From: an uncultured Bacteroidales bacterium
GTDB lineage: Bacteria > Bacteroidota > Bacteroidia > Bacteroidales > Bacteroidaceae
DNA: 64,000 bases
NCBI GenBank assembly: GCA_902763865.1
Contig: CACWTR010000003.1
Coordinates: forward strand, 28,510-92,509
Reading direction: 5' to 3'
The notes beneath the pieces are model-generated. The model was not told where the DNA came from. It saw nothing but the letters and a program-made list of their open reading frames with translations, and did no database searches. How positions within the stretch are numbered: position 1 is the stretch's first letter; each line of letters opens with the position of its first letter. Made by a program: the position numbers and the translations under genes. This document shows positions 1 to 64,000 of this stretch, piece after piece.

Positions 1-225
1 GAGGCACTTGGGCGCTACGAGGAGTTCCGCCCCGGGGATCCTTACCTTGTCCAGACCACCGACGGACGCCTCATGGTGAAGATGGTGCAGGACCCCGGAC
101 CCACTTCGCCCTTCCTGCTGCTCTCCACGGAAAACCCCAACTATCAGCTTGCCGACGGAGGCAGGCTTGCCAAAAGCGAATTCCGAACAGCCTACCGCGT
201 CATCATGGTGATGAGGGACCTGTAG
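1..225 (+). CDS. C-terminal end of a LexA/S24-like regulator (5' truncated by window)
   Basis: The reading frame is open from the first base and stops with TAG at 223-225, giving the last 74 residues of a protein that starts outside the window. The visible part reads YLVQTTDGRLMVKMV, then LLLSTENPNYQ, and ends in VIMVMRDL. That order (a short strand, a conserved Lys, an 'S.NP.Y' turn, a last strand) resembles the C-terminal half of S24/LexA-type peptidase domains found in Bacteroidetes XRE-family repressors, where the Lys is the catalytic general base. This is an inference from motif spacing; the helix-turn-helix part is not visible. A frame effect cannot be excluded, but the codon use matches the neighbours. 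Confidence 0.6.
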   Translation, partial: EALGRYEEFRPGDPYLVQTTDGRLMVKMVQDPGPTSPFLLLSTENPNYQLADGGRLAKSEFRTAYRVIMVMRDL

Positions 226-297
226 GACCTACAAGACTTACGTGACCCATAGGACCTATGAGCCTAATGTGACCTATGAGCCTAATCAGCCACAGTT
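226..297. repeat. Short tandem repeat, 9/18-bp period
   Basis: The intergenic stretch is built from near-identical GACC/GACTTA/GAGCCTAAT words. The clearest copies are two consecutive 18-bp units at 253-270 and 271-288 that differ only in the last two bases. It ends nine bases before the ATG at 298. Similar 9-bp arrays of different sequence occur at 10.6, 12.2, 42.3 and 63.1 kb. Confidence 0.7.
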
Positions 298-1539
298 ATG
301 GAAACACTCATTCAGATTACCGGCGTGCAATATACTTGCGCAGAAGCGGACTTGCGCTCTGTCATGACAGGAATGCAGCAGCAGAAGCCCGAGGTGCTGC
401 TCGTCACGGAACAGACGCACGACTTCGGCATCATTGTCCGTGCCCTGGTCGGCACCGAGTACCGAGGTGTGGTGAGCCGCTTCGACTTGAAGTCCGTGCT
501 GCGCATGATGCAGTACGGCAATACGTCCGTGATTGTGGGGAAGGTGGAAGACACGGACAGCGACGGGGGCTGCTATGACATCAGGGTTTGCGAGAACTAT
601 CCTACCGACGATGACTCTCCCGACGCCCTGCCCGATATCTGGGCCGACTGGCACTGGACAGGTGCGCCGCTCATGGACAACAGCCCTGAGGACTGCCGGC
701 TCGACATCAGCCTGAAGGTGGTGCTGACGGAACTGCAGCGCAGCGGAAGCATGAACAAACAGACGCTGCTTGAGCACCTGGCCCTCATCATGGAGCTGGC
801 CCGATGGGACGTGAGCCGCGAGACACAGCAGCAGCTCAGCCTGACGCGCCGCCTGGTGAGCCGCCACACGGACCCCGACATACGCTCGCTGGCTCCCCGC
901 CTGTGCCGCACGCTCACCGCTATGGGAAGCGGGAAGCGCACCCGCCTGTTCCAGGAGCAATACCTGCCGATGCTCTGCGAGAGCGAGGCAGCGAAGCGCA
1001 TGTACCGGCAATGGTGCACCATTCACAAGCCGGAGCTGTGCGACGTGAAGCTGTGGGAGGCAACGGTCAGGAGGCAGCTGGATGCCGTCGAGGAATGTCT
1101 GACCCTGTTGCCTGCCGACCTCTGCTACCAGAAGGACCAGTTCGGAGCTCTCATGCACCGGCTTCTCTACCTCAATGTGCCGCGGCAGAAGCTACTCATG
1201 CTGCTCTCTGCCTTCGTGCTGAGGAGGCAGCTGCGGAAACAGCTCGGCCTGGACGAGGAGGAATCGGGCCATGCCGACGAAGAAGAGCGCAGGCTGGCGC
1301 TGAAGCTGGCTCCCATTTTCCACGGCGACACGGAGAGCGTGCGCGAGTTTCTCTTGCTGACGAGGGACCAGAAGCCAACCGACATCACGCACATCGTGAA
1401 CCTTTGGGTCAGGGAGAAGCGCATCAGCTCCATCCACTGCCGACGTCCGCTCTGGACGGTGCTCCACGAGACGGGCATCTACAAGCCGACGGAATCGAAT
1501 TGGAACACGCAGATCATCGTCAGGAGAAACGGCGGCTAA
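298..1539 (+). CDS. Uncharacterised protein with a possible HIRAN-like N-terminal domain
   Basis: Product of 413 residues. Residues 5-100 (ITGVQYT ... PEVLLVTEQ ... YRGVVSRFDL ... VIVGKVED) have the strand pattern and the 'G-V/Y-x-P/R' turn of HIRAN domains, small DNA-binding modules fused to helicases and nucleases, but similarity is weak and this is inference. The rest is mostly helical, rich in Leu, Arg and Cys, with no recognisable catalytic motif, signal peptide or membrane segment. The gene ends convergently with recQ, sharing the CTAA at 1536-1539, so its placement next to a DNA helicase fits a role in DNA metabolism without proving it. Length and codon use support a real gene. Confidence 0.75.
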   Translation: METLIQITGVQYTCAEADLRSVMTGMQQQKPEVLLVTEQTHDFGIIVRALVGTEYRGVVSRFDLKSVLRMMQYGNTSVIVGKVEDTDSDGGCYDIRVCENYPTDDDSPDALPDIWADWHWTGAPLMDNSPEDCRLDISLKVVLTELQRSGSMNKQTLLEHLALIMELARWDVSRETQQQLSLTRRLVSRHTDPDIRSLAPRLCRTLTAMGSGKRTRLFQEQYLPMLCESEAAKRMYRQWCTIHKPELCDVKLWEATVRRQLDAVEECLTLLPADLCYQKDQFGALMHRLLYLNVPRQKLLMLLSAFVLRRQLRKQLGLDEEESGHADEEERRLALKLAPIFHGDTESVREFLLLTRDQKPTDITHIVNLWVREKRISSIHCRRPLWTVLHETGIYKPTESNWNTQIIVRRNGG

Positions 1540-3431
1540 GGCCGGGGTAAGGCTCGCAGGAGCATTCCGTCGGAGGCGATTTCCCCTTCTGCACGCATGC
1601 GGTCTATGACTGCCTCAAGGTGTTCCGCTCTGAAGCCGGCAAGGTCGAGTTCGTAAGCCAGGAGGGGTCCCTGCTGAAGCTGTGCAAGGATGTGCCTGCG
1701 CATGGCATCGTAGGCCCCGACCGATGGTGTCTGCTCCTGCCTGCGCCTGCAAACGTCGCAGATGCCGCAGTCCTGTTCGGCTTCCTCTCCAAAGTAGTGC
1801 AGTAGCATGCGGCTGCGACAGCAGTCGTCCGCGGCGGCGTACTGCAACATTGCCTCGACGCGCTCTTCCTGCCGCTTCCTGCGTTCTCCGTAGATGCGGG
1901 GAGGAAGGCTGACCTCTTCCCTATCGACACGGCGGCGGCGGAAGGTGACGAGGGGTATGTGCTTGCGCGGTATGAAGGAGACGAGGCGCAGCTGGGACAG
2001 CCTGAGCAGGACCTGGTAGATGTCCTCGACGGACAGGCCAGCCTCGCTGCTCAGGAAGGACTCGTCGATATAGACGTAGTCAACGAAGATGCCGCCGTAG
2101 TTGCGGAGCACGGACAGGATGAGCCGTTCCTCGGCGGGGAAGAGGGCACGGAACAGTTCGTTGCGCGAGACGTCGATGCGCAGGCGGCTGGAGGCATCGT
2201 CCTCGCTGCAGTATTCGATGTAGCCGGCCTTGTCGAGCAAGTCGAGGGCACCGGCGAGCATTGTCGGGTAATAGCCGTAGGTGCGGCAGAACTGTTCGAC
2301 ATTGAATTCACGGGTGACGCGCAGGCCGTCGCCGATGGCGATGTTGAGGAAACAGCACAGGAGTTCATAGACGCCCTGCACGTAGTCGAGCGCGGGGAAC
2401 TGCTGCGCGATGCGCTGCGAGGCCCGCTGCCGCTCCTTGCCGTCGGTCAGGAGGATGGCGTAGGACTGTTTGCCGTCGCGCCCGGCGCGTCCTGCCTCCT
2501 GGAAGTATGCCTCGATGGAGTCCGGCATGTCGGCATGGAGCACCAGGCGGACGTCGGGCTTGTCTATGCCCATGCCGAAGGCGTTGGTTGCCACCATGAT
2601 GCGCACTTCTCCGCGATACCAGCGCTCCTGGCGCTCGTTCTTCTGCACGACGTTCAGGCCAGCATGGTAGAAGGTGGCGGTGAACCCGGACTCGGTGAGT
2701 TGTGCGGCAAGTTCCTGACTCTTCCTCCGGCTGCGTGTATAGACGATGCAGGAGCCGGGGATGTTCTGCAGAGCCCGGATGATGCCGCCAAGCATCTCGT
2801 CTGCCGGCTGCACGATGTATGCGAGGTTCCGGCGGGCGAAACTCATCCTCAGCACATTCTTCTCGCGGAATCCGAGCTGCTGCTGTATGTCGTCCACGAC
2901 TGCCGGTGTTGCCGTTGCCGTCAGGGCCAGCACCGGACACTGCGGAAAGAACTTGCGGATGTTGGCTATGTCAAGGTAGGAGGGCCGGAAGTCGTAGCCC
3001 CACTGACAGATGCAGTGTGCCTCATCGACCGTGATGAAGCAGACATTCATGCGGCTCAGCTTGTTCAGGAACAGTTCGTTGGAGAGTCGCTCGGGGGAGA
3101 TGTAGAGGAACTTGCAGGCTTCGAAGATGCAGTTGTCCAGGACGGTCAGTACCTGTTCGTGCTGCATGCTGCTGTTGATGTAGGCAGCCTTGATGCCTCG
3201 TCTGCGGAGGGCTTCCACCTGGTCCTTCATCAGTGAGATGAGCGGGGTGAAGACGATGCAGATACCCTTCATGGCGAGGGCGGGCACCTGGAAGGTGATG
3301 CTCTTGCCGCCGCCGGTAGGCATGAGGCCGAGGGTGTCGCGTCCTGCCCCGATGCTCTCGATGACCTGCAGCTGTATGCCGCGAAAATCATCGTAGCCCC
3401 AATACTTGCGAAGGATAGAAAGATACTCCAT
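1536..3431 (-). CDS. recQ: RecQ-family ATP-dependent DNA helicase
   Basis: 631-residue superfamily-2 helicase that unwinds DNA 3'-5' during recombination and gap repair. Walker A PTGGGKS lies at residues 38-44, DEAH at 136-139 followed by CICQWGYDFRP, the RecQ-specific aromatic-rich loop, and LTATATP is motif III. Four cysteines near the C-terminus (about C538, C555, C558, C561; spacing 17-3-3 as in E. coli RecQ) form the zinc module. It is unusual that this module sits at residue 538 rather than near 380 and that only about 70 residues follow, so the classical winged-helix plus HRDC tail is absent. An insert of about 150 residues with winged-helix character lies between the helicase core and the zinc module. 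The next gene on the strand is recJ's neighbour, separated by a 22-bp repeat array. Confidence 0.96.
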   Translation of the reverse strand: MEYLSILRKYWGYDDFRGIQLQVIESIGAGRDTLGLMPTGGGKSITFQVPALAMKGICIVFTPLISLMKDQVEALRRRGIKAAYINSSMQHEQVLTVLDNCIFEACKFLYISPERLSNELFLNKLSRMNVCFITVDEAHCICQWGYDFRPSYLDIANIRKFFPQCPVLALTATATPAVVDDIQQQLGFREKNVLRMSFARRNLAYIVQPADEMLGGIIRALQNIPGSCIVYTRSRRKSQELAAQLTESGFTATFYHAGLNVVQKNERQERWYRGEVRIMVATNAFGMGIDKPDVRLVLHADMPDSIEAYFQEAGRAGRDGKQSYAILLTDGKERQRASQRIAQQFPALDYVQGVYELLCCFLNIAIGDGLRVTREFNVEQFCRTYGYYPTMLAGALDLLDKAGYIEYCSEDDASSRLRIDVSRNELFRALFPAEERLILSVLRNYGGIFVDYVYIDESFLSSEAGLSVEDIYQVLLRLSQLRLVSFIPRKHIPLVTFRRRRVDREEVSLPPRIYGERRKRQEERVEAMLQYAAADDCCRSRMLLHYFGEEAEQDCGICDVCRRRQEQTPSVGAYDAMRRHILAQLQQGPLLAYELDLAGFRAEHLEAVIDRMRAEGEIASDGMLLRALPRP

Positions 3432-3473
3432 TCCCTGTCGTTGAATATGAAAGATGACGTTCCGGGCTCCGAC

Positions 3474-3620
3474 GGCTCGTGAGTCGTTGGCCAGAAGCTC
3501 GTGAGTCGATGGCCTTAAGCTCGTGAGTCGTTGGCCTTAAACTCGTGAGTCGATGGCCAGAAGCTCGTGAGTCGTTGGCCAGAAGCTCGTGAGTCGTTGG
3601 CCAGAAGCTCGTGAGTCGTT
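3474..3620. repeat. 22-bp tandem repeat array, seven units (CGTGAGTC family)
   Basis: CGTGAGTC occurs at 3478, 3500, 3522, 3544, 3566, 3588 and 3610, an exact 22-bp period. The part between copies is GTTGGCCAGAAGCT or close variants (GAT/GTT, CCAGAA/CCTTAA). The array fills most of the 216-bp gap between the start of recQ and the end of recJ. A related array with inverted ends lies at 46.2 kb. The 'spacers' are near-identical, so this is not a CRISPR. Confidence 0.95.
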
Positions 3621-3647
3621 TTCTGGCGGGACGGCTTCTGCTGTCAG

Positions 3648-5378
3648 TCAGGCATTCTGCTCGATGGGCTTTATGTCCTCAATCTGCAGCTGCACCTCCC
3701 CGCGCTTGTGGGTGTTTTCCTCGATGTGATAGACGATGTCGAAGGCACGCTTCGTCTTGATGTAGCGGGCCTGCGAGCTTTGTCCGAAGGCGATGCCGTT
3801 CATGACGTTGCTGCTCTTCGAGTCCACGAGCTCCAGCTTGATGTGCTCCTGGTCGCGCCCCACGACCTTGCTGGTGCCGTAGTCATAGACCTGCCGTGTG
3901 CGGAAGAGGGGCTTCGAGTTGTCGGGTCCGTAGGGGGCGAAGCGCTTGATGTCGGCAGCCATGCGGCGGTTGATGTCGCGGAAGTCGATGTCGGCATCGA
4001 TGTGGAGTATGGCGTTGACCTGCTCGGGCTGTATGTGCTCCTTGACGTACTGCTCGAAGCGGTGGCGGAAGGCCGGTATGTTCTGTGCCGGCAGGCTCAG
4101 GCCGGCGGCGTAGGTGTGACCGCCGAAGTTCTCGAGCAGGTCTGCACAGCTCTCGATGGCCTTATAGACGTCGAACCCTGGCACGCTGCGGGCCGAACCG
4201 GTAGCCATGCCGTCGTCGTTGCAGGTGAGAACCACGCTGGGCTTGTAGAAGACCTCCGTCAGGCGCGAGGCCACAATGCCGATGATGCCGCGGTGCCACT
4301 CTTCGTTGAAGAGGACGATGGACTTGTGCTCGTGGCGGTGCTCCAGTGTCATGACGATGCGGTTGGCTTCCTCCGTCATGGACTTGTCCAGGTCCTTGCG
4401 CTGCTCGTTGTACTCGTTGATTTGCTCGGCCAGCTTCATGGCCTTCTGCTGGTCCCTTTCGATGAGGAGTGCTACGGCCTCGCCGCCTGTCTGCATACGT
4501 CCGGATGCGTTGATGCGCGGCCCTATCTTGAAGATGATGTCCCCCAGGGAAATCTCCCTGCTCCCGAGTCCGCACACCTCCATGAGCGCCTTGACGCCGG
4601 TGCTGGGTCCGCTGTTGAGCTGGCGCAGGCCGTGGTAGGCCAGGATGCGGTTCTCGCCCATGATGGGCACGATGTCGGCAGCGATGCTGATGGCACAGAG
4701 GTCGAGCAGGGGGATGAGTTGCGAGAACTCGATGCCGTTGTTCAGGGCAAAAGCCTGAATCAGCTTGAAGCCTACGCCGCAGCCGCAGAGGTGCTCGTAG
4801 GGATAGGTGTTGTCGAAGCGCTTGGCATTGAGCACAGCCACAGCCGGCGGCAACTCCGCGCCCGGCACGTGATGATCGCAGATGATGAAGTCGATGCCCT
4901 TCTCCTTGGCGTAGGCAATCTCATCGGTAGCCTTGATGCCACAGTCGAGCACGATGACAAGGCCTACGCCCGTCTCGCAGGCATAATCGACACCCTTGCG
5001 CGAGACGCCGTAGCCGTCGTCGTTGCGGTCGGGAATGTAATAGTCTATGTTGCTGGAGAACTGCTGCAGGAAGCGATACACGAGTGCCACTGCCGTGCAA
5101 CCATCCACATCGTAGTCGCCATAGACGAGGATGCGCTCCTTGCGTCCGAGGGCTTCGTTGAGGCGGTTCACGGCCTTCTGCATGTCCTGAAAGAGGAACG
5201 GGTCGTGCAGGTCGGTGAGCTGAGGACGGAAGAACTTACGCGCATCCTGCACGTTGTCTATGCCACGACCTATCAGCACACGGGCCAGCACAGGGCTGAT
5301 CTTCAGCTCTGCTGCCATCTTACCCGCAAGCTCCAGTTCTGCTTCAGAAGGCGGAATATAGCTCCACTCGTAGTTCAC
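3648..5378 (-). CDS. recJ: Single-stranded-DNA-specific exonuclease RecJ
   Basis: 576-residue DHH-family 5'-3' exonuclease acting on single-stranded DNA in the RecF pathway and mismatch repair. The first DHH motif GDYDVDG is at residues 87-93, the DHH triad in ICDHHVPG at 168-170, INASGRM at about 289-295, and the DHHA1 motif GGHTYAAG at 419-426; an OB-fold region follows to the C-terminus. Length is typical of the family. It reads in the same direction as recQ, its functional partner, 216 bp downstream of it, with the 22-bp array in between. No TAnnTTTG box is obvious just upstream of the start; the 5' flank is an AT-rich AATT-type repeat. Confidence 0.97.
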   Translation of the reverse strand: MNYEWSYIPPSEAELELAGKMAAELKISPVLARVLIGRGIDNVQDARKFFRPQLTDLHDPFLFQDMQKAVNRLNEALGRKERILVYGDYDVDGCTAVALVYRFLQQFSSNIDYYIPDRNDDGYGVSRKGVDYACETGVGLVIVLDCGIKATDEIAYAKEKGIDFIICDHHVPGAELPPAVAVLNAKRFDNTYPYEHLCGCGVGFKLIQAFALNNGIEFSQLIPLLDLCAISIAADIVPIMGENRILAYHGLRQLNSGPSTGVKALMEVCGLGSREISLGDIIFKIGPRINASGRMQTGGEAVALLIERDQQKAMKLAEQINEYNEQRKDLDKSMTEEANRIVMTLEHRHEHKSIVLFNEEWHRGIIGIVASRLTEVFYKPSVVLTCNDDGMATGSARSVPGFDVYKAIESCADLLENFGGHTYAAGLSLPAQNIPAFRHRFEQYVKEHIQPEQVNAILHIDADIDFRDINRRMAADIKRFAPYGPDNSKPLFRTRQVYDYGTSKVVGRDQEHIKLELVDSKSSNVMNGIAFGQSSQARYIKTKRAFDIVYHIEENTHKRGEVQLQIEDIKPIEQNA

Positions 5379-5385
5379 TGTTTAA

Positions 5386-5510
5386 GTAAATTAAGAATTG
5401 AGAATTAAGAAAGAATAATGGCAACTTCTGGGTGCCTGCTTTCTCCTTACGTTTCTGTCTGGGTCTTGCTTCTTTCTTAATTCACAATTCTTCTTTCTTA
5501 ATTCACAATT
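5386..5510. repeat. AATT-rich degenerate short repeats
   Basis: The gap between recJ and the CoA-transferase gene carries repeated TTAAGAATTGAGAATTAAG-like and CTTAATTCACAATT-like words (copies near 5391-5410, 5476-5492 and 5495-5511). Similar CACAATT/CATAATT words occur near 7980, 12080, 31815 and 52210. No open reading frame or hairpin of note is seen. Confidence 0.6.
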
Positions 5511-5512
5511 TT

Positions 5513-7027
5513 CTACTTGATGTACTCAGCCAGGTCAGTCAGGCGCATGTCTCCCTTGCGCAGGAAGGTGTCGTGCATGGCAAAGGCAGCAGAAAGCTCG
5601 TGGTGAGTGTGTCCGCCGCGCCTCTCGGCATACTTCAGGTAGTCCTGCAGCATGGGGCGGTAGTCGGGGTGCGCCACCTTGATGAGCTCTTCTGCCTTCT
5701 GCAGGTCGCTCTTGTGGCGCAGGTCGGCCACGCCGTACTCCGTGATGACGGCATCGATATAGTGGTTCGTGTGGTCGATGTGGCTGGCAAAGGGCACGAT
5801 GCTGGAGATGGCCCCGCCCTTCGTTGTCGAGCCGCAGGTGAAGATGGTCAGGTAGGCGTTGGCTGCAAAGTCTGCAGAACCGCCGATGCCGTTCATCATC
5901 TTGGTGCCGCAAATTTTCGTGCTGTTCACATGGCCGTAGAGGTCGCACTCGATGGCCGTATTGAGGGCACAGACTCCGATGCGGGCAATGACCTCCGGAC
6001 AGTTGCTGATCTCGGACGGACGCAGCACGAGCTTGTCCTTGAAGAAGTCGATATTGTCGTAGATGTCGAGCAGGCACTCGTTGGTGACGGTCAGCGAGCA
6101 GGCCGAAGCCGACAGCACACGTCCCTGCTTCATCAAGCCGACGGGTGCATCCTGCAGCACCTCGGTGTAGATGTTGAAGTTGGGCACCTCGGGACACTGG
6201 CCCAGCGCACCGAGCACGGCATTGGCACCGCTGCCCACACCGCTCTGCAGGTTGAGGAACGACTTCGGGATGAGGCCCTGCTTGAGGTTGTGAAGCAGGA
6301 AGTCGGCCACGTTCTGCCCAATCTGGGTCGTAATGGGATCGGCATCCTTGAAGCTGCGGGCCTCGTCGGGCACGTTGCACTCCACAATGCCCACGATGCG
6401 GTCGGCATCAACCTCCACGTAGGGCTTGCCGATGCGGTCGCTGGCCTTCGTTATCATGATGGGCTTGCGGAAAGGATGGTCCTCTATCTCATAGACATCA
6501 TGGATGCCCTTGCTGTTGGGACTGTGGAATGCATTGAGCTCTACGATGATGCCCTCGGTGGCGAGTCGGCATATCGTGGGACTGATGCCGCCTGCCGCAG
6601 TCAGGTAGATGTGCGCCTTGCTGCCCACTTTCTCGATGGCACAAGCCTCGATGATGGCCCAGTTCACCTCCCCGAGGTAGCCCTGGCGAATCTGCGTTGC
6701 CATGTTCGAGAGGTTCAGGTCGGAATAGTGCAGGTGCGTATTGCGGTTGACGTTCTTGCGGAAGTCGGGGTTGGTGGTGTAGGGTGCACGGAAATCGATG
6801 GCATCGACGTCGGAGAGCTCGCCGTCGCAGCTCTGGCCCGTGCTGGCACCGGTGAAGACACTGATCTTGAAGGGACGGCCTGCAGCATGCTCTGCCTCTG
6901 CCTTCTTCGCAATTTCGGCAGGAGTACACTTGGCAACGCCTGCAGGCGTAAATCCACTCAAGCCAATAGTCTGTCCGTTCTGAATAAGCGCTGCAGCCTC
7001 TGCAGCAGTAAGTTTATTGAATTCCAT
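5513..7027 (-). CDS. Succinyl-CoA:acetate (acyl-CoA:acetate) CoA-transferase
   Basis: 504-residue class-I CoA-transferase of the acetyl-CoA hydrolase/transferase family, which moves CoA between succinyl- or propionyl-CoA and acetate in the cytoplasm; in Bacteroidales this serves succinate, propionate and acetate fermentation. The probable catalytic glutamate is E289 in NIYTEVLQD, preceded by the SGVGSGANA loop at 262-270. GTKMMNGIGGSADFA near residue 390 is the conserved glycine-rich stretch of the family. Full length compared with characterised members (about 500 residues). A TATCTTTG box on the same strand at 7060-7053 is a plausible -7 element. Substrate pair is inferred from the family, not proven. 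Confidence 0.92.
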   Translation of the reverse strand: MEFNKLTAAEAAALIQNGQTIGLSGFTPAGVAKCTPAEIAKKAEAEHAAGRPFKISVFTGASTGQSCDGELSDVDAIDFRAPYTTNPDFRKNVNRNTHLHYSDLNLSNMATQIRQGYLGEVNWAIIEACAIEKVGSKAHIYLTAAGGISPTICRLATEGIIVELNAFHSPNSKGIHDVYEIEDHPFRKPIMITKASDRIGKPYVEVDADRIVGIVECNVPDEARSFKDADPITTQIGQNVADFLLHNLKQGLIPKSFLNLQSGVGSGANAVLGALGQCPEVPNFNIYTEVLQDAPVGLMKQGRVLSASACSLTVTNECLLDIYDNIDFFKDKLVLRPSEISNCPEVIARIGVCALNTAIECDLYGHVNSTKICGTKMMNGIGGSADFAANAYLTIFTCGSTTKGGAISSIVPFASHIDHTNHYIDAVITEYGVADLRHKSDLQKAEELIKVAHPDYRPMLQDYLKYAERRGGHTHHELSAAFAMHDTFLRKGDMRLTDLAEYIK

Positions 7028-7052
7028 GATGTATTATTTTGTTTTTTGCGCA

Positions 7053-7060
7053 CAAAGATA
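7053..7060 (-). promoter_or_regulatory. Bacteroidetes -7 box (TATCTTTG) for the CoA-transferase gene
   Basis: On the minus strand the sequence reads TATCTTTG, matching TAnnTTTG, about 25 bases before the ATG at 7027. No clear TTTG is seen at the expected -33 position. Confidence 0.55.
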
Positions 7061-7141
7061 CAAAATAATCTTGAATTACGCCCCATGAAGCGCTAATTAT
7101 TTCCCACCTTTGAACCTCTTTTAACATACATCATTGGAGAT

Positions 7142-7732
7142 TCATGTCTGAAAGGGCTTCTTTTGGAAAAACGAGAGGTAGTTTTCTGCCATTGCAGAGC
7201 ACAGGAAAGGCAGACTTATGCCCCGCAATTCGGCCACATTATTATATAGGTCGGCAATCGGACGCTTCTCGTCGTCCGTCTCCAGCATCAGGCGGTCCAA
7301 AGGACACAGGCGCAGACTCTCCGCATTGTGGCGCAAGCCGAAACTGACGTAGAATCCGGCACCGAGCAACGACATCAGCTGCTGCGGCTTGCCGCGGAAG
7401 CCGTGGAGCATCCACGGCATTGTGGGATGCTGCTCGCGACGCAGGCGCAGCAGGCGGTCTATGGCCCTGACACAGTGTATCACGAGCGGCTTCCTCTCCT
7501 GTTCGCTCAGCGCTATGTGCTGCCGGAAGACCGCTTCCTGCCTCTCCATAGCAGCACCGCGCACGGCATCCAGTCCGCATTCCCCCAAGGCTATTCTGCC
7601 GGAAAGGTCGGGCACGGAAAATGGTTCGTCTGCCCTCCAGGGATGAATGCCCCAAGTGTCGCAACCGTCAACGACAGCCACGACACCCGTCTCTGCAGGA
7701 ACATGATGCGTATGGAAATCAATGAAGGTCAT
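7142..7732 (-). CDS. TatD-family metal-dependent hydrolase, short form
   Basis: 196 residues. The metal ligands of the TatD/YcfH amidohydrolase fold are recognisable: DFHTHH at the N-terminus, GECGLD (glutamate ligand), PLVIHCVRA (histidine), MLHGFRG (histidine) and LETDDE (final Asp). Members are metal-dependent DNases or deacylases. This copy is about 60 residues shorter than standard TatD (about 260), with loops trimmed, as in other Bacteroidetes short forms. Its ATG overlaps the yidD stop by four bases (7729-7732), so it is translated from the yidD-rnpA-hemD transcript. Confidence 0.85.
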
Positions 7733-7959
7733 GGCACGGGATCATAGCCGCTTCCACCCCAGGGATGGCAACGCAGCAGACGTCGCAGGGCAAGCCACGA
7801 GCCCCTGAACGGCCCATGCTTGCGCAGCGCTTCCACGGCATACTGACTGCAAGTGGGCGTGAAGCGGCACGAGGGTGGCGTCAGCGGAGAGATGAACCGC
7901 TGATAGAAACGGATGGGCAGGATGAGCACCCCTGCCAATAATCGACTTGCAGCTTTCAC
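7729..7959 (-). CDS. yidD: Membrane protein insertion efficiency factor YidD
   Basis: 76-residue protein with the family signature [14 protein letters not shown] and C-terminal [12 protein letters not shown]. YidD sits at the inner membrane and assists YidC/Sec-mediated insertion. An amphipathic or membrane-binding N-terminal helix ([18 protein letters not shown]) precedes the Cys motif. Location immediately downstream of rnpA is the classic order in many bacteria. Overlap with the TatD-like gene is ATG/TGA type. Confidence 0.96.
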
Positions 7960-7977
7960 CTGAGGACTCTGAACTCG

Positions 7978-8010
7978 AAATTATGAATTATGAACTATAA
8001 ATTATGAAAT
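7978..8010. repeat. AAATTATGAA-type short repeat
   Basis: Between yidD and rnpA three near-copies of AATTATGAA/TAAATTATGAA lie in about 30 bp. Part of the AT-rich repeat class seen at other gene borders here. Confidence 0.5.
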
Positions 8011-8385
8011 CTATGCTAAGGACTCGTGGATGCGCTGAAGGATATTGCGCATCTTCTGGAACACTTTCTCTGTGGGCAGCAACTCGGCAGACGTCCAGAG
8101 GAAGGCAATGTCGAGGCCGCCGCCGAGAGGCTGAAGCAGTCCCTTCTGCAGGCGGTAGGCTTCGCGAAGCTGTCGCTTGACGCGGTTACGCTTGACGGCT
8201 CGCTTGAAGTAGCGCTTGGAGACCGACACCATGATGCGCACGCCTGGCTCGTCGCTTGGCATGAAGACTGCCCTGACGGGGAAAGCCGACACCGACTGAT
8301 GTCCGCCGCTGAACATCTCCTCGAGCACCTTGCGGCTGCAAAGGCGCTCTTCCTTGCCGAGGGTGTGGGGGACGACGTTATCCAT
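8011..8385 (-). CDS. rnpA: Ribonuclease P protein component
   Basis: 124 residues from the ATG at 8385 (MDNVVPHTLGKEERL). RNase P protein binds the catalytic RNA and helps mature tRNA 5' ends. The family signature VKRNRVKRQLREAYR (the RNR motif) is in the middle and the N-terminal LGKEERLCSRK is typical. A longer frame upstream, to 8517, has a low-complexity Pro/Ser-rich extension lying wholly inside hemD and is rejected. The chosen start overlaps the hemD stop by eight bases, supporting coupled translation hemD-rnpA-yidD. Confidence 0.95.
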   Translation of the reverse strand: MDNVVPHTLGKEERLCSRKVLEEMFSGGHQSVSAFPVRAVFMPSDEPGVRIMVSVSKRYFKRAVKRNRVKRQLREAYRLQKGLLQPLGGGLDIAFLWTSAELLPTEKVFQKMRNILQRIHESLA

Positions 8386-9121
8386 TTGCCTTGCGCAAGT
8401 GGTCGTCGATGGCGGCTGAGATGCTGGGATACTGGGGAGAGGGGGCTTCGATGTCGAGACGAAGGCCGGCATCGCGGACAGCCTTGGCTGTGGCGGGGCC
8501 GAGCGTGCCGATGACAATGTCGCCTTGCTTGAAATCGGGGAAGTTCTTCTTCAGCGACTGGACTCCGCTGGGACTGAAGAAGATGAGCATATCGTAGTCG
8601 AAGGGTTCGCCTTCGGCAAAGTCATTGCTCACGGTGCGATACATGATGGCATCCGAATGGAAAAGGTTCTTGCTGTCGAGCATATCGCTGAAGAGCGGAT
8701 TGTGGACGTCGCTCAGGGGAATGAAGTACCGCTCGTTCTTGTGCTTCAGCATCGTCGGCAGCAGGTCGTCGATCTTTCCTGTCGTGCCGAAGAACACTTT
8801 GCGCTTGCGGTACTGCACGTACCTCTGTATGTACTGTGCTACCGTCTCGGTAATGCAGAAGTACTTCATGTCCTCGGGAATAGGGACGCGCATCTCCTTG
8901 GCAAGGAGGAAGAAGTTGTCGATGGACAAGCGCGACGTAAAAACAACAGCAGTGTGGTCCAGAATCGATATCTTCTGGGCACGGAATTCCTTTGGCGTGA
9001 GCGGTTCTACCTTAATAAAGGGACGAAACACAATCTCCACGTTATGACGCTTTGCAATGTCATAGTATGGAGAGTTCGCCGAGGTTGGTTCGGGCTGGGA
9101 GATGAGTATCTTCTTTATCAT
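8378..9121 (-). CDS. hemD: Uroporphyrinogen-III synthase
   Basis: 247 residues from MIKKILISQPEP. The enzyme closes hydroxymethylbilane to uroporphyrinogen III. It has the weakly conserved two-lobed HemD pattern: N-terminal ISQPEP, VVFTSRLSIDNF (interdomain region), and the C-terminal IFFSPSGVQSLKK and IGTLGPATAKA, which match the 'FTSPSAV' and 'CIGPxTA' motifs. The ATG at 9121 is preferred over an upstream ATG at 9166 because homologues begin at this point and the longer version would overlap the DUF4271 gene. Other heme genes are not in the window. Confidence 0.88.
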   Translation of the reverse strand: MIKKILISQPEPTSANSPYYDIAKRHNVEIVFRPFIKVEPLTPKEFRAQKISILDHTAVVFTSRLSIDNFFLLAKEMRVPIPEDMKYFCITETVAQYIQRYVQYRKRKVFFGTTGKIDDLLPTMLKHKNERYFIPLSDVHNPLFSDMLDSKNLFHSDAIMYRTVSNDFAEGEPFDYDMLIFFSPSGVQSLKKNFPDFKQGDIVIGTLGPATAKAVRDAGLRLDIEAPSPQYPSISAAIDDHLRKANG

Positions 9122-9141
9122 TGCCGTGTCGTTATTTTTTC

Positions 9142-9987
9142 CTATAGTTGAACTGTCGAAAGCCACGCGACATTTGTCAGTACTTGCTGAAGCGCAAGCA
9201 GAGGAACCAGTTCAAGAGTGCAAAAGTACACAAATAAATGCAAAGTGCCATACATTTTTGGGAAAAATATCTGATAAGTCTTGAAAAGAAGCAGTATCTT
9301 GACTATTACGACAAGAATAAGCGACATTATCAGCACCTCCTCTGCAGGGATTGGCAAATATTCTACAACCAGTGCCAGGACGAGGAAAAACATGGCTTCC
9401 ATTGTAATGAGAAACGTGTCTGCTCTTTGCCATGTAAAGGTTTTTTCCTTTTGGAAGAAGATCCAGTTGATGAAGCTGCTCGTCATTCTTTTCACCAGGA
9501 AATAGGCAAGCATGAGGACGAAGAAGGCTGCCAGCAGGATGTAGGGCGTCTCGGGAAAGAGATAGTAGCCGGCTTCGTGTTGCGTATAGATAAAGATGTC
9601 TATTGCTCCGGCGAGCGACAGGAGGCATACGGCCAGCAGACGCGTTGAGGGGCGAAGTGGGTCGCCCGTGGCGGGCTTGTCGGCCTTGCCGGGTATGGGA
9701 AAGAAGACGGCACGCAGCAGCTGGCTGAACTTTTTCCTGAGGCGGACCACCAGGCTTGCTGCAAGGAGCAGGCACAGGAGCAGCGGCACGAAGCTCCACC
9801 CGTCGTGGCGCAGGCGGAAGGGTGCGGCTGTCCCCGTGAAGCCGAAGGGCCGGTAGGGTACTTCGGCGTGGAGCAGTGTGTCGCCCTTGAAGTAGCTGCA
9901 GCTGTCGAAGGAGGTCATGTCTATGACCTTGGCGGGTTCTGCTGCAGGCAATTCGAGGAAACCGAGCGTGTCGAGTTCGTTGGTCAT
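9142..9987 (-). CDS. DUF4271 family membrane protein
   Basis: 281 residues from MTNELDTLGF, whose ATG overlaps the upstream stop as ATGA at 9984-9987; this decides the start over an ATG at 10020. After a soluble N-terminus, hydrophobic segments occur at roughly residues 65-82, 122-140, 150-168, 195-215, 222-242 and 255-275, so it is a polytopic inner-membrane protein. The family is Bacteroidetes-specific, has no established function, and commonly sits immediately upstream of hemD, as here. Confidence 0.88.
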   Translation of the reverse strand: MTNELDTLGFLELPAAEPAKVIDMTSFDSCSYFKGDTLLHAEVPYRPFGFTGTAAPFRLRHDGWSFVPLLLCLLLAASLVVRLRKKFSQLLRAVFFPIPGKADKPATGDPLRPSTRLLAVCLLSLAGAIDIFIYTQHEAGYYLFPETPYILLAAFFVLMLAYFLVKRMTSSFINWIFFQKEKTFTWQRADTFLITMEAMFFLVLALVVEYLPIPAEEVLIMSLILVVIVKILLLFKTYQIFFPKMYGTLHLFVYFCTLELVPLLALQQVLTNVAWLSTVQL

Positions 9988-10571
9988 ATCTTGGCGAAGC
10001 GACGGATGCTCGTGTCCCAAAGTGGTGTCTCAAGGGCCATCTTCAATGCTTCCTCCGGTGTAGGTGCCACGCGCCAGATGTCGGCATGCACCGGTCGCAT
10101 GAAGTTCTGTGAGATGGCCTGGTGGAGCGTGTTGAGCAGGGAATCGAAGTATCCGCACGTGTTGAGCAGGATGATGGGTTTGAGGTAGAGTCCGAGCTGT
10201 TTCCACGTGATGAGCTCCATGAGTTCGGCAAAGGTGCCGCAGCCGCCGGGCAGGACGATGCCTGCATCGCTCATCTCGGCCATTTTAGCCTGCCGCTCGT
10301 GCATGTCTGCTGTCTCGATGATTTGGGTCATGCCGTCGTGGCACCAGCCTTCCCTTATCATGAAGGTTGGGATGATGCCGATGGCCTTTCCTCCGTTCTC
10401 GAGGCATCCGTTGGCGCTTTCGGCCATGAGGCCCATGTTGCCGGCGCCGTTCAGGAGCGTTACGCCCTGTGCTGCCATCAGCTGTCCGAGGCGACGGGCA
10501 TCGGTGAAGTATTGGTTGTCTATCTGTGTGCTGCTGGCACAATAGACGGCTATCATTTTCTGAGTGTTCAT
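9984..10571 (-). CDS. LOG-family protein (TIGR00730)
   Basis: 195 residues with the Rossmann-like LOG motifs NGAGNMGLM, the ERQAKM segment (ERKxxM-like) and PGGCGTFAELME, which carries the PGGxGTxxE signature. Characterised members are phosphoribohydrolases that release free cytokinin-type bases from nucleotide monophosphates; in non-plant bacteria the physiological substrate is often unknown. ATGA overlap couples it with the DUF4271 gene and then hemD. Upstream of its ATG lies a 9-bp tandem repeat that separates it from metK. Confidence 0.92.
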   Translation of the reverse strand: MNTQKMIAVYCASSTQIDNQYFTDARRLGQLMAAQGVTLLNGAGNMGLMAESANGCLENGGKAIGIIPTFMIREGWCHDGMTQIIETADMHERQAKMAEMSDAGIVLPGGCGTFAELMELITWKQLGLYLKPIILLNTCGYFDSLLNTLHQAISQNFMRPVHADIWRVAPTPEEALKMALETPLWDTSIRRFAKI

Positions 10572-10597
10572 TGTCTGAGGGGATTGTTGGGGGGTGT

Positions 10598-10662
10598 AGG
10601 TTTTATAGGACCTATAGGACTTATAAGACTTATAGGTCTTATAGGACTTATAGGACTTATAG
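10598..10662. repeat. 9-bp tandem repeat (TTATAGGAC-type), about seven units
   Basis: Consecutive units TATAGGACC, TATAGGAC, TTATAAGAC, TTATAGGTC, TTATAGGAC, TTATAGGAC and TTATAG run right up to the metK stop codon (10657). It lies in the LOG/metK gap. Confidence 0.85.
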
Positions 10663-11913
10663 CCCGAAGGCTTTCTTTATTTTCTCTACGTAGTCGAGCT
10701 TTTCCCACGTGAAGAGCTCGACGGTAACTTCGCGTGTCTCCTGATAGAGCGACTCGTAGCGCTTGGTGACGGTGCGTGGCTCGCGGCCCATGTGTCCGTA
10801 GGCTGCCGTCTCTTCGTAGATGGGGTTGCGCAGCTTGAGCCGCTGTTCGATGGCATAGGGGGTGAGGGTGAAGAGGTCCTTTATCTTCCGGGCTATCTCG
10901 CCGTCGGTGAGGCTGACGTGGCTCTTGCCGTAGGTATCAACGAAGATGCTGACGGGGTCTGCCACTCCGATGGCATAGCTGAGCTGTACGAGCATCTCGT
11001 CGGCCACGCCTGCTGCCACCATGTTCTTGGCGATGTGACGTGCGGCGTATGCAGCCGAGCGATCTACCTTCGAGGGGTCCTTGCCGCTGAAGGCTCCGCC
11101 GCCGTGTGCTCCCTTGCCGCCGTAGGTATCGACGATTATCTTGCGCCCGGTGAGTCCTGTGTCGCCGTGAGGTCCGCCGATGACGAACTTGCCGGTGGGG
11201 TTGACGAGGTACTTGATGCGGTCGTCGAAGAGGCTGCGGACGCGCTCGGAGCGGATGTCCTGAAGCATTCGTGGCACGAGAATCTCGCGGACGTCGCGGG
11301 CTATGCGCTGCTGCATGGCCTGGTCGGTGTCGAACTCGTCGTGCTGGGTGCTGATGACGATGGTGTCTATGCGCTGCGGCACTCCCTGGTCGCTGTATTC
11401 GATGGTGACCTGGCTCTTGGCGTCGGGCCTGAGGTAGGTCATCTGCTTGCCTTCGCGCCGTATGTCGGCCAGCGAGCGGAGGAGGCGATGGGCCAGGTCG
11501 AGGCTGAGGGGCATGTAGTTGTCGGTCTCGTTGGTGGCATAGCCGAACATCATGCCCTGGTCGCCTGCGCCCTGCATGGTGCGGTCGCTGCGATCCACGC
11601 CCCGGTTGATGTCGGCGCTCTGCTCGTGGATGGCAGAGAACACGCCGCAGCTGTTGCCCTCGAACATGTATTCGCTCTTGGTGTAGCCGATGCGGTTGAT
11701 GACTTCGCGTGCTATGCGCTGCAAATCGACGTATGCCTTCGTCTTGATTTCGCCCGCCAGCACAACCTGTCCGGTAGTGACGAGCGTTTCGCATGCCACC
11801 TTCGAGTCGGGGTCGAAGGCAAGCAGCTTGTCGAGCACGGCATCGCTGATCTGGTCGGCCACCTTGTCGGGATGACCTTCGGAGACTGACTCCGATGTGA
11901 ACAAATAACCCAT
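10657..11913 (-). CDS. metK: S-adenosylmethionine synthetase
   Basis: 418 residues; makes SAM from ATP and methionine in the cytoplasm. Signatures: [13 protein letters not shown] at the N-terminus (ATP binding), [12 protein letters not shown] at 115-126 (MetK signature 1) and [16 protein letters not shown] (signature 2). Length slightly above the usual 390-400 residues, typical of Bacteroidetes versions with an extended C-terminus. A good Shine-Dalgarno AAGGAG ends ten bases before the ATG, unusual for this genome. A SAM-II-like riboswitch and a TACCTTTG promoter lie upstream, so feedback control by its product is expected. Confidence 0.98.
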
Positions 11914-11923
11914 AGTAGATTTA

Positions 11924-11929
11924 CTCCTT
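11924..11929 (-). promoter_or_regulatory. Ribosome binding site of metK
   Basis: AAGGAG on the minus strand, ten bases before the ATG. It is one of few clear Shine-Dalgarno sequences in this window and lies about 65 nt downstream of the riboswitch core, which would let the leader control initiation. Confidence 0.6.
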
Positions 11930-11993
11930 ACTTATATATATTAATAATGTATAGGGAAAGAAGTGGGTACAAATGCGTGAGGAACCCGTGACG

Positions 11994-12048
11994 GTCCTCG
12001 TTTTAGCATTTTTTTCTGTGGTTGCAAGCAGCCCAAATCTATCCACAT
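11994..12048 (-). ncRNA. SAM-II-like riboswitch in the metK leader
   Basis: Read on the minus strand the leader shows, in order: UGUGG (12047-12043), AGAUUUG, a short variable loop, CUUGCAA, CCACA pairing back to UGUGG (12021-12017), an A-rich linker, and UGCUAAAA (12008-12001). The order GUGG-GAUUU-UUGCA-CCAC-A-rich-GCUAAA is the conserved skeleton of SAM-II (metA motif) riboswitches, whose pseudoknot binds SAM. The metK gene product makes SAM, which fits. The second pseudoknot helix is not obvious by eye. Just downstream, a hairpin with GAGGA/TCCTC arms (about 11978-11999) could be the expression platform. Confidence 0.72.
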
Positions 12049-12065
12049 GTATTGTTTTGCGGCTG

Positions 12066-12073
12066 CAAAGGTA
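12066..12073 (-). promoter_or_regulatory. metK promoter -7 box (TACCTTTG)
   Basis: Minus-strand TACCTTTG with a TTG 21 bp upstream (12097-12095). Predicted start of transcription near 12060, about 12 nt before the riboswitch. Confidence 0.65.
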
Positions 12074-12113
12074 CAACTTTTAATTCATAATTCACAATTC
12101 GCGATTCATAATT

Positions 12114-12144
12114 TTTGCCCAAAGCAGGAAAAGTCGTAACTTTG
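12114..12144 (+). promoter_or_regulatory. Promoter of the U32 peptidase gene (TTTG-N19-TAACTTTG)
   Basis: TTTG at 12114-12117 and TAACTTTG at 12137-12144, spacing 19 bp, matching the Bacteroidetes consensus. The sequence from the -7 box into the transcript (TTTGCAGCCGCAAA) is identical to that of the opposing metK promoter. Confidence 0.7.
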
Positions 12145-12157
12145 CAGCCGCAAACAA

Positions 12158-12217
12158 GCTAGTCTGTCTAGGTTATCTAGATTATCTAGACCATCTAGTT
12201 TCTCTAGACTCTCTAAG
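12158..12217. repeat. 9-bp CTAG tandem repeat upstream of the U32 gene
   Basis: Six or seven units of the form (A/T)TCTAG(A/G)NN run from the transcription start region to the ATG at 12222; CTAG recurs every nine bases. It would make up most of the 5' untranslated region. Confidence 0.85.
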
Positions 12218-12221
12218 AACT

Positions 12222-13484
12222 ATGAATAATGACTTTGAGATAATGGCGCCGGTGGGGTCGCCCGAATGCTTGGCGGCTGCCATACGCGCCGGTGCCGACA
12301 GCATCTACTTCGGCATCGAGAACCTGAACATGCGTGCCCACTCGGCCAGCACGTTCTCCATCGACGACCTGCAGCGCATTGCCGAGGAGACGCGGCGCTT
12401 CGGCATCAAGAGCTACCTGACGGTCAACACCATCATCTACGGCGAGGACCTGGAGCTGATGCGCCGCATCCTGGATGCCGCAAAGCAGGCAGGCATCTCG
12501 GCTGTCATAGCGAGCGACGTGGCCGTCATGCTCTACTGCCGCCGCATAGGGCTGGAGGTGCACTTGAGCACACAGCTGAACATCAGTAACATAGAAGCCC
12601 TAAGCTTCTACGCACAGTTTGCCGACGTCGTGGTGCTGGCACGTGAGCTGAACATGGAGCAGGTGGCCGAGATTCACCGCGGCATCCGGGAGCGGAACAT
12701 CTGCGGCCCCTCGGGGAAACCCGTCCGCATCGAGATGTTCTGCCACGGGGCGCTCTGCATGGCCGTCAGCGGCAAGTGCTACCTGAGCCAGAGCAACTGG
12801 GGCCGCTCCGCCAACCGCGGCGAGTGCATGCAGCTGTGCCGCCGCCGCTACACGGTACGCGACGTGGAGACCGGCACCGAGCTCGACATCGAGAACAAGT
12901 ACATCATGTCGCCGCGCGACCTGAAGACCATCCGCTTCCTGGACAAGATGATAGATTCCGGCGTGCGCGTCTTCAAGATAGAGGGACGTGCCAGAGGGCC
13001 GGAGTACGTCGATACCGTCGTGCGCTGCTACCGCGAGGCCGTCGATGCGCTCACCCTCCCCGGGCAGGGCAAGGAGGTGTTCCTGGCGCGCCTCGACGAA
13101 TGGGACGAGCGGCTGGCACGCGTCTTCAACCGAGGTTTCTGGGACGGCTACTACCTGGGCCGCACCATGATGGAGTGGAACGACTGTCACGGCTCGAAAG
13201 CCACCGAGCGCAAAGTCTATTGCGGACGCGCCGTGCGCTACTACTCGCGACTGCAGGTGGCTGAATTCAAGATAGAAGCCTGCGAGCTCAGCGTAGGCGA
13301 CAGCATCCTGGTGACAGGCCCCACAACCGGAGCCCTGCGTGCAACCGTCAGCGAGATACGCTACGACCTCCAGCCCGTGCAGGTCGCCCGACAGGGCTGG
13401 CACATCAGCTTCCCCCTGCCGACCAAGGTGCGGCACAACGACAAGCTGTTCATCATCACCCAACAGGAAGACAGCAAGAACTGA
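12222..13484 (+). CDS. U32 peptidase-family protein (rRNA/tRNA hydroxylation type)
   Basis: 420 residues. The U32 signature spans residues 171-206: EMFCHGALC, then GKCYLSQSNWGRSANRG and ECMQLCRR. Cys179, Cys186, Cys202 and Cys206 can hold a 4Fe-4S cluster as proposed for TrhP/RlhA-type members. These are not true proteases in most studied cases; E. coli YegQ (TrhP) and RlhA take part in prephenate-dependent hydroxylation of tRNA or 23S rRNA cytidine. The N-terminal half is a TIM-barrel-like repeat pattern (MAPVGSPECLAAAI, GADSIYFG). Which RNA this one modifies cannot be told from sequence. Confidence 0.92.
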   Translation: MNNDFEIMAPVGSPECLAAAIRAGADSIYFGIENLNMRAHSASTFSIDDLQRIAEETRRFGIKSYLTVNTIIYGEDLELMRRILDAAKQAGISAVIASDVAVMLYCRRIGLEVHLSTQLNISNIEALSFYAQFADVVVLARELNMEQVAEIHRGIRERNICGPSGKPVRIEMFCHGALCMAVSGKCYLSQSNWGRSANRGECMQLCRRRYTVRDVETGTELDIENKYIMSPRDLKTIRFLDKMIDSGVRVFKIEGRARGPEYVDTVVRCYREAVDALTLPGQGKEVFLARLDEWDERLARVFNRGFWDGYYLGRTMMEWNDCHGSKATERKVYCGRAVRYYSRLQVAEFKIEACELSVGDSILVTGPTTGALRATVSEIRYDLQPVQVARQGWHISFPLPTKVRHNDKLFIITQQEDSKN

Positions 13485-13515
13485 ACCACAAAGAAAAGGA
13501 GTGTCATAATTGACA

Positions 13516-13601
13516 ACAACGGATTTAACGGATTATACGGATTGCCTTACATGTTGATTATCAGCGTAACGTCAATCTGTATAATCCGTTAAATCCGTTG
13601 T
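13516..13601. repeat. Large inverted repeat with 29-bp arms
   Basis: Left arm 13516-13544, right arm 13573-13601, one G/A difference (G-U in RNA), 28-nt loop. Each arm itself contains ACGGATT-like words ten bases apart (GGATTTAACGGATTATACGG). It lies 31 bp after the U32 stop and could act as a terminator or protect an RNA end, though no T-run directly follows the right arm (CTTTATATATATA). Confidence 0.9.
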
Positions 13602-13677
13602 CTTTATATATATAATGTGGTATTTTGATCCCTTTCTTTTTGTAAACACCGGACCGATGCGGCATAAAAACCTTGCC

Positions 13678-13751
13678 GACGCGATGCAAAAGTTATTTTC
13701 ATGACGTGAAAATATATTTTCAAACTTTGAAAATAACTTTTATGCCGCGTC
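13678..13751. repeat. 21-bp palindrome array, copy 1 (A-B) with inverted ends
   Basis: Unit A TTTTCATGACGTGAAAA at 13696-13712 and unit B TTTTCAAACTTTGAAAA at 13717-13733, 21 bp apart. Flanks are inverted copies: AAAAGTTATTTTCA (13688-13701) against TGAAAATAACTTTT (13728-13741), extended outward by CGACGCG/CGCGTCG. Other copies at 36767-36883 (four units) and 55225-55360 (five units). Confidence 0.95.
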
Positions 13752-13845
13752 GGGAAGACTTTTCCGCCGTCTGACACCGGATTTGTGCAAGCCGCACAAA
13801 AGCTTGCACAGCTTGTAAACCCTTCCCCCGACGGGAATCCCGCCG

Positions 13846-13853
13846 TACCTTTG
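13846..13853 (+). promoter_or_regulatory. Promoter -7 box (TACCTTTG) of the sigma-factor gene
   Basis: Matches TAnnTTTG; start codon 70 bases downstream. No good TTTG at the usual -33 spacing. Confidence 0.5.
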
Positions 13854-13922
13854 CCTGCGAATTCACAGACAACAAAGGACAGCCGGCTGTCTCATTTCCC
13901 AACTCCACTAAAGAAAAAGAAA

Positions 13923-14483
13923 ATGAGACAAGACATTCAGAACACAGCAAAGAGAGAACTCACGGAGGCGCAGCGCCAGCTCGTCAGCAACCACCTGCCC
14001 CTGGCCTACGCCATCGCGTGGCGGATGAAGGACTGCGGCGTCTGCCTGGACGACCTGCGGCAAGAGGGATGCCTCGGCCTGTGCGAAGCCGCCATGCGCT
14101 TCGGAGAGGACGCGGGCAACAGCTTCGCCACCTACGCCAGCCACTGGTGCCGCAAGATGATGCTCAGTGCCATCCACCACAACACCGCCACAGACAGCCT
14201 GGACGACAACACCGCACACGAGCCCGAGGACGACGACCTGCTGCGCTCGGGGCAACTGCGGCGCATCGACAACGCCATGCGCTGCCTCGACCCCGTCGAG
14301 CGGCAAATCATCGGACAGTTCTACGGCATCAACACCGAGCGCCTCAGCCTTACGGAGATAGCAGCAGGACTCGGATTCAGCAGAGCCAGGGCATCGAGCC
14401 TGCACCAGCGCGCACTCCGCAGGCTCGAAACGGAACTCCGCAAGCACCCCCTCGCGGACTACCTCACCCCCTGGCTCTGCTGA
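13923..14483 (+). CDS. Small sigma-70 family RNA polymerase sigma factor
   Basis: 186 residues from MRQDIQNTAKRELT. Region 2 is clear: LDDLRQEGCLGLCEAAMRF and SFATYASHWCRKMML correspond to the core-binding and -10 recognition helices of sigma-70 (DLIQEGNIGL / FSTYA.WWIRQAI). Region 4 with a helix-turn-helix follows: LSLTEIAAGLGFSRARASSLHQRALRRLE. Region 1.1 and region 3 are missing, so it is nearer to small group-3/4 or phage-like sigma factors than to the housekeeping SigA. No anti-sigma gene is adjacent. An upstream ATG in frame (13785) precedes the promoter box and is rejected. It is followed by a strong hairpin and then the lpxL/glycosyltransferase run. Confidence 0.9.
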   Translation: MRQDIQNTAKRELTEAQRQLVSNHLPLAYAIAWRMKDCGVCLDDLRQEGCLGLCEAAMRFGEDAGNSFATYASHWCRKMMLSAIHHNTATDSLDDNTAHEPEDDDLLRSGQLRRIDNAMRCLDPVERQIIGQFYGINTERLSLTEIAAGLGFSRARASSLHQRALRRLETELRKHPLADYLTPWLC

Positions 14484-14490
14484 CGCAAAA

Positions 14491-14522
14491 CGGGGCTGCC
14501 CGACCCGTGCCGGACAGCCCCG
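14491..14522 (+). terminator. Strong GC hairpin after the sigma gene
   Basis: CGGGGCTG at 14491-14498 pairs with CAGCCCCG at 14515-14522, extended by CCG/CGG inside. It begins eight bases after the stop codon. No U-tract follows, so termination is likely but not certain. Confidence 0.65.
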
Positions 14523-14635
14523 CTCGCTTCGTCACACATACCCTCATCCGTCACTTTCTGTGCATAGCAGACATAATTCTTCACCCTTCATTGATTTTAT
14601 CGAGCCAAAGCTTCTTCATTCTTCATTTATTTTCG

Positions 14636-14643
14636 TACCTTTG
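14636..14643 (+). promoter_or_regulatory. Promoter -7 box (TACCTTTG) of the lpxL operon
   Basis: The box ends only seven bases before the ATG at 14651, so the transcript would be leaderless or carry a leader of one or a few bases. Confidence 0.6.
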
Positions 14644-14650
14644 CAGAACG

Positions 14651-15535
14651 ATGAACAAGAACGGGACCAAGAAAAAACACAGATTCATGCGGCTCCTGGC
14701 GGGACTGCCCCTCGGCGTACTCTACCTTCTGAGCGACCTGGCCTACCCCATCCTATATTATATAATAAGGTACAGGCGCAGACTCGTGCGCGAGAATCTC
14801 CGCTGCTCCTTCCCCGAGAAGAGCCCGGAAGAAATCCTGCGCATCGAGAAAAAGTTCTACCGGAACCTGTGCGACGTCTTCATCGAAGCCTTCAAATGCC
14901 TCAACATCTCCGACCGGGAGATGCGCCGCCGCGTGGAGGTCGTGAACTGCCAGCTGCCCGAAAGCATCGCCGCCCGCGGCAAGAACGTCTTCATGCTGCT
15001 GGGGCACATCGGCTGCTGGGAATGGTGCCAGGAAGTCAGCGTCCGCTACAAGGCACCCCGCCACAGCGCCGAAATCTACAAGCACATCGAGAGCCCCTAC
15101 TTCGCCTCCCTCATGCACGAAATCCGCAGCCGCTGGGACACCGAACAAATCGAGATGCGGCAAACCGTCCGCACCCTGCTCCGCTGGGCCGCCGAGGGCG
15201 AACCCTTCCTTTGCGGCTTCATCATGGACCAGCGCCCGGACGCAAAGGTGAAGGATAACGTCACCTTCCTCAGCCAGCAGACATGGTTCGCCCCCGGCGC
15301 AGAGGAGATAGCCGGGAAAGCCAATGCAGAGCTCGTCTATCTCGACGTGGAAAAGACAAGCCGCGGACACTACCGGCTCACGTTCACCAGAATGGAACCC
15401 ACCGAAGAAGAGACGAACAGCACATACCCGCTGTCGCAATGCTTCTGGCGCCTCATCGAACAGAACATCCGCCGGCAGCCGGAAACATGGCTCTGGTCGC
15501 ACAACCGCTGGCAGAAATGGGAACTTACCGAATAA
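14651..15535 (+). CDS. LpxL/HtrB-type lipid A acyltransferase
   Basis: 294 residues; lysophospholipid-acyltransferase superfamily, transferring an acyl chain from acyl carrier protein to a lipid A precursor at the inner-membrane face. A hydrophobic N-terminal segment (about 15-40, LLAGLPLGVLYLLSDLAY) anchors it. The HX4(D/E) motif is GHIGCWEW with H119 and E124; the Bacteroidetes LpxL group uses E in place of D. FIMDQRPD matches the conserved 'D.RP' block. It heads a + strand operon with three glycosyltransferases, suggesting lipid A/core LPS assembly. Which LpxL position it acylates cannot be told. Confidence 0.92.
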   Translation: MNKNGTKKKHRFMRLLAGLPLGVLYLLSDLAYPILYYIIRYRRRLVRENLRCSFPEKSPEEILRIEKKFYRNLCDVFIEAFKCLNISDREMRRRVEVVNCQLPESIAARGKNVFMLLGHIGCWEWCQEVSVRYKAPRHSAEIYKHIESPYFASLMHEIRSRWDTEQIEMRQTVRTLLRWAAEGEPFLCGFIMDQRPDAKVKDNVTFLSQQTWFAPGAEEIAGKANAELVYLDVEKTSRGHYRLTFTRMEPTEEETNSTYPLSQCFWRLIEQNIRRQPETWLWSHNRWQKWELTE

Positions 15536-15546
15536 ACAGAAGCACC

Positions 15547-16419
15547 ATGATCTCCGTCGTCGTACCGATTTATAACGTAGAGCGCTTCCTGCCCCGCGCC
15601 CTGGACAGCATCCTCAGCCAGACACACAAGGATTGGGAAGCCATCCTCGTAGATGACGGCAGCACGGATGCCAGCGGACGCATCGCGGATGACTATGCAG
15701 CAAGAGACAACAGATTCAAAGTGATACACAAGGAGAACGGCGGCCTTTCCGATGCACGCAACGCAGGCATGAAGCTCATCCGGGGAGAATACCTCGTCTT
15801 CCTCGATGCCGACGACTTCCTGCACCCGCAGCTCATGGCCCTCTGCCTTGAAGCAACGCTTCGGGACAACTCCGACATAGTCTGCTTCACCTACGACCGC
15901 CGCTATCGGACCATCGGACTCATCCGCCACTTCCTCCACCTCGGCGACCCTACACCGCACTACCGTTTCTACAGCAATCCGCCCTACCTCACTACGGACA
16001 ACATCTTCCAATACGCCACCGAATACTCCCGCCCCCGCGACATAGACCGCCGCTGGGCCGTGAAGCACTGCCAGGTCTGGCGCTGCATGTACAAGACGTA
16101 TGCCGTGCGCGACGTGCAGTTCATTCCCGGCATCAACTACGAGGACTTCCCCTGGTGGAGCGAAGTGATGCTCCGCATAGGCCGCTGCACCATCCTCAAC
16201 CTCCCCCTCTACTTCTACTATCCCAATCCGCAGAGCTACCTCTTCTCGGCCAACACGTCGCACAAGGCCGAGAGCCTGCACCGTGGCATCGAAGCCGCAC
16301 AGCGCATCTACGCCACAGCACCAGCGGACAAACGGCAGGCCTGGGAGCGCAACTTCCTTGCCCCCTTCGAGCAGAAGCTCAGGAAGAAACTCGGCAACAA
16401 GCAGCAGAAAGAGACATGA
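15547..16419 (+). CDS. Glycosyltransferase family 2
   Basis: 290 residues, GT-A fold. MISVVVPIYNVERFL opens the Rossmann half, DDGS at 36-39 binds the nucleotide, SDARNAGM is the usual mid-motif, and DADD at 87-90 is the metal-binding DxD. No membrane segment. It is 11 bases after lpxL and overlaps the next gene as ATGA (16416-16419). The downstream protein is a close paralogue (shared MxRxxxxKHCQ.WRC and YYYPNP blocks), so a tandem duplication is likely. Donor and acceptor unknown; probably adds a sugar to LPS core or O-glycan. Confidence 0.93.
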   Translation: MISVVVPIYNVERFLPRALDSILSQTHKDWEAILVDDGSTDASGRIADDYAARDNRFKVIHKENGGLSDARNAGMKLIRGEYLVFLDADDFLHPQLMALCLEATLRDNSDIVCFTYDRRYRTIGLIRHFLHLGDPTPHYRFYSNPPYLTTDNIFQYATEYSRPRDIDRRWAVKHCQVWRCMYKTYAVRDVQFIPGINYEDFPWWSEVMLRIGRCTILNLPLYFYYPNPQSYLFSANTSHKAESLHRGIEAAQRIYATAPADKRQAWERNFLAPFEQKLRKKLGNKQQKET

Positions 16420-17279
16420 ACAAGGTTTCCGTCATCATACCCATCTACAACGTGGAGAAGTATCTCCGTCGCGCCCTGGACAGCCTGCTGGCTCAAACCC
16501 ACCAGGACTGGGAAGCCATCCTCGTAGATGACGGCAGCACGGACGGCAGCGGACGCATCGCCCGCCACTACTGCGACAAGGACAAGAGATTCGTCCTCGT
16601 CAGGCAGGAGAACCAAGGCCAGGGCGCAGCCAGAAACAATGCGCTGAAGTCAGCCAGCGGCGACTACGTCATGTACATGGACCCGGACGACTCGCTCCAC
16701 CCGCAGGCAATGGAGCTCTGCGTGGCAGCAGCCCTGCGCGACGGCTCCGACATGGTCACCTTCACCTACGACCACCTCTACCGCTTCCTCAACAAGTGCT
16801 CGCACTGGCTCGGCCTGGGCGACGTCAAGCCACGCCCCAGGCACTATCGCGACTACCCATACCATGTGACGGACAACATCTTCCTCCACGCCACGGAAAG
16901 CAGCCACCCGCAAGGCATCGACCGGCGGTGGAGGGTGAAACACTGCCAGGCATGGCGCTGCCTGCTCCGGGCCGACCTTGCCAGGAAGGCACGCTTCGCG
17001 GAAGGACTGAAATACGAGGACGTACCCTGGTGGGGCGAGATACTTCTGAACGTCAGGCGGACCACCATCACGCGCCTCCCACTCTACTACTATTATCCCA
17101 ACCCCGGCAGTTTCATCATGTCGGCAGGCAGGGAGGAACACATCCGCAGCCTTCAGGCTATCCTGAAGCAGACCGATGAACTCTACGGGAAGGCCACGAC
17201 AGCGCAGCGCAACGCATGGAACGCAAACTTCAGGAACTCCTATAACAGATATCTACAGAAGAAACAGCATCGGGCATGA
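16416..17279 (+). CDS. Glycosyltransferase family 2 (paralogue of the preceding gene)
   Basis: 287 residues. IPIYNVEKYL, LVDDGSTDGSG at 37-47, ARNNAL and the metal site DPDD at 89-92. Shares with its upstream neighbour the block DRRW.VKHCQ.WRC, the 'YEDVPWW' segment and YYYPNPG, so the pair arose by duplication. Start fixed by the ATGA overlap; its stop overlaps the next start in the same way (17276-17279). The pair likely adds related sugars in sequence. Confidence 0.93.
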   Translation: MNKVSVIIPIYNVEKYLRRALDSLLAQTHQDWEAILVDDGSTDGSGRIARHYCDKDKRFVLVRQENQGQGAARNNALKSASGDYVMYMDPDDSLHPQAMELCVAAALRDGSDMVTFTYDHLYRFLNKCSHWLGLGDVKPRPRHYRDYPYHVTDNIFLHATESSHPQGIDRRWRVKHCQAWRCLLRADLARKARFAEGLKYEDVPWWGEILLNVRRTTITRLPLYYYYPNPGSFIMSAGREEHIRSLQAILKQTDELYGKATTAQRNAWNANFRNSYNRYLQKKQHRA

Positions 17280-18076
17280 AGAGACTCAGCATTATCACCG
17301 TCAGTTACAATGACATCGCCGGTCTGCGCCGGACTCGCGACAGCATCCGCTCGCAAACGTTCCGGGACTTCGAATGGATTGTCGTGGACGGAGGAAGCAC
17401 CGACGGCAGCAAGGACTTCCTGTCCGAGCATCAGGCGGAAACAGCATGGTGGTGCTCGGAACGGGACAGCGGCATCTTCAATGCCATGAACAAGGGCATC
17501 GGACATGCTGAGGGCGAATACACCCTGTTCCTCAATTCGGGCGACACACTATATGCCCCGGACACCCTGAAGGAGGTGTTCGGCAGGACGCCAAGTGCCG
17601 ACATCGTCTATGGCGACTGGACAGAAGCGCTGCCCAGGCACCCGGCAAAGCGCTGCCATTCCCCGGAAAAGGTGAACTGCTACACTTTCGCCGTCCGGCC
17701 TTTGTGTCACCAGACGGCATTCGTCCGTACCAATCTGCTGAAACAAAGTCCTTACGACGAAAGCTACCGCATCTGTGCGGACTGGGCAAAGTGGATTGAG
17801 CTGAGCAAGCGTGGCTGCACCTTCGAGCACGTCCCTGTCATCGTCTGCCACTTCGTGCTCGGCGGCTTGAGCTATCGCTCGGTGAAAGAAAGGAGGCGGG
17901 AACAGGAGCGCTTGCTCATGGAGTCCTATCCGGAAGACCTGGCCGAAGTCCTCATTGGCCTGACGGGAAAGGTGGCCAGGAGGCTGACCGTGATAAGAAG
18001 GCTCGTCTGGCTCTGCGTCATATTGTTGCTCGCAGTGATTGCCCTCGCCGTCTGGGCGGTCATCGTATGCCGATAG
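17276..18076 (+). CDS. WcaE-like glycosyltransferase family 2 with C-terminal membrane anchor
   Basis: 266 residues. IITVSYNDIAGL, VDGGSTDGS at 38-45 and CSERDSGIFNAMNKGI are diagnostic of the WcaE-like GT2 subgroup, where NSGD (87-90, FLNSGDTLY) replaces a standard DxD. Residues about 241-263 (LVWLCVILLLAVIALAVWAV) form a single membrane helix absent from the related proteins at 21.9-22.7 and 24.3-25.2 kb. Last gene of the + strand run; its tail overlaps the convergent gene by 17 bp. Confidence 0.92.
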   Translation: MKRLSIITVSYNDIAGLRRTRDSIRSQTFRDFEWIVVDGGSTDGSKDFLSEHQAETAWWCSERDSGIFNAMNKGIGHAEGEYTLFLNSGDTLYAPDTLKEVFGRTPSADIVYGDWTEALPRHPAKRCHSPEKVNCYTFAVRPLCHQTAFVRTNLLKQSPYDESYRICADWAKWIELSKRGCTFEHVPVIVCHFVLGGLSYRSVKERRREQERLLMESYPEDLAEVLIGLTGKVARRLTVIRRLVWLCVILLLAVIALAVWAVIVCR

Positions 18077-18953
18077 GGCCGTTGACGACGTAGTCCGCAA
18101 AGGTTCCTGGGCGTGGAGTCTGTGCAGACAACGAATTGTACTCGAGCTTCTGGAAGGCTCCTTCGGCTGTGACTTCGCAAAAGAGCTTCCCGTCAAAAGG
18201 CTCGTCGCGGTACTTCTCCCAAAAGATTTGAGTAACGTCGTGGCAAATCTTTGGCATCTGGCTGAAGAGGTCGACTACCCGAGCATTGCTGAGCACCATG
18301 TGGCGGAACAGTCTGTGGGGCAGGAAATAGTCGAATGCACGGGTGTGCTGCGCCCAGTAGTCGCGGATAATCTGCCGCCACGCACCCATGACGGGATGGT
18401 GCGCATAGGCCCGGATGAAGCAATTCTGTATGTAGAAGTTCCATTCCTCGTCGCTCATGTACATGAAGAACGGCTCGTGGTCGATGAAATCCGGCATCGG
18501 GTGGCACATGTAGTCAGTGGCATCCATCCAATAGCCTCCGTACTTCCACAGGAGTTCGACGCGACAGAGGTCGGCAACGTGGCATGACTTGATTCTTCCC
18601 TTCCGCCACCGGTCGAGGAAACCTGGCGGCAGGTCCACCCACTTCCCGATGCTTTCTGCGTCCAGAACGACCAGCTCCTTTCCGCTGTGCCTGCGGATGC
18701 TTTCCCAGCACGACTTCACAATCCGGGGAGCTTTGTCCTGGCCTTGCAGCCACATCGAGAAGACAAACTCGCGGGGCAAGCGCTGGGGAATGCTCTCAGG
18801 AACGACGACGGGCATATCCCGCAGATACTGCTCGCTCAGCTCTGCTATTATCCTGTTCCGCCTGACCCAGCGTTCCCTCCTGCTCTTCCAGAACGGGACA
18901 AAGATGCGGTTGCGGCAAATCTTCTTCAGCTTGTAGCAGATGTAGTTCATCAC
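18060..18953 (-). CDS. Capsular polysaccharide synthesis/GT32-like glycosyltransferase
   Basis: 297 residues. The block CHVADLCRVELLWKYGGYW followed by DATD (144-147) is the DxD-containing signature of GT32-like and 'Caps_synth' transferases; SMWLQGQDKAPRIVKSC at 66-82 is the usual N-terminal strand. These enzymes transfer mannose, galactose or other sugars onto surface glycans. The ATG is coupled to the upstream stop by ATGA at 18950-18953. Confidence 0.88.
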   Translation of the reverse strand: MMNYICYKLKKICRNRIFVPFWKSRRERWVRRNRIIAELSEQYLRDMPVVVPESIPQRLPREFVFSMWLQGQDKAPRIVKSCWESIRRHSGKELVVLDAESIGKWVDLPPGFLDRWRKGRIKSCHVADLCRVELLWKYGGYWMDATDYMCHPMPDFIDHEPFFMYMSDEEWNFYIQNCFIRAYAHHPVMGAWRQIIRDYWAQHTRAFDYFLPHRLFRHMVLSNARVVDLFSQMPKICHDVTQIFWEKYRDEPFDGKLFCEVTAEGAFQKLEYNSLSAQTPRPGTFADYVVNGPIGIR

Positions 18954-19786
18954 AGTATTCCCTTGAACCTTTCAGGCATCCTGACCACAATTATCAGCTC
19001 GAACATGGCGGGTTTGTTGAGGGCGTATGGCGGACGGCACCACGTCTGGCAGATGCGGGCCAGCCGTGTCCAGCGGTCGAAGCTGCGGGCCTTCTTCTCG
19101 GTGGCAAAGCGTATAGTCCGGCTGCGCTTGTAGATGTGTTTCTGCCACCCCTGTGCCATGCGGTCCACGTCGCCCAGCCGGTCTTCCAGTATCTGCCGGT
19201 CTGCATAGCCGAAGTGCAGGAGGTAGAGGTCGGGGGCGATGTGGAAGTTGTGCCCCTTGACGCGGTGGAACCCGCTGCCCCACCGGCAAGGCTTTGCGAT
19301 GACGGATGCCTTGGTGTATCGTGTACCTATCTGCGCATAGTGACGTTGGCGGAGGAATGTCTCGTCAAAGGACAGGTCTCCCTCCTCGCCCAGCTTCTGT
19401 CCGAAGTCGAGCCCCAAGGGGGAGAGGCAGACGTCAATCTTCTGGTTCGACAGGAACTCGCGGAGCCCGATGCCCAGCCGAGGGTCAACAACAACGTACT
19501 CGTCAGCATCCACGCCGATGACCAGGTCGTATCCTTGGGCAAGGAGTTCGGCAGCCCGTTCCGAGAGGAACTTCAGCCTGGCCTTCTCTGCCGCCACAAC
19601 CTGGGTACCTATCTTGGGGTGCACGTAGGTATTTGTCCCCCGACAGAAGTCGCCGGGCACCTGGTCCTCCCCATCATAATAGATGTAGAGATTCTCCTTG
19701 CCCAGTTCCCGCCCGTAGTATTCCACCCACTTGCGCAGGAAGAAATCGTCGTTGCGGACCATCGTCAGCACTGCTATGCGTTTCAT
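18950..19786 (-). CDS. GT2/GT92-like glycosyltransferase
   Basis: 278 residues. The N-terminus IAVLTMVRNDDFFLRKWVEYY and the metal site DADE at 93-96 (VIGVDADEY) mark the 'Glyco_tranf_2_4/GT92-like' group, common in Bacteroidetes LPS loci. No membrane segment. The gene has a consensus promoter just upstream and a very short leader. A decayed copy of its first 24 codons lies at 20575-20661. Confidence 0.88.
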   Translation of the reverse strand: MKRIAVLTMVRNDDFFLRKWVEYYGRELGKENLYIYYDGEDQVPGDFCRGTNTYVHPKIGTQVVAAEKARLKFLSERAAELLAQGYDLVIGVDADEYVVVDPRLGIGLREFLSNQKIDVCLSPLGLDFGQKLGEEGDLSFDETFLRQRHYAQIGTRYTKASVIAKPCRWGSGFHRVKGHNFHIAPDLYLLHFGYADRQILEDRLGDVDRMAQGWQKHIYKRSRTIRFATEKKARSFDRWTRLARICQTWCRPPYALNKPAMFELIIVVRMPERFKGIL

Positions 19787-19804
19787 CTTTTATGTTTATT
19801 TATG

Positions 19805-19836
19805 CAAAGGTACAACTTTTTCTCGCTAAACACAAA
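19805..19836 (-). promoter_or_regulatory. Promoter (TTTG-N20-TACCTTTG) of the GT92-like gene
   Basis: Minus strand: TTTG at 19836-19833 and TACCTTTG at 19812-19805, spacing 20. Leader about 12 nt. The -33 surround (ACACAAATTAATTT) is repeated at about 20210-20223. Confidence 0.75.
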
Positions 19837-19926
19837 TTAATTTCTGTTTTTCGTACCCTGCTCTCTTTTACCTCTGCAGGATTTGGGCAATTTCATATAG
19901 CCAAATAATAAAAAATGTAGAAATAC

Positions 19927-19957
19927 TTGCAGGTGTAAGCACAAACCCTTAACTTTG
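19927..19957 (+). promoter_or_regulatory. Plus-strand promoter (TTG-N20-TAACTTTG)
   Basis: TTG at 19927-19929, TAACTTTG at 19950-19957. It points into the 52-codon frame at 20037 and the palindrome array; no larger gene follows on this strand. Confidence 0.55.
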
Positions 19958-20036
19958 CATTGGAATTTACGGAACACAATTCCATATTTTACAAGAAAAT
20001 ACGGAATACATATCCACATATTCACACAAAAGACGA

Positions 20037-20195
20037 ATGAGTAGAATGGTAGAACGTATCCTGCAAGAAGAGCACTCCGGTGCAAAACTCATAATCGTTT
20101 CTCTTGACGAGACCTACAGGGTTTTCAATGACGTGAAAGTGATGCCCGCCACCTATTTCCTGCATGAACTCTGGAAAGGAAACATCTATGGATAA
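20037..20195 (+). CDS. Possible small protein, 52 residues
   Basis: ATG at 20037, TAA at 20193-20195; sequence begins MSRMVERILQEEHSG and ends HELWKGNIYG. It has ordinary amino-acid composition and sits 80 bp after a consensus promoter, the only reasons to list it. An overlapping minus-strand frame (20022-20213, GTG start) is equally long. No family recognised; it may be a fragment of a decayed gene. Confidence 0.25.
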   Translation: MSRMVERILQEEHSGAKLIIVSLDETYRVFNDVKVMPATYFLHELWKGNIYG

Positions 20196-20270
20196 CACTT
20201 TCTTGCTATACACAAATTAATTTGCCGGTCCGTCTGCTGCAAGTCTCTTCAATACTCCACGTTGATTTTG

Positions 20271-20336
20271 TTGCACGTACATGTATGTGCAATTGCACGT
20301 ACATGTATGTGTAATTGCATCTACATGTACGTGCAA
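20271..20336. repeat. 22-bp palindrome array, three units
   Basis: Units begin at 20271, 20293 and 20315, exactly 22 bp apart: TTGCACGTACATGTATGTGC, then AA or variants. Each unit is itself a near-palindrome (TTGCAC.TACATGTA.GTGCAA). The third unit is partly mutated (CATCTACATG). Confidence 0.9.
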
Positions 20337-20574
20337 CGATGTACGCCGCACGAAGAAAGGGAATGTGTCATAATGAATGACCTATAGGTCAAAGTCTAGA
20401 AGAGACGACAGGCTACAGGCTACAGGCGGAGTTCACCCCCGTCTGTGTTCTTTCACACCATGACATCCGTCCACCTTTGTTTCGGTGCTTTTCCTCGGAC
20501 ACTAATAATTTATCACGCCGTTTTTTCGCTGCATCATCAGGATAAAGACGAGAGGAATCGGCACAGTCCCGTTC

Positions 20575-20661
20575 TTACCCGTAATACCCCACCCACTTGC
20601 ACAGGAAGGAATCGTCGTTGAGGACCATCGTCAGCGCTGCTATATGCTTGTGGATAGACAT
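20575..20661 (-). pseudogene. Truncated 5' end of a GT92-like glycosyltransferase
   Basis: From the ATG at 20661 the minus strand encodes HIAALTMVLNDDSFLCKWVG followed by YYG and an in-frame TAA. This matches the first 24 residues of the intact gene at 18950-19786 (RIAVLTMVRNDDFFLRKWVE, YYG) almost position for position; DNA similarity is also evident (TCGTCGTTG..GACCATCGTCAGC). The homology ends abruptly at the stop. It is a remnant of a duplicated and deleted gene, lying 16 bp beyond the end of the GT4 gene. Confidence 0.85.
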
Positions 20662-20677
20662 TTCAGATAATACTTTA

Positions 20678-21889
20678 TTATGTGTTATTGTGTTCCCACG
20701 CTACTCTTCTATATACATTAGCCAACTCTTGGGCGGCTTTTTCCCAACTGTATAGACGTAGTCGCTCACGTTGAATGGTTAAGAGTTTCTCTTTCTGTTC
20801 TGGAGTCCAAGACAAAAGTTCTTCTAATTTATACTGAAGGCCTTGTCTTCTGCTGTCAAAATCAAAGAATACGGCTGCATCACCGGCTATCTCCGGGAAA
20901 CAACTGGAACGATTTAACATTACGGGGCATCCTGCTCTATAAGCTTCAAGAATGGGGATTCCAAAACCTTCGCACTCTGAAGGATAAACGAAGGCCTGGG
21001 CATAGTGATAGAGATTCATTATTTCTGCATCAGAGTGTACGAATTTATGAATAAACCTTCCTCGAACCCCATTGCGTCTAAGAAACGAATCTTCCTCCGC
21101 ACTAAACGGATCGCTTGTACAAATGACCGAAAGCTCTGGATGATTATTAAGAACAGAAGTCACTTCGAGGACAAAACGATGAAAATTCTTGTATGTTCCC
21201 CTCTGCCCGACGTAGAGCAGATAGTTCCCGTAACCATTTCCATCGGGAATAGGAACATAAGGAGTCTGATCTATACCATGATGTATAACGCTAATCTTTT
21301 CTGGTGCTATTCCCAACAAATTGACAATATCATTTTTAGTATGTTCGCTAACGGCAATGACATGTGAAGCCAAGGGAATAAGTTTTCTTTTATTTTTCAG
21401 TTGATGGTCACTGAATGTATAGATACCGGCATATCGCTCAGGAATCATATCATGAACAGTAAGGACAAAAGGCTTATTACCTATCTTGCGGAGGAAATAT
21501 GTGTCATAATATGTTGGATGAAACACATCGAAGTCTCCTTGGGCAAGCAGATGCTCCGTTTCATTCTGGCTGAGTCGTGGCATCCTATCCCACTGTTTCC
21601 AGTGTCCTTCCTTTATGTTTGTGCTTAGTTTGTACCAAAACCTTTTTATCGGTGTGGGGTGTCCGTTGCAGTACTCTAGGTAGGAGTCTCTGTCTGACAC
21701 CAGCCCCTTCTCCCTCAGATAGACATTTTGACTCTCGATAATGGGAAGGCACAAGCTGACATCTTCGGGCATACGAGTTATCAGCTCGGCAAAGCACCGA
21801 GATATGCCTCCGTGGGTCTGCATATCAAAAGCCTGAGAGTCCATCAAGACTCTGATCTTTTTGTTTGAAGGGTATGACTTATCTGTCAT
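20678..21889 (-). CDS. Glycosyltransferase family 4 (GT1_mtfB-like)
   Basis: 403 residues, GT-B fold. N-terminal GGIS at 27-30 binds the acceptor half; C-terminal YVGQRGTYKNF and PSECEGFGIPILEA (303-316) give the EX7E motif with E307 and E315. This group adds mannose or related sugars to polysaccharides. Start overlaps the upstream GT2 stop by ATGA at 21886-21889. Base composition is AT-richer than the flanking core genes. Confidence 0.93.
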   Translation of the reverse strand: MTDKSYPSNKKIRVLMDSQAFDMQTHGGISRCFAELITRMPEDVSLCLPIIESQNVYLREKGLVSDRDSYLEYCNGHPTPIKRFWYKLSTNIKEGHWKQWDRMPRLSQNETEHLLAQGDFDVFHPTYYDTYFLRKIGNKPFVLTVHDMIPERYAGIYTFSDHQLKNKRKLIPLASHVIAVSEHTKNDIVNLLGIAPEKISVIHHGIDQTPYVPIPDGNGYGNYLLYVGQRGTYKNFHRFVLEVTSVLNNHPELSVICTSDPFSAEEDSFLRRNGVRGRFIHKFVHSDAEIMNLYHYAQAFVYPSECEGFGIPILEAYRAGCPVMLNRSSCFPEIAGDAAVFFDFDSRRQGLQYKLEELLSWTPEQKEKLLTIQRERLRLYSWEKAAQELANVYRRVAWEHNNT

Positions 21890-22704
21890 CTTCGTTTGAA
21901 TAAGTCTCTGATTAGAAATTTAAATCCATATCGAATCAGGTTTAAGTCACGCTGGATAGCAGGTCTTGCCATCGTTTGGAGTATTCTCCTTTGTTCGTAG
22001 CTTTCCTGTGAATTCTCCTGTTTTTGATTTCCTTTATAAGAACCATCTAAAATTCTCTGAGGAAGCAGCTTCTGCATAAACTCCTTTCGCTCTTTGGATA
22101 TTAAATCCTGATGTACGAAACTGAACCCTCCAAGATAATAGTTGGAGACGAAGAAATCCAGCTTCTGATAAGTACTCCCATTCAGCCATCGCTCGAAGAA
22201 GAACTCCCAGTCGGAGACTACCTTATGTTCTTCGTTATAGGGATGTTTCAGCAACAGTTCTCTGCGAATGAATGTGGACTGGTGATATATGGACGTTCGC
22301 ATCAAGTAGTCGAGGGTCAACGGGTCGGGAGCCATCCCCTTTAGTATTTGCTTTCCAATCTCGTTGGTATGCCCGACATAGAAGTCGCACGCCCCAATGG
22401 CTGTTTCAGCCTTGGCCAACACGTTCTTATCGCAGAAAGTGTCGCCAGCGTTTAGGAAGAGGCAGTATTCTCCGCTTGCTAAGACAACAGCATTGTTCAT
22501 TGCATTATAGATGCCTTTATCTGACGCTTTTTGCTTAATACCGCGGAATTTCAAGGAATCTATATACTCCCAACTGCCATCGGACGACCCACCATCCAGA
22601 ACCACATATTCGTAATCAGCCCCTTCTTGGGAGAGGACTGATTTGGCAGTTCTCTTAAGGCCTTCCAAGTCATTCAGAACAACCGTAATGATGGATATTT
22701 TCAT
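21886..22704 (-). CDS. WcaE-like glycosyltransferase family 2
   Basis: 272 residues from MKISIITVVLNDLEGLKRT. VLDGGSSDGSWEY, SDKGIYNAMNNAV and FLNAGDTF show the same subgroup as the proteins at 17.3 and 24.3 kb. HQSTFIRRELL is the shared mid-block. A frame extension to 22734 is ignored because homologues begin at MKISIIT. TAACTTTG at 22777-22770 (minus) is a plausible -7 box. Confidence 0.92.
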   Translation of the reverse strand: MKISIITVVLNDLEGLKRTAKSVLSQEGADYEYVVLDGGSSDGSWEYIDSLKFRGIKQKASDKGIYNAMNNAVVLASGEYCLFLNAGDTFCDKNVLAKAETAIGACDFYVGHTNEIGKQILKGMAPDPLTLDYLMRTSIYHQSTFIRRELLLKHPYNEEHKVVSDWEFFFERWLNGSTYQKLDFFVSNYYLGGFSFVHQDLISKERKEFMQKLLPQRILDGSYKGNQKQENSQESYEQRRILQTMARPAIQRDLNLIRYGFKFLIRDLFKRR

Positions 22705-22769
22705 TTTAATGAGTTTTTGACGGGAATGGGGCAAAGCCGTTGTCGTGTCGCTATTCCTTTTTATTGTGT

Positions 22770-22777
22770 CAAAGTTA
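22770..22777 (-). promoter_or_regulatory. -7 box (TAACTTTG) for the GT2-GT4 pair
   Basis: Minus-strand TAACTTTG about 65 bases before the GT2 ATG. It faces the plus-strand TATCTTTG box at 22840-22847 of the divergent acetyltransferase gene. Confidence 0.5.
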
Positions 22778-22839
22778 CAAATAATTGTCCGTTTTTTAAA
22801 ACATTAGCGAATTATTATTAGCTTTTACAAAAAAAATCG

Positions 22840-22847
22840 TATCTTTG
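22840..22847 (+). promoter_or_regulatory. -7 box (TATCTTTG) for the CatB-like acyltransferase gene
   Basis: TAnnTTTG match 25 bases before the ATG at 22872. Confidence 0.5.
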
Positions 22848-22871
22848 TGGCTGGTTTATGACATTTGAGTT

Positions 22872-23549
22872 ATGGGATTGAGAACTTTCTTCAGAAGGAA
22901 AAGAAGAAAATGGCTGTTGAAGATATTCCCCGAATTAAGTGCCTTTATAGAACAGGGAACGTACTACTTCAATCACAGCTGTTCGACCGTTCTATCTAAG
23001 AAATGCAATGTCGCTACGCCATATCATATCTACGACAGCACTGTGGATGACTACACATATATTGCCGCAAACTCCAGAATATCAATGACAGACGTCGGTA
23101 AGTTCTGCTCCATTGGTCCCAACCTCCTCTGCGGTTATGGAATACATCCGACTGATGGCGTCAGCACCTCGCCCATGTTCTATTCTACCCTCAAGCAAAA
23201 CGGCACGACGCTCTCGAAGGAAGATAAAATTATCGAACGAAAGCGAATTATCATTGGAAACGACGTGTTCATTGGAATGAATGTTACCGTACTCGATGGG
23301 GTAACTATTGGCGACGGTGCCATCATTGGAGCAGGAGCCGTCGTGTCGAAGGATATTCCGCCCTACGCCATTGCTGTTGGCTGCCCCATCCGCATCATCC
23401 GATACCGTTTCAATGAGGAGACCGTACAGCGGTTCTTGCACTTGAAATGGTGGGACAAGGATGAAGACTGTCTGCGCCTGGTGGAAAAACAATTCTTCAA
23501 CCCTGAGCTTTTTTTAGAGGAAGCCTCTAAATGCTGTCAGTCCTCTTAA
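22872..23549 (+). CDS. CatB-related hexapeptide O-acetyltransferase
   Basis: 225 residues. Left-handed beta-helix repeats are visible from about residue 60: [20 protein letters not shown], then [38 protein letters not shown] and [17 protein letters not shown]. The catalytic-type His lies in GIHP. Members acetylate sugars or antibiotics; here, between glycosyltransferases, a sugar O-acetylase for LPS/capsule is most likely. Its 3' end overlaps by four bases the end of a convergent paralogue. Confidence 0.92.
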
Positions 23550-24250
23550 GAGTTGTCTTGAAGGAATGCTTCCACATCAAAGAAATGCTTTTCAACATCT
23601 TTTAGCCGATTATCGCTCCAGTTCCACCATGCCAGCTTAACAAGGCGATTTATCACTTCTTCGTCAAAACGATATTTCACTATTTTTATCGGACATCCTA
23701 CAGCCACGGCGTATGGAGGAATATCCTTGCTTACCACAGCACCGGCTCCGATTACAGCTCCGTCACCTATAGTTACACCGTCCAGAACTGTCACATTCGC
23801 CCCAATAAAGACATCATTGCCAATATTTATTTCTTTCCTTTCCTCTATCTTGTTTGTCTTCGACAAAGAAATGCCGTTCTGCTTTGCCTTAGAATAAAAC
23901 ATCGGACTCGTGCTTATAGTATTTAGTGGGTGTATTCCCCAACCGCACAAGAAATTAGGACCAATAGAACAAAATTTCCCAATACTTGCCATTGAAATGT
24001 ATGAGTTCATTGATACGTATGTGTATTCTCCTATCTTTGAATCCGTAATATGATAGGGTTCATATAGCCGTGCCTTTTCAGAAATATCATTGTTTTGACT
24101 ATTGTTTCTTATGAACCAACTGGCATCAAGTGTTTGGCGCAACATGTCTTGACACCAGATGATTATATTTAGTTCTGGCAAGGTATTCAATATCTCTTGA
24201 CGACTAATCCTACTAATTATCTTTTTTCTGAACTTTCCCCAAAACGACAT
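23546..24250 (-). CDS. CatB-related hexapeptide O-acetyltransferase (inverted paralogue)
   Basis: 234 residues from [12 protein letters not shown]. The core ([63 protein letters not shown]) is very close to the protein encoded head-on at 22872-23549, while the N-terminal 50 residues differ. Start chosen because an in-frame ATG at 24316 lies inside the upstream gene. Likely acetylates a second position or a second sugar of the same glycan. Confidence 0.91.
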
Positions 24251-24266
24251 GGCGACATACTTAATA

Positions 24267-25193
24267 TCAGTTGATAAATTTAAAATTTTCAGGATGCAAT
24301 GCATCGTACCTTTCATCTGTGTATTTTATTCTGTGCTTTTTGCTATAGAAACACTTGTCAAACAGACTTCCCAGTGATATCATTAACTGCATGTTTTTTC
24401 TAACGAACCAGTTGTTACGACTCAACACAATACTTGCACGAATAAGCGGCTTGCTCAAGAACTGTGCATGGAGCTTTTTTACATAATGCTCCAGAGCTCT
24501 ATTATATGTTTCGTTAAAAAGAAGCGGCTTAACATATTCAGGCAGTAGTTCCTCGAACACTTTCTCCCTCTCCTCCTTGGCCTCCTGAAGCTTTGTACTA
24601 CCTATACCGTCAAGCATGAAGATACACATAACTATCGACTTATGGACAAATAATTTCCCTTGCATTATCCATACTATCCACGCTCTCCAATCAGAAACAA
24701 TCTTGTAGTCTGTGCTGTACCCGTTAGATTCGGTAAGAAGTTGTCGTTTAATAAATGTAGCTTGATGACAAATACTTCTTTCTACAAAGAAATCTAACGT
24801 TAGTTTATCTGGATAGGTCATATCAAAAGATTTGCCAGTCCCTCTAAAAACAGCATCGCAATATACGATGTCCGCTTCTGGCATTTCAGAAAAGAGGCGT
24901 GTCAGTACATCATCTTCATATAAAGAATCTCCGCTGTTTAAGAAAAGACACCACCTTCCACAAGCATGAGACAAACCCTTATTCATGGCATCATAAATTC
25001 CACTGTCCGGCTCACTGCACCAGAAATCCGGCTGTCGTTTCAACGATTTCAGGTATTCACTAGTGCCATCGTTACTGCCACCGTCTATAACAATCCACTC
25101 GTAATCCGAAAAGTTCTGCCTCTGAATGCTACGTGTCGTTCGCTTTAATCCATTTAGATTTTTATACGTTATCGTAATAATAGATAGTGTCAT
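24267..25193 (-). CDS. WcaE-like glycosyltransferase family 2
   Basis: 308 residues. [47 protein letters not shown] and FLNSGDSLY identify the same subgroup as the 17.3- and 21.9-kb genes. The C-terminal 70 residues are extra and Arg/Lys-rich. It lies 16 bases before the acetyltransferase start, same transcript. Confidence 0.92.
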
Positions 25194-25237
25194 CGTTCCA
25201 GTTTTTTTATATTATGATTCTCCTGTTCCTTTACTTA

Positions 25238-26077
25238 TTACGCCCATTTCATCGCTTTCAGTATTCGTACAAGCATTCCTATTCCCCAAAATTTTCTTCG
25301 GTTGAACATGCCATTTCCATACAGTCTTTTCATGTCGTTAGGATATAGTTGCAATCCTTGTTTGTAAAGCATATAGATTGCATATTGTTCCATCAGGCTT
25401 TTTCCTTCTATTGATAGATGTCCTATAAAATCTTCTGAAATATCCTTGCAAGGTGCGCTCGCGGATAAAGTTGATATGTTATAAGACATTACAGGTGCTG
25501 GATCGCGGTAACATTTTGTTGTGCGCATAATATCAAACAGGCTTTCCGCATCCTCATATCTTCTTAGACTTTCATTAAATGGGTACTTTTTTATTAGCGT
25601 TTTTCTAAATATGGCAGCTCCCGCACGCGGCATTAGTACTTTCGAGTTCCATGCCAAAAAATTATCATGCACAACACCTCGTTTATAAGCAGAAGAATAC
25701 AGAAATTTCTGTTCTCCGTTATATAAGTAATGATTACAGCAGAAGAAGGAATACTGGGGGTTGTTTTCTATGAGATATGCAAAATGACGAATGGCGTATG
25801 GTTCCAAGAAATCATCTGCGTCCAAAAAAACAATCCAATCTCCTGTAGAAAAGTTGACTCCATAATTTCTGGCAGACGCTGGTCCACCATTATGTTTTGA
25901 CACAAGATGAATCTTTTCTGATTTTACATCGAGAACTTTGCTGGAACTAGAATCTGTTGACCCATCATCAACTACAATAACTTCAAAACTTTCATAGTCT
26001 TGGTTTAATACCGAATCTATGGTCTTGAGGATGATGTTTTCCTTGTTAAATAAGGGAATAATAACTGATATCTTCAT
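25238..26077 (-). CDS. Glycosyltransferase family 2
   Basis: 279 residues. SVIIPLFNKENIILKTIDSV, VVDDGSTDSS at 36-45, GGPASARNYGV and metal site DADD at 86-89 make this a classical GT2 inverting transferase. No membrane helix. AT-rich coding sequence. Cotranscribed with the gene upstream (gap 40 bp) and downstream (gap 44 bp). Confidence 0.93.
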   Translation of the reverse strand: MKISVIIPLFNKENIILKTIDSVLNQDYESFEVIVVDDGSTDSSSSKVLDVKSEKIHLVSKHNGGPASARNYGVNFSTGDWIVFLDADDFLEPYAIRHFAYLIENNPQYSFFCCNHYLYNGEQKFLYSSAYKRGVVHDNFLAWNSKVLMPRAGAAIFRKTLIKKYPFNESLRRYEDAESLFDIMRTTKCYRDPAPVMSYNISTLSASAPCKDISEDFIGHLSIEGKSLMEQYAIYMLYKQGLQLYPNDMKRLYGNGMFNRRKFWGIGMLVRILKAMKWA

Positions 26078-26117
26078 TTTAATTGTAGTTATTGGTGCCG
26101 AAATATAATCCCATTTA

Positions 26118-27392
26118 CTAATGTAGCAGCAGGATGGAAATTAGAATAATTATCAAAAAAGCCACTATTGTTCCACGTTTCCAATAAATCAGTTTTTTTT
26201 GTAGAATGGAGATTGTATGTAACTGACCTTGTATTGTTTGCTCCAAACTCGATATTGTTTTCTTTTGGCTCAAGTTTGATTGTTTGTAGATTTCTATCTC
26301 GCCTTCCAGAGATTTTTTATCTATATACTGTGTTCCATATAGATAAAAGAATTGGCGATTGCGGTATTCTTCAGAAAATACCACCTCTTCTTGTTGTTCT
26401 GTATCGTAAAGAAACAAGTCATTACCTGCGACTGAATATCTTATATTTAGTTCATAAGGACGAAGCTGCAAGCCAAAGGACTTGACAACCTTAAACGGCA
26501 ACAACAGCCTTGAAAGCCAGTAGCGACATGCTTTCCTGTTCCCGCTATCACCGTAGTAATCAATGCACAATTCGTCATGAGACATCCCAAGCCACTCATA
26601 AATTCTTTGATTCTCAAAATAGGTATCATACTTAACTGTTGGGTGAAAATGTGACCGTATCTCAATTTCTAAGGACATTGGAGTTTGGAACAAAGGTGTT
26701 GAATCCTTCACATGTTCGCCGACATCCGAAAAACATGAAGTATAGGAAATGTACGGATAGATAAAGTACTTGTCCTTTTCTATGCAATACCTTGTATGGT
26801 ATTTGAGCCATGATTTGTTGGACCAACCGCAGATTGAACTTGGAAGATGAGGCATCATACCAAATTCACCACTGTTTTCGTCATACCATACTTTGAATTC
26901 GTTCCATGCCTCTCGCATCCATACTTGTCCCCATGACTGTGCGTTTTGCATCATAAAGACATCGCTGTCTTCCTTAAGTGGAATAAAAGGTTGCGTACTA
27001 TGATAATTAATATGAAAACTATAGAGACTGATACCTGCAATTTCTTTTCTGTTAGCATACTCTTCGACTGCTGCACGGGCAAACAGCATGAATCCTGGAG
27101 CAACAATAATATCATCTTCTAGCATAATAACTGCATCATGCTTCTTCAGTAGGTTACCACAATTAATAACATGTTTCCTTAAACCGAGGTTTTCTTCATG
27201 CAAGATTACTTCCTTGTCACCAAACTTCCATATATATTCTTCAGCACATTTTTCAACTGCATTTGTATCGCTCTTGTCAACACTGATGTACAATTTCACC
27301 GCACAAGGATACACTGCATTATCTAAAGAAGACAGCAATCTTTTTAGAGAGGCAAGGCGATTAAATGCAATTACACAAATAGCTATGTCCAT
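26118..27392 (-). CDS. GNT1/GT2-like glycosyltransferase with C-terminal coiled coil and membrane anchor
   Basis: 424 residues. ICVIAFNRLASLKRLLSSL opens a GT-A domain and LEDD at 91-94 (VIMLEDDIIVAPGF) is the metal-binding site typical of GNT-I-like transferases. QSWGQVWMREAW is the conserved acceptor-side block. Residues about 355-400 are heptad-like and polar (coiled coil), followed by a single membrane helix at about 404-422 (GTIVAFLIIILISILLLH). First gene of the minus-strand AT-rich operon; TATCTTTG at 27426-27419 is its likely -7 box. Confidence 0.88.
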   Translation of the reverse strand: MDIAICVIAFNRLASLKRLLSSLDNAVYPCAVKLYISVDKSDTNAVEKCAEEYIWKFGDKEVILHEENLGLRKHVINCGNLLKKHDAVIMLEDDIIVAPGFMLFARAAVEEYANRKEIAGISLYSFHINYHSTQPFIPLKEDSDVFMMQNAQSWGQVWMREAWNEFKVWYDENSGEFGMMPHLPSSICGWSNKSWLKYHTRYCIEKDKYFIYPYISYTSCFSDVGEHVKDSTPLFQTPMSLEIEIRSHFHPTVKYDTYFENQRIYEWLGMSHDELCIDYYGDSGNRKACRYWLSRLLLPFKVVKSFGLQLRPYELNIRYSVAGNDLFLYDTEQQEEVVFSEEYRNRQFFYLYGTQYIDKKSLEGEIEIYKQSNLSQKKTISSLEQTIQGQLHTISILQKKLIYWKRGTIVAFLIIILISILLLH

Positions 27393-27418
27393 GTGTTTTT
27401 ATAGTTGAAAAGTGTTTA

Positions 27419-27426
27419 CAAAGATA
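27419..27426 (-). promoter_or_regulatory. -7 box (TATCTTTG) of the AT-rich glycosyltransferase operon
   Basis: Minus-strand TATCTTTG about 26 bases before the ATG at 27392. Confidence 0.55.
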
Positions 27427-27733
27427 TGAATAATATCTGAAAGAGAAAAACTATTAAGCATTAAATACTAATTTTTTCAAAAGCAGTTGGATTCTTATTG
27501 CATATATGGTTTGATTGTTTTAATGATTATCTTTTTTACCACCTTTGCTCTTGTGTTTCCGTGTAACGTACCTATATTCCCTCATGGACGATGGGTTTAT
27601 AATTAAACAATTCCTATTTCCGGAGGTTGCTTTTTCGCTCTTTTCTTATTTTCCTTTACCTGATATCTTACTTTTTCTATGTTAAATTCATCCGCAAGCT
27701 TATAGCCAAAATGTCAAGGATCAGTTGGGATGG
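27427..27733. other. AT-rich non-coding gap at the island edge
   Basis: About 307 bases downstream of the ABC-transporter gene. No frame, clear hairpin or repeat array is seen. The composition changes from AT-rich (left) to GC-rich (right) at about 27.73 kb, so this is probably the right border of the glycan island. Confidence 0.6.
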
Positions 27734-29569
27734 CTACAATTGCTGCATGTCGTAGAGGCGTTTGTAGTAGCCGTTTTTGGCGATGAGGTCATCGTGGGTG
27801 CCGCTTTCGACGATCTGGCCTTCGTGGAGGACGTGGATGATGTCGGCGTTCTTGATGGTTGAGAGGCGGTGCGCGATGGCTATGGTGGTGCGCGACTTCA
27901 TGAGGCGGTCGAGGGCTTCCTGCACAAGGTGCTCGCTTTCGGTGTCGAGGGCTGAGGTGGCTTCGTCGAGGATGAGGATGGGCGGGTTCTTGAGGATGGC
28001 CCGTGCGATGCTGACACGCTGCCGCTGTCCGCCGGAGAGCCTGCCGCCGCGGTCACCTATCATGGTGTCGTAGCCCTTTTCGGTTTCCATGATGAAGTCG
28101 TGTGCGTTGGCTATCTTGGCAGCTTCGATGACTTGCTCCATGGTGGCGTTCTCTACGCCGAAGGTGATGTTATTATAGAAGGTGTCGTTGAAGAGGATGG
28201 CTTCCTGATTGACGTTGCCGATGAGGGAGCGGAGGTCATGGATGCGGACGTCGCGAATATCTTTGCCGTCGATGAATATCTGTCCCTGGCATACATCGTG
28301 GTAGCGGGGGATGAGATCGACGAGGGTAGATTTTCCTGAGCCTGACTGTCCGACGAGGGCGACGGTCTTGCCCTTCGGTATGGTGAGGTTGATGTGCTTG
28401 AGGACGTCGCGCCCTTCGTTGTAATAGAACGAGACGTCGCACAGCTCTACTTTCTCTTCGAATCCGTTCAACGGCTTTGGTTCGGCTTTCTCCTTGATGG
28501 GGTTTTCGGCTTTGAGAACGTAGTCGATACGCTCCATCGAGGCAAGTCCCATAGGTATCATGTAGGCCTGGCGCGTGAGGTCCTTGATGGGGTTGATGAC
28601 GCTGTAGAGGATGACCATGTAGAAGATGAAGGTGGAGGCGTCGATGAAGCCATCGCCTGTCAGGATGAGCCACCCGCCGAAGAGCAGTACGATGACGATG
28701 ATGAGTGTGCCCATCGTCTCGGAGACGGGGTGTGCGGCGTTGATACGCATCATCATACCTATCATGCCTCGGCGGAACTCATTATTTATATAGTTGAAGC
28801 GGCGGGCCATCTTGTCTTCGGCGATGAAGGCCTTGACGATGCGCAGTCCGCTGAGCGTCTCTTCTATCTGAGCCATGATTTCGGAGAGTCCTGCCTGGAC
28901 GCTTGCCGACTGGTTCTTGAGACGCTTGGTGACGCTTCCCATGAGCCATGCGGCGGGCGGTGTGACGATGAGGACGAAGACGGTGAGCTGCCAGCTGACG
29001 GAGAAGAGGGTGATGAAGCAGATGATGATGGCTATGGGCTGCTGGATGAGGGTGGAGATGGCGGAGGTGACGGAGCTCTCCACTATCTGTATGTCGGTGC
29101 TCATGCGGACGATGATGTCGCCCTTCCTTTCAGCGGAGAAGAAGCTGAGGGGCAGACGCATGATTTTATTGTACATGTCCATGCGTATGTCGCGGACCAC
29201 GCCGGTTGAAAGTGGCAGCATGATGTTGGCGGCCCCCCAGTAGCCGATGCACTTCAGGGCGGTCATGAAGACGAGTATGCCTCCCATGAGACAGAGGGTG
29301 AGGAATGCGCCGTGGAGGGAGATGAGTTCCTGCACCCAGGCGTAGGCGTTGTTGACGATGAGGTCCTTGTTGAGGGTCTGCCAGGTCCAGGGCTGATAGG
29401 TATAAACGTTCTGGTCTATCTTGAAGAGGATATTCAGAATGGGGATGAGCACTACGAAGGAGAAGACGTTGAGCCACTGTGCCACGATGTTGAGCACGAT
29501 GGACCAGAGGATGTACATCTTGTAGGGCTGGAAGTAGCGCCGGACTATATCGAGGAATTGTTTTATCAT
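27734..29569 (-). CDS. ABC exporter, MsbA-like (fused permease/ATPase)
   Basis: 611 residues. Six membrane helices occupy about residues 15-330, with the long cytoplasmic loops of type IV exporters. The nucleotide-binding domain has Walker A GQSGSGKST (near 405), signature LSGGQRQR (near 510), Walker B ILILDEATSALD, and H-loop AHRLST. MsbA flips lipid A-core; related exporters move other lipids or peptides. The neighbours (LTA-synthase-like enzyme, glycan island) favour a lipid or LPS substrate, but that is inference. It starts seven bases after the upstream stop, same operon. Confidence 0.93.
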   Translation of the reverse strand: MIKQFLDIVRRYFQPYKMYILWSIVLNIVAQWLNVFSFVVLIPILNILFKIDQNVYTYQPWTWQTLNKDLIVNNAYAWVQELISLHGAFLTLCLMGGILVFMTALKCIGYWGAANIMLPLSTGVVRDIRMDMYNKIMRLPLSFFSAERKGDIIVRMSTDIQIVESSVTSAISTLIQQPIAIIICFITLFSVSWQLTVFVLIVTPPAAWLMGSVTKRLKNQSASVQAGLSEIMAQIEETLSGLRIVKAFIAEDKMARRFNYINNEFRRGMIGMMMRINAAHPVSETMGTLIIVIVLLFGGWLILTGDGFIDASTFIFYMVILYSVINPIKDLTRQAYMIPMGLASMERIDYVLKAENPIKEKAEPKPLNGFEEKVELCDVSFYYNEGRDVLKHINLTIPKGKTVALVGQSGSGKSTLVDLIPRYHDVCQGQIFIDGKDIRDVRIHDLRSLIGNVNQEAILFNDTFYNNITFGVENATMEQVIEAAKIANAHDFIMETEKGYDTMIGDRGGRLSGGQRQRVSIARAILKNPPILILDEATSALDTESEHLVQEALDRLMKSRTTIAIAHRLSTIKNADIIHVLHEGQIVESGTHDDLIAKNGYYKRLYDMQQL

Positions 29570-29576
29570 GTCGGGT

Positions 29577-31394
29577 TTATTGGGCTAATAGGTTGCCGAG
29601 GTGGTCGTAGCTGGTCTGCAGGATGGCTTTGGCGCGGAGGATGCGAAGGCCGTCGTCTGCAGGTTGCTCTGTCAATGCATTGTCTGCGCCCAGCTCGCAA
29701 ATGCTGGTTCCTGTGCTGTCGGCAAAGAGGATGCCGTCGGGCCAGTTGCAATAGACGAAGGGATAGGTGTAGGTACGGCTCAGCACGTTGCGGCTCCAGG
29801 GGAAGTCATCGTGGGGGATGCCCATCTGCGAGAGCAGCGTAGCGGGCAGGTCGCTTTGGTTCATGAGGATGTCCATGCGTCGGGGCTTGCGTATGGCACC
29901 GCCCGTCCAGAGCATGGGGGCATGGAAGAAGCCGGGGTCGTCGTAGCTCTGCCTGTAGAGATAGCCGTGGTCGGGCAGCATGATGACGAGCAGGTTCTGC
30001 CATTGCGGGAGCCGTCTGAGACTATCTACCATGCAGGCGACGCTGTAGTCGGTATAGGCAAAGGCATTGAGAATCTTGTCGTCCAGACGATGGTAGGGCA
30101 CGTTCCACGGCTCGTGGCTGGAGATGGTCTGCACTGCCATGAAGTGGTGTCCTTCCTTCCATTGGGAGACGAGTTCCACGGCTTTCTGGCAGGAGATGCT
30201 GTCGTAGATGCCCCAGCTGTTCCTCTCGGCTTCGGCGGGAAAGGCGGTGTCGTCGAAGAGATGGCGGAAGCTCATGTCCTCGAGGTACTGACGCTTGCCC
30301 ATGTTGCTCATCCGTCCGGCATAGATGTAGGCCGTCCTGTAGCCTTCACTTTCCAGGGAGCGGGCGATGGAGGGGAGTGCCGGATGAAATTTAGTCTGCC
30401 TCATGAGGCCGACGTCGGGGTAGCTCAGCCATCCGCTGTAGGCAGACACTGTTCCCCGGTCCGTCCGGAAGGAGTTGCTGTAGAAGTTCTGCCAGAAGAT
30501 GCCTTCGGGGATGAGGCGGCTCCATCCGGGTGCAACGCCGGGCAGTCCTCCGAGCTCCTGGACGAAGCGGCTGCCGAAGCTTTCAATGAAGACTATCAGG
30601 ATGTCGGGGCGCTGCGAAAGGAGCAGCGTGTCCTGTATGTCGTCGGCAGGCTCAGGGTAGAGTCCGCGGAAGAGGTCTTCGCGGTCAGGCTCGGAAAGGA
30701 GGTCATAGCGCTTGGCATAGTCCAGGCTGAAGCGGACGCTTTGGGCGAAGGCATAGACGGGATTGACGGCGGCATGGTTTGCAAGCATCCGACGCGGATG
30801 GCCTTGGCTGTAGGCATCGCCCTGCTGCATGAAGCAGACAGCCGAGACGAGCAGGAAGGTCCAGATGATGCTGACGTTGCGCATCCAGAGGCGCTCGCTG
30901 CGGCCTGCCGGGAGCCGCTTGGGGGTGAGCAGGATGCAGGGAACTGTGGTCCAGAGAGCCAGCGCGATGAAGAAGGCGATTCGCACCAGGATGTATGCGA
31001 TGCTGACGCTGTTGGTGGTGCCTTCGGGCGAGGCGGCATAGCTGAGTACCACCATGCCGAGCTTGAAGTGCCAGTACTCGTACATCACGGCATCGCCCAC
31101 GATGATGGCTGCCAGGGACAGCCCCATGACTACATAGTACGGCGCGAGCCAGGCCCTGACATTCATCCGGGGTCGGCGCATGGCGAGCAGCCCCACGAGC
31201 CAGGGCACGACGAGCAACACGGCTGCCACCATAAGGTCGTGCCCCACGAAGCCACGCCAGCAGGCTGCGGCAGCGTCGGTGAATGACAGCTGCTCCACAC
31301 TGCTGTTGTTCAGGATGAACCCCACCCTTCCCATCAGGAAGATGAGGAGCAGATGGCAGTATAGGTACTCCAGATAGTGTATGTCTCGCTTCAT
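29577..31394 (-). CDS. LTA synthase-family phosphotransferase (sulfatase fold)
   Basis: 605 residues from MKRDIHYLEYLYCH, start fixed by ATGA overlap with rnhA. Five N-terminal membrane helices span about residues 8-200, followed by a periplasmic alkaline-phosphatase-superfamily domain: VFIESFGSR (metal Glu), FRTDRGTVSAYSG with the probable nucleophile Thr near 310, SSHEPW and MLPDHGY (metal Asp/His). In Gram-negatives such enzymes add phosphoethanolamine or phosphoglycerol to lipid A, LPS or glycans. Substrate not deducible. Confidence 0.92.
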   Translation of the reverse strand: MKRDIHYLEYLYCHLLLIFLMGRVGFILNNSSVEQLSFTDAAAACWRGFVGHDLMVAAVLLVVPWLVGLLAMRRPRMNVRAWLAPYYVVMGLSLAAIIVGDAVMYEYWHFKLGMVVLSYAASPEGTTNSVSIAYILVRIAFFIALALWTTVPCILLTPKRLPAGRSERLWMRNVSIIWTFLLVSAVCFMQQGDAYSQGHPRRMLANHAAVNPVYAFAQSVRFSLDYAKRYDLLSEPDREDLFRGLYPEPADDIQDTLLLSQRPDILIVFIESFGSRFVQELGGLPGVAPGWSRLIPEGIFWQNFYSNSFRTDRGTVSAYSGWLSYPDVGLMRQTKFHPALPSIARSLESEGYRTAYIYAGRMSNMGKRQYLEDMSFRHLFDDTAFPAEAERNSWGIYDSISCQKAVELVSQWKEGHHFMAVQTISSHEPWNVPYHRLDDKILNAFAYTDYSVACMVDSLRRLPQWQNLLVIMLPDHGYLYRQSYDDPGFFHAPMLWTGGAIRKPRRMDILMNQSDLPATLLSQMGIPHDDFPWSRNVLSRTYTYPFVYCNWPDGILFADSTGTSICELGADNALTEQPADDGLRILRAKAILQTSYDHLGNLLAQ

Positions 31395-31822
31395 TTCTTT
31401 CTTCCAAAGTCGGCGGGTATCTCGCCCCACTCTTCCGTGTTCCACTTCAGCACCTGGGCATGACGCGGGTTCTGCCAGAGCCAGTTCTCGGCACGGACGA
31501 CGAGGTCGAGCACCTGAGCCGTCTGCGGGTTGCGTTGCAGGGTGGTCTTTGCCTTCTTGTTCCTGACCCAGGCCATGCCGCTGACGCTATCGCTATAGAC
31601 TTTCATCTGCCAGCCGTTCTTCTTGATGAGCGCGAGGGCATGGACGATAGCCAGGAACTCGCCTATGTTGTTCGTGCCGGGGACAGGACCGAAGTGGAAG
31701 AGGCGCTGCTCGTTGCCGAGATAGACGCCCTGATACTCCATTGCGCCGGGATTGCCGCTGCACCCGGCATCGACGGCTATGGCGTTGAAATCGACCTTGT
31801 CCTTCAGTAATTCATAATCCAT
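31391..31822 (-). CDS. Ribonuclease H (type I fold)
   Basis: 143 residues. The catalytic acids are D18 in VDAGCSGNPG, E54 in NNIGEFLAI and D77 in VYSDS, with a last Asp in EEWGEIPADFGRK. It degrades RNA in RNA:DNA hybrids. Many Bacteroidetes homologues carry an N-terminal caulimovirus/viroplasmin hybrid-binding domain; this one starts directly with the catalytic domain. It is first in an operon with the LTA-like gene. Confidence 0.9.
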   Translation of the reverse strand: MDYELLKDKVDFNAIAVDAGCSGNPGAMEYQGVYLGNEQRLFHFGPVPGTNNIGEFLAIVHALALIKKNGWQMKVYSDSVSGMAWVRNKKAKTTLQRNPQTAQVLDLVVRAENWLWQNPRHAQVLKWNTEEWGEIPADFGRKK

Positions 31823-31907
31823 ATTTCACAATTCATAATTTCGCGGCGAGGAACTCCTTCCTCCCCGGGGCTGTTCCCCTCTTCCCGGAGAGGGGTGAGG
31901 CTGTTCT
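31823..31907. repeat. CATAATT repeats plus GC hairpin
   Basis: Next to rnhA three CATAATC/CACAATT/CATAATT words occur; then CCCCTCT (31877-31883) and AGAGGGG (31890-31896) form a short hairpin downstream of argS. It is related in sequence to the palindromic stretch inside argS. Confidence 0.5.
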
Positions 31908-33749
31908 TTACATCCTTTCCGGCACTTCGATGCCGAGCAGTCCCATGCCGTTCTTGATGACCTGACCGACGGCTGCGGAGAGGGCGATGCGGAACTGGCG
32001 CTTCCGGGCATCCTCTTCGCGGAGCACGCTGAAGTCGTGGTAGAAACGGTTGTACTCGCTGGCCAGCTCGTAGCAGTAGTTGGCTATGCAGGAGGGGTTG
32101 TAGTCCTGCCCGGCCTGACGGACCGTGGTCTGGAAGTCCTGCAGCTTCTGTATGAGGCTGATTTCCCTTTCGGCAAGGGAAGCCCCCTCCCGACCTCCCC
32201 CAAGGGGGAGGAGATTGGCGGCCTTGCCGTTCCCCCCTCCTTGGGAGGGGACGGGGGAGGCCTCTTCCCACTTCCTCAGGATGCTGCGGATGCGGGCGTA
32301 AGTATATTGGATGAAGGGGCCTGTGTTGCCGTTGAAGTCGATACTCTCCTCGGGATTGAAGAGCATGTTCTTGCGGGCATCAACCTTGAGGATGAAGTAC
32401 TTCAAAGCTCCCATACCCACGATGCGGGCTATCTCCTGCGCTTCCTCGTCGGTGATGCCTTCCAGCTTGTTCACCTTGTCGGCGCTCATCTGTCGGGCAT
32501 CGGCCACCATCGTCTGGATGAGGTCGTCGGCATCGACCACGGTGCCTTCCCTGCTCTTCATCTTGCCGTTGGGCAGCTCCACCATACCGTAGGAGAAGTG
32601 GACGAGGTCCTTGCCCCACTTGAAGCCGAGCTTGTCGAGCAGGATGGAGAGGACCTGGAAGTGGTAGTTCTGTTCGTTGCCTACAACGTAGATCATCTTG
32701 TCGATGGGATAGTCCTGGAAGCGGAGCTTGGCCGTGCCGATGTCCTGCGTCATATAGACACTGGTGCCGTCGGAGCGGAGCAGCAGCTTCTCGTCGAGCC
32801 CTTCCTTGGTGAGGTCGGCCCAGACACTGCCGTCGTCGCGACGATAGAAGAGGCCTTTCTCGAGGCCTTCCTCCACTTTCTCCTTGCCTTCCAGGTATGT
32901 CTCGCTCTCGTAGTATATCTTGTCGAAGCTGACGCCGAGGGCCTTGTAGGTCTCGTCGAAGCCGGCATAGACCCATTCGTTCATTTTGCGCCAAAGAGAG
33001 CGCACCTCGGGGTCGTTCTGTTCCCAGCGGACGAGCATCTCGTGGGCTTCCTTGATGAGAGGTGCTTCCTGCTTGGCCTGCTCCTCGTCCATGCCTTGTG
33101 CCACGAGTTCGCGCACCTCCTCGCGGTAGTGCTTGTCGAAGGCCACGTAGTAGTCGCCGATGAGGTGGTCGCCCTTCTTGCCTGAGCTTTCCGGTGTCTC
33201 GCCGTTGCCCCATTTGAGCCAGGCGAGCATCGACTTGCAGATGTGTATGCCGCGGTCGTTGACGATGTTGGTCTTGACGACGCGGTTGCCGTTGGCCTCC
33301 ATCACCTTTGCCAAGGCCCAACCCAGCAGGTTGTTGCGGACGTGGCCGAGGTGGAGGGGCTTGTTCGTGTTGGGGCTGGAGTACTCAATCATCACCAAGG
33401 GACTGTCCTCGGTGACGGGTGTGAAGCCATAGCGCGGATTCTCGTATATTTCGCGGAGCACGTCTATCCATTGTTCGGAGCTGATGCTGAGGTTGAGGAA
33501 GCCTTTCACGGCATTGTATTTGCTGACCACTTCGGGCAGTTTCTCCTTCAGTGCCTCGCCTATCTCCTGTGCCGTCTGCTCCGGTGCCTTGTGGCTCATC
33601 TTCGTAAAGGGGAAGACGACGAGGGTGATTTGTCCCTCGAACTCGGGGCGTGTCTGCTGCAGCTGCACCATCTTCTCGGGCACAGGCTGGCCGTAGAGTT
33701 CCTCTGTAATCTGCATTACAGCCTCTGTTATCTTGTTCTCAATCTTCAT
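31908..33749 (-). CDS. argS: Arginyl-tRNA synthetase
   Basis: 613 residues; class Ia synthetase charging tRNA-Arg. The HIGH motif appears as HLGH in NTNKPLHLGHVRN (near residue 135), and the KMSKS site as KMKSREG in NGKMKSREGTVVDADD, the degenerate form normal for ArgS. The DALR anticodon-binding domain is at the C-terminus. Residues about 496-526 (SPVPSQGGGNGKAANLLPLG ...) are encoded by a GC-rich, doubly palindromic stretch at 32171-32262 that resembles intergenic repeat DNA and has no counterpart I know in the family. Confidence 0.96.
   Translation of the reverse strand: MKIENKITEAVMQITEELYGQPVPEKMVQLQQTRPEFEGQITLVVFPFTKMSHKAPEQTAQEIGEALKEKLPEVVSKYNAVKGFLNLSISSEQWIDVLREIYENPRYGFTPVTEDSPLVMIEYSSPNTNKPLHLGHVRNNLLGWALAKVMEANGNRVVKTNIVNDRGIHICKSMLAWLKWGNGETPESSGKKGDHLIGDYYVAFDKHYREEVRELVAQGMDEEQAKQEAPLIKEAHEMLVRWEQNDPEVRSLWRKMNEWVYAGFDETYKALGVSFDKIYYESETYLEGKEKVEEGLEKGLFYRRDDGSVWADLTKEGLDEKLLLRSDGTSVYMTQDIGTAKLRFQDYPIDKMIYVVGNEQNYHFQVLSILLDKLGFKWGKDLVHFSYGMVELPNGKMKSREGTVVDADDLIQTMVADARQMSADKVNKLEGITDEEAQEIARIVGMGALKYFILKVDARKNMLFNPEESIDFNGNTGPFIQYTYARIRSILRKWEEASPVPSQGGGNGKAANLLPLGGGREGASLAEREISLIQKLQDFQTTVRQAGQDYNPSCIANYCYELASEYNRFYHDFSVLREEDARKRQFRIALSAAVGQVIKNGMGLLGIEVPERM
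32171..32262. repeat. In-frame palindromic insertion in argS
   Basis: Contains an 18-bp perfect palindrome CCTCCCCCAAGGGGGAGG (32194-32211), a second hairpin CCCCTCC/GGAGGGG (32234-32240 with 32244-32250), and CGGCAAGG (32171-32178) inverted as CCTTGCCG (32222-32229) around the first. The run stays in frame and codes for a Gly/Pro-rich loop. Confidence 0.85.
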
Positions 33750-33770
33750 GTCTGTTTTTATGTTTTTTTA

Positions 33771-34043
33771 TTATTCAAACAATTCTGAATGTGTACCGAG
33801 TCGTACCAGCTCGATGATGTTTCTTTCCTCGTCGAGCCATATCAGCAGGAAGTTGCCTTGCACATGACATTCCATGCATCCTTTGTACTGGCCGAGAAGC
33901 ATGTGGGGCTTGTACCGGGCAGGAATGGGCTGTTCGTTAGCCAACATGTCAATTATCTGCCCTAAGGCTTCCAATTTTGCCGGTTGATGGAGATATCGCT
34001 TGAGGTCTTTCTTATACTGCCCCGACGGAAATATCTTCTTCAT
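33771..34043 (-). CDS. YafQ-family mRNA interferase toxin
   Basis: 90 residues; RelE/ParE-superfamily type II toxin that cleaves mRNA on the ribosome. YKKDLKRY near the N-terminus, LAN...PIPARYKPHML, the YKGCMECHVQGNFLLIW segment and the C-terminal LVRLGTHSELF match YafQ, including the terminal His/Phe region used in catalysis. Start overlaps the antitoxin gene by 32 bases, which is usual for co-translated pairs. Confidence 0.92.
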   Translation of the reverse strand: MKKIFPSGQYKKDLKRYLHQPAKLEALGQIIDMLANEQPIPARYKPHMLLGQYKGCMECHVQGNFLLIWLDEERNIIELVRLGTHSELFE

Positions 34044-34299
34044 TTTCCTTCAATATAGCTTCAAACATTTCCTTTGCGCTGCCGTACAATTCGCTTTCGG
34101 GGTAGTCCTTTCTGTTCCTTGCTTCCTCGATGGCGGCCTTTGTCACCTGGTTGGGTTCGTCATAGACGACGTCGAGCAGGACGTTCTCCACATAGCTGTT
34201 CAGCGTGCAGTTCTCGCGTGCAGCTTTCCGCTTCAGCCCTTCGACGAGGTCGGTCCTGAGGCGGAACGATGTCGGCCTCCTTCTTACTGTCGTTGCCAT
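34012..34299 (-). CDS. RelB/DinJ-family antitoxin
   Basis: 95 residues. TSFRLRTDLVEGLKRKAARE (about residues 10-29) is a ribbon-helix-helix DNA-binding segment; the C-terminal half (EARNRKDYPESELYGSAKEM) would wrap the toxin. It probably represses its own promoter; the consensus promoter lies directly upstream and the leader is short. Confidence 0.9.
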   Translation of the reverse strand: MATTVRRRPTSFRLRTDLVEGLKRKAARENCTLNSYVENVLLDVVYDEPNQVTKAAIEEARNRKDYPESELYGSAKEMFEAILKENEEDISVGAV

Positions 34300-34331
34300 A
34301 CCTTATTCTACATTATTTATAATACGCGCTG

Positions 34332-34362
34332 CAAAGGTAACAAAAAAAAAGCGAAGGACAAA
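34332..34362 (-). promoter_or_regulatory. Promoter (TTTG-N19-TACCTTTG) of the toxin-antitoxin operon
   Basis: Minus strand: TTTG at 34362-34359, TACCTTTG at 34339-34332. Start codon of the antitoxin at 34299. Confidence 0.75.
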
Positions 34363-34442
34363 GAAACTCGGGCACAAAAGAGGCGAGCGGCGGCAAAAGC
34401 AAAGGGAAACGCAGGGATAAGCAGATAATTTTTCACTTTTAA

Positions 34443-34529
34443 TGCTTGCCGTGCGACCGCCTCCTGCTCGTCGGCATCAGCTACGACTGCCAGACAAAGC
34501 AGCACACTTGCAGGGTAGAACGCACGTAG
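34443..34529 (+). pseudogene. Remnant of a C-terminal coding segment (possible AAA-ATPase/PD-DExK family)
   Basis: A plus-strand frame directly after an in-frame stop encodes RLLLVGISYDCQTKQHTCRV, then ERT and TAG. The pattern 'hhhGI.YD..TK.H.C.IE' is the usual C-terminal end of large Bacteroidetes AAA-ATPase plus PD-(D/E)xK proteins. No upstream coding part survives. Low certainty; the stretch is only 28 codons. Confidence 0.4.
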
Positions 34530-34590
34530 CAGCAGGCAGAAAAGTTCCGCCCCGCGGCTCTTCCGGAATAAGTGCGAGGCATGATACAAC

Positions 34591-34668
34591 AAAGGGGGGC
34601 GATGTCAAAACGAAGGAAGAAGAAAACACTGTGCCTTCTCCTCTCCTCTTTTTGACACCGCCCCCTTG
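34591..34668. terminator. Inverted repeat downstream of the beta-barrel-like gene
   Basis: AAGGGGGGCGATGTCAAAA-like arm at 34591-34610 and TTTTTGACACCGCCCCCTTG at 34649-34668 pair over about 18 bp with one mismatch, around a 38-base loop. Position, 43 bp beyond the stop of the gene ending at 34712, suggests transcript termination or end protection. Confidence 0.5.
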
Positions 34669-34711
34669 AAATAAACTTCTATCGTCAGCTTTTTATGTCG
34701 CTGTATTCTTT

Positions 34712-35419
34712 TTAGAACAGGAGAGAGAGTCTTGCCATGTGTGTCTTCGCCTGGTCAGGAGCTGTGAAGTTCAGATTGTAGCCGATAGCAAAACGCTTGT
34801 GCAGCTGGATACCGACACTGAAGTCAAGGCCGAAGTTGTGGGAGGTTCCTGTGCTTTTATACACTTTATAATATCCCAATGTATAGCCGAGGTTGAGGTC
34901 TGCATATCCTCTTATCCATTTCCAGGAAGGAGTGTAGCCGCGTGCTCCAAGCAACTTGAAGTTTACTACGCCGGACTCTTCCGGGCTATGGAAGCCGGAC
35001 ATGTAGGACACACCGATGATGTTCCATGCGATATAGGGATTGAACACCTTGCGGAGCTGCCAGCCAAGTCCCCAGCCATCGCCGATATAGAAGCTGAGTT
35101 CGTTGACGAACTTCTTCTCCTTGCCGTAACCTTCGTAGTAGGCATAGTCGCTACCGCCTCCACCAGCGGAGATGCCGGCGGCGCTGTCGCTGAATTTCTG
35201 CACCTCGCCGTTCTCGTACTTTACGGATATCAGGTTGGAGCGCCGTTCTGTGAATGTCGGTCCTTCCTGATTGTTGAACTTCTTGTACTTCACCTCTGTG
35301 GGAGTTACCTCCAGCACCTTCACGTTTTCCACGTCACCGCCTCTGCGCACCAGGATGTCCTGGGCATTCACAGAGAGAGAGCTTGCTGCCAAGACAGCCA
35401 TAAAGAGAAACTTTTTCAT
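34712..35419 (-). CDS. Secreted/outer-membrane protein of unknown function
   Basis: 235 residues with a signal peptide (KKFLFMAVLAASSLSVNAQ, cleavage after VNA). Residues 21-75 form a small all-beta domain (DILVRRGGDVENVKVLEV, then VKYKKFNNQEGP), a pattern seen in Bacteroidetes proteins that 'report' a stored string in an outer-membrane context. A Gly-rich hinge (SAGGGGSDY) follows, then about 140 residues of alternating aromatic/polar strands ending in an aromatic residue (ARLSLLF), typical of a small beta-barrel. No family name assigned with confidence. Confidence 0.8.
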   Translation of the reverse strand: MKKFLFMAVLAASSLSVNAQDILVRRGGDVENVKVLEVTPTEVKYKKFNNQEGPTFTERRSNLISVKYENGEVQKFSDSAAGISAGGGGSDYAYYEGYGKEKKFVNELSFYIGDGWGLGWQLRKVFNPYIAWNIIGVSYMSGFHSPEESGVVNFKLLGARGYTPSWKWIRGYADLNLGYTLGYYKVYKSTGTSHNFGLDFSVGIQLHKRFAIGYNLNFTAPDQAKTHMARLSLLF

Positions 35420-35489
35420 AATGATAAATAATTAGTAAAAAAATTAAACGTTAATGGTTTGTTGCTTGTCTGAATTGTCTGTACTTGTT

Positions 35490-35891
35490 CTATCTCTTCA
35501 CAAGGGTTATGCTGCCTATGGGAAATCCTGTCAGGGTGTTTCCGCTCAGTTGGAGAGTAGAGTCCCATGTGTCGCTGGTAACTTCTCCGTCAGAGCCAAC
35601 ATAGGAATGCGGCCCTTTGCATCTTATGGAAGAACTGCCAGACCACGTGAACTCCCAGATGTGCGTGCTGCCGTGTTTGGAACTGCCCCTTGCGCTACCG
35701 GTTCCATTGGAGTTGAAGGTGACGGTAAACGTCCAGGGGGAACTGCTTCCCTCCCATGTGCCGACGATGGAACTGTTGCCGCCGCCGCCCGGGTTGCCGT
35801 CGTCATCACCCTTGCAGGCCGTGAAGCCCACGCTCAGCACTGCTGCCACCATGACGGCCAGCAGATGCCACAGAAATTTTCTTCGTTTCAT
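35490..35891 (-). CDS. Small lipoprotein, lipocalin-like
   Basis: 133 residues from MKRRKFLWHLLAVMVAAV. Signal peptide with lipobox FTAC, then the acidic/Gly-rich tether KGDDDGNPGGGGN; the Asp after +1 Lys fits Bacteroidetes surface-lipoprotein export signals. The remainder (IVGTWEGSSSPWTFTVTFNS ... GNTLTGFPIGSITLVKR) is a small beta domain with the 'GTW' opening of lipocalin-like proteins. It is preceded by a roughly 450-nt leader with its own consensus promoter. Confidence 0.8.
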   Translation of the reverse strand: MKRRKFLWHLLAVMVAAVLSVGFTACKGDDDGNPGGGGNSSIVGTWEGSSSPWTFTVTFNSNGTGSARGSSKHGSTHIWEFTWSGSSSIRCKGPHSYVGSDGEVTSDTWDSTLQLSGNTLTGFPIGSITLVKR

Positions 35892-36350
35892 TGCTTCGGT
35901 TAGAAAATTTGTCTGCCTCCTGAACTCCCCCGTCATTCAGCGTTGGTAACTTGAATTAGGTCCGGAAACAAAAAGGGCGTGGGAGTAAGTTTCTCCGCGC
36001 CTATCCTCAAGTTCAGGCCTTCGCATTGCCCCCAAGTAAGGATAAGCAACGCAAGCAAGCCCACGCCGAGTGGTATTGCATAACCTGCCACCGCCAAACC
36101 TGCCTCGCACAGAGGCAGCTGCTAATGTGCTGGATAGAATACACCCACGCGGACGCTTCTGTTGCATTACGCCTGTACTTGGTTTCAAAGTTGCGAAGTT
36201 TGAACTTGCAGACAGTAACGTTTCGAAAACGTCCTTTTCCCCTTGGCAAAGCCCCCTTCCCGTTCCCCCGAGGGGGAAGGCCGGTGTGCTCAGCCGCAGG
36301 ATTCCAATAAGATTCTCCGACCCGCCCTGTCACGACGTGACCGGCTTGGC
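35892..36350 (-). ncRNA. Candidate structured leader or dispersed non-coding element
   Basis: The stretch from the promoter at 36388-36357 to the lipoprotein ATG has no credible frame that begins after the promoter, yet is not low-complexity. It contains a GTCACG-A-CGTGAC palindrome (36331-36343), a CCCCCTT/AAGGGGG type hairpin (about 36247-36279), and a block near 35960-36180 whose translations in two frames resemble 'hypothetical proteins' I recall from many Bacteroidales records; nucleotide-level conservation would explain that. Function unknown. Confidence 0.4.
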
Positions 36351-36356
36351 CGAATG

Positions 36357-36388
36357 CAAAGTTACCTAAAAAAGCGATATGCTCCAAA
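36357..36388 (-). promoter_or_regulatory. Consensus promoter (TTTG-N20-TAACTTTG) of the long leader
   Basis: Minus strand: TTTG at 36388-36385 and TAACTTTG at 36364-36357. It points toward the lipoprotein gene more than 450 nt away. Confidence 0.75.
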
Positions 36389-36458
36389 TGTTTAGAAGGA
36401 AAAATCAAGAAAACCACGTTTTTTCTGCCCCAAAAGGAAGGAATAATCATAAAATAAT

Positions 36459-36715
36459 ATGATTATCCTGGGTCTTACCACCATTCATTAGTTTCGGAAC
36501 AGCCCTAAAAGGGCAGTAAGCTCATAGCCCAGGGCATCGCCCTGGGTGGTCTATGTGACATGTGGCACGCCCTGAAAGGGCAAAAGACTTTCCTGCATTA
36601 TTCTTTTGCCCCTTCAGGGCGAAGGATGATATACGCTATGCCCCAGGGCGATGCCCTGGGCTATGAGCTTACTGCCCCCCTTCAGGGCGGTGGTGGTACG
36701 ACCTGGGATAATCAT
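36459..36715. repeat. 257-bp inverted-repeat element (MITE-like)
   Basis: Bounded by perfect 10-bp ends ATGATTATCC (36459-36468) and GGATAATCAT (36706-36715). Inside, the two halves mirror each other: GGGCAGTAAGCTCATAGCCC followed by AGGGCATCGCCCTGGG on the left reappears inverted on the right, and AGCCCTAAAAGGGC, GCCCTGAAAGGGC and CCCCTTCAGGGC are small hairpins within. A second copy begins at 63879 and runs off the window. Confidence 0.92.
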
Positions 36716-36766
36716 TAAAATAGCCACGGATTGAACGTCATCCGTGCAGGGGCAGAAACTTCAGGC

Positions 36767-36883
36767 AACGCGTTGCAAAAGTTATTTTCATGACGTGAAA
36801 ATTAATTTTCAAACTTTGAAAATCTATTTTCATGACGTGAAAATTGATTTTCACGTCATGAAAATAAGTTTTAGAACGTGTCG
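36767..36883. repeat. 21-bp palindrome array, copy 2 (A-B-A-A')
   Basis: Units start at 36785 (A), 36806 (B), 36827 (A) and 36848 (A', the reverse complement of A). Ends are AAAAGTTATTTTCA (36777-36790) and its near-inverse TGAAAATAAGTTTT (36859-36872). Confidence 0.95.
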
Positions 36884-36971
36884 TGAAGACTTTTCCGTGG
36901 TGACGCAACGGATTTTAGGAGCTGGAGAAAAGGATTTGGATGCTTTTTGAGGGAAGAAAAACTGTTCGTGC

Positions 36972-37001
36972 TTTGTCTTTCAGAAAAAAAGCGTAACTTT
37001 A
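36972..37001 (+). promoter_or_regulatory. Promoter (TTTG-N18-TAACTTTA) of the GH16 gene
   Basis: TTTG at 36972-36975 and TAACTTTA at 36994-37001, one base off the -7 consensus; ATG 42 bases further on. Confidence 0.55.
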
Positions 37002-37042
37002 CACGCAGAAAGATTCATCGACATGCAAAAACATTTATCGCT

Positions 37043-37882
37043 ATGAAGACAACCGTGATTTTCGGGCCTCGATGCCTTTGGCTGACTGCGCTGCTGCTGG
37101 CAGTCCTGTTCTCCTCTCCCTGCTCGCTTCCGGCCAAAGGAAAGAAAAAGCTCCCTCCCCGGCGCGAGGGGTGGGAGCTGGTATGGCACGACGAGTTCGA
37201 TGGCCGACGGCTTTCCGACGAGTGGACGCGCATCCCGCGATTCCCCAACCCTTCGGAGTGGAACAAATTCATGAGCAGCGACGACAGGCTCTATCGGGTG
37301 AAAGGTGGTGTGCTGACGCTCTACGGACGGGTCAACGACTTCCTGCCGGAGGACACCGCCCACTTCCTGACGGGCGGCGTCTATACGCGCGGCAAGGTGA
37401 CGTTCCGGCGCGGCAGGATAGACATCCGTCTGCGCATGGACGATGCCTCCGGAGCGTGGCCGGCTGCATGGCTCCTGCCGGAAGGACGCTGGCCGCACGA
37501 CGGCGAGATAGACATCATGGAGCGCCTGAACGCCGACGACTTTGCGCACCAGACGATTCACTCAGCCGTCACCGAGTACGACCTTGAAGCCCGCAAGACT
37601 CAGGACTGGCACCATACGGCCCCCATCCGCAAGGGCGACTGGAACGTCTATAGCGTGGAGCTCTACGAGGACAGCGTCAGCTTCCTCATCAACGACAGCC
37701 TCACGTTCACCTACCGCAAGGAGCCGCAGCACGGTCCGAGGCAGTTCCCCTACGACCGCCCCATGTACTTGCTGCTCGACATGCAGCTCGGGGGCGACTG
37801 GGTGGGCCGCATCGACCCCAACCAACTGCCCTACCGCTACCAGATAGACTACGTCCGCTTCTACAAAAAAAAGGGTGAATAA
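37043..37882 (+). CDS. Glycoside hydrolase family 16 protein
   Basis: 279 residues from MKTTVIFG. A signal peptide (LWLTALLLAVLFSSPCSLPA) exports it. The catalytic motif is EIDIME in HDGEIDIMERL (nucleophile and acid/base glutamates, ExDxxE form of GH16), with WELVWHDEFDG at the domain start and YQIDYVRFY at its end. GH16 enzymes cleave beta-1,3/1,4-glucans, agarose, carrageenan and similar; target not deducible. No carbohydrate-binding module or SusC/D pair is nearby, unlike a polysaccharide-utilisation locus. An in-frame ATG at 36947 lies before the promoter. Confidence 0.92.
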   Translation: MKTTVIFGPRCLWLTALLLAVLFSSPCSLPAKGKKKLPPRREGWELVWHDEFDGRRLSDEWTRIPRFPNPSEWNKFMSSDDRLYRVKGGVLTLYGRVNDFLPEDTAHFLTGGVYTRGKVTFRRGRIDIRLRMDDASGAWPAAWLLPEGRWPHDGEIDIMERLNADDFAHQTIHSAVTEYDLEARKTQDWHHTAPIRKGDWNVYSVELYEDSVSFLINDSLTFTYRKEPQHGPRQFPYDRPMYLLLDMQLGGDWVGRIDPNQLPYRYQIDYVRFYKKKGE

Positions 37883-37968
37883 CTAAACTCTAAACTCTTA
37901 ACTACTCTAAACTCTCAACTCCCAACTACTCTAAACTCTCAACTCTAAACTCTAAACTCTTAATTATA
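37882..37968. repeat. 7-bp tandem repeat (CTAAACT-type)
   Basis: Ten or more CTAAACT/CTCAACT/CTTAACT words fill the gap between the convergent GH16 and LytM-family genes. Confidence 0.85.
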
Positions 37969-37971
37969 GAA

Positions 37972-39330
37972 TCACCTCCCTATCCAAGCCTCGGGATTGA
38001 GCTTTACGGTCTCCTTGCGGAGCTGGAAGTGGAGGGTGCAGTTGCCGCTGCCGTCGTCGGCCACCGTGCCGAGGATGTCGCGAGCACGCACCTTCTGGCC
38101 TTTCTTGACGATGGTGCTGGAGAGGTTGCAATAGACGGAGATGTAGCTGCCGTGGCGGATCAGGACGTTGCGTGTGCCGGCAAACTGGAAGACGCTGGTC
38201 ACGACTCCGTCGAAGACGGCACGGGCCCTGGCCCCCGGCCTGCCGACGTAGTTTGTGCCCTTGTTGTCGAGCTGGACGTCCTTCATGCCGGGCACGTTGT
38301 AGAGTCCGAAGCGGCTGCCCAGCATGTACTGCCCCGTAATGGGGACGGGCAGGCGGCCCTTGTTTTGCTCGAAGGTGCCGTTCAGCTGCCGGTCCTCAGC
38401 CGTGAGCCATGTGCCGGACTTGGAGGTCGGCGTTCCTTGTCCCTGGCTCTTTGCTCCTTGCTCCTTGCCCCTTGCACCTTGCTCCTTGCCTCTTGCTCCT
38501 TGCCCCTTGGCTGCCTGCTTCTTCTTGCGTGCAGCCTCCTCAGCCGCCTTCCTGCGGGCTTCTTCCTCGGCTTTCTTTCGAGCCTGCTCTATCTCGTAGG
38601 CAATCACTTCTTCTATCTTCTTGTCGAGGGCAGCCAGTTGCTTCTGCTGCTCTTTCACCTTGCCCTGCAGCTTGTTCTCCTGTCCCTTCAGTCCGGCCAC
38701 CTTCTTCTTCTCCTGCACCTGCTGTGCATTCAGGTCCTTGCGCTGGAGCATCACCTCGTGCAGTACCCCGTTCTTCTGGCTCTTGGCTTCGAGCAGGAGG
38801 TTCTGCGCGTCGAGCAGTTCGGCCTGCTTTTGCAGGATTTGCCCGGCCAGGTTGTGTTGGTACCTCACATACTCGCGGGCATAGCGGGCACGGCGATACA
38901 TCTGTCCGATGGTCTTGGCCGAAAAGACGAAGATGGCGGGGTCGCGGTTCTCGCGCTGGGCACGGGCATAGCGGACGGCAGCCTTGAGGCGGTCGCGCCG
39001 CAGCCGCAGCTCGCCGTCGAGCTTCCGGATGTTGCCTTGCAGACGAATAATGTCGGCCTCCAGATTGTCGAGCTCGTCTTCCAGCTGATGAATGCGGGTG
39101 AGGCGGTTGTTCATCTGAAGTCCGAGGAAATCCACGTTCTGCTGTCCCGTCTTCACCTGCTTCCTGGTGCGGTCCAGCTGAGCCTTCGAGTTCTGCAGCT
39201 CCGTCTTGAGCTTCGACTGCTGCTGCTTCAGTTCCTTCACCTTCTTGCTGTTCTGCGCCGCAAAAGGCAAAGAGAGGAGGAAGGCGAACAAAAGCGCCGC
39301 ACACCGGAGAATATAGTTTTCTTTGTTCAT
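37972..39330 (-). CDS. EnvC-like coiled-coil protein with degenerate LytM (M23) domain
   Basis: 452 residues from MNKENYILRCAALLF. Signal peptide, then a long coiled coil (about 25-265, KKVKELKQQQSKLKTELQNS ... ), a low-complexity insert (about 273-300, repeated GKEQGA), and a C-terminal LytM domain. The first zinc motif HxxxD is absent (NKGTNYVG occupies the place) and the last H.H is HFQ, so it should not be a peptidase. EnvC and NlpD use such degenerate domains to activate amidases at the septum; that role is inferred. The repeat insert is encoded by GCAAGGAGCAAGG-type tandem DNA (38434-38510). Confidence 0.9.
   Translation of the reverse strand: MNKENYILRCAALLFAFLLSLPFAAQNSKKVKELKQQQSKLKTELQNSKAQLDRTRKQVKTGQQNVDFLGLQMNNRLTRIHQLEDELDNLEADIIRLQGNIRKLDGELRLRRDRLKAAVRYARAQRENRDPAIFVFSAKTIGQMYRRARYAREYVRYQHNLAGQILQKQAELLDAQNLLLEAKSQKNGVLHEVMLQRKDLNAQQVQEKKKVAGLKGQENKLQGKVKEQQKQLAALDKKIEEVIAYEIEQARKKAEEEARRKAAEEAARKKKQAAKGQGARGKEQGARGKEQGAKSQGQGTPTSKSGTWLTAEDRQLNGTFEQNKGRLPVPITGQYMLGSRFGLYNVPGMKDVQLDNKGTNYVGRPGARARAVFDGVVTSVFQFAGTRNVLIRHGSYISVYCNLSSTIVKKGQKVRARDILGTVADDGSGNCTLHFQLRKETVKLNPEAWIGR
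38434..38510. repeat. In-frame GCAAGGAGCAAGG tandem repeat in the EnvC-like gene
   Basis: On the coding strand, GGCAAGGAGCAAG-like units recur about every 14 bases, giving repeated GKEQGA/GARGKEQ. The same word forms the hairpin arms inside dnaE at 58132-58214. Confidence 0.85.
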
Positions 39331-39373
39331 ATCGTTCTCGTTGGGCACGTTGGCTCCATTCGGCTCGCTGGCC

Positions 39374-40042
39374 TCATAGTTTCATTATTCGCGATATCAG
39401 CTCTTCGACGGACACCTCGTCGTAACGCGGGGGAATCTGTGTCCGCTTCTCCCATTCGCAGCTGTTTGTCAGGTCGGAGAGCGTCAGCCCTGCCCTGACG
39501 GACTTGCTGCCGGCAGGTATCGTGATGAAGTGCTTCGTTGGGAGGCTCCACTCGCCGACGCGGACAAAGTCCGTGCGCTCCCACGCTGCCGGAGACGAAG
39601 CCTGCTCGTTCCAGAAGTAGGACTGAAGCGTCTGGAAGCTGATGTTGCCTTTCCTCAGCAGCGGGACGTCGGCATACGCTGCCTTGACGTACTGCCGCCC
39701 CATCTTGTCGATAAGCATGAAATAGTCGGGTGTCATCTCGATGCGGGCCACCTCGAGAATGCCGAAGGTGACGATAGATATTTGAACCACATCGTCGCGC
39801 TTCATGCGGAGCGAGCCGCCTACGCTGGTGGTTCTCCCGCCGGAAGAGAGGTCGAGGCGAAGCCTTGCCGTGACGCACGTCTCGCCCTGCCGCGTGGCAT
39901 CGGTCTGCTGCGCACCGTCCTGCTGGGCTTCGGAGGTGACAGCTGCCGTGGCTGAAGACGAAGCGGCGTGCTTCCTCGTGCCGCAGGATGCAAGCAGGAT
40001 CATGAGCAGCAGCGCGGGGATTAGTCTGTAGGGATTCTTCAT
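39374..40042 (-). CDS. DUF4292 lipoprotein
   Basis: 222 residues from MKNPYRLIPALLLMILLASC; lipobox LASC predicts an outer-membrane or periplasmic lipoprotein. After a Ser/Ala/Gln-rich linker the domain (TARLRLDLSSGGRTTSVGGS, LRMKRDDVVQISIV, PDYFMLIDKMGRQYV) resembles LolA/LolB-like folds as in other DUF4292 proteins. Neighbours EnvC-like and TPR proteins are the conserved order in Bacteroidales. An ATG five codons upstream is possible. Function not established. Confidence 0.88.
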   Translation of the reverse strand: MKNPYRLIPALLLMILLASCGTRKHAASSSATAAVTSEAQQDGAQQTDATRQGETCVTARLRLDLSSGGRTTSVGGSLRMKRDDVVQISIVTFGILEVARIEMTPDYFMLIDKMGRQYVKAAYADVPLLRKGNISFQTLQSYFWNEQASSPAAWERTDFVRVGEWSLPTKHFITIPAGSKSVRAGLTLSDLTNSCEWEKRTQIPPRYDEVSVEELISRIMKL

Positions 40043-40064
40043 TCTTGTATTGTTCATGTTTCGT

Positions 40065-41822
40065 TTACTTAATATACTTCTTGCGCTTTATCTTCTTGCG
40101 CAGCAGCGGAGTGCAGGTGTTGTCCTTCTTCTGCTTGGCAAGCTTCCAGAAGCGCAGGGCCGTCTCCATCTCGCCGAGGTTGGCATAGACATCGCCGGCA
40201 TGTTCGATGACGTTGCCCTGCAGTTCCTTGTCGGCAAGGAGCTCCGCATCGGTCCGCTCCGGATTCACCACCTTGTCCATATAGGTACGGGCGTGGGCGA
40301 AGTCGCCCTTCATAAAAAGAATCCAGGCGTAAGTGTCGAGGTAGGTAATGTTTTCCGGCTCCTTACGTATGGTGCGGTAACTCATCTCCTCCGCCTTGTC
40401 GAGCTGTTCGTTCTTGAGACTGAGGTAGTAGGCATAGTTGTTGAGGCACATGATGTTGTCGTCCATATAGACAAGCGCCGAGTCGTAGGCAGCAAAGGCT
40501 TCGGACTCCTTCTCCTGCTGATAGTAGATGTCGCCGAGCACGGCAAAGACATTCGAGACGAGGCCCGGATGCACTTCCTCCGTACGGACGCGCAGCCCCT
40601 GCTGCAGGACCTCGGCAGCATCGTCAAGCTTCTTCTGTTCGGCAAGCGCCATGCCCAGGTAGTAAGCGTAGGCTATCTCCTCAGGGTGATAGTTGAGTCC
40701 GCGACGGCTGATGTCCTCCACGCCTTTCCCATCGTTCTGTTCCGCATAGTACTGGAGCAGTTCGCGCAGTGCCGTCTCGTTGCCGGGATCGACCTCAAGC
40801 ACCTGCCTCATGGTTTGCATGACGGCTTCCTGCGGCTGCTTAACGAAGATCTGATAGGCAGCTTTCATGATATATACCTGGGGGTCCTGTTGGGGGCGGG
40901 AAAACAAGGTGTCGAAGGCGGCAGCGAGCTGCGGCGCATACGTCGAGTCGCGCTGCACGTCGGAAATGTAGGACTTGAGCAGGAGCACACGGAGCTGCGC
41001 GGGGGAGTCGGGATGGCAGAGAAGCGAGTCGCGCATCCGCCTGTAGCCTTCCTCCTTGCCGCTGTCGCGAAGGTAGTCCATCGTGGCGAGCTGCAGGTTG
41101 GTGTTGGTCGGTTCCTGTCGGCGCACCTCATCGTAGATTTCAAGAGCCTTGACGGTGTCGCCTGCCTGCATATACTGGCTTCCGACCACGATGCGAAGGT
41201 TCATGTCGTGGGGCGACTCGTCGCAGAGCGTCTGCAGCTGGATGAAAGCTGAATCCAGCTGACCTTTCTCCTTGTAGAGTCTGAACTTCTCCACGCTCAG
41301 CTGAGGGCTGGCACCTTCGAGCAACTCAATACGGTTGAGGGCGCCGATGGCTTTGTCCGTCTCGCCGACAGTGCTGTATAGCTGCACCAGCTGCGAAAGG
41401 ATGTCGCTACGCCTGGACTGCAGGGAGGCCATCTTCTCCAGAACAGGGATGGCTGCCTCGGCATCGCGCCGGTTCAGGTAAAGCGCGGCAAGCGTCTCGA
41501 GGTAGTAGGGATTGTTGGCATCGCGCTGGCAGGCCTGGCGGATGTAGGACGTGCCGATACTGTCAGAGCGCAGGAAGAGGTGCAGCAGTCCGATGTTGTA
41601 GAGCGCTTCGGGAGCCTCGGGATTGATGTCGAGGCAATGGCGATACAGGTCGAGGGCCGACGAGTAGTCCTCCGCCAGGCGACACTTCTCTGCCTCGAGG
41701 TAGAAGTAGTCGAAGTTGGCCTGTGCCTTGATGTCGGGCGCCAGGAGCAGCAGGAGGATGAAAAGGACACCCCGACCCACTTTAGGGAGAGAAATCAGAT
41801 GCTTTATTTGTTCACTTCTCAT
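40065..41822 (-). CDS. Tetratricopeptide-repeat protein
   Basis: 585 residues. After a short N-terminal hydrophobic segment (LFILLLLLAPDIKAQ, a signal peptide) the chain is a solenoid of TPR units; clear ones are ALDLYRHCLDINPEAPEALY (about 57-76), AIPVLEKMASL, ALEIYDEVRRQEPTNTNL, AAEVLQQGLRVRTEEVHPGL and FAAYDSALVYMDDN. It probably serves as a periplasmic scaffold for the neighbouring envelope genes. 22 bp separate it from the DUF4292 gene. Confidence 0.92.
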   Translation of the reverse strand: MRSEQIKHLISLPKVGRGVLFILLLLLAPDIKAQANFDYFYLEAEKCRLAEDYSSALDLYRHCLDINPEAPEALYNIGLLHLFLRSDSIGTSYIRQACQRDANNPYYLETLAALYLNRRDAEAAIPVLEKMASLQSRRSDILSQLVQLYSTVGETDKAIGALNRIELLEGASPQLSVEKFRLYKEKGQLDSAFIQLQTLCDESPHDMNLRIVVGSQYMQAGDTVKALEIYDEVRRQEPTNTNLQLATMDYLRDSGKEEGYRRMRDSLLCHPDSPAQLRVLLLKSYISDVQRDSTYAPQLAAAFDTLFSRPQQDPQVYIMKAAYQIFVKQPQEAVMQTMRQVLEVDPGNETALRELLQYYAEQNDGKGVEDISRRGLNYHPEEIAYAYYLGMALAEQKKLDDAAEVLQQGLRVRTEEVHPGLVSNVFAVLGDIYYQQEKESEAFAAYDSALVYMDDNIMCLNNYAYYLSLKNEQLDKAEEMSYRTIRKEPENITYLDTYAWILFMKGDFAHARTYMDKVVNPERTDAELLADKELQGNVIEHAGDVYANLGEMETALRFWKLAKQKKDNTCTPLLRKKIKRKKYIK

Positions 41823-41857
41823 TTATCACTTTTTATTTGTTCCCTCTGAGGAGGGGC

Positions 41858-42292
41858 TTACTTCGTGCCGCTATGTCCGAAGCCGCCTGCCCCGCGCTCC
41901 GTCTCGGAGAGGACTTCGACCGGTTCCCATTCTGCCTGTTCGTGGCGTGCGATGACCATCTGCGCGATGCGCTCGCCGTCGGCAATGACAAAGGGTTCGT
42001 CGGACAGGTTAATCAGGATGACGCACACCTCGCCGCGGTAGTCGGCATCGATGGTTCCGGGGGAGTTCAGCACGGTGATGCCGTGCTTGACGGCAAGGCC
42101 GCTGCGGGGGCGGACCTGTGCTTCGTAGCCGGGAGGCAGTGCCATGAAGAGGCCTGTTGGAACAAGGCGGCGCTCCATCGGCCTGAGTTCGATGGGACCT
42201 TCGATATTTGCCCTGAGGTCGAGACCTGCGGACTGCTCTGTGGCATACTGAGGCAGCGGATGATGGCTGCGGTTGATGATTTGGACTTTCAT
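41858..42292 (-). CDS. dut: Deoxyuridine 5'-triphosphate nucleotidohydrolase
   Basis: 144 residues from [18 protein letters not shown]. Trimeric dUTPase: hydrolyses dUTP to dUMP and keeps uracil out of DNA. Motifs in order: SAGLDLRA (I), RSGLAVKHG (II), [10 protein letters not shown] (III), GERIAQMVI (IV) and [10 protein letters not shown] (V, the C-terminal arm). Full length. Placed 50 bp beyond dgt on the same strand, a nucleotide-pool pair. Confidence 0.98.
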
Positions 42293-42342
42293 AGGAGTTA
42301 TGGGGCTTATAGGACTTATGAGACTTATCGGACTGATGGGGC
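42293..42342. repeat. 9/10-bp repeat (GACTTATGG-type) between dgt and dut
   Basis: GGGGCTTATAGGACTTATGA and further GACTTAT/GACTGAT words fill the gap. Similar to the array at 10.6 kb. Confidence 0.7.
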
Positions 42343-43698
42343 TTACACGTCGGGCAGGCTCATGCCGTTTATCTTGCGGTAGAGGTCGATGGCATAGACG
42401 TCGGTCATTCCCGAGATGTAGTCCAGTACGGCCATGATGCGCTCGTAGAGGGTTGGCGCGAGGATGTCGTACTGTGTGCTGACGCGGTTGATGAGCAGTC
42501 GGGAGAAGGTGCGGTCGGAGTGCGTTGCGGCCTGCACCATGAGGTCGGTCAGGGTGGTGATAACCTTGTAGCCTGCTATCTCTATATCGACGACGTCCTT
42601 GCAGTGGTATATCTTCTTGTAGGCTGTCTGCTCGCATTGTTCGTAGGCTTTGCGGGGCAGGTCGTCCATGTGCTGGATGAGTGTCCCCTGGAAGGTGCCG
42701 CTGAGGATGGCTTCCTCGTTTTCGATGAAGGCATGTACGCACTGCTGTTCCAGGCAGTTGATGACGCAGGAGCGGAGGAAGACGATTTGTTCGTTGACGT
42801 CATCGACGAGCTGAAGCATTCGCTGCCTGATGTGCTGTTGCTCTTCCGGGCTAAAGTATGCGAGGAAGAGTTGCTTGGTTTCTTCCGTGGTGAGGAGCTT
42901 GAGTTTGTGTGCATCCTCGATGTCCATGATTTGATAGCAGATGTCGTCTGCGGCTTCGACGAGATACACGAGGGGGTAGCGTACGTAGTGTATGGCGCCG
43001 TCGGGTGCGGGGAGACGGGGGATTCCGAGTTCGCGGGCTATGCGCTCGTAGTCGTCCGTTTCGCTGCGGAAGAATCCGAACTTGAGTTTGTCGCCTGCGA
43101 GGTCGGAGGTGTAGGGGTACTTGACGATGCTGGCCAGGGTGCTGTAGGTCATGACGAAGCCTCCTTTCCGTCGTCCCTTGAAGTGGTGTGTGAGCAGTCG
43201 GAAGGCGTTGGCATTGCCTTCGAAGTGTATGAAGTCGTTCCACTGCCGGGGGCTGATGCTGTCGCCTGTCTCGGGGCAGGTGTAGTTGCGCAGGAACTGT
43301 CCGCCTCCTTCGCTGAAGTAGGTTCCGATGGCTCTCTCTCCGCTGTGTCCGAAGGGTGGGTTGCCGAGGTCGTGGGCGAGACAGGCGGCGCTGACGATGC
43401 TGCCAAGTTCGGTGAAGTGTGTGCTGTAGAGTTCGGGGCGTCGTCTGAGGATGAGCCGGCTGATGTCGTTTCCGAGGCTGCGTCCTACGCTGCTTACTTC
43501 GAGGCTGTGGGTGAGTCGGTTGTGGACGAAGATGCTGCCGGGCAGCGGGAAGACTTGCGTCTTGTTCTGCAGGCGGCGGAATGGTGCGGAGAAGATGAGC
43601 CGGTCGTAGTCGCGCTGGAATTCGGTTCGGTCATCGCTGCTTCCTTGCATGTCTTCCTGTCCGAGCCTTTTGCTGGAGAGGAGCTGTTCCCATTTCAT
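42343..43698 (-). CDS. dgt: dGTPase (deoxyguanosinetriphosphate triphosphohydrolase family)
   Basis: 451 residues, HD superfamily. N-terminal [20 protein letters not shown] is the dGTPase signature, NRLTHSLEV (His ligand), [15 protein letters not shown] (HD pair) and [12 protein letters not shown] (last Asp). It cuts dNTPs to deoxynucleoside and triphosphate. Adjacent dut and overlap ATGA with glsB (43695-43698) place it in a dgt-gls operon. Confidence 0.95.
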
Positions 43699-44711
43699 TT
43701 TGTAGCCTCCGGCTTATAGAAGATTCGGTTGGCGCCGCTGGTTATCTTGACGAGTTCGGGGTGTTCTGCGGCGAAGGTGTCGATGTGTCGCATGCGTTTC
43801 TCCTGCAGTATTTCATCGACGGCGATGAGGATGCCTGTCTCCTCTACGTCGCCGAAGCCGTCGTTGATGGCTGTGCCGAAGAGCTTCATGGTAGGGCTGA
43901 GTCCCATGTAGGCATTGACCAGGGGCGGTATGTTGTAGCCCAGGGCGCGGACTTCGCGGTTGAGGATGCGGTAGTCGGCCTTGAAGTCGTCCTCGGTGAA
44001 GAGGCGTCGGAACCTTTCGGGGTCGTGCCAGAGCTTGAGGGGCTTCATGGGGTAGATGAGGTTGTCGGGATCGGGGAAGTGCTTGCCGAGGAAGTAGAGT
44101 ATCATGTCGCGGGCCAGGCGGTCGTAGCTGGGATACATGGTGAACTTGCCGAAGAGGTAGCGGACGGTGGGTTCTATGACGACGATGGCTCCGAGACCGT
44201 CCCACAGGTTGTCGAGGGCAAAGATGCTTTTCTTGCTGCGCAGGGTGCTTTGATACTCTACGGTGACAAAGCTTCGTCCCAGCTCGATTGTCCAGGGGGC
44301 GTAGTCCTTCATGAAGCGTTCTGAGAAGCGGAACATGTGGCTGGTGGCGAGGATGGGCTGTCCGTCGGGTGCTATCTGCCAGTCCTTGCCGAGGATGTAG
44401 CGGTAGCCTCCGATGATTTCCTCTGCTTCGGGGTCCCAGACGAGTATCTGCTTGTAGCAGTTCTGGCATGTGTCGAACTCGTCGAGGTCGATGCTTTTTC
44501 CTGTGCCGCCTCCTGCTGCTCGGAAGGCTATCTCGCGGAGGCGTCCGAGTTCGCTCACGACGTTGGGGGAGTCGTGCCATGTGACGACATAGACCTCGTT
44601 GCTGCTCTTGTTGGTCATGCGCAAGCGCTTGTCGGGCGTGAGTTCTGCTTTCAGGACCTCGACAGGAACAGGTTCGGCTATCGGTTCCATTGCTTTGTTT
44701 TTGTCTTCCAT
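43695..44711 (-). CDS. glsB: Glycine-lipid N-acyltransferase GlsB-like
   Basis: 338 residues with a GNAT-type fold: LREIAFRAAGGGTGKSIDLD (about 60-80), GGYRYILGKD and ELGRSFVTVEY match OlsB/GlsB-like acyltransferases, which attach a 3-hydroxy acyl chain to an amino acid. In Bacteroides thetaiotaomicron glsB and glsA make glycine lipids needed for stress and colonisation. The gene order glsB-glsA with a 53-bp gap agrees. Assignment rests on family resemblance and pairing. Confidence 0.85.
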   Translation of the reverse strand: MEDKNKAMEPIAEPVPVEVLKAELTPDKRLRMTNKSSNEVYVVTWHDSPNVVSELGRLREIAFRAAGGGTGKSIDLDEFDTCQNCYKQILVWDPEAEEIIGGYRYILGKDWQIAPDGQPILATSHMFRFSERFMKDYAPWTIELGRSFVTVEYQSTLRSKKSIFALDNLWDGLGAIVVIEPTVRYLFGKFTMYPSYDRLARDMILYFLGKHFPDPDNLIYPMKPLKLWHDPERFRRLFTEDDFKADYRILNREVRALGYNIPPLVNAYMGLSPTMKLFGTAINDGFGDVEETGILIAVDEILQEKRMRHIDTFAAEHPELVKITSGANRIFYKPEATK

Positions 44712-44764
44712 ATAAAGTCTTTTCCCGTAATTCTCTGTTAATCTTTTACACCCTAATCCTTTCT

Positions 44765-45568
44765 CTATACTTCATAGACTCTGTCCTGCACCCATCGTCC
44801 CCACTCAGTCGGTTTGCGGCTCTTGTCGAAGGTTTGCCAGGGGATAGGCTTTCCGATGCGGACGGTGTAGTGATTGCCGCGGCTGCGATACATTTCGTCG
44901 GGCAGGAGGGCCATGGCGAAGTTGGGGAGGTGGAGTCGCTTGCACCATCGGGCCACGTTGTAGAAGCGGTTGCTGTTCTGCCCGATGAAGTGGATGGGTA
45001 CGATGTCGCGCTGGTGCTGTACGCTCTTGGTGACGAAGGCTTTGTTCCAGGGTATGTCGCGGATGGTGCCGTCGTCCTGCCTGCGGCTGCACAGGCCTGC
45101 GGGGAACATGATGACGTGGCAGTCGCTGGCGAAGGTTGCCTCGACCACGGCGGGGAAGGAGCGTGCCTGCTTGCCTATCTTGTTGATGGGGACGCAGAGG
45201 GGTGCCAGTCCTTGCAGGTTCATGAGCAGGTCGTTGACCAGGTACTTTATCTTGCCGCCGTAGTGCTCGCCGATGACCCATCCGAGGGTGACGCCGTCGA
45301 TGGCGCCGAGGGGGTGGTTGCTGACGAAGGTGCAGAGCCGTCCGTCGTCGGGCAGGTTCTCGCGTCCTTCCACATCGACGCTGACGCCGACGTACTCTAT
45401 GACTCCCTTGCAGAAATCCACTCCCACCCGTTCCTGTCGGAGGTAGGTGTTGATGAAATCCTGGTGTATGATGCGTGCCAGAAGTCCTGTCAGCCATTTC
45501 GGGATGTACTTAGCCTTCTTCCCTGCCCGGCTGCGGACGATTTTGTCTATATCAATCTCATTAATCAT
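44765..45568 (-). CDS. glsA: Glycine-lipid O-acyltransferase GlsA-like
   Basis: 267 residues. The PlsC-type NHX4D motif is NHPLGAIDG, followed by FPAGLCSRRQDDG as the phosphate/lipid-binding block. It adds the second acyl chain to monoacyl glycine in the glycine-lipid pathway. No membrane helix is strong; likely peripheral at the inner membrane. It lies upstream of glsB on the same transcript. Confidence 0.87.
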   Translation of the reverse strand: MINEIDIDKIVRSRAGKKAKYIPKWLTGLLARIIHQDFINTYLRQERVGVDFCKGVIEYVGVSVDVEGRENLPDDGRLCTFVSNHPLGAIDGVTLGWVIGEHYGGKIKYLVNDLLMNLQGLAPLCVPINKIGKQARSFPAVVEATFASDCHVIMFPAGLCSRRQDDGTIRDIPWNKAFVTKSVQHQRDIVPIHFIGQNSNRFYNVARWCKRLHLPNFAMALLPDEMYRSRGNHYTVRIGKPIPWQTFDKSRKPTEWGRWVQDRVYEV

Positions 45569-45569
45569 T

Positions 45570-45650
45570 TTATCTCCAATCTCTAATCCCTAATCTCTAA
45601 TCCCCTAATCCCTAATCCCTAATCCCTAATCTCTAATCCCTAATCCCTAT
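45570..45650. repeat. 7-bp tandem repeat (TAATCCC-type), about eleven units
   Basis: CTAATCCCTAATCTCTAATC and further units fill the gap between glsA and the next gene. Resembles telomere repeat by chance; other gaps have different 7- or 9-bp words. Confidence 0.85.
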
Positions 45651-46016
45651 TCAATTAATGGTTATCGGCCTGTTGTTGATGAAGTAGCGTCCACGGGGCA
45701 GGCCCGAGAGCCAGTTGGTTCCTTTGTTGAGGCGTGCCGTCAGGTAGAGCACTCCGCTGTGGGTGTAGATGGGGAGGAGCTGGTTATGGTCGCTCTGTAT
45801 CTGCACCCCGCGCCCTATGACGCTGATCTTCACGGGGTAGGCCGACATGCTCATCTTCCGGCTGGAGGGCATCTCGGCGTTGGGGACGTCCACCACCAGC
45901 GTGTCGGCATTGCGGCGTGCCCGTATCCGGCGCTTGCGCACGGAGGCTTCTGCCGGCCAGCACATGACGGCGGCCAGCAGCAACAGGCATATTCGCAGCA
46001 ATGTCTCTCTTCTCAT
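45651..46016 (-). CDS. Small secreted protein of unknown function
   Basis: 121 residues. Signal peptide (LRICLLLLAAVMCWPAEA), a basic stretch (VRKRRIRARR), then a beta-rich core (YPVKISVIGRGVQIQSDHNQ; LYLTARLNKGTNWL; GRYFINNRPITI) resembling the small secreted DUF3244-like/sorting-adjacent domains of Bacteroidetes. No catalytic motif. Clear promoter upstream. Confidence 0.75.
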   Translation of the reverse strand: MRRETLLRICLLLLAAVMCWPAEASVRKRRIRARRNADTLVVDVPNAEMPSSRKMSMSAYPVKISVIGRGVQIQSDHNQLLPIYTHSGVLYLTARLNKGTNWLSGLPRGRYFINNRPITIN

Positions 46017-46042
46017 GAAAGCCTCTTTCCTCTAACAAGCGA

Positions 46043-46074
46043 CAAAGGTACGAACTTGCAAGGAGAAAGACAAA
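46043..46074 (-). promoter_or_regulatory. Promoter (TTTG-N20-TACCTTTG) of the small secreted protein gene
   Basis: Minus strand: TTTG at 46074-46071, TACCTTTG at 46050-46043. Confidence 0.75.
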
Positions 46075-46183
46075 TAATTCGGGTGATATTTTTCTCTAAA
46101 CTATAGGAACTATAGTTGCGGGTGGCTGAATCCCGCTTCCCCGAAGTGCGGGAAAGGGGAAATGCGTAGGGTTGCGAAACACG

Positions 46184-46322
46184 TCGTGAGTCACAGGCCC
46201 GCGACTCACGAGTCAAAGGCCAACGGCTCGTGAGTCAAAGGCCAACGGCTCGTGAGTCATCGGCCAACGGCTCGTGAGTCATCGGCCAACGGCTCACGAG
46301 TCGCGGGCCTGTGACTCACGAG
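46184..46322. repeat. 22-bp CGTGAGTC array with inverted ends
   Basis: Three CGTGAGTC units at 46229, 46251 and 46273 and a reversed unit CACGAGTC at 46295 share a 22-bp period. The outer ends CGTGAGTCACAGGCCCGCGA (46185) and TCGCGGGCCTGTGACTCACG (46301-46320) are perfect inverted repeats of each other. The 326-bp gap between the secreted-protein gene and thiL otherwise holds only the promoter at 46043. Confidence 0.92.
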
Positions 46323-46342
46323 GTGTTTTCATGCGGGCCCCG

Positions 46343-47413
46343 TCAGGGCTTCAGGTGGTTCCAGCCCTGGGCCTTGAGCTGATGCTCTCCGCCGTCGCGC
46401 GTGATGAGCGCCAGGCCCTTGTCAGCCTCGGTGACGTAGCCGATGACGTGCACGTCTTTTACCGATGAAACGGCATCATTCTGTGTCAGGGGTACGGTGA
46501 AGAGCAGTTCGTAGTCTTCGCCGCCGTTGAGGGCACAGGTGCTGACGTTGAGGTTCAGTTCCTCGGCCATGGCAGCCGTCTCGTAGTCGAGGGGCAGCCG
46601 TTCCTCGTAGATGCGGCACCCGGTCCGGCTCTGGTGGCAGATGTGCATCAGCTCGCTGCTCAGTCCGTCGCTGATGTCTATCATGCTTGTGGGGTGAATG
46701 CCGGCTTCCCTCAGGGCGTCGGTGATGTCGCCCCTTGCCTCCGGCTTGAGCTGTCGCTCGAGCAGGTACTCCCTGCCGGAGAAGTCGGGCTGTGCGTCGC
46801 GCAGCAGTTCCATCTGCTCCTTGCTGCCGCTCTTGCGGGCCTTTTCGACCTGTTCGTTGTAAATTATCTTCTCGCGTTCCAGCAGCTGCAGCCCCATGTA
46901 GGCCGCGCCCAGGTTTCCGCTGACGCAGATGAGGTCGGTGGGCTTGGCCTCGCTGCGCAGTACGATGTCCTCAGGACGCGCCTCGCCGATGGCCGTTATG
47001 CTGATGGCCAGTCCGGTGAGGCTGGCCGTGGTGTCGCCGCCCACGATATCGACGCCCCACTTCTCGCATGCCATGCGCATGCCGGCATAGAGCTCGTCGA
47101 TGTCCTCCACGCAAAACTTGCTGCTGAGGGCCAGGCTGACGGTGATCTGCCGCGGCTGCGCGTTCATGGCAAACACGTCGCTCAGGTTCACCATGACAGC
47201 CTTGTAGCCCAGGTGACGCAGGGGCACGTAGGTGAGGTCGAAGTGGACACCCTCCATCAGCAGGTCTGTCGTGACGACCTGCCGCATGCCTTCCGTCGGA
47301 GCCAGGACGGCACAGTCATCCCCCACCCCCTTGAGTGTGGAGGCGTTTTTTGTCGTTATTTCTTTCGCGAGTCTTTCGATAAGGCCGAACTCGCCCAGTT
47401 CTGATATTTCCAT
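46343..47413 (-). CDS. thiL: Thiamine-monophosphate kinase
   Basis: 356 residues; phosphorylates thiamine monophosphate to the active diphosphate. Magnesium-binding motifs GVGDDCAVL near the N-terminus and TTDLLMEGVHFDL, ISIGDGL-like IDISDGLSSEL and GEDYELLF. Slightly longer than E. coli ThiL, as in other Bacteroidetes. No TPP riboswitch is visible upstream; it is the third gene of lpxK-PNP-thiL. Confidence 0.96.
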   Translation of the reverse strand: MEISELGEFGLIERLAKEITTKNASTLKGVGDDCAVLAPTEGMRQVVTTDLLMEGVHFDLTYVPLRHLGYKAVMVNLSDVFAMNAQPRQITVSLALSSKFCVEDIDELYAGMRMACEKWGVDIVGGDTTASLTGLAISITAIGEARPEDIVLRSEAKPTDLICVSGNLGAAYMGLQLLEREKIIYNEQVEKARKSGSKEQMELLRDAQPDFSGREYLLERQLKPEARGDITDALREAGIHPTSMIDISDGLSSELMHICHQSRTGCRIYEERLPLDYETAAMAEELNLNVSTCALNGGEDYELLFTVPLTQNDAVSSVKDVHVIGYVTEADKGLALITRDGGEHQLKAQGWNHLKP

Positions 47414-47422
47414 AGTCGATTG

Positions 47423-48238
47423 CTAATCGTGGATTCCTTTAATCATTTCCTCCATGATTGTTGCCATGAAGGGCTGTACGGCTTCGGCTGCCCTGAGGAC
47501 TTCCTGGTGAGTTATCTTCATGGGCACCTCCATGCCGCCCAGGTCGGTGATGACGCTCATGCCGAAGCACCTGATGCCGCAGTGGTTGGCTACGATCACC
47601 TCGGGCACTGTGCTCATGCCTACCGCGTCGGCGCCCCAGCGGGCAAACATGCGGTACTCGGCAGGCGTCTCATAGGTCGGACCCTGAGTGGCGAGATAGA
47701 CCCCGTGCTGCACCTTGATGCCGTGCCGGGCCGCTATGTCGTCGGCCTGGGCAATGAGGTCCTTGCTGTAGGCTTCGCTCATGTCGGGGAAGCGAGGGCC
47801 GGGAGGTACATTCGGACCGTTGAGGGGATTCTCGGGCATGTAGTTGATGTGGTCGGTGATAATCATCAGGTCGCCAATCGAGAAGTCTGGATTGGTGCCG
47901 CCCGCCGCATTGCTGACGAAGAGCGTCCTGATGCCCAGCTCGCTCATGATGCGGACGGGGAACGTCACCTGCTGCATCGTGTAGCCCTCATAGTAATGAA
48001 AGCGGCCCTCCATCGCCATCACCTCTTTCCCGCCGAGGCGTCCGAAGATGAGCTCGCCGCTGTGACCCTCTACGGTAGAGACAGGGAAGTTGGGGATTTC
48101 ACTGTAAGGAATGGACAGCGTCCTGTCGATGCGCTTTGCCAGCTGTCCGAGCCCCGTGCCCAGCACGATGGCCACACTCGGAGCGTTAGGCATCCTTTCG
48201 CGGAGCCACGCTGCCGTTTCTTTTATTTTTGCGTACAT
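47423..48238 (-). CDS. Purine-nucleoside phosphorylase
   Basis: 271 residues, class II (trimeric) PNP of the PNP/MTAP family. Phosphate loop VLGTGLGQLAK, GHSGELIFG, EGRFHYYEGY (base/ribose pocket), NAAGG and GPTYETPAEYRM; ends in the C-terminal FMATIMEEM helix. Salvages purine (deoxy)nucleosides. The start overlaps lpxK by 53 bases; no later Met gives a full N-terminus. Confidence 0.96.
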   Translation of the reverse strand: MYAKIKETAAWLRERMPNAPSVAIVLGTGLGQLAKRIDRTLSIPYSEIPNFPVSTVEGHSGELIFGRLGGKEVMAMEGRFHYYEGYTMQQVTFPVRIMSELGIRTLFVSNAAGGTNPDFSIGDLMIITDHINYMPENPLNGPNVPPGPRFPDMSEAYSKDLIAQADDIAARHGIKVQHGVYLATQGPTYETPAEYRMFARWGADAVGMSTVPEVIVANHCGIRCFGMSVITDLGGMEVPMKITHQEVLRAAEAVQPFMATIMEEMIKGIHD

Positions 48239-49298
48239 AGTCTGTTATGGTTTTGTCGAGTTTTTCTTTTTCGTCGCGCAGGATGCTCACCTCGATGGGG
48301 AGCACGTATGTGCTCTGCCGCACCTCCTCGCTGGGGTTCTTCAGGCACCTCAGCCGCGCCGCATCCTTCTCGGTGGTGATGATGATGCGGGGCTTGGGCA
48401 GTGCCGTCAGGGCCGAGTGGATGGCATCGGCATCGCGACGCGTATAGTAGTGGTGGTCGGAAAAATCCAGCGGCACGATGTGCTGCACGTAGCGCCGCAC
48501 GTCCTGCTCCATCTGCCGGGGATTGCCGATACCCGTGAGCAGCAGCACATGCATGTTGTCCTTGCGCAGCATGGTCGGCTCCAGCGTCTGCTCGCCCCAC
48601 AGCTGGTGCATCGTGCCGTAGCTGAACGTGCTGAAGAAGAGCTGCTGGTAAGGCTTGATGTGCAAGGCAGAGAGAATGACGCGGAACCCCATCGCCGTGA
48701 TGTGCTGCGGACATTTCGTCACGATGACCGTCGAGGCGCGTCTGCTGGCAGAAACGCGCTCGCGGAGCCTCCCCGCCGGCAGCAGGCAGTCGTCGGAAAT
48801 GATGCGGTGGTAATCCACCAGCAGGATATTCTGTCCGGGCTTGACGTAGCGGTGCTGATAGGCATCGTCCAGGAGGATGACCTCCACGTCCCGCGTCCCC
48901 TCGTCCGTGAGCAGACGCTCTATGCCGCGCCTGCGGTTGGCATCCACGGCAACGTAAGTCTCCGGAAACTTCTGCTTTATCTGCCAGGGCTCGTCGCCTA
49001 TCTCCTCCATCGTCGTAGCGGCAGAGGCAAGGAGGTAGCCCCTCGTCCGGCGCTTGTAGCCACGGCTGAGCACAGCCACACGGTAGCGCTTCGAGAGCAG
49101 CCGGATGAGGTACTCCACGTGGGGAGTCTTCCCCGTACCGCCTACCGTGATGTTGCCCACGCTGATGACGGGAATGTCATACGACACAGAAGGCAGCACG
49201 CCCATGTCGAACAGGGCGTTGCGCACATCGACGGCGGCCCCGTAGAGCCAGCTCAGCGGCTTCAGCCACCGTCGTATCCGTGTCATATCGCCTTCCAT
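48186..49298 (-). CDS. lpxK: Tetraacyldisaccharide 4'-kinase
   Basis: 370 residues. Phosphorylates the disaccharide to lipid IVA at the inner membrane. Walker A VGNITVGGTGKTPH with GGTGKT at 53-58; an N-terminal amphipathic/hydrophobic helix (WLKPLSWLYGAAVDVRN) contacts the membrane; LLVDYHR and EVILLDDAYQH are the Walker B region. A second in-frame ATG four codons later is possible. Confidence 0.97.
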   Translation of the reverse strand: MEGDMTRIRRWLKPLSWLYGAAVDVRNALFDMGVLPSVSYDIPVISVGNITVGGTGKTPHVEYLIRLLSKRYRVAVLSRGYKRRTRGYLLASAATTMEEIGDEPWQIKQKFPETYVAVDANRRRGIERLLTDEGTRDVEVILLDDAYQHRYVKPGQNILLVDYHRIISDDCLLPAGRLRERVSASRRASTVIVTKCPQHITAMGFRVILSALHIKPYQQLFFSTFSYGTMHQLWGEQTLEPTMLRKDNMHVLLLTGIGNPRQMEQDVRRYVQHIVPLDFSDHHYYTRRDADAIHSALTALPKPRIIITTEKDAARLRCLKNPSEEVRQSTYVLPIEVSILRDEKEKLDKTITDYVRKNKRNGSVAPRKDA

Positions 49299-49307
49299 CG
49301 CCTTTCC

Positions 49308-51077
49308 TTACTTGATGTTCGGTTCGAAAGGGATACGGGCCTGGACAGGATTCATCTTGCCGATGCGACGGACAAGGGCGAAGGCAGGATAGAACTCGCC
49401 CAGGGCAGCACGCATCTGGCTTTCCATGTATTCGTTGCTGCTCTTGTTAATGATGCCCATGTACCAGGGTTCGGGGCTTGGGTAGCGACCTATGCTGTAC
49501 TTCTCCAGCTCGGCCAGCTCGGCAGCAGCCTTGACAGCGTCGTCAAGGTTTCCAAGCTGATCGACGAGGCCAATCTTCAGTGCCTGCTCGCCTGTCCAGA
49601 CGCGGCCTTCTCCGACGACCTTCACGCTGTCCTGCGCCAGGCCGCGACCACCGGCAACCCTGCTCGTGAAGAGCTCATAGCCGCGGTTCACGAAGTTCTG
49701 CATCTTGGCCGACTCGCCGGCATTGAAGGGGCGACCCGTTGCACCGAAGTCGCTCATCGCATTGGTCTTCACAACGTCGAAGGTAAGACCCAGCTTTTCC
49801 GTAAGCAGCTCGCTTGCATCGGGTATCATGCCGAAGATGCCAATGCTGCCCGTCAGGGTCATGGGCTCGGAGATGATCTTATTGGCTCCGCAGCTGATGT
49901 AGTAACCGCCGCTGGCTGCCATGGCACCCATGCTGACCACGACAGGCTTCTCGGCACGCAGCAGCTGAATCTCGTGCCAAATCTGTTCGCTTGCGAAGGC
50001 AGAGCCGCCGGGACTGTTCACTCGGATGACGACGGCCTTCACGTCGTCGTCCTCGCGCAGCTTTTGCAGGTCGGTGATAGTCTCCTTCGTCGTGATGGTG
50101 TGCTCCTGACTGAAACCCGTGGCCTTCGCATCGTTTATCTCGCCGTAAGCATAATAGACGGCTACCTCCTCGTCAACTTTGTCACCGAGGTTGTCGCCTG
50201 CTGCAACGTCGGCAAGCGTGGTGAAGGTCAGGTTGTCGTCGTCGCCCAGCTCCATGCGCTCCTTCAGGGCCTCCTTCGCTTCGCTCAGGTAGCCGAGCTT
50301 ATCGACAAGCTTCTTCTCGACGAACACGTCGGCTTCGCAGAACATGAATGTGCTGTCGGCCATCTCGTCGAGAGCCTCGACACTGAGCTTGCGGCTCGCT
50401 GCCACGTCGCGTACCATGCCGTTCCAGATGCTGTTCAGAAAACTCTGAACCTGCTCGCGGTTGGCCTCGCTCATCTCTGTGTTGATGTAGGGCTCCACGG
50501 CACTTTTGTATGTGCCGACCTTGAAGACCTGCATCTTGACGCCAAGCTTCTTCATCAGTCCCGTGAAGAAAATGGGTTGGCTTGCCATGCCGCTCCAGTC
50601 TATCATGCCACTCGGGTTCAGGATAATCTCGTCGGCAACGGAGCAGAGATAGTATGCACCGCGCGAGAAGTTGTCGCCGTAGGCTACAATCCACTTGCCG
50701 CTCTCCTTGAACTCGAGGAGCCCTTGGCGCAGCTCTTCGAGGTCAGCCGGATAAGCTGCCAGGGAGCCGCCTTCCAGGTAGATGCCCTTCACCTTGTCGT
50801 TCTTGGCTGCCTTCTTCAGCGCCTCAAGCGCCTGGTCGAGGCCGATGGTTGCCTCTTCGTCCTGGTTAAGGATATCCATGGGGCTGCCTTCGCCGGCACG
50901 GTCCACGATTTCGCCCTGCAGCTTGATGCGCAGGATGCTATTCTTGGGCACTGAGCCGGCAATGCCTTCGCTGGCTACCATGCCTGCAACGGAGATGATG
51001 CTGATTACGGTCATGATGATGCCGGCCAGAATGATGCCTACCACTGTGGCCAGCGTGTACTTGAGAAAGTCTTTCAT
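49308..51077 (-). CDS. sppA: Signal peptide peptidase SppA, 67K type
   Basis: 589 residues with an N-terminal membrane anchor (about 10-33). Two tandem ClpP/crotonase-like halves. The nucleophile Ser lies in SMGAMAASGGYYIS of the C-terminal half and the general-base Lys is expected in the N-terminal half near GDNFSRGAYYLCSVADEI. Degrades leftover signal peptides. A TAAATTTG box lies at 51156-51149. Confidence 0.95.
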   Translation of the reverse strand: MKDFLKYTLATVVGIILAGIIMTVISIISVAGMVASEGIAGSVPKNSILRIKLQGEIVDRAGEGSPMDILNQDEEATIGLDQALEALKKAAKNDKVKGIYLEGGSLAAYPADLEELRQGLLEFKESGKWIVAYGDNFSRGAYYLCSVADEIILNPSGMIDWSGMASQPIFFTGLMKKLGVKMQVFKVGTYKSAVEPYINTEMSEANREQVQSFLNSIWNGMVRDVAASRKLSVEALDEMADSTFMFCEADVFVEKKLVDKLGYLSEAKEALKERMELGDDDNLTFTTLADVAAGDNLGDKVDEEVAVYYAYGEINDAKATGFSQEHTITTKETITDLQKLREDDDVKAVVIRVNSPGGSAFASEQIWHEIQLLRAEKPVVVSMGAMAASGGYYISCGANKIISEPMTLTGSIGIFGMIPDASELLTEKLGLTFDVVKTNAMSDFGATGRPFNAGESAKMQNFVNRGYELFTSRVAGGRGLAQDSVKVVGEGRVWTGEQALKIGLVDQLGNLDDAVKAAAELAELEKYSIGRYPSPEPWYMGIINKSSNEYMESQMRAALGEFYPAFALVRRIGKMNPVQARIPFEPNIK

Positions 51078-51148
51078 AATTTTATCGTTTTTTATTGGTT
51101 TGTCGTTTGCCTTGTGCTTATTTCCTACATTATATATATTATGCGGGG

Positions 51149-51156
51149 CAAATTTA
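51149..51156 (-). promoter_or_regulatory. -7 box (TAAATTTG) of sppA
   Basis: Minus-strand TAnnTTTG match, 72 bases before the sppA ATG. No obvious -33 TTTG. Confidence 0.45.
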
Positions 51157-51231
51157 CGAAATTAATGTGAAAAGTGAAAAGCGAACAGCTAAAAAATCTT
51201 CCTTTCGCTGCTTTTTCCTGTCATTCCGTCT

Positions 51232-52269
51232 CTATGCCCGTATCTCTGCAGGCGCTTTTCTGAGGGCCAGCACCACCGAGGAGCAGATGCCGAGCAGGGC
51301 AACGAGCAGCGTCTGCAACGTGTGGACAATGAGTACGAACAGGGCACCGGCAGTCTGCTCCACGCCATAGAGGACGAGGACGGTCTTGACGGCAAAGTGC
51401 CAGGAGCCTGCTCCGTTGGGAGTGGGCACGAGAACGGCGAAGCTGCCGACAACGAAGGCTACGAGGGCGCAAAGCGGACCGAGCCCGGAGGTGAAGTCAA
51501 AGCAGAAGAAGGTGAGGTAGAAGTGGAGGTAGTAGCTCAACCAGATGCCGACGGAGTAGAACAGGAAGAGCAGGGGCTGCTTCACTTGGCGCACGGAGAG
51601 GAGGCCGTTTGTCAGGTCGGCAAAGACGGATTTCGTGCGCGAGAAGATGTGGAACCGCCTGGTCAGCAGCAGTATGCACAGCAGGGCAAGGATGCCGCAG
51701 AGGGCCGTCACCATCCAGCCTGCCGCAGAGAACTCGCCCAGCACACTGCCCACCGACACACCGGTTCGGCGGAAGAAGGTCAGGAAGACGGGTATCTGCG
51801 TAAGGAACGTCAGGAAGGAGAGCACGAGGATGAGCAGCGAGTCGATGATGCGCTCCGTGACCACCGTGCCGACGCTGTGGCTGAAGTTGGTGCCTTCGTA
51901 TCGCCGCAGCACGCCGCACCGCAGCACTTCGCCCACGCGGGGCACGACGAGGCTGCTGGCATAGCTGAGGAAAACGGCATGGATGCAGGTGGATAGCCTG
52001 GGCCGCTCGCCGAGGGGCGAGAGCGCCTGCCGCCACCGCATGGCACGCAGCACCTGGGCCAGCACGCCGAAGGGCATGCTCAGCAGCATCCAAGTCCACG
52101 ACATCCTGCGTGAGAGGGCATCCACGAGTTCTTCCCATTGAATGCCCCGGTACATCCACCACAGAATGCCGACTGCCAACAGCAAGGGCAGGGCTATCCT
52201 TATTGATTTGACAATTTCACAATTTGACGATTTCACGATTAAATTTCGCCTTATCCTTTTGCTTGTCAC
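51232..52269 (-). CDS. Lysylphosphatidylglycerol synthase-like/flippase-like membrane protein (UPF0104)
   Basis: 345 residues with about eight membrane helices (for example LPLLLAVGILWWMYRG, ILVLSFLTFLTQIPVFL, FLFYSVGIWLSYYLHFYLTF). Contains VVPRVGEVLRCGVLRRYEG and PTPNGAGSWHFAV, signatures of the LPG_synthase_TM family without the cytosolic acyl-transfer domain; such proteins move or flip lipids. Its first 25 residues (SSNCEIVKS...) are encoded by the CAATTT-type repeat DNA and may not be original; a downstream start near residue 26 is possible. Confidence 0.86.
   Translation of the reverse strand: MTSKRIRRNLIVKSSNCEIVKSIRIALPLLLAVGILWWMYRGIQWEELVDALSRRMSWTWMLLSMPFGVLAQVLRAMRWRQALSPLGERPRLSTCIHAVFLSYASSLVVPRVGEVLRCGVLRRYEGTNFSHSVGTVVTERIIDSLLILVLSFLTFLTQIPVFLTFFRRTGVSVGSVLGEFSAAGWMVTALCGILALLCILLLTRRFHIFSRTKSVFADLTNGLLSVRQVKQPLLFLFYSVGIWLSYYLHFYLTFFCFDFTSGLGPLCALVAFVVGSFAVLVPTPNGAGSWHFAVKTVLVLYGVEQTAGALFVLIVHTLQTLLVALLGICSSVVLALRKAPAEIRA
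52205..52245. repeat. CACAATT/GACAATT repeat running into a coding region
   Basis: TTGACAATTTCACAATTTGA and the following ACGATTTCACGATT encode part of the flippase-like protein's N-terminus. A related stretch at 52313-52340 runs into the start of rsmA. Confidence 0.65.
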
Positions 52270-52287
52270 TTATTCTTTGTACTTTTG
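52258..52287 (+). promoter_or_regulatory. rsmA promoter (TTTG-N18-TACTTTTG)
   Basis: TTTG at 52258-52261 and TACTTTTG at 52280-52287. The -7 box is five bases from the -7 box of the opposing promoter. Confidence 0.65.
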
Positions 52288-52292
52288 CACCG

Positions 52293-52323
52293 CAAAGGTA
52301 AGAAATATATTCTAATTGTCAAA
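52293..52323 (-). promoter_or_regulatory. Promoter of the flippase-like gene (TTTG-N19-TACCTTTG)
   Basis: Minus strand: TTTG at 52323-52320, TACCTTTG at 52300-52293. The -33 element lies in the first codons of rsmA if TTG 52316 is its start. Confidence 0.7.
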
Positions 52324-53149
52324 TGCTGAAATTGTGAAATATAACTCTGTACGTCCGAAAAAGTTTCTTGGGCAGCACTTTTTGACCGACTTGAGCATTG
52401 CGAGCCGCATCGCCGACACGGTGGATGCCTGTCCCGGGCTGCCGGTACTGGAGGTGGGGCCGGGCATGGGTGTCATGACGCAGTTTCTTGTGCGCAAGCC
52501 GCGGGAGCTGAAGGTGGTCGAGATTGACGACGAGAGCGTGACCTACCTGCGCCGCAACTTTCCCGAGCTGGAGGAAAGCATCATCGAGGACGACTTCCTG
52601 AAGATGCATCTGGAGCGCACCTTCGGCGGACGGCCTTTTGTGCTGACGGGCAACTATCCCTACAACATTTCCAGCCAGATTTTCTTCCGCATGCTCGACT
52701 ACAAGGAACTCATTCCCTGCTGTACCGGCATGATACAGAAGGAGGTTGCAGAGCGCATGGCTGCCGGCCCGGGCAGCAAGACGTATGGCATCCTGAGCGT
52801 GCTGGTGCAGGCTTGGTACGACGTGGAATACCTCTTCACGGTGGAGCCCGGCGTCTTCAACCCGCCGCCCAAGGTCAGGAGCGCCGTCATCCGCCTGACA
52901 CGCAACACGACAACTTCGCTGGACTGCGACGAGAAGCTCTTCCGCCGGCTTGTCAAGACGACGTTCAACCAGCGGCGCAAGACGCTGCGCAACAATATCC
53001 GTCCCTTGCTCTCGCAGCTCACTGCCGAGCGAGGTGCACAACCCTGTTTCGAACAGCTCCTTGCCGACCCCGTCATGCAGAAGAGACCCGAACAGCTCGG
53101 CATAGAGGACTTCATTGCCCTGACCCGAAAGCTGGAACAAGGCCTATGA
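52316..53149 (+). CDS. rsmA: 16S rRNA (adenine1518/1519-N6)-dimethyltransferase
   Basis: 277 residues from a TTG codon; GTG at 52334 (MKYNSVRPKKF) is an equally good start, since homologues begin near VRPKKFLGQHFL. SAM-binding motif I VLEVGPGMGVMT, acidic motif VVEIDDESV and catalytic NYPYNISS (NLPY class) identify KsgA/RsmA, which dimethylates two adenines of 16S rRNA helix 45. Divergent from the flippase-like gene with overlapping control regions. Confidence 0.95.
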   Translation: MSNAEIVKYNSVRPKKFLGQHFLTDLSIASRIADTVDACPGLPVLEVGPGMGVMTQFLVRKPRELKVVEIDDESVTYLRRNFPELEESIIEDDFLKMHLERTFGGRPFVLTGNYPYNISSQIFFRMLDYKELIPCCTGMIQKEVAERMAAGPGSKTYGILSVLVQAWYDVEYLFTVEPGVFNPPPKVRSAVIRLTRNTTTSLDCDEKLFRRLVKTTFNQRRKTLRNNIRPLLSQLTAERGAQPCFEQLLADPVMQKRPEQLGIEDFIALTRKLEQGL

Positions 53150-53174
53150 ACCCCCAATCAACCCGATTACTCCC

Positions 53175-55166
53175 ATGAATTCCACCATAAACAACAATAC
53201 CGACATGCGACTGCTGCAACTCCTCTCGCAGACCTTTCCCAACAGCGAGAGCGCCAGCACCGAAATCATCAACCTGGAGGCCATCCTCAACCTGCCGAAA
53301 GGCACGGAGCATTTCGTGGCCGACATCCACGGCGAGCACGAGGCTTTCCTCCACATCCTGCGCAACGCCAGCGGCAATATCAAGCGCAAGGTGCACGACC
53401 TCTTCGAGGGCTCGCTGCCCGAGAACGTCATGCGCGACCTCTGCACCCTCATCTACTACCCCGAGAAGCGCCTCGAGATGATAGAGGAAGGTACCGACGA
53501 GGACCTCTCCGACTTCTATGCCCGCACCCTGCTGCAGCTCATACAGGTCTGCCAGTCCGTCAGCAGCAAATACACGCGGAGCAAGGTGCGCAAAGCCTTG
53601 CCCCCGCAGTTCGCATACATCATCGAGGAACTGCTGCACGAGAGCCCCATCGACGACGACAAGGAGGCCTACTTCCAGCGCATCGTGGAGACCATCATCG
53701 AGACGGGACAGGTGAGGGGCTTCATCGTGGCTATCTGCAACGTCATCCACAAGCTGAGCATCGACCAGCTGCATATCCTGGGCGACATCTTCGACCGCGG
53801 TCCTGGCGCACACATCATCATGGACTACCTGCTCACGCGCGACAACTTCGACATCCAATGGGGCAACCACGATGCCCTCTGGATGGGAGCCGCCGCCGGA
53901 TGCGACGCCTGCATCGCCATCGTGCTGCGACTCTCGCTGCGCTTCGGCAACATGGCTACCCTCGAGGACGGCTACGGCATCAACCTGCTGCCCCTTGCCA
54001 CCTTCGCCCTGGAGACCTATGCCGACGACCCCTGCCAGTGCTTCCTGCCCTTCTGCTCGCCCGACGACGCTGCACCCGACGAGAAGCAGACGCGCCTCAT
54101 CGCCCAGATGCACAAGGCGATTGCCGTCATCCAGTTCAAGCTCGAGGGGCAACTCATCCGCAAGCACCCCGAATGGAACATCGACCGCCGAGGCACCCTG
54201 GAAAACATCGACCTCAGCCACGGCACCTACCGCTTCGAGGGACAGGACTACCCGATGCTCGACACCTCCTTCCCCACCCTGAACCCCGACGACCCCTACA
54301 GCCTGACACCCGAGGAACAGGAGCTCGTGGAGCGGCTGCACCATTCGTTCCGCATCTCCGAGAAGCTGCAGAAGCACATCCGCTGCCTCTTCAGCCACGG
54401 CTGCATGTACGCCATCTGCAACAGCAACCTGCTCTTCCACGCCTCGGCCCTGCTCAACGCCGACGGCAGCCTGCGCCAGGTCATGCTGGACGGCACCCCC
54501 TACCAGGGACGCGAGCTGATGCACCGCATCGGCATGCGCATGCGCTCGGCCTTCCAGCACGACACACCGCGCCCGCAGCGACTCCAGGCACGCGACTACT
54601 TCTGGTACCTCTGGTGCGGCCCCGACAGCCCTCTCTTCGACAAGAGCCGCATGACCACCTTCGAGCGCTACTTCCTTGCCGACCCTGCCACCCACCACGA
54701 AGAGAAGGGTGCCTACTACCAGCTGCGCGAAGACCCCGCCGTCTGCACACGCATCCTGGACAGCTTCGGCGTGGAGGGCGAGACGCGCCACATCATCAAC
54801 GGCCACGTCCCCGTACATGCCAGCCAGGGCGAGAACCCCATCAAGGCCGGAGGTATGCTCATGGTCATCGACGGCGGCTTTGCCAAAGCCTACCACCACA
54901 CGACAGGCATTGCCGGCTACACCCTCGTCTATCACAGCCGCGGCTTTCAGCTCATCCAGCATGAACCCTTCACCAGCACGCAGGATGCCGTAGCCAAGGG
55001 CACCGACATCAAGAGCAGCACCCAAATCGTGGAGATGATGGGCCGCCGCATCCGTGTGCGCGACACCGACAAGGGCCGTCAGCTCCAGCAGCAGATCAGC
55101 GAACTGCGCCAGCTCCTCTACGCCTACCAGCACGGCATCATCAAGGAGAACAACACCAAGCGCTGA
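53175..55166 (+). CDS. fbp: Fructose-1,6-bisphosphatase, class III
   Basis: 663 residues, the length typical of the Firmicutes/Bacteroidetes class III enzyme. Calcineurin-like phosphoesterase motifs FVADIHGEHEAF (near 50), LGDIFDRGPGAH and WGNHDALWMG (about residue 229), INGHVPVHAS. Gluconeogenic step F1,6BP to F6P. Starts 25 bp after rsmA. Confidence 0.97.
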   Translation: MNSTINNNTDMRLLQLLSQTFPNSESASTEIINLEAILNLPKGTEHFVADIHGEHEAFLHILRNASGNIKRKVHDLFEGSLPENVMRDLCTLIYYPEKRLEMIEEGTDEDLSDFYARTLLQLIQVCQSVSSKYTRSKVRKALPPQFAYIIEELLHESPIDDDKEAYFQRIVETIIETGQVRGFIVAICNVIHKLSIDQLHILGDIFDRGPGAHIIMDYLLTRDNFDIQWGNHDALWMGAAAGCDACIAIVLRLSLRFGNMATLEDGYGINLLPLATFALETYADDPCQCFLPFCSPDDAAPDEKQTRLIAQMHKAIAVIQFKLEGQLIRKHPEWNIDRRGTLENIDLSHGTYRFEGQDYPMLDTSFPTLNPDDPYSLTPEEQELVERLHHSFRISEKLQKHIRCLFSHGCMYAICNSNLLFHASALLNADGSLRQVMLDGTPYQGRELMHRIGMRMRSAFQHDTPRPQRLQARDYFWYLWCGPDSPLFDKSRMTTFERYFLADPATHHEEKGAYYQLREDPAVCTRILDSFGVEGETRHIINGHVPVHASQGENPIKAGGMLMVIDGGFAKAYHHTTGIAGYTLVYHSRGFQLIQHEPFTSTQDAVAKGTDIKSSTQIVEMMGRRIRVRDTDKGRQLQQQISELRQLLYAYQHGIIKENNTKR

Positions 55167-55224
55167 ACACCTTCCCCCGCAAGACGCAACGACAAACCCG
55201 TACCGACGGGAAACAAAACCCGCG

Positions 55225-55360
55225 GCAACGCGTCATAAAAGTTATTTTCATGACGCGAAAATATATTTTCAAACTTTGAAAATATATTTTCAAACTTTGA
55301 AAATTAATTTTCATGACGTGAAAATTGATTTTCACGTCATGAAAATAACTTTTCCACGTG
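55225..55360. repeat. 21-bp palindrome array, copy 3 (A-B-B-A-A')
   Basis: Units start at 55245 (A, with GACGCG variant), 55266 (B), 55287 (B), 55308 (A) and 55329 (A'). Ends AAAAGTTATTTTCA (55237-55250) and TGAAAATAACTTTT (55340-55353) are perfect inverted repeats. Lies 70 bp after fbp. Confidence 0.95.
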
Positions 55361-55419
55361 GTCTTCCGGCTTTTTCTTCTAAAAGGGGAAAGTTTTGTTC
55401 GGGAAAGACAGAGGTTTGT

Positions 55420-56121
55420 TCAGGAGCGGACAAGCCTGGGGAAAGCTATCGACACCGCCACATACCATAATATAATAAGGTATAGGGCACAAGGGTCCAG
55501 GAGCAGGATGGGCAGGCACCCGATGAGGAAGACGTAGCGCTGCCGGTTGTCGGCCCAGCTCATGTTCTTGAACTTCAGCGCCAGCATGGGCACTTCGCAC
55601 ACGAGCAGCATGCACGAGAGCAGCATGAAGAGGAAGAGAAAGACGGCGTTGAACTTCGCGGAGACCAGGAAGGCATGCTCGCACAGCACGAGGCTGCCCC
55701 AGAAGAGGGCGTTGGCCGGCGTAGGCAGGCCGATGAAGCCGTAGTGCTGCCGCTCGTCGATGTTGAACTTGGCAAGTCGCAGGGCAGAGAAGGCTGCCAT
55801 GAGGAAGGCGGTGTAGGGGAGCGCCTTGCGGACGGGCAGGAGCATGTCGGGGCAGTGCACCTCGCTGAAGAGATAGAAGATGATGGCGCTGGGGGCCAGG
55901 CCGAAGGTGACGACGTCGGCCAGCGAGTCGAGTTCCTTGCCGATGGGCGACGAGATGCCGAGGGCACGGGCCGTCATGCCGTCGAAGAAGTCGAAGACTG
56001 CTCCGAGCACAATCAGCAGGACGGCATAGGAGTACTGCCCGTAGAAGGCGCAGCCGGTGGCCATACAGCCGCAGACGAGGTTGCAGCAGGTAATAGCGTT
56101 GGGAAGGTTAATCAGGTTCAT
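55420..56121 (-). CDS. pssA: CDP-diacylglycerol-serine O-phosphatidyltransferase
   Basis: 233 residues, polytopic membrane protein. The CDP-alcohol phosphotransferase motif D-x2-D-G-x2-A-R-x8-G-x3-D-x3-D is complete: [26 protein letters not shown]. Makes phosphatidylserine. ATGA overlap (56118-56121) with psd gives the two-step route to phosphatidylethanolamine in one operon. Confidence 0.97.
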
Positions 56122-56822
56122 GGCTCGTCCTTTTTGTTTAGCTTGGCTATGACGGTTTCATTGCCGACGGTCTTCTGGTGGAGCTTCACCAGGACTTCGG
56201 TGCCAAGGGGAAGATAGAGGTCAACGCGCGAACCGAACTTGATGAAGCCCAGGTGCTCATCTACGTAGCAGTCCTCGCCTACTGAAGGGTACGTCACGAT
56301 GCGGCGTGCCACGGCTCCGGCCACCTGTCGGGCCAGGATTTCCGTGCCGTCGGGAGTCTCGATGACAATCAGGCTGTGCTCGTTCTCGTCGCTTGCCTTG
56401 GGCAGCCACGCCTTGTGGAAGTTGCCGTCGAGGTGCTCCACGTACTTCACCGTGCCATCGACGGGAATCCAGTTGGCATGCACGTTGAACAGGCTCATGA
56501 AGATGCTCACCATGATGCGGCGGTCGTGGAAATACTCGTTCTCCATCGTCTCTTCCACCACGACCACCTTGCCGTCTGCCGGTGCCAGGACGAGCCCGTC
56601 GGTATCCCCGTCGAATGTGCGGATGGGGCACTGGAAAAAGTTCAGCATGATGCCGTAGAGGACGGCACTGACGGCTATGCAGATGTCGAAATAAATCTTC
56701 GCCTCAAAGGTGTGGAGTATGATAAAGTTGAGCGTAATCAGCACGATTGCACTCCAAAGGAGCGTCGTCTTCCCCTCGCTGTGAAGTCGTATTTTCTTTA
56801 GTTTTCTTAGTCTTTTGCCCAT
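56118..56822 (-). CDS. psd: Phosphatidylserine decarboxylase
   Basis: 234 residues from [25 protein letters not shown] (56834) is an alternative start four codons earlier. Two N-terminal membrane helices, [25 protein letters not shown] and the self-cleavage site [10 protein letters not shown] (Gly-Ser), which forms the pyruvoyl group. This is the short Psd class (about 230 residues). Its promoter is only 10-20 bases upstream. Confidence 0.96.
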
Positions 56823-56843
56823 AGTTTTTGGCATAGTGCGGTT

Positions 56844-56873
56844 CAAAGTTAGTACTTTTTTTTGAACTGGCAA
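56844..56873 (-). promoter_or_regulatory. psd-pssA promoter (TTG-N19-TAACTTTG)
   Basis: Minus strand: TTG at 56873-56871, TAACTTTG at 56851-56844. The transcript would have almost no leader if MPKT is the start. Confidence 0.6.
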
Positions 56874-56924
56874 GGGCAAAGCAGACGAATTTCTTCATTG
56901 CGACACAAAAAAAGTACTCATTCC

Positions 56925-56955
56925 TTGCCCATGAAGAAAAAAAGCGTTAACTTCG
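56925..56955 (+). promoter_or_regulatory. dnaE promoter (TTG-N20-TAACTTCG)
   Basis: TTG at 56925-56927, TAACTTCG at 56948-56955, one base from consensus; ATG at 56983. Confidence 0.5.
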
Positions 56956-56982
56956 CCATCTCTTCTAAATTCAAGGACCGAC

Positions 56983-59900
56983 ATGGAGGATTTCGTACAC
57001 TTACACGTTCACTCACAGTACTCACTGCTCGACGGACAGGCATCCATCAAGAAGATGGTCGATAAAGCCATCCGCGACGGCATGCGCGGCATGGCACTCA
57101 CCGACCACGGCAATATGTTCGGCGTCAAGGAGCTGTACGACTACTGCAAGTCGGTCAACAAGGACAGGAAGAAGCAGGGGCTGGAGCCCTTCAAGCCCAT
57201 CTTCGGCTGCGAAATGTATGTAGCCCGCGGCGGAGACAAGAACATCCGCGAGGGAGGCAAGGAAAACCAGTCCGGCTGGCACCTCATCGTGCTGGCAAAG
57301 AACCTGAAGGGCTACCACAACCTCATCAAGCTTGTCTCGCGCTCCTGGGTCGATGGCTTCTACATGCGTCCGCGCACCGACCACAAGGACTTGGCACAGT
57401 TCCACGAAGGACTCATCATCTGCTCCGCCTGCATCGGCGGCGAAGTGCCCAAGAAGATTCAGAACGGCGACCTGGCAGGAGCAGAGCAAACCGTCAAGTG
57501 GTTCCACGACATCTGGGGCGACGACTACTACCTGGAGCTGCAGCGCCACGAGGTGACAGACCCCGCACAGACAGCCAACCGCGAGACCTACGAAGTGCAG
57601 AAACGGGTCAACCCCGTCCTCATCGAGCTGGCACGCAAGCATGGCGTAAAGCTCATCTGCTCCAACGACTCCCACTTCCTCGACCAGGACGACGCCGAAG
57701 CCCACGACCTGCTCCTCTGCCTCTCGACGGGCAAGGACCTGGACGACCCCAACCGCATGCGCTACACCAAGCAGGAATGGTTCAAGACACGCGCCGAGAT
57801 GAACGCCGTCTTCCCCGACCTGCCCGAAGCACTACGCAACACCTGCGAGATACTCGACAAAGTGGAAATCTACGACCTCGAGTCCAATCCCATCATGCCC
57901 TTCTTCCCCATCCCCGAAGAATTCGGCACCGAAGAGAGCCTGCGGCAGAAATACACCGACGAGGACCTCTTCCGCGAATTCACCAGCGACGAGAACGGCG
58001 AGAACACCCTGCCACGCGAAGACGGAGAGAAGAAGATAGAGAAGCTGGGAGGCATCGACAAGCTCTACCGCATCAAGCTCGAAGCCGACTACCTCGCCAA
58101 GCTCACCTACGAAGGCGCAGCCCGGCTCTATGGCAAGGAGCAAGGGGCAGGGGGCAATGAGCAAGGAGCAGGGAGCAACGCTAACCCCTTGCCCCCTGCC
58201 CCTTGCTCCTTGCCCCAAGAAGTCGATGACCGCATCCGATTCGAACTCCACATCATGAAGACGATGGGATTCCCCGGCTACTTCCTCATCGTGCAGGACT
58301 TCATCAACAACGCCCGCAAAGAACTCGGCGTATGGGTAGGCCCCGGACGAGGCTCGGCAGCAGGCTCCGTAGTCGCCTACTGCCTCGGCATCACAAGGCT
58401 CGACCCACTCAAGTACGACCTCCTCTTCGAGCGATTCCTCAATCCAGACCGCATCTCACTGCCCGATATCGACACCGACTTCGACGACGACGGCAGAGGC
58501 AAGGTGCTGCAATGGGTCATGGACAAGTACGGCGCCGAAAACTGTGCTCACATCATCACCTACGGAGCCATGGCAGCCAAGAGCAGCCTCAAGGACGTAG
58601 GACGAGTCGAGAAAGTACCGCTCACCACCGTCAACGCCTGGTGCAAGGCCATGCCAGACCGCCTGCCCGACGGCAAGAAACCGACACTGGAGAACTACAT
58701 CAGCGCCACACCCGAGCTGAAAGAAGCACAGTACTCGAGGGACAAGAAGGAAGCCGACACCATCAAGTACGCCCTCAAGCTCGAAGGAACCGTCCGCAAC
58801 ACTGGCATCCACGCCTGCGGATTCATCATCTGCCGCGACCCCATCAGCGACCACGTCCCCGTCTCCACAGCCGACGACCCGGACTTCCCAGACCGCAAGA
58901 CAGCCGTCACGCAGTACGACGGACACGTCATCGAGAGCACAGGACTCATCAAGATGGACTTCCTCGGACTCAAGACCCTCTCACAGCTCAAGGAAGCCTG
59001 CCGCATCGTCAAGGAATCGCGCGGCACCGACATCGACATCGACAACATACCCATCGACGACCCCCTTACCTACAAACTCTACCAGGAGGGACGCACCGTC
59101 GGCACCTTCCAGTTCGAGTCGGCTGGCATGCGCAAATACCTCAAGGAACTGCACCCGACGGTCTTCGAAGACCTCATCGCCATGAACGCCCTCTACAGAC
59201 CCGGGCCTATGGACTACATCCCGCAGTTCATCCGACGCAAGAACGGACAGGAACCTATCACCTACGACCTCGAAGCCTGCGAGGAATACCTGCGCGACAC
59301 CTACGGCATCACCGTCTATCAGGAACAGGTCATGCTGCTGGCACGCAAGCTGGCAGGCTTCACCCGAGGCGAGAGCGACGCCCTCAGAAAAGCAATGGGC
59401 AAGAAGAAGAAGGACATCGTCGATCAGATGAAGCCCAAGTTCATCGAGGGCGGCACAAACAACGGACACGACCCGAAGATACTCGAGAAGATATGGAGCG
59501 ACTGGGAGAAGTTCGCCTCCTACGCCTTCAACAAGTCGCACGCAGCCTGCTACTCCTGGGTAGCATACCAGACGGCCTACATGAAGGCACACTACCCCGC
59601 CGAGTTCATGGCCGCACTGCTCACGCGGGGCAAAGACGACGTGAAGGAAGTGACGAAACTCCTCGAGGAATGCCACGCCATGAAGCTCGAAGTGCTCGGA
59701 CCCGACGTCAACGAGTCGCACCGCGACTTCGGCGTCAACGACCGACAGCAGATCCGCTACGGCCTGACTGCCATCAAGGGCCTGGGCGAAGCCGCCGTAC
59801 AGGTCATCGTCGATGAGAGGGAGAAGAACGGACCCTTCCGCGACATCTACGACTTCGCGGAACGCATCAACATGTCAGCCATCAAGCGCAACGGCCTGGA

Positions 59901-60765
59901 ATGTCTGGCACTGAGCGGTGCCCTCGACAACATCGCCGCCGGCATACGCAGGGAACAGTTCGTCGCTGCGAACCCGAAGGGCGAAGTCTTCCTTGACCTG
60001 CTCATGCGCTACGGCACACAGTACCAGCAGGCACAGATGGAGGCACAGTTCTCGCTCTTCGGCATGGATGCCGTGGAACTGAACAAACCCGCCGTGCCGG
60101 AAGCAGAAGAATGGACTGCACTGGAACGCCTGAACAAGGAGCGCTCGCTGGTAGGCATCTACCTCTCGGCACATCCGCTCGACGAGTACTACGTCATCCT
60201 GCAGAACGTCTGCAACCTGAAGATGGCCGAGATGGAACACCTCACCGCCTTTGCCGGCAAGAGCGTCCGGCTGGGAGGCATCGTCACGGCAGTACGCTCC
60301 GGAACAACGAAGAACGGGAAGCCCTTCGGCGTTGCCACCATCGAGGACTTCAGCGGCACGGGCGAGATAGCACTCTTCGGCGAGAGCTGGGTGCAATGGG
60401 GAGGCTACCTGAGCGTGGACCGCTCGGTGCTCATCACCGGCAGCGTCGAGGAACATCGCTTCCGGCAGGGCGAGTACGAACTGCGCATCGGGCACATCGA
60501 CTGGCTGGCCGACGTCAACGACAAGATCATTGAACGCATCACCGTCACCGTCAACACAAGCTCCCTGGAAAAGGACGACGTGGAGATGCTCACTTCCTAC
60601 GTCACGGAAAACCCCGGCAACACGGCACTGCAGCTGATCTTCGTCGATGCCACCGACCCGCACAACCAGCTCCACATGACATCCCGCTCACGTCGCATCA
60701 AGGTGAAGCGGCAGCTCCTGGAAGACATCGAGGCTGCCGAAGCACTTTCCTACACAATCAACTAA
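56983..60765 (+). CDS. dnaE: DNA polymerase III alpha subunit
   Basis: 1260 residues; replicative polymerase. PHP domain first (VHLHVHSQYSLLDGQ, TDHGNMFG), then palm/fingers with GFPGYFLIVQDF, VGPGRGSAAGS and the catalytic aspartates in LPDIDTDFDDDGR (near 495), AFNKSHAACYS, and C-terminal OB fold (VRLGGIVTAVRSGT). Residues about 384-411 are an unusual Gly/Pro/Asn-rich insertion encoded by a long perfect hairpin (58132-58214) in the linker between PHP and palm. Confidence 0.97.
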   Translation: MEDFVHLHVHSQYSLLDGQASIKKMVDKAIRDGMRGMALTDHGNMFGVKELYDYCKSVNKDRKKQGLEPFKPIFGCEMYVARGGDKNIREGGKENQSGWHLIVLAKNLKGYHNLIKLVSRSWVDGFYMRPRTDHKDLAQFHEGLIICSACIGGEVPKKIQNGDLAGAEQTVKWFHDIWGDDYYLELQRHEVTDPAQTANRETYEVQKRVNPVLIELARKHGVKLICSNDSHFLDQDDAEAHDLLLCLSTGKDLDDPNRMRYTKQEWFKTRAEMNAVFPDLPEALRNTCEILDKVEIYDLESNPIMPFFPIPEEFGTEESLRQKYTDEDLFREFTSDENGENTLPREDGEKKIEKLGGIDKLYRIKLEADYLAKLTYEGAARLYGKEQGAGGNEQGAGSNANPLPPAPCSLPQEVDDRIRFELHIMKTMGFPGYFLIVQDFINNARKELGVWVGPGRGSAAGSVVAYCLGITRLDPLKYDLLFERFLNPDRISLPDIDTDFDDDGRGKVLQWVMDKYGAENCAHIITYGAMAAKSSLKDVGRVEKVPLTTVNAWCKAMPDRLPDGKKPTLENYISATPELKEAQYSRDKKEADTIKYALKLEGTVRNTGIHACGFIICRDPISDHVPVSTADDPDFPDRKTAVTQYDGHVIESTGLIKMDFLGLKTLSQLKEACRIVKESRGTDIDIDNIPIDDPLTYKLYQEGRTVGTFQFESAGMRKYLKELHPTVFEDLIAMNALYRPGPMDYIPQFIRRKNGQEPITYDLEACEEYLRDTYGITVYQEQVMLLARKLAGFTRGESDALRKAMGKKKKDIVDQMKPKFIEGGTNNGHDPKILEKIWSDWEKFASYAFNKSHAACYSWVAYQTAYMKAHYPAEFMAALLTRGKDDVKEVTKLLEECHAMKLEVLGPDVNESHRDFGVNDRQQIRYGLTAIKGLGEAAVQVIVDEREKNGPFRDIYDFAERINMSAIKRNGLECLALSGALDNIAAGIRREQFVAANPKGEVFLDLLMRYGTQYQQAQMEAQFSLFGMDAVELNKPAVPEAEEWTALERLNKERSLVGIYLSAHPLDEYYVILQNVCNLKMAEMEHLTAFAGKSVRLGGIVTAVRSGTTKNGKPFGVATIEDFSGTGEIALFGESWVQWGGYLSVDRSVLITGSVEEHRFRQGEYELRIGHIDWLADVNDKIIERITVTVNTSSLEKDDVEMLTSYVTENPGNTALQLIFVDATDPHNQLHMTSRSRRIKVKRQLLEDIEAAEALSYTIN
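58132..58214. repeat. Hairpin with 26-bp perfect arms in frame within dnaE
   Basis: Left arm 58132-58157, right arm 58189-58214, spacer 31 bases. The left arm begins GGCAAGGAGCAAGGGGCAGG. It encodes GAGGNEQGAGSNANPLPPAP; the same GGCAAGGAGCAAGG word forms the in-frame tandem repeat in the EnvC-like gene. Confidence 0.93.
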
Positions 60766-60797
60766 ATATATATTGAATCAATTAAACTATTAAAGCT

Positions 60798-61115
60798 ATG
60801 GCACAGACAATCAACACAGCGAACTTCGACGCACTGGTAGCAACCGGCAAACCTATCGTTCTGGACTTTTGGGCAACATGGTGCGGCCCCTGCAAACGCC
60901 TCGCACCCATCATCGAGGAACTGGCTAAGGACTACGACGGCAAGGCCATCGTCGGCAAATGCGACGTGGAGGAGGACGAAGACCTCGCCATGCGCTTTGG
61001 CGTACGCAACATCCCCACCATCGTCTTCCTCAAGGACGGCAAGGAAGTGGATCGCAGCGTCGGACTGGTTCCGCGACCCGCTCTCGAAGAGAAAATCAAG
61101 GCTATGCTTTCATAG
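60798..61115 (+). CDS. trxA: Thioredoxin
   Basis: 105 residues, the standard length. Active site WCGPCK with Cys29 and Cys32; cis-Pro in RNIPTIVFLKDG. Cytoplasmic disulfide reductase, 32 bp after dnaE, same orientation. Confidence 0.98.
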   Translation: MAQTINTANFDALVATGKPIVLDFWATWCGPCKRLAPIIEELAKDYDGKAIVGKCDVEEDEDLAMRFGVRNIPTIVFLKDGKEVDRSVGLVPRPALEEKIKAMLS

Positions 61116-61150
61116 GACTGCTTAGGAGTACCTCTTAATTCAACCAAGCT

Positions 61151-61474
61151 ATGGCTACATTCGAAGAAGACCTCCTCCGCGATGCCGAGGACGACCGACT
61201 CACCGTCGAATACATTCAGAACTATCTGCCGCAGGAGCTCAAGGAGAAGTTCACCGAGGAAGAGCTCTACTACTTCATCGACGTCATCGGAGAGTACTAC
61301 GTTGACCTGCTCGACAAGCATCCCGACGAGGAAGACATCGACATCGACGTGGAGGAAGTGGCAAAGTTCGTTGCAAAGCAGGCCAAGAAGGACAAGATGG
61401 GCGACTTCGACCCCGAAGACCTCCGATGGGTGGTCGATGGAGAGCTGGAATACGGCGAGTCCATTGAACATTGA
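61151..61474 (+). CDS. Conserved acidic hypothetical protein
   Basis: 107 residues, strongly acidic, all-helical (LLRDAEDDRLTVEYIQNYLP, EELYYFIDVIGEYYVDLLDK, VEEVAKFVAKQAKKD). No signal or membrane segment. A small family of such proteins follows trxA in other Bacteroidales. Function not known; I could not link it to a characterised domain. Confidence 0.82.
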   Translation: MATFEEDLLRDAEDDRLTVEYIQNYLPQELKEKFTEEELYYFIDVIGEYYVDLLDKHPDEEDIDIDVEEVAKFVAKQAKKDKMGDFDPEDLRWVVDGELEYGESIEH

Positions 61475-61541
61475 CTATTGACCATTGCCCCCGGACGGTA
61501 GCAAATTATTCACTTTTCCCTATTCACTTTTCCCTTTTTAC

Positions 61542-63041
61542 ATGGAACAACCTCTTTTGATTTATAACACCCTGAGCCGGCAGAAGGAACTCTTCAAGCC
61601 CCTCCATCCGGGACGCGTCGGCATGTACGTCTGCGGCCCCACCGTCTATGGCGATGCGCACCTGGGTCATGCCCGGCCTGCCATTACCTTCGACCTCCTC
61701 TTCCGCTACCTGCAGCACCTGGGCTACAAGGTGCGCTACGTCCGCAACATCACTGACGTGGGCCACCTGGAGCACGATGCCGACGAGGGCGAGGACAAGA
61801 TAGCGAAGAAGGCCCGCCTCGAAGAGCTTGAGCCGATGGAGGTGGCGCAGTACTACACCAACCGCTTCCACGAGGCGATGGATGCCCTGGGCTGTCTGCC
61901 GCCGAGCATCGAACCGCACGCCACGGGCCACATCATCGAGCAGCAGCAGCTGGTGCGACAGATCCTCGACAACGGCTTTGCCTACGAGAGCAACGGCAGC
62001 ATCTACTTCGACATCGAGAAGTACAACAAAGTACACCGATGGGGCATCCTCTCGGGCCGCGACCTGGAGAACGTCAAGGACGCGAGCCGCGAGCTGGCCG
62101 GCGTGGGCGAGAAGAAGAACCAGGCGGACTTCGCCCTGTGGAAGGCTGCACAGCCCGAACACATCATGCGGTGGCCCTCGCCCTGGAGCGACGGCTTCCC
62201 CGGATGGCACTGCGAGTGCACGGCTATGGGCCGCAAGTATCTGGGCGACCACTTCGACATCCACGGCGGCGGCATGGACCTCATCTTCCCCCACCACGAG
62301 TGCGAAATAGCACAGGCCGTTGCCAGCCAGGGCAGCCAGATGGTACGCTACTGGATGCACAACAACATGATAACCATCGACGGCAAGAAGATGGGCAAGT
62401 CCTACAACAACTTCATCACCCTGCCCGAGTTCTTCAGCGGCAGTCATCCACTGCTCCAGCAGGCCTATACGCCCATGACCATCCGCTTCTTCATCCTCCA
62501 GGCGCATTACCGCTCTACAGTCGATTTCAGCAACGACGCCCTGCAAGCTGCCGAGAAGGGACTGGCTCGACTCATGGACGGACTGAAGAACCTGCGCCGC
62601 CTGCAGGAAGGACAGAAGGTGAAGGGACAGCCAATGGTTGAGTCCTCGTATGTTGCGACACTGTCGCAACAGCTCTACGACGCGATGAACGACGACCTCA
62701 ACTCGCCCATCGTCATCAGCCACCTCTTCGATGCCTGCCGCACCATCAACACGCTCACCGACAAGAAAGCCAGCATCCAGGCTGAGACAGCTCAGGCTTT
62801 GCTCCGCCTCATGGAGACGTTCACCACCGACATCCTCGGCCTGCGCCAGGACACCGGCGTGAGCAACAAGGCCCGCGAGGAAGCCTACGGAGCCGTCGTG
62901 AACATGCTGCTGGACCAGCGCCAGGCTGCCAAGGCCGAGAAGAACTGGTCCCTAAGCGACAAGATTCGCGACGACCTCACCGCCCTCGGCTTCGAGGTAA
63001 AGGACACCAAGGACGGCTACACCTGGACGCTCAACAAATAG
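61542..63041 (+). CDS. cysS: Cysteinyl-tRNA synthetase
   Basis: 499 residues from [17 protein letters not shown] variant HLGH in [17 protein letters not shown] variant in [11 protein letters not shown], zinc-binding cysteine in VCGPTVYG and WHCECTAM. A longer frame to 61485 starts in repeat DNA (ATTCACTTTTCCC, twice). It lies downstream of trxA and the acidic protein. Confidence 0.97.
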
Positions 63042-63148
63042 AGACTAGATAGTCTAGAGAATCTAGATAGACTAGAAAGACTAGAAAATCTAGAGAATCT
63101 AGAAAATCTAGAGAATCTAGAAAATCTAGAAAGTCTAGAGAATCCCTA
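63042..63148. repeat. 9-bp tandem repeat (TCTAGAGAA-type), eleven units
   Basis: CTAG recurs every nine bases (GACTAGATAGTCTAGAGAAT and onward) through the gap between convergent cysS and the DUF4294 gene. Related in word and period to the array at 12158-12217. Confidence 0.9.
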
Positions 63149-63149
63149 T

Positions 63150-63785
63150 TCACAGCTGCCCTGTCTCCACTTGGCGGACGACGCGCTCGATGAGCTTGTC
63201 TTCCTCCTCGGGGTGGTACTCCTTCTTCAGGCTGGCGCGGAAGGTCCAGGCAAACACCTGGTAGAAAGCCGCTCGCGTCGGTCCGAGGAAAGCTTGGACT
63301 ATTTCATACGACGACTGGTTGCACTCCCTATCCACCAGTTTGATGAGAAGCTTGCCTTGCGAATAGGTGAGCTTCTTCATTTGCGGCTTGTAGGTGTCGA
63401 AGATGTCGCGCTCCACACGCCGTATGTGGGCCTGCTTCTCCTTCTTGGTGGGCAGCATCTCCAGCGTCTCGTAGGTCTCGGCAATGAGGCCGTTCACCTG
63501 CTGAGCCAGGGGCAGCACCTTCTTCACGTTGCGCACCAGGCGATTGTACTCACGGCGCTGCTTCTCGCTCTTGAACTTCAGTGGCGGATAGACCCACAGC
63601 TCGGGAAGCAGGTAGCACCACATCGTGTCGCCATCCTCCACCTGCGGCTTCGCATAGCGATACACCTGCAGCTTGAGCTTGTAGCTGACCGGCTCTGCGG
63701 GCAGCTGCTCATCGGCCTCTTCCTGGGCGTACAGGACACAGCTCAGGAGAAGGGCAAAGAATGCTATGAACGCCTTTTGCTTCAT
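63150..63785 (-). CDS. DUF4294 family protein
   Basis: 211 residues from MKQKAFIAFFALLLSCVLYA, a signal peptide. The mature part (PELWVYPPLKFKSEKQRREY, NRLVRNVKKVLPLAQQV, ERDIFDTYKPQMKKLTYSQG, LIKLVDRECNQSSYEIVQAF) is the DUF4294 helical domain seen only in Bacteroidetes. No known function. TACTTTTG at 63802-63795 leaves a leader of few bases. Confidence 0.86.
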   Translation of the reverse strand: MKQKAFIAFFALLLSCVLYAQEEADEQLPAEPVSYKLKLQVYRYAKPQVEDGDTMWCYLLPELWVYPPLKFKSEKQRREYNRLVRNVKKVLPLAQQVNGLIAETYETLEMLPTKKEKQAHIRRVERDIFDTYKPQMKKLTYSQGKLLIKLVDRECNQSSYEIVQAFLGPTRAAFYQVFAWTFRASLKKEYHPEEEDKLIERVVRQVETGQL

Positions 63786-63794
63786 AATCTGCTG

Positions 63795-63802
63795 CAAAAG
63801 TA
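63795..63802 (-). promoter_or_regulatory. -7 box (TACTTTTG) of the DUF4294 gene
   Basis: Minus strand match, ending ten bases before the ATG. Confidence 0.5.
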
Positions 63803-63878
63803 CGAAGAATAAGTGAATAAGTGAATAACTATGAATGAAGAATACGGGAGAAAGGGCAAAGAATTATGTTTTTTTAAT

Positions 63879-64000
63879 ATGATTATCCTTGGTCGTACCA
63901 TCATTCATTAGTTTCGGAACAGCCCTGAAAGGGCAGTAAGCCCATAGCCCAGGGCATCGCCCTGGGTGGTCTATGTGACATAAGGCACGCCCTGAAAGGG
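63879..64000. repeat. Left part of a second 257-bp-type inverted-repeat element (cut by window end)
   Basis: Starts ATGATTATCCTTGGTCGTAC and carries CAGCCCTGAAAGGGCAGTAA, AGCCCAGGGCATCGCCCTGG and GCACGCCCTGAAAGGG in the same order as 36459-36575. The mirrored half lies beyond the window. Confidence 0.9.

Follow-up and report, generated by a model that had tools for sequence, protein, structure and literature searches.

Three places in one stretch of 64,000 nucleotides, the whole of which was analysed and is called the window here, carry a short palindromic unit, TTTTCA-N5-TGAAAA, repeated at regular steps. What are these arrays, how are they distributed along the chromosome, and what might act on them? 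An earlier note, made from the window alone, had described exact 21-bp arrays of two palindromes, A and B, enclosed by common inverted ends, and had proposed a family of protein-binding sites in which units are gained or lost inside a fixed frame.

Three dyad arrays in the window

The arrays themselves were borne out. We found 11 units at the places described, in three arrays of 2, 4 and 5 units with every step 21 bp, where 0.12 matches at ≤1 mismatch were expected and none of 100 dinucleotide shuffles reached 11. Ten of these units are exact; the first unit of the five-unit array, at 55245, carries a single mismatch in an arm. Of the six ends, five read exactly AAAAGTTATTTTCA, and the remaining one, on the right of the 36.8-kb array (36859-36872), reads AAAACTTATTTTCA. 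These ends do not bound the arrays, however, because a phased 22-bp pattern runs on about 75 bp outward on both sides. The features, none with an assigned strand, are as follows; the outer extent of both phased arms at 36.8 kb comes from the family profile rather than from this copy alone.

13696-13733: two-unit array (A, B), the short member, from the unit search
13688-13741: inverted ends AAAAGTTA...TAACTTTT enclosing the two-unit array, from the end pattern
36710-36784: left phased arm of the 36.8-kb array, about 75 bp, with A-tracts in 22-bp steps, from sequence and family profile
36785-36864: four-dyad core of the 36.8-kb array (units A, B, A, A'), from the unit search
36865-36939: right phased arm of the 36.8-kb array, the left arm mirrored, from sequence and family profile
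55245-55345: five-unit array (A*, B, B, A, A'), from the unit search and array comparison
55237-55353: inverted ends enclosing the five-unit array, from the end pattern

The 36.8-kb core contains 2 promoter-like matches against 0.7 expected in the scanned stretch. In one frame the array DNA reads KIDFHVMKI, a string for which we found no published mention in the open-licence literature. That reading is the whole basis of the earlier note's suggestion that spurious database proteins may come from the arrays. A second, unrelated repeat adjoins the 36.8-kb array at 36480-36710 and consists of inverted GCCCTGAAAGGGC-type modules that look REP-like by eye. The window's sole Rfam match at gathering score is a SAM-II riboswitch at 11993-12052 on the minus strand (56.8 bits).

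A genome-wide set with a preferred unit number

The genome-wide search that the earlier note had called for revealed a family larger than first seen, with 80 arrays in the draft genome G000 (2.91 Mb on 75 contigs). This genome contains 286 exact TTTTCA-N5-TGAAAA units and no match to the reversed control pattern. To find the arrays we used end patterns together with the unit list, and each locus was then fetched with its flanks; because the fetched loci account for all 286 exact units (287 units with one mismatched), no exact unit was missed. With two entries 20 bp apart treated as one array, 64 of the 80 arrays have four units, 1 has five, 2 have three, 7 have two (one of them with a 20-bp step) and 6 have one. 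At least two of the short arrays are cut by contig ends (C3:16 and C12:190113), and several adjoin unrelated sequence. Since four units predominate, the window holds one typical and two atypical arrays.

The unit arms differ at 1 base per 3444 among G000 units collected at ≤1 mismatch, and a search of the first 60 arrays at ≤3 mismatches gave no convincing extra units. By contrast with the arms, which are nearly invariant, the five-base centres are tolerant of change and take ten forms (mainly CGTCA, AACTT and AAGCT, 136, 45 and 32 times, both strands pooled), which makes types A and B only two out of a broader range of centres; the 64 four-unit arrays show 55 distinct orders of units and spacers. 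The claim that the arrays do not fit CRISPR holds, as the spacers are only four bases long, read T-NN-A in 204 of 206 cases in G000, and mostly separate four units. In three arrays (L092, L099 and L131), sequence resembling an insertion sequence end interrupts the repeat where a spacer reads TAA or TTAA. Separately, the ends of contigs C8 and C12 (L127 and L128) carry an identical array start and flank, perhaps a single place or a recent duplication.

Arrays form the centre of a helically phased element

Alignment of flanks shows that each array sits at the core of an element of about 230 bp, in which degenerate 22-bp repeats with A-tracts pointing outward lie on both sides of the array. Across 119 flanks of the first 60 G000 arrays, conserved A-tracts are centred near −6, −28, −50 and, less strongly, −72, and the stretches that separate them are partly conserved; in G080, a second species of the genus, the A-tracts follow the same steps and are strong out to −72 (60 flanks of 30 arrays). 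Neither flank set (119 in G000, 60 in G080) revealed a sharp outer boundary or a terminal repeat; conservation instead fades by 22-bp steps.

Over 230 bp, the spectrum of A-tracts peaks at 10.4-10.5 bp in both genomes, and periodicity at 10.5 bp exceeds that of base-shuffled sequence 12.5-fold in G000 (64 arrays) and 8.7-fold in G080 (30 arrays). This coherence across the whole element indicates that the phased arms and the core share one helical phase, as the earlier note had proposed for the units. Predicted intrinsic curvature is inconsistent between the two, with G000 elements above shuffled sequence and G080 elements below it. The element is a helically phased array and, judged from its sequence, probably a protein-binding site.

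The longer element also changes how unit number is to be read. Two other arrays have a four-unit pattern from which the five-unit array differs by a doubled B unit and one mismatch. In a UBA3734 record, 99.2% identical to the L134 locus of G000 across 4107 bp, at least three and a half units can be read up to where a run of N begins, against two in L134; the simplest account of this alignment would be that L134 lost 42 bp in register, or it may reflect a short-read assembly error. In-register gain and loss, as the earlier note had supposed, is therefore supported, but free variation within fixed ends is not supported as the rule, because four units dominate and the ends form only the inner edge of a pattern that runs farther out.

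Arrays are evenly spaced along the chromosome

The arrays are over-dispersed in both genomes, being spread chromosome-wide with non-random spacing. In G000, 41 gaps between arrays on the same contig range from 8753 bp to 49 kb with a coefficient of variation (CV) of 0.50; random placement gave a mean CV of 0.87 and an average of 13.5 gaps below 8.7 kb, and none of 20,000 placements matched the observed minimum or CV. The 23 gaps in G080 have a minimum of 11,874 bp and a CV of 0.40 against 0.89 at random, with about 1 in 10,000 random sets matching the minimum and none of 20,000 matching the CV. Both genomes are drafts and gaps were measured within contigs; the null placed the same number of points on the same contigs 20,000 times, anywhere rather than in intergenic DNA only. 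The G080 places come from 150 scored of 642 candidates, so weak arrays may be missed, and leave out six weak rows at three places (C6, C29:5197 and C55:113358; E ≥1e-4), of which C29:5197 would give a 9.8-kb gap. The even spacing favours a putative nucleoid role for the arrays; nothing observed speaks for the silencer role that the earlier note had also raised.

Arrays border transcription units

Nearly all G000 arrays are intergenic by the calls of a simple gene finder trained on long frames; two overlap a predicted gene end, and an earlier pass over 60 arrays placed one inside a predicted frame (L045). A gene lies on both sides of 75 of the 80 arrays, and these pairs are tandem in 37 cases, convergent in 23 and divergent in 15, compared with 211 tandem, 24 convergent and 29 divergent background pairs in the 60-array loci, which indicates that arrays prefer transcription-unit borders. 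The median distance from array to gene 3' end is 83 bp and to gene start 202 bp; distances below 80 bp make up 40 of 83 to gene ends and 5 of 67 to gene starts, and in 30 of the 37 tandem pairs the array is closer to the 3' end of the upstream gene.

This context bears on whether the arrays are operators of a global transcription factor acting on adjoining genes. The units do have the form of palindromic dimer sites, and one array (L047) lies 244 bp upstream of an Lrp/AsnC gene. Yet 23 of 75 arrays sit between convergent genes, tandem arrays mostly lie toward the upstream gene's end, and a regulon would not predict even spacing. The Lrp gene, promising in G000 as a conserved neighbour, was rejected in that role: G000 alone has the array, and of the 15 relatives in which both neighbouring genes are retained, none has a recognisable one, in a comparison for which our array model R1 (below) listed no arrays at all in G082, G083 and G093, and in which the Lrp matches of G065 and G138 are only 50% identical and array letters more diverged. 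We regard the operator reading as unlikely. At this one site, the filled and empty forms were aligned and inspected by eye for target duplications, and the inserted stretch proved to carry further sequence besides the array. L047 also has an extra inverted-repeat segment near 3780-3970 (GGGAAGTTAAGGGACAATAG and its reverse) that is missing in six aligned relatives.

Hairpin pairing is not maintained

As RNA, the 36.8-kb array folds strongly (−52.3 kcal/mol, z −9.9), and arrays are frequently close to gene 3' ends, both of which would suit transcribed hairpins serving as bidirectional terminators or processing signals. Oriented G000 arrays, however, are less self-complementary than sets in which units are permuted between arrays, a permutation that ignores subfamilies (61.75 against 63.67; 0 of 300 as low), and every one of 20 permuted sets folds more stably than they do. 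Self-complementarity in G080 is likewise below that of permuted arrays (p = 0.013), with folding energy not clearly different.

Changes in the arms are asymmetric as well. None of 78 variant G080 units is symmetric, against 8.6 expected by shuffling arms, and matching variants on the two arms of a junction do not occur either, against 6.4 expected, with related arrays taken as independent in this shuffle; the 35 variant units in 18 arrays from other genomes include one that is symmetric. G000 half-sites show unequal CG/TG pairing 136 times against 57 expected, and symmetric units fall below chance (67 against 86, p = 0.01), with AA/AA above it (45 against 26). There is no Rfam match at the 36.8-kb array. 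A terminator scan of 36600-37100 gave 2 sites against 0.7 expected, one of them in the left arm (36725-36746, minus strand) and none within the core. Intrinsic terminators have a GC-rich stem and a T-run and lie at gene 3' ends, whereas 15 of 75 arrays sit between divergent genes and the core has no such site. Gene context, asymmetric arm changes and the permutation tests together led us to reject the hairpin reading, which we consider highly improbable.

For the family as a whole, then, nothing favours an RNA or cruciform role. Together with the phasing and the near-invariant unit arms, this upholds the array family as a probable protein-binding site.

Letters differ while the architecture is retained

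Exact unit pairs were absent from all 36 other genus genomes of a first sample. Three units with ≤3 mismatches occur in 13 of 139 genus genomes (134 matches in G000, 116 in G080). Scoring 23 candidates per genome, R1, which models sequence only, matches 35 of the 139 at E 1e-3, 22 of them with a best E ≤2e-15; because R1 was built from 32 sequences, including arrays of at least G000, G080, G088, G137, G140, G150 and G151, these seven genomes match by construction, and at least 7 of the 22 strong genomes had supplied model sequences. In the other 104 genomes R1 detected no array, with the same 23 candidates scored and strict filters. A de novo scan likewise found none in 200 kb of G135 or 100 kb of G141, two of those genomes; it recovered all 7 four-unit arrays in 10 loci of G000 and found 1 in 84 kb of G065. 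Because arrays go undetected in most genus genomes, their function would be dispensable or replaced there.

Across the genome collection, 23 named stretches contain exact unit pairs: 15 Bacteroidales MAGs, mostly with ruminant gut labels, UBA3734, six from Thomasclavelia, Erysipelotrichaceae or Clostridiales, and one from Anaerolineales. Of 393 Bacteroidales genomes, 6 were hit by a loose tandem pattern, G000 among them, and 5 by its reversed control, so that there was no enrichment beyond G000 in that sample. R1 at E 1e-6 also matched 6 of the 393 including G000, the others weakly (8 candidates scored per genome). No viral contig with arrays was found.

Several sites in other lineages have features of their own. 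In Thomasclavelia/Erysipelotrichaceae (L024, L025, L035, L038 and L039), two 17-bp dyads 21 bp apart lie downstream of a conserved stretch and, by their sequence, are perhaps an operator; L027 also has both dyads and starts too close to show the conserved stretch. The Anaerolineales MAG has five TTTTCACGGCGTGA-type dyads in 21-bp steps (L036:3698-3798). In other Bacteroidales families, L144, L145, L146 and L148 show single GGAAAA/TTTTCC or TGAAAATGGATTTTC arrays in 21- or 22-bp steps by eye.

Within the genus, 59 of the 62 places found in G080 cover most of the four-unit model. G080 arrays have arms reading TTTTCA (156), TTATCA (60) or TTTCCA (24) and centres that also differ from those of G000. 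Where arrays of the two genomes near shared genes are aligned, the architecture is alike and the letters differ, and genomes besides G080 also have the four-dyad architecture in other letters. For 6 of 30 examined G080 arrays, a neighbour's orthologue lies ≤600 bp from a G000 array; mostly one flank is shown, and the L186/L074 array is shifted by one gene. For L116 of G088 and L066, orthology holds on either side of the array. Sharing of positions between G000 and G080 was not significant within the fetched loci (Fisher test, p = 0.26).

The main rival to a binding role is an interspersed, non-autonomous repeat akin to REP/BIME or BrickBuilt; it would spread alone or with a helper and be spaced by target immunity or by recombinational loss between close copies. 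Its scatter would fit, with about 80 copies in G000 and none detected in most sisters, as would the L047 site, which holds an array in G000 and lacks one in all 15 relatives compared; gain or loss of units resembles that of BrickBuilt, as far as the available excerpt describes it (PMC4596501). Against a repeat, the element has no sharp boundary or terminal repeat, its unit arms are near-invariant yet inner flank bases vary, unlike recent copies, and some positions are common to species despite different letters. We take this explanation seriously and still think it doubtful.

Comparison with known systems

No known family matches every feature of the four-dyad element, and none of the titles listed from the open-licence literature on Bacteroidetes/Prevotella or rumen repeats, REP/RAYT, phased A-tracts or nucleoid proteins describes it. 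The sites of the matS, SlmA and Noc systems are palindromic, number in the tens chromosome-wide and serve an architectural protein, each site being single and short; the arrays differ as four-dyad elements of about 230 bp with phased arms and a minimum spacing.

The nearest described element is the BrickBuilt MITE of Porphyromonas gingivalis, which, according to the excerpt available (PMC4596501), is likewise found in Bacteroidales, is intergenic, and has tandem repeats of about two turns inside conserved ends, with a unit number that differs between strains. The same excerpt gives BrickBuilt 23-nt repeats without spacer, 19 copies in ATCC 33277, a longer leader and tail, and IS-like terminal inverted repeats (PMC4596501). 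The arrays share the intergenic tandem repeat inside conserved ends but have dyad units, mostly four, with symmetric phased arms and even spacing, and no IS-like terminal inverted repeats at a sharp boundary appeared in the 119 G000 and 60 G080 flanks.

REP/BIME elements, too, are numerous short intergenic palindromes, REPs measuring 20-40 bp with a tag at one end (PMC3733652). Unlike them, the arrays are tandem dyads in 21-bp steps in which hairpins are disfavoured, the paired changes that would keep a hairpin palindrome being absent in G080 and nearly so elsewhere (0/78 and 1/35, as above). We rejected a RAYT link, as neither of the two PF01797 matches in G000, at C4:17.7 kb and on C18 (weak), adjoins an array; the listed C4 array is at 49.1 kb and none is listed on C18. 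The misfit with REP/BIME asserted in the earlier note stands for neighbouring RAYT genes and paired changes; a REP-like origin in the wider sense keeps the doubtful standing given to the repeat above.

A putative docking site for an oligomeric protein

The four dyads on one face, the phased arms, the near-constancy of the unit arms beside their tolerant centres and the even spacing together point toward occupation or wrapping of the element by an oligomeric protein. A review describes Lrp dimers as reading imperfect inverted repeats of 13-17 bp, set two or three turns of the helix apart, and Lrp oligomers, as octamers, as wrapping DNA (PMC2995911); for RemA, also an octamer, DNA wrapping has been proposed (PMC8481266). 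The dyads have the length and helical spacing of Lrp/AsnC-type sites, and by these descriptions Lrp/AsnC geometry fits best for a candidate binder, with no particular gene implicated. Lrp/AsnC sites differ in having been described, in that excerpt, for promoter control rather than as a regular genome-wide set (PMC2995911). Nearly every genus genome (138 of 139) has PF01037 genes and a minority has arrays, so presence of an Lrp gene does not track the arrays.

We tentatively propose, at somewhat less than an even chance and from sequence features, that each element is a putative docking site for an oligomeric DNA-binding protein whose complexes would serve as spaced architectural points. Dimers would fill the four 17-bp near-palindromes and form a tetramer of dimers, around which the phased arms may wrap or bend. 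Such complexes would act chromosome-wide, in topological insulation, compaction or anchoring, rather than in control of single promoters. One protein reading all copies would make unit and arm letters drift jointly in each species, and array positions would turn over slowly. Against the docking reading, predicted curvature is inconsistent between G000 and G080, the positions that the two share are few, and even spacing is also explicable by target immunity.

A broader possibility, which we think more likely wrong than right, is a so far unrecognised chromosome-organising system in one Bacteroidales genus. Its nucleosome-like wrapping site of about 230 bp, with four phased dyads and symmetric arms, would recur each 20-35 kb or so, at least about 9 kb apart; letters would drift in concert per species while architecture and spacing last. 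If the family is selfish instead, a minimum spacing of about 9 kb would be out of the ordinary and call for some mechanism resembling immunity. To our knowledge, little is known of chromosome folding in Bacteroidales, and a site set with a preferred count of four dyads would be a direct handle on it, through the binder and the domain borders.
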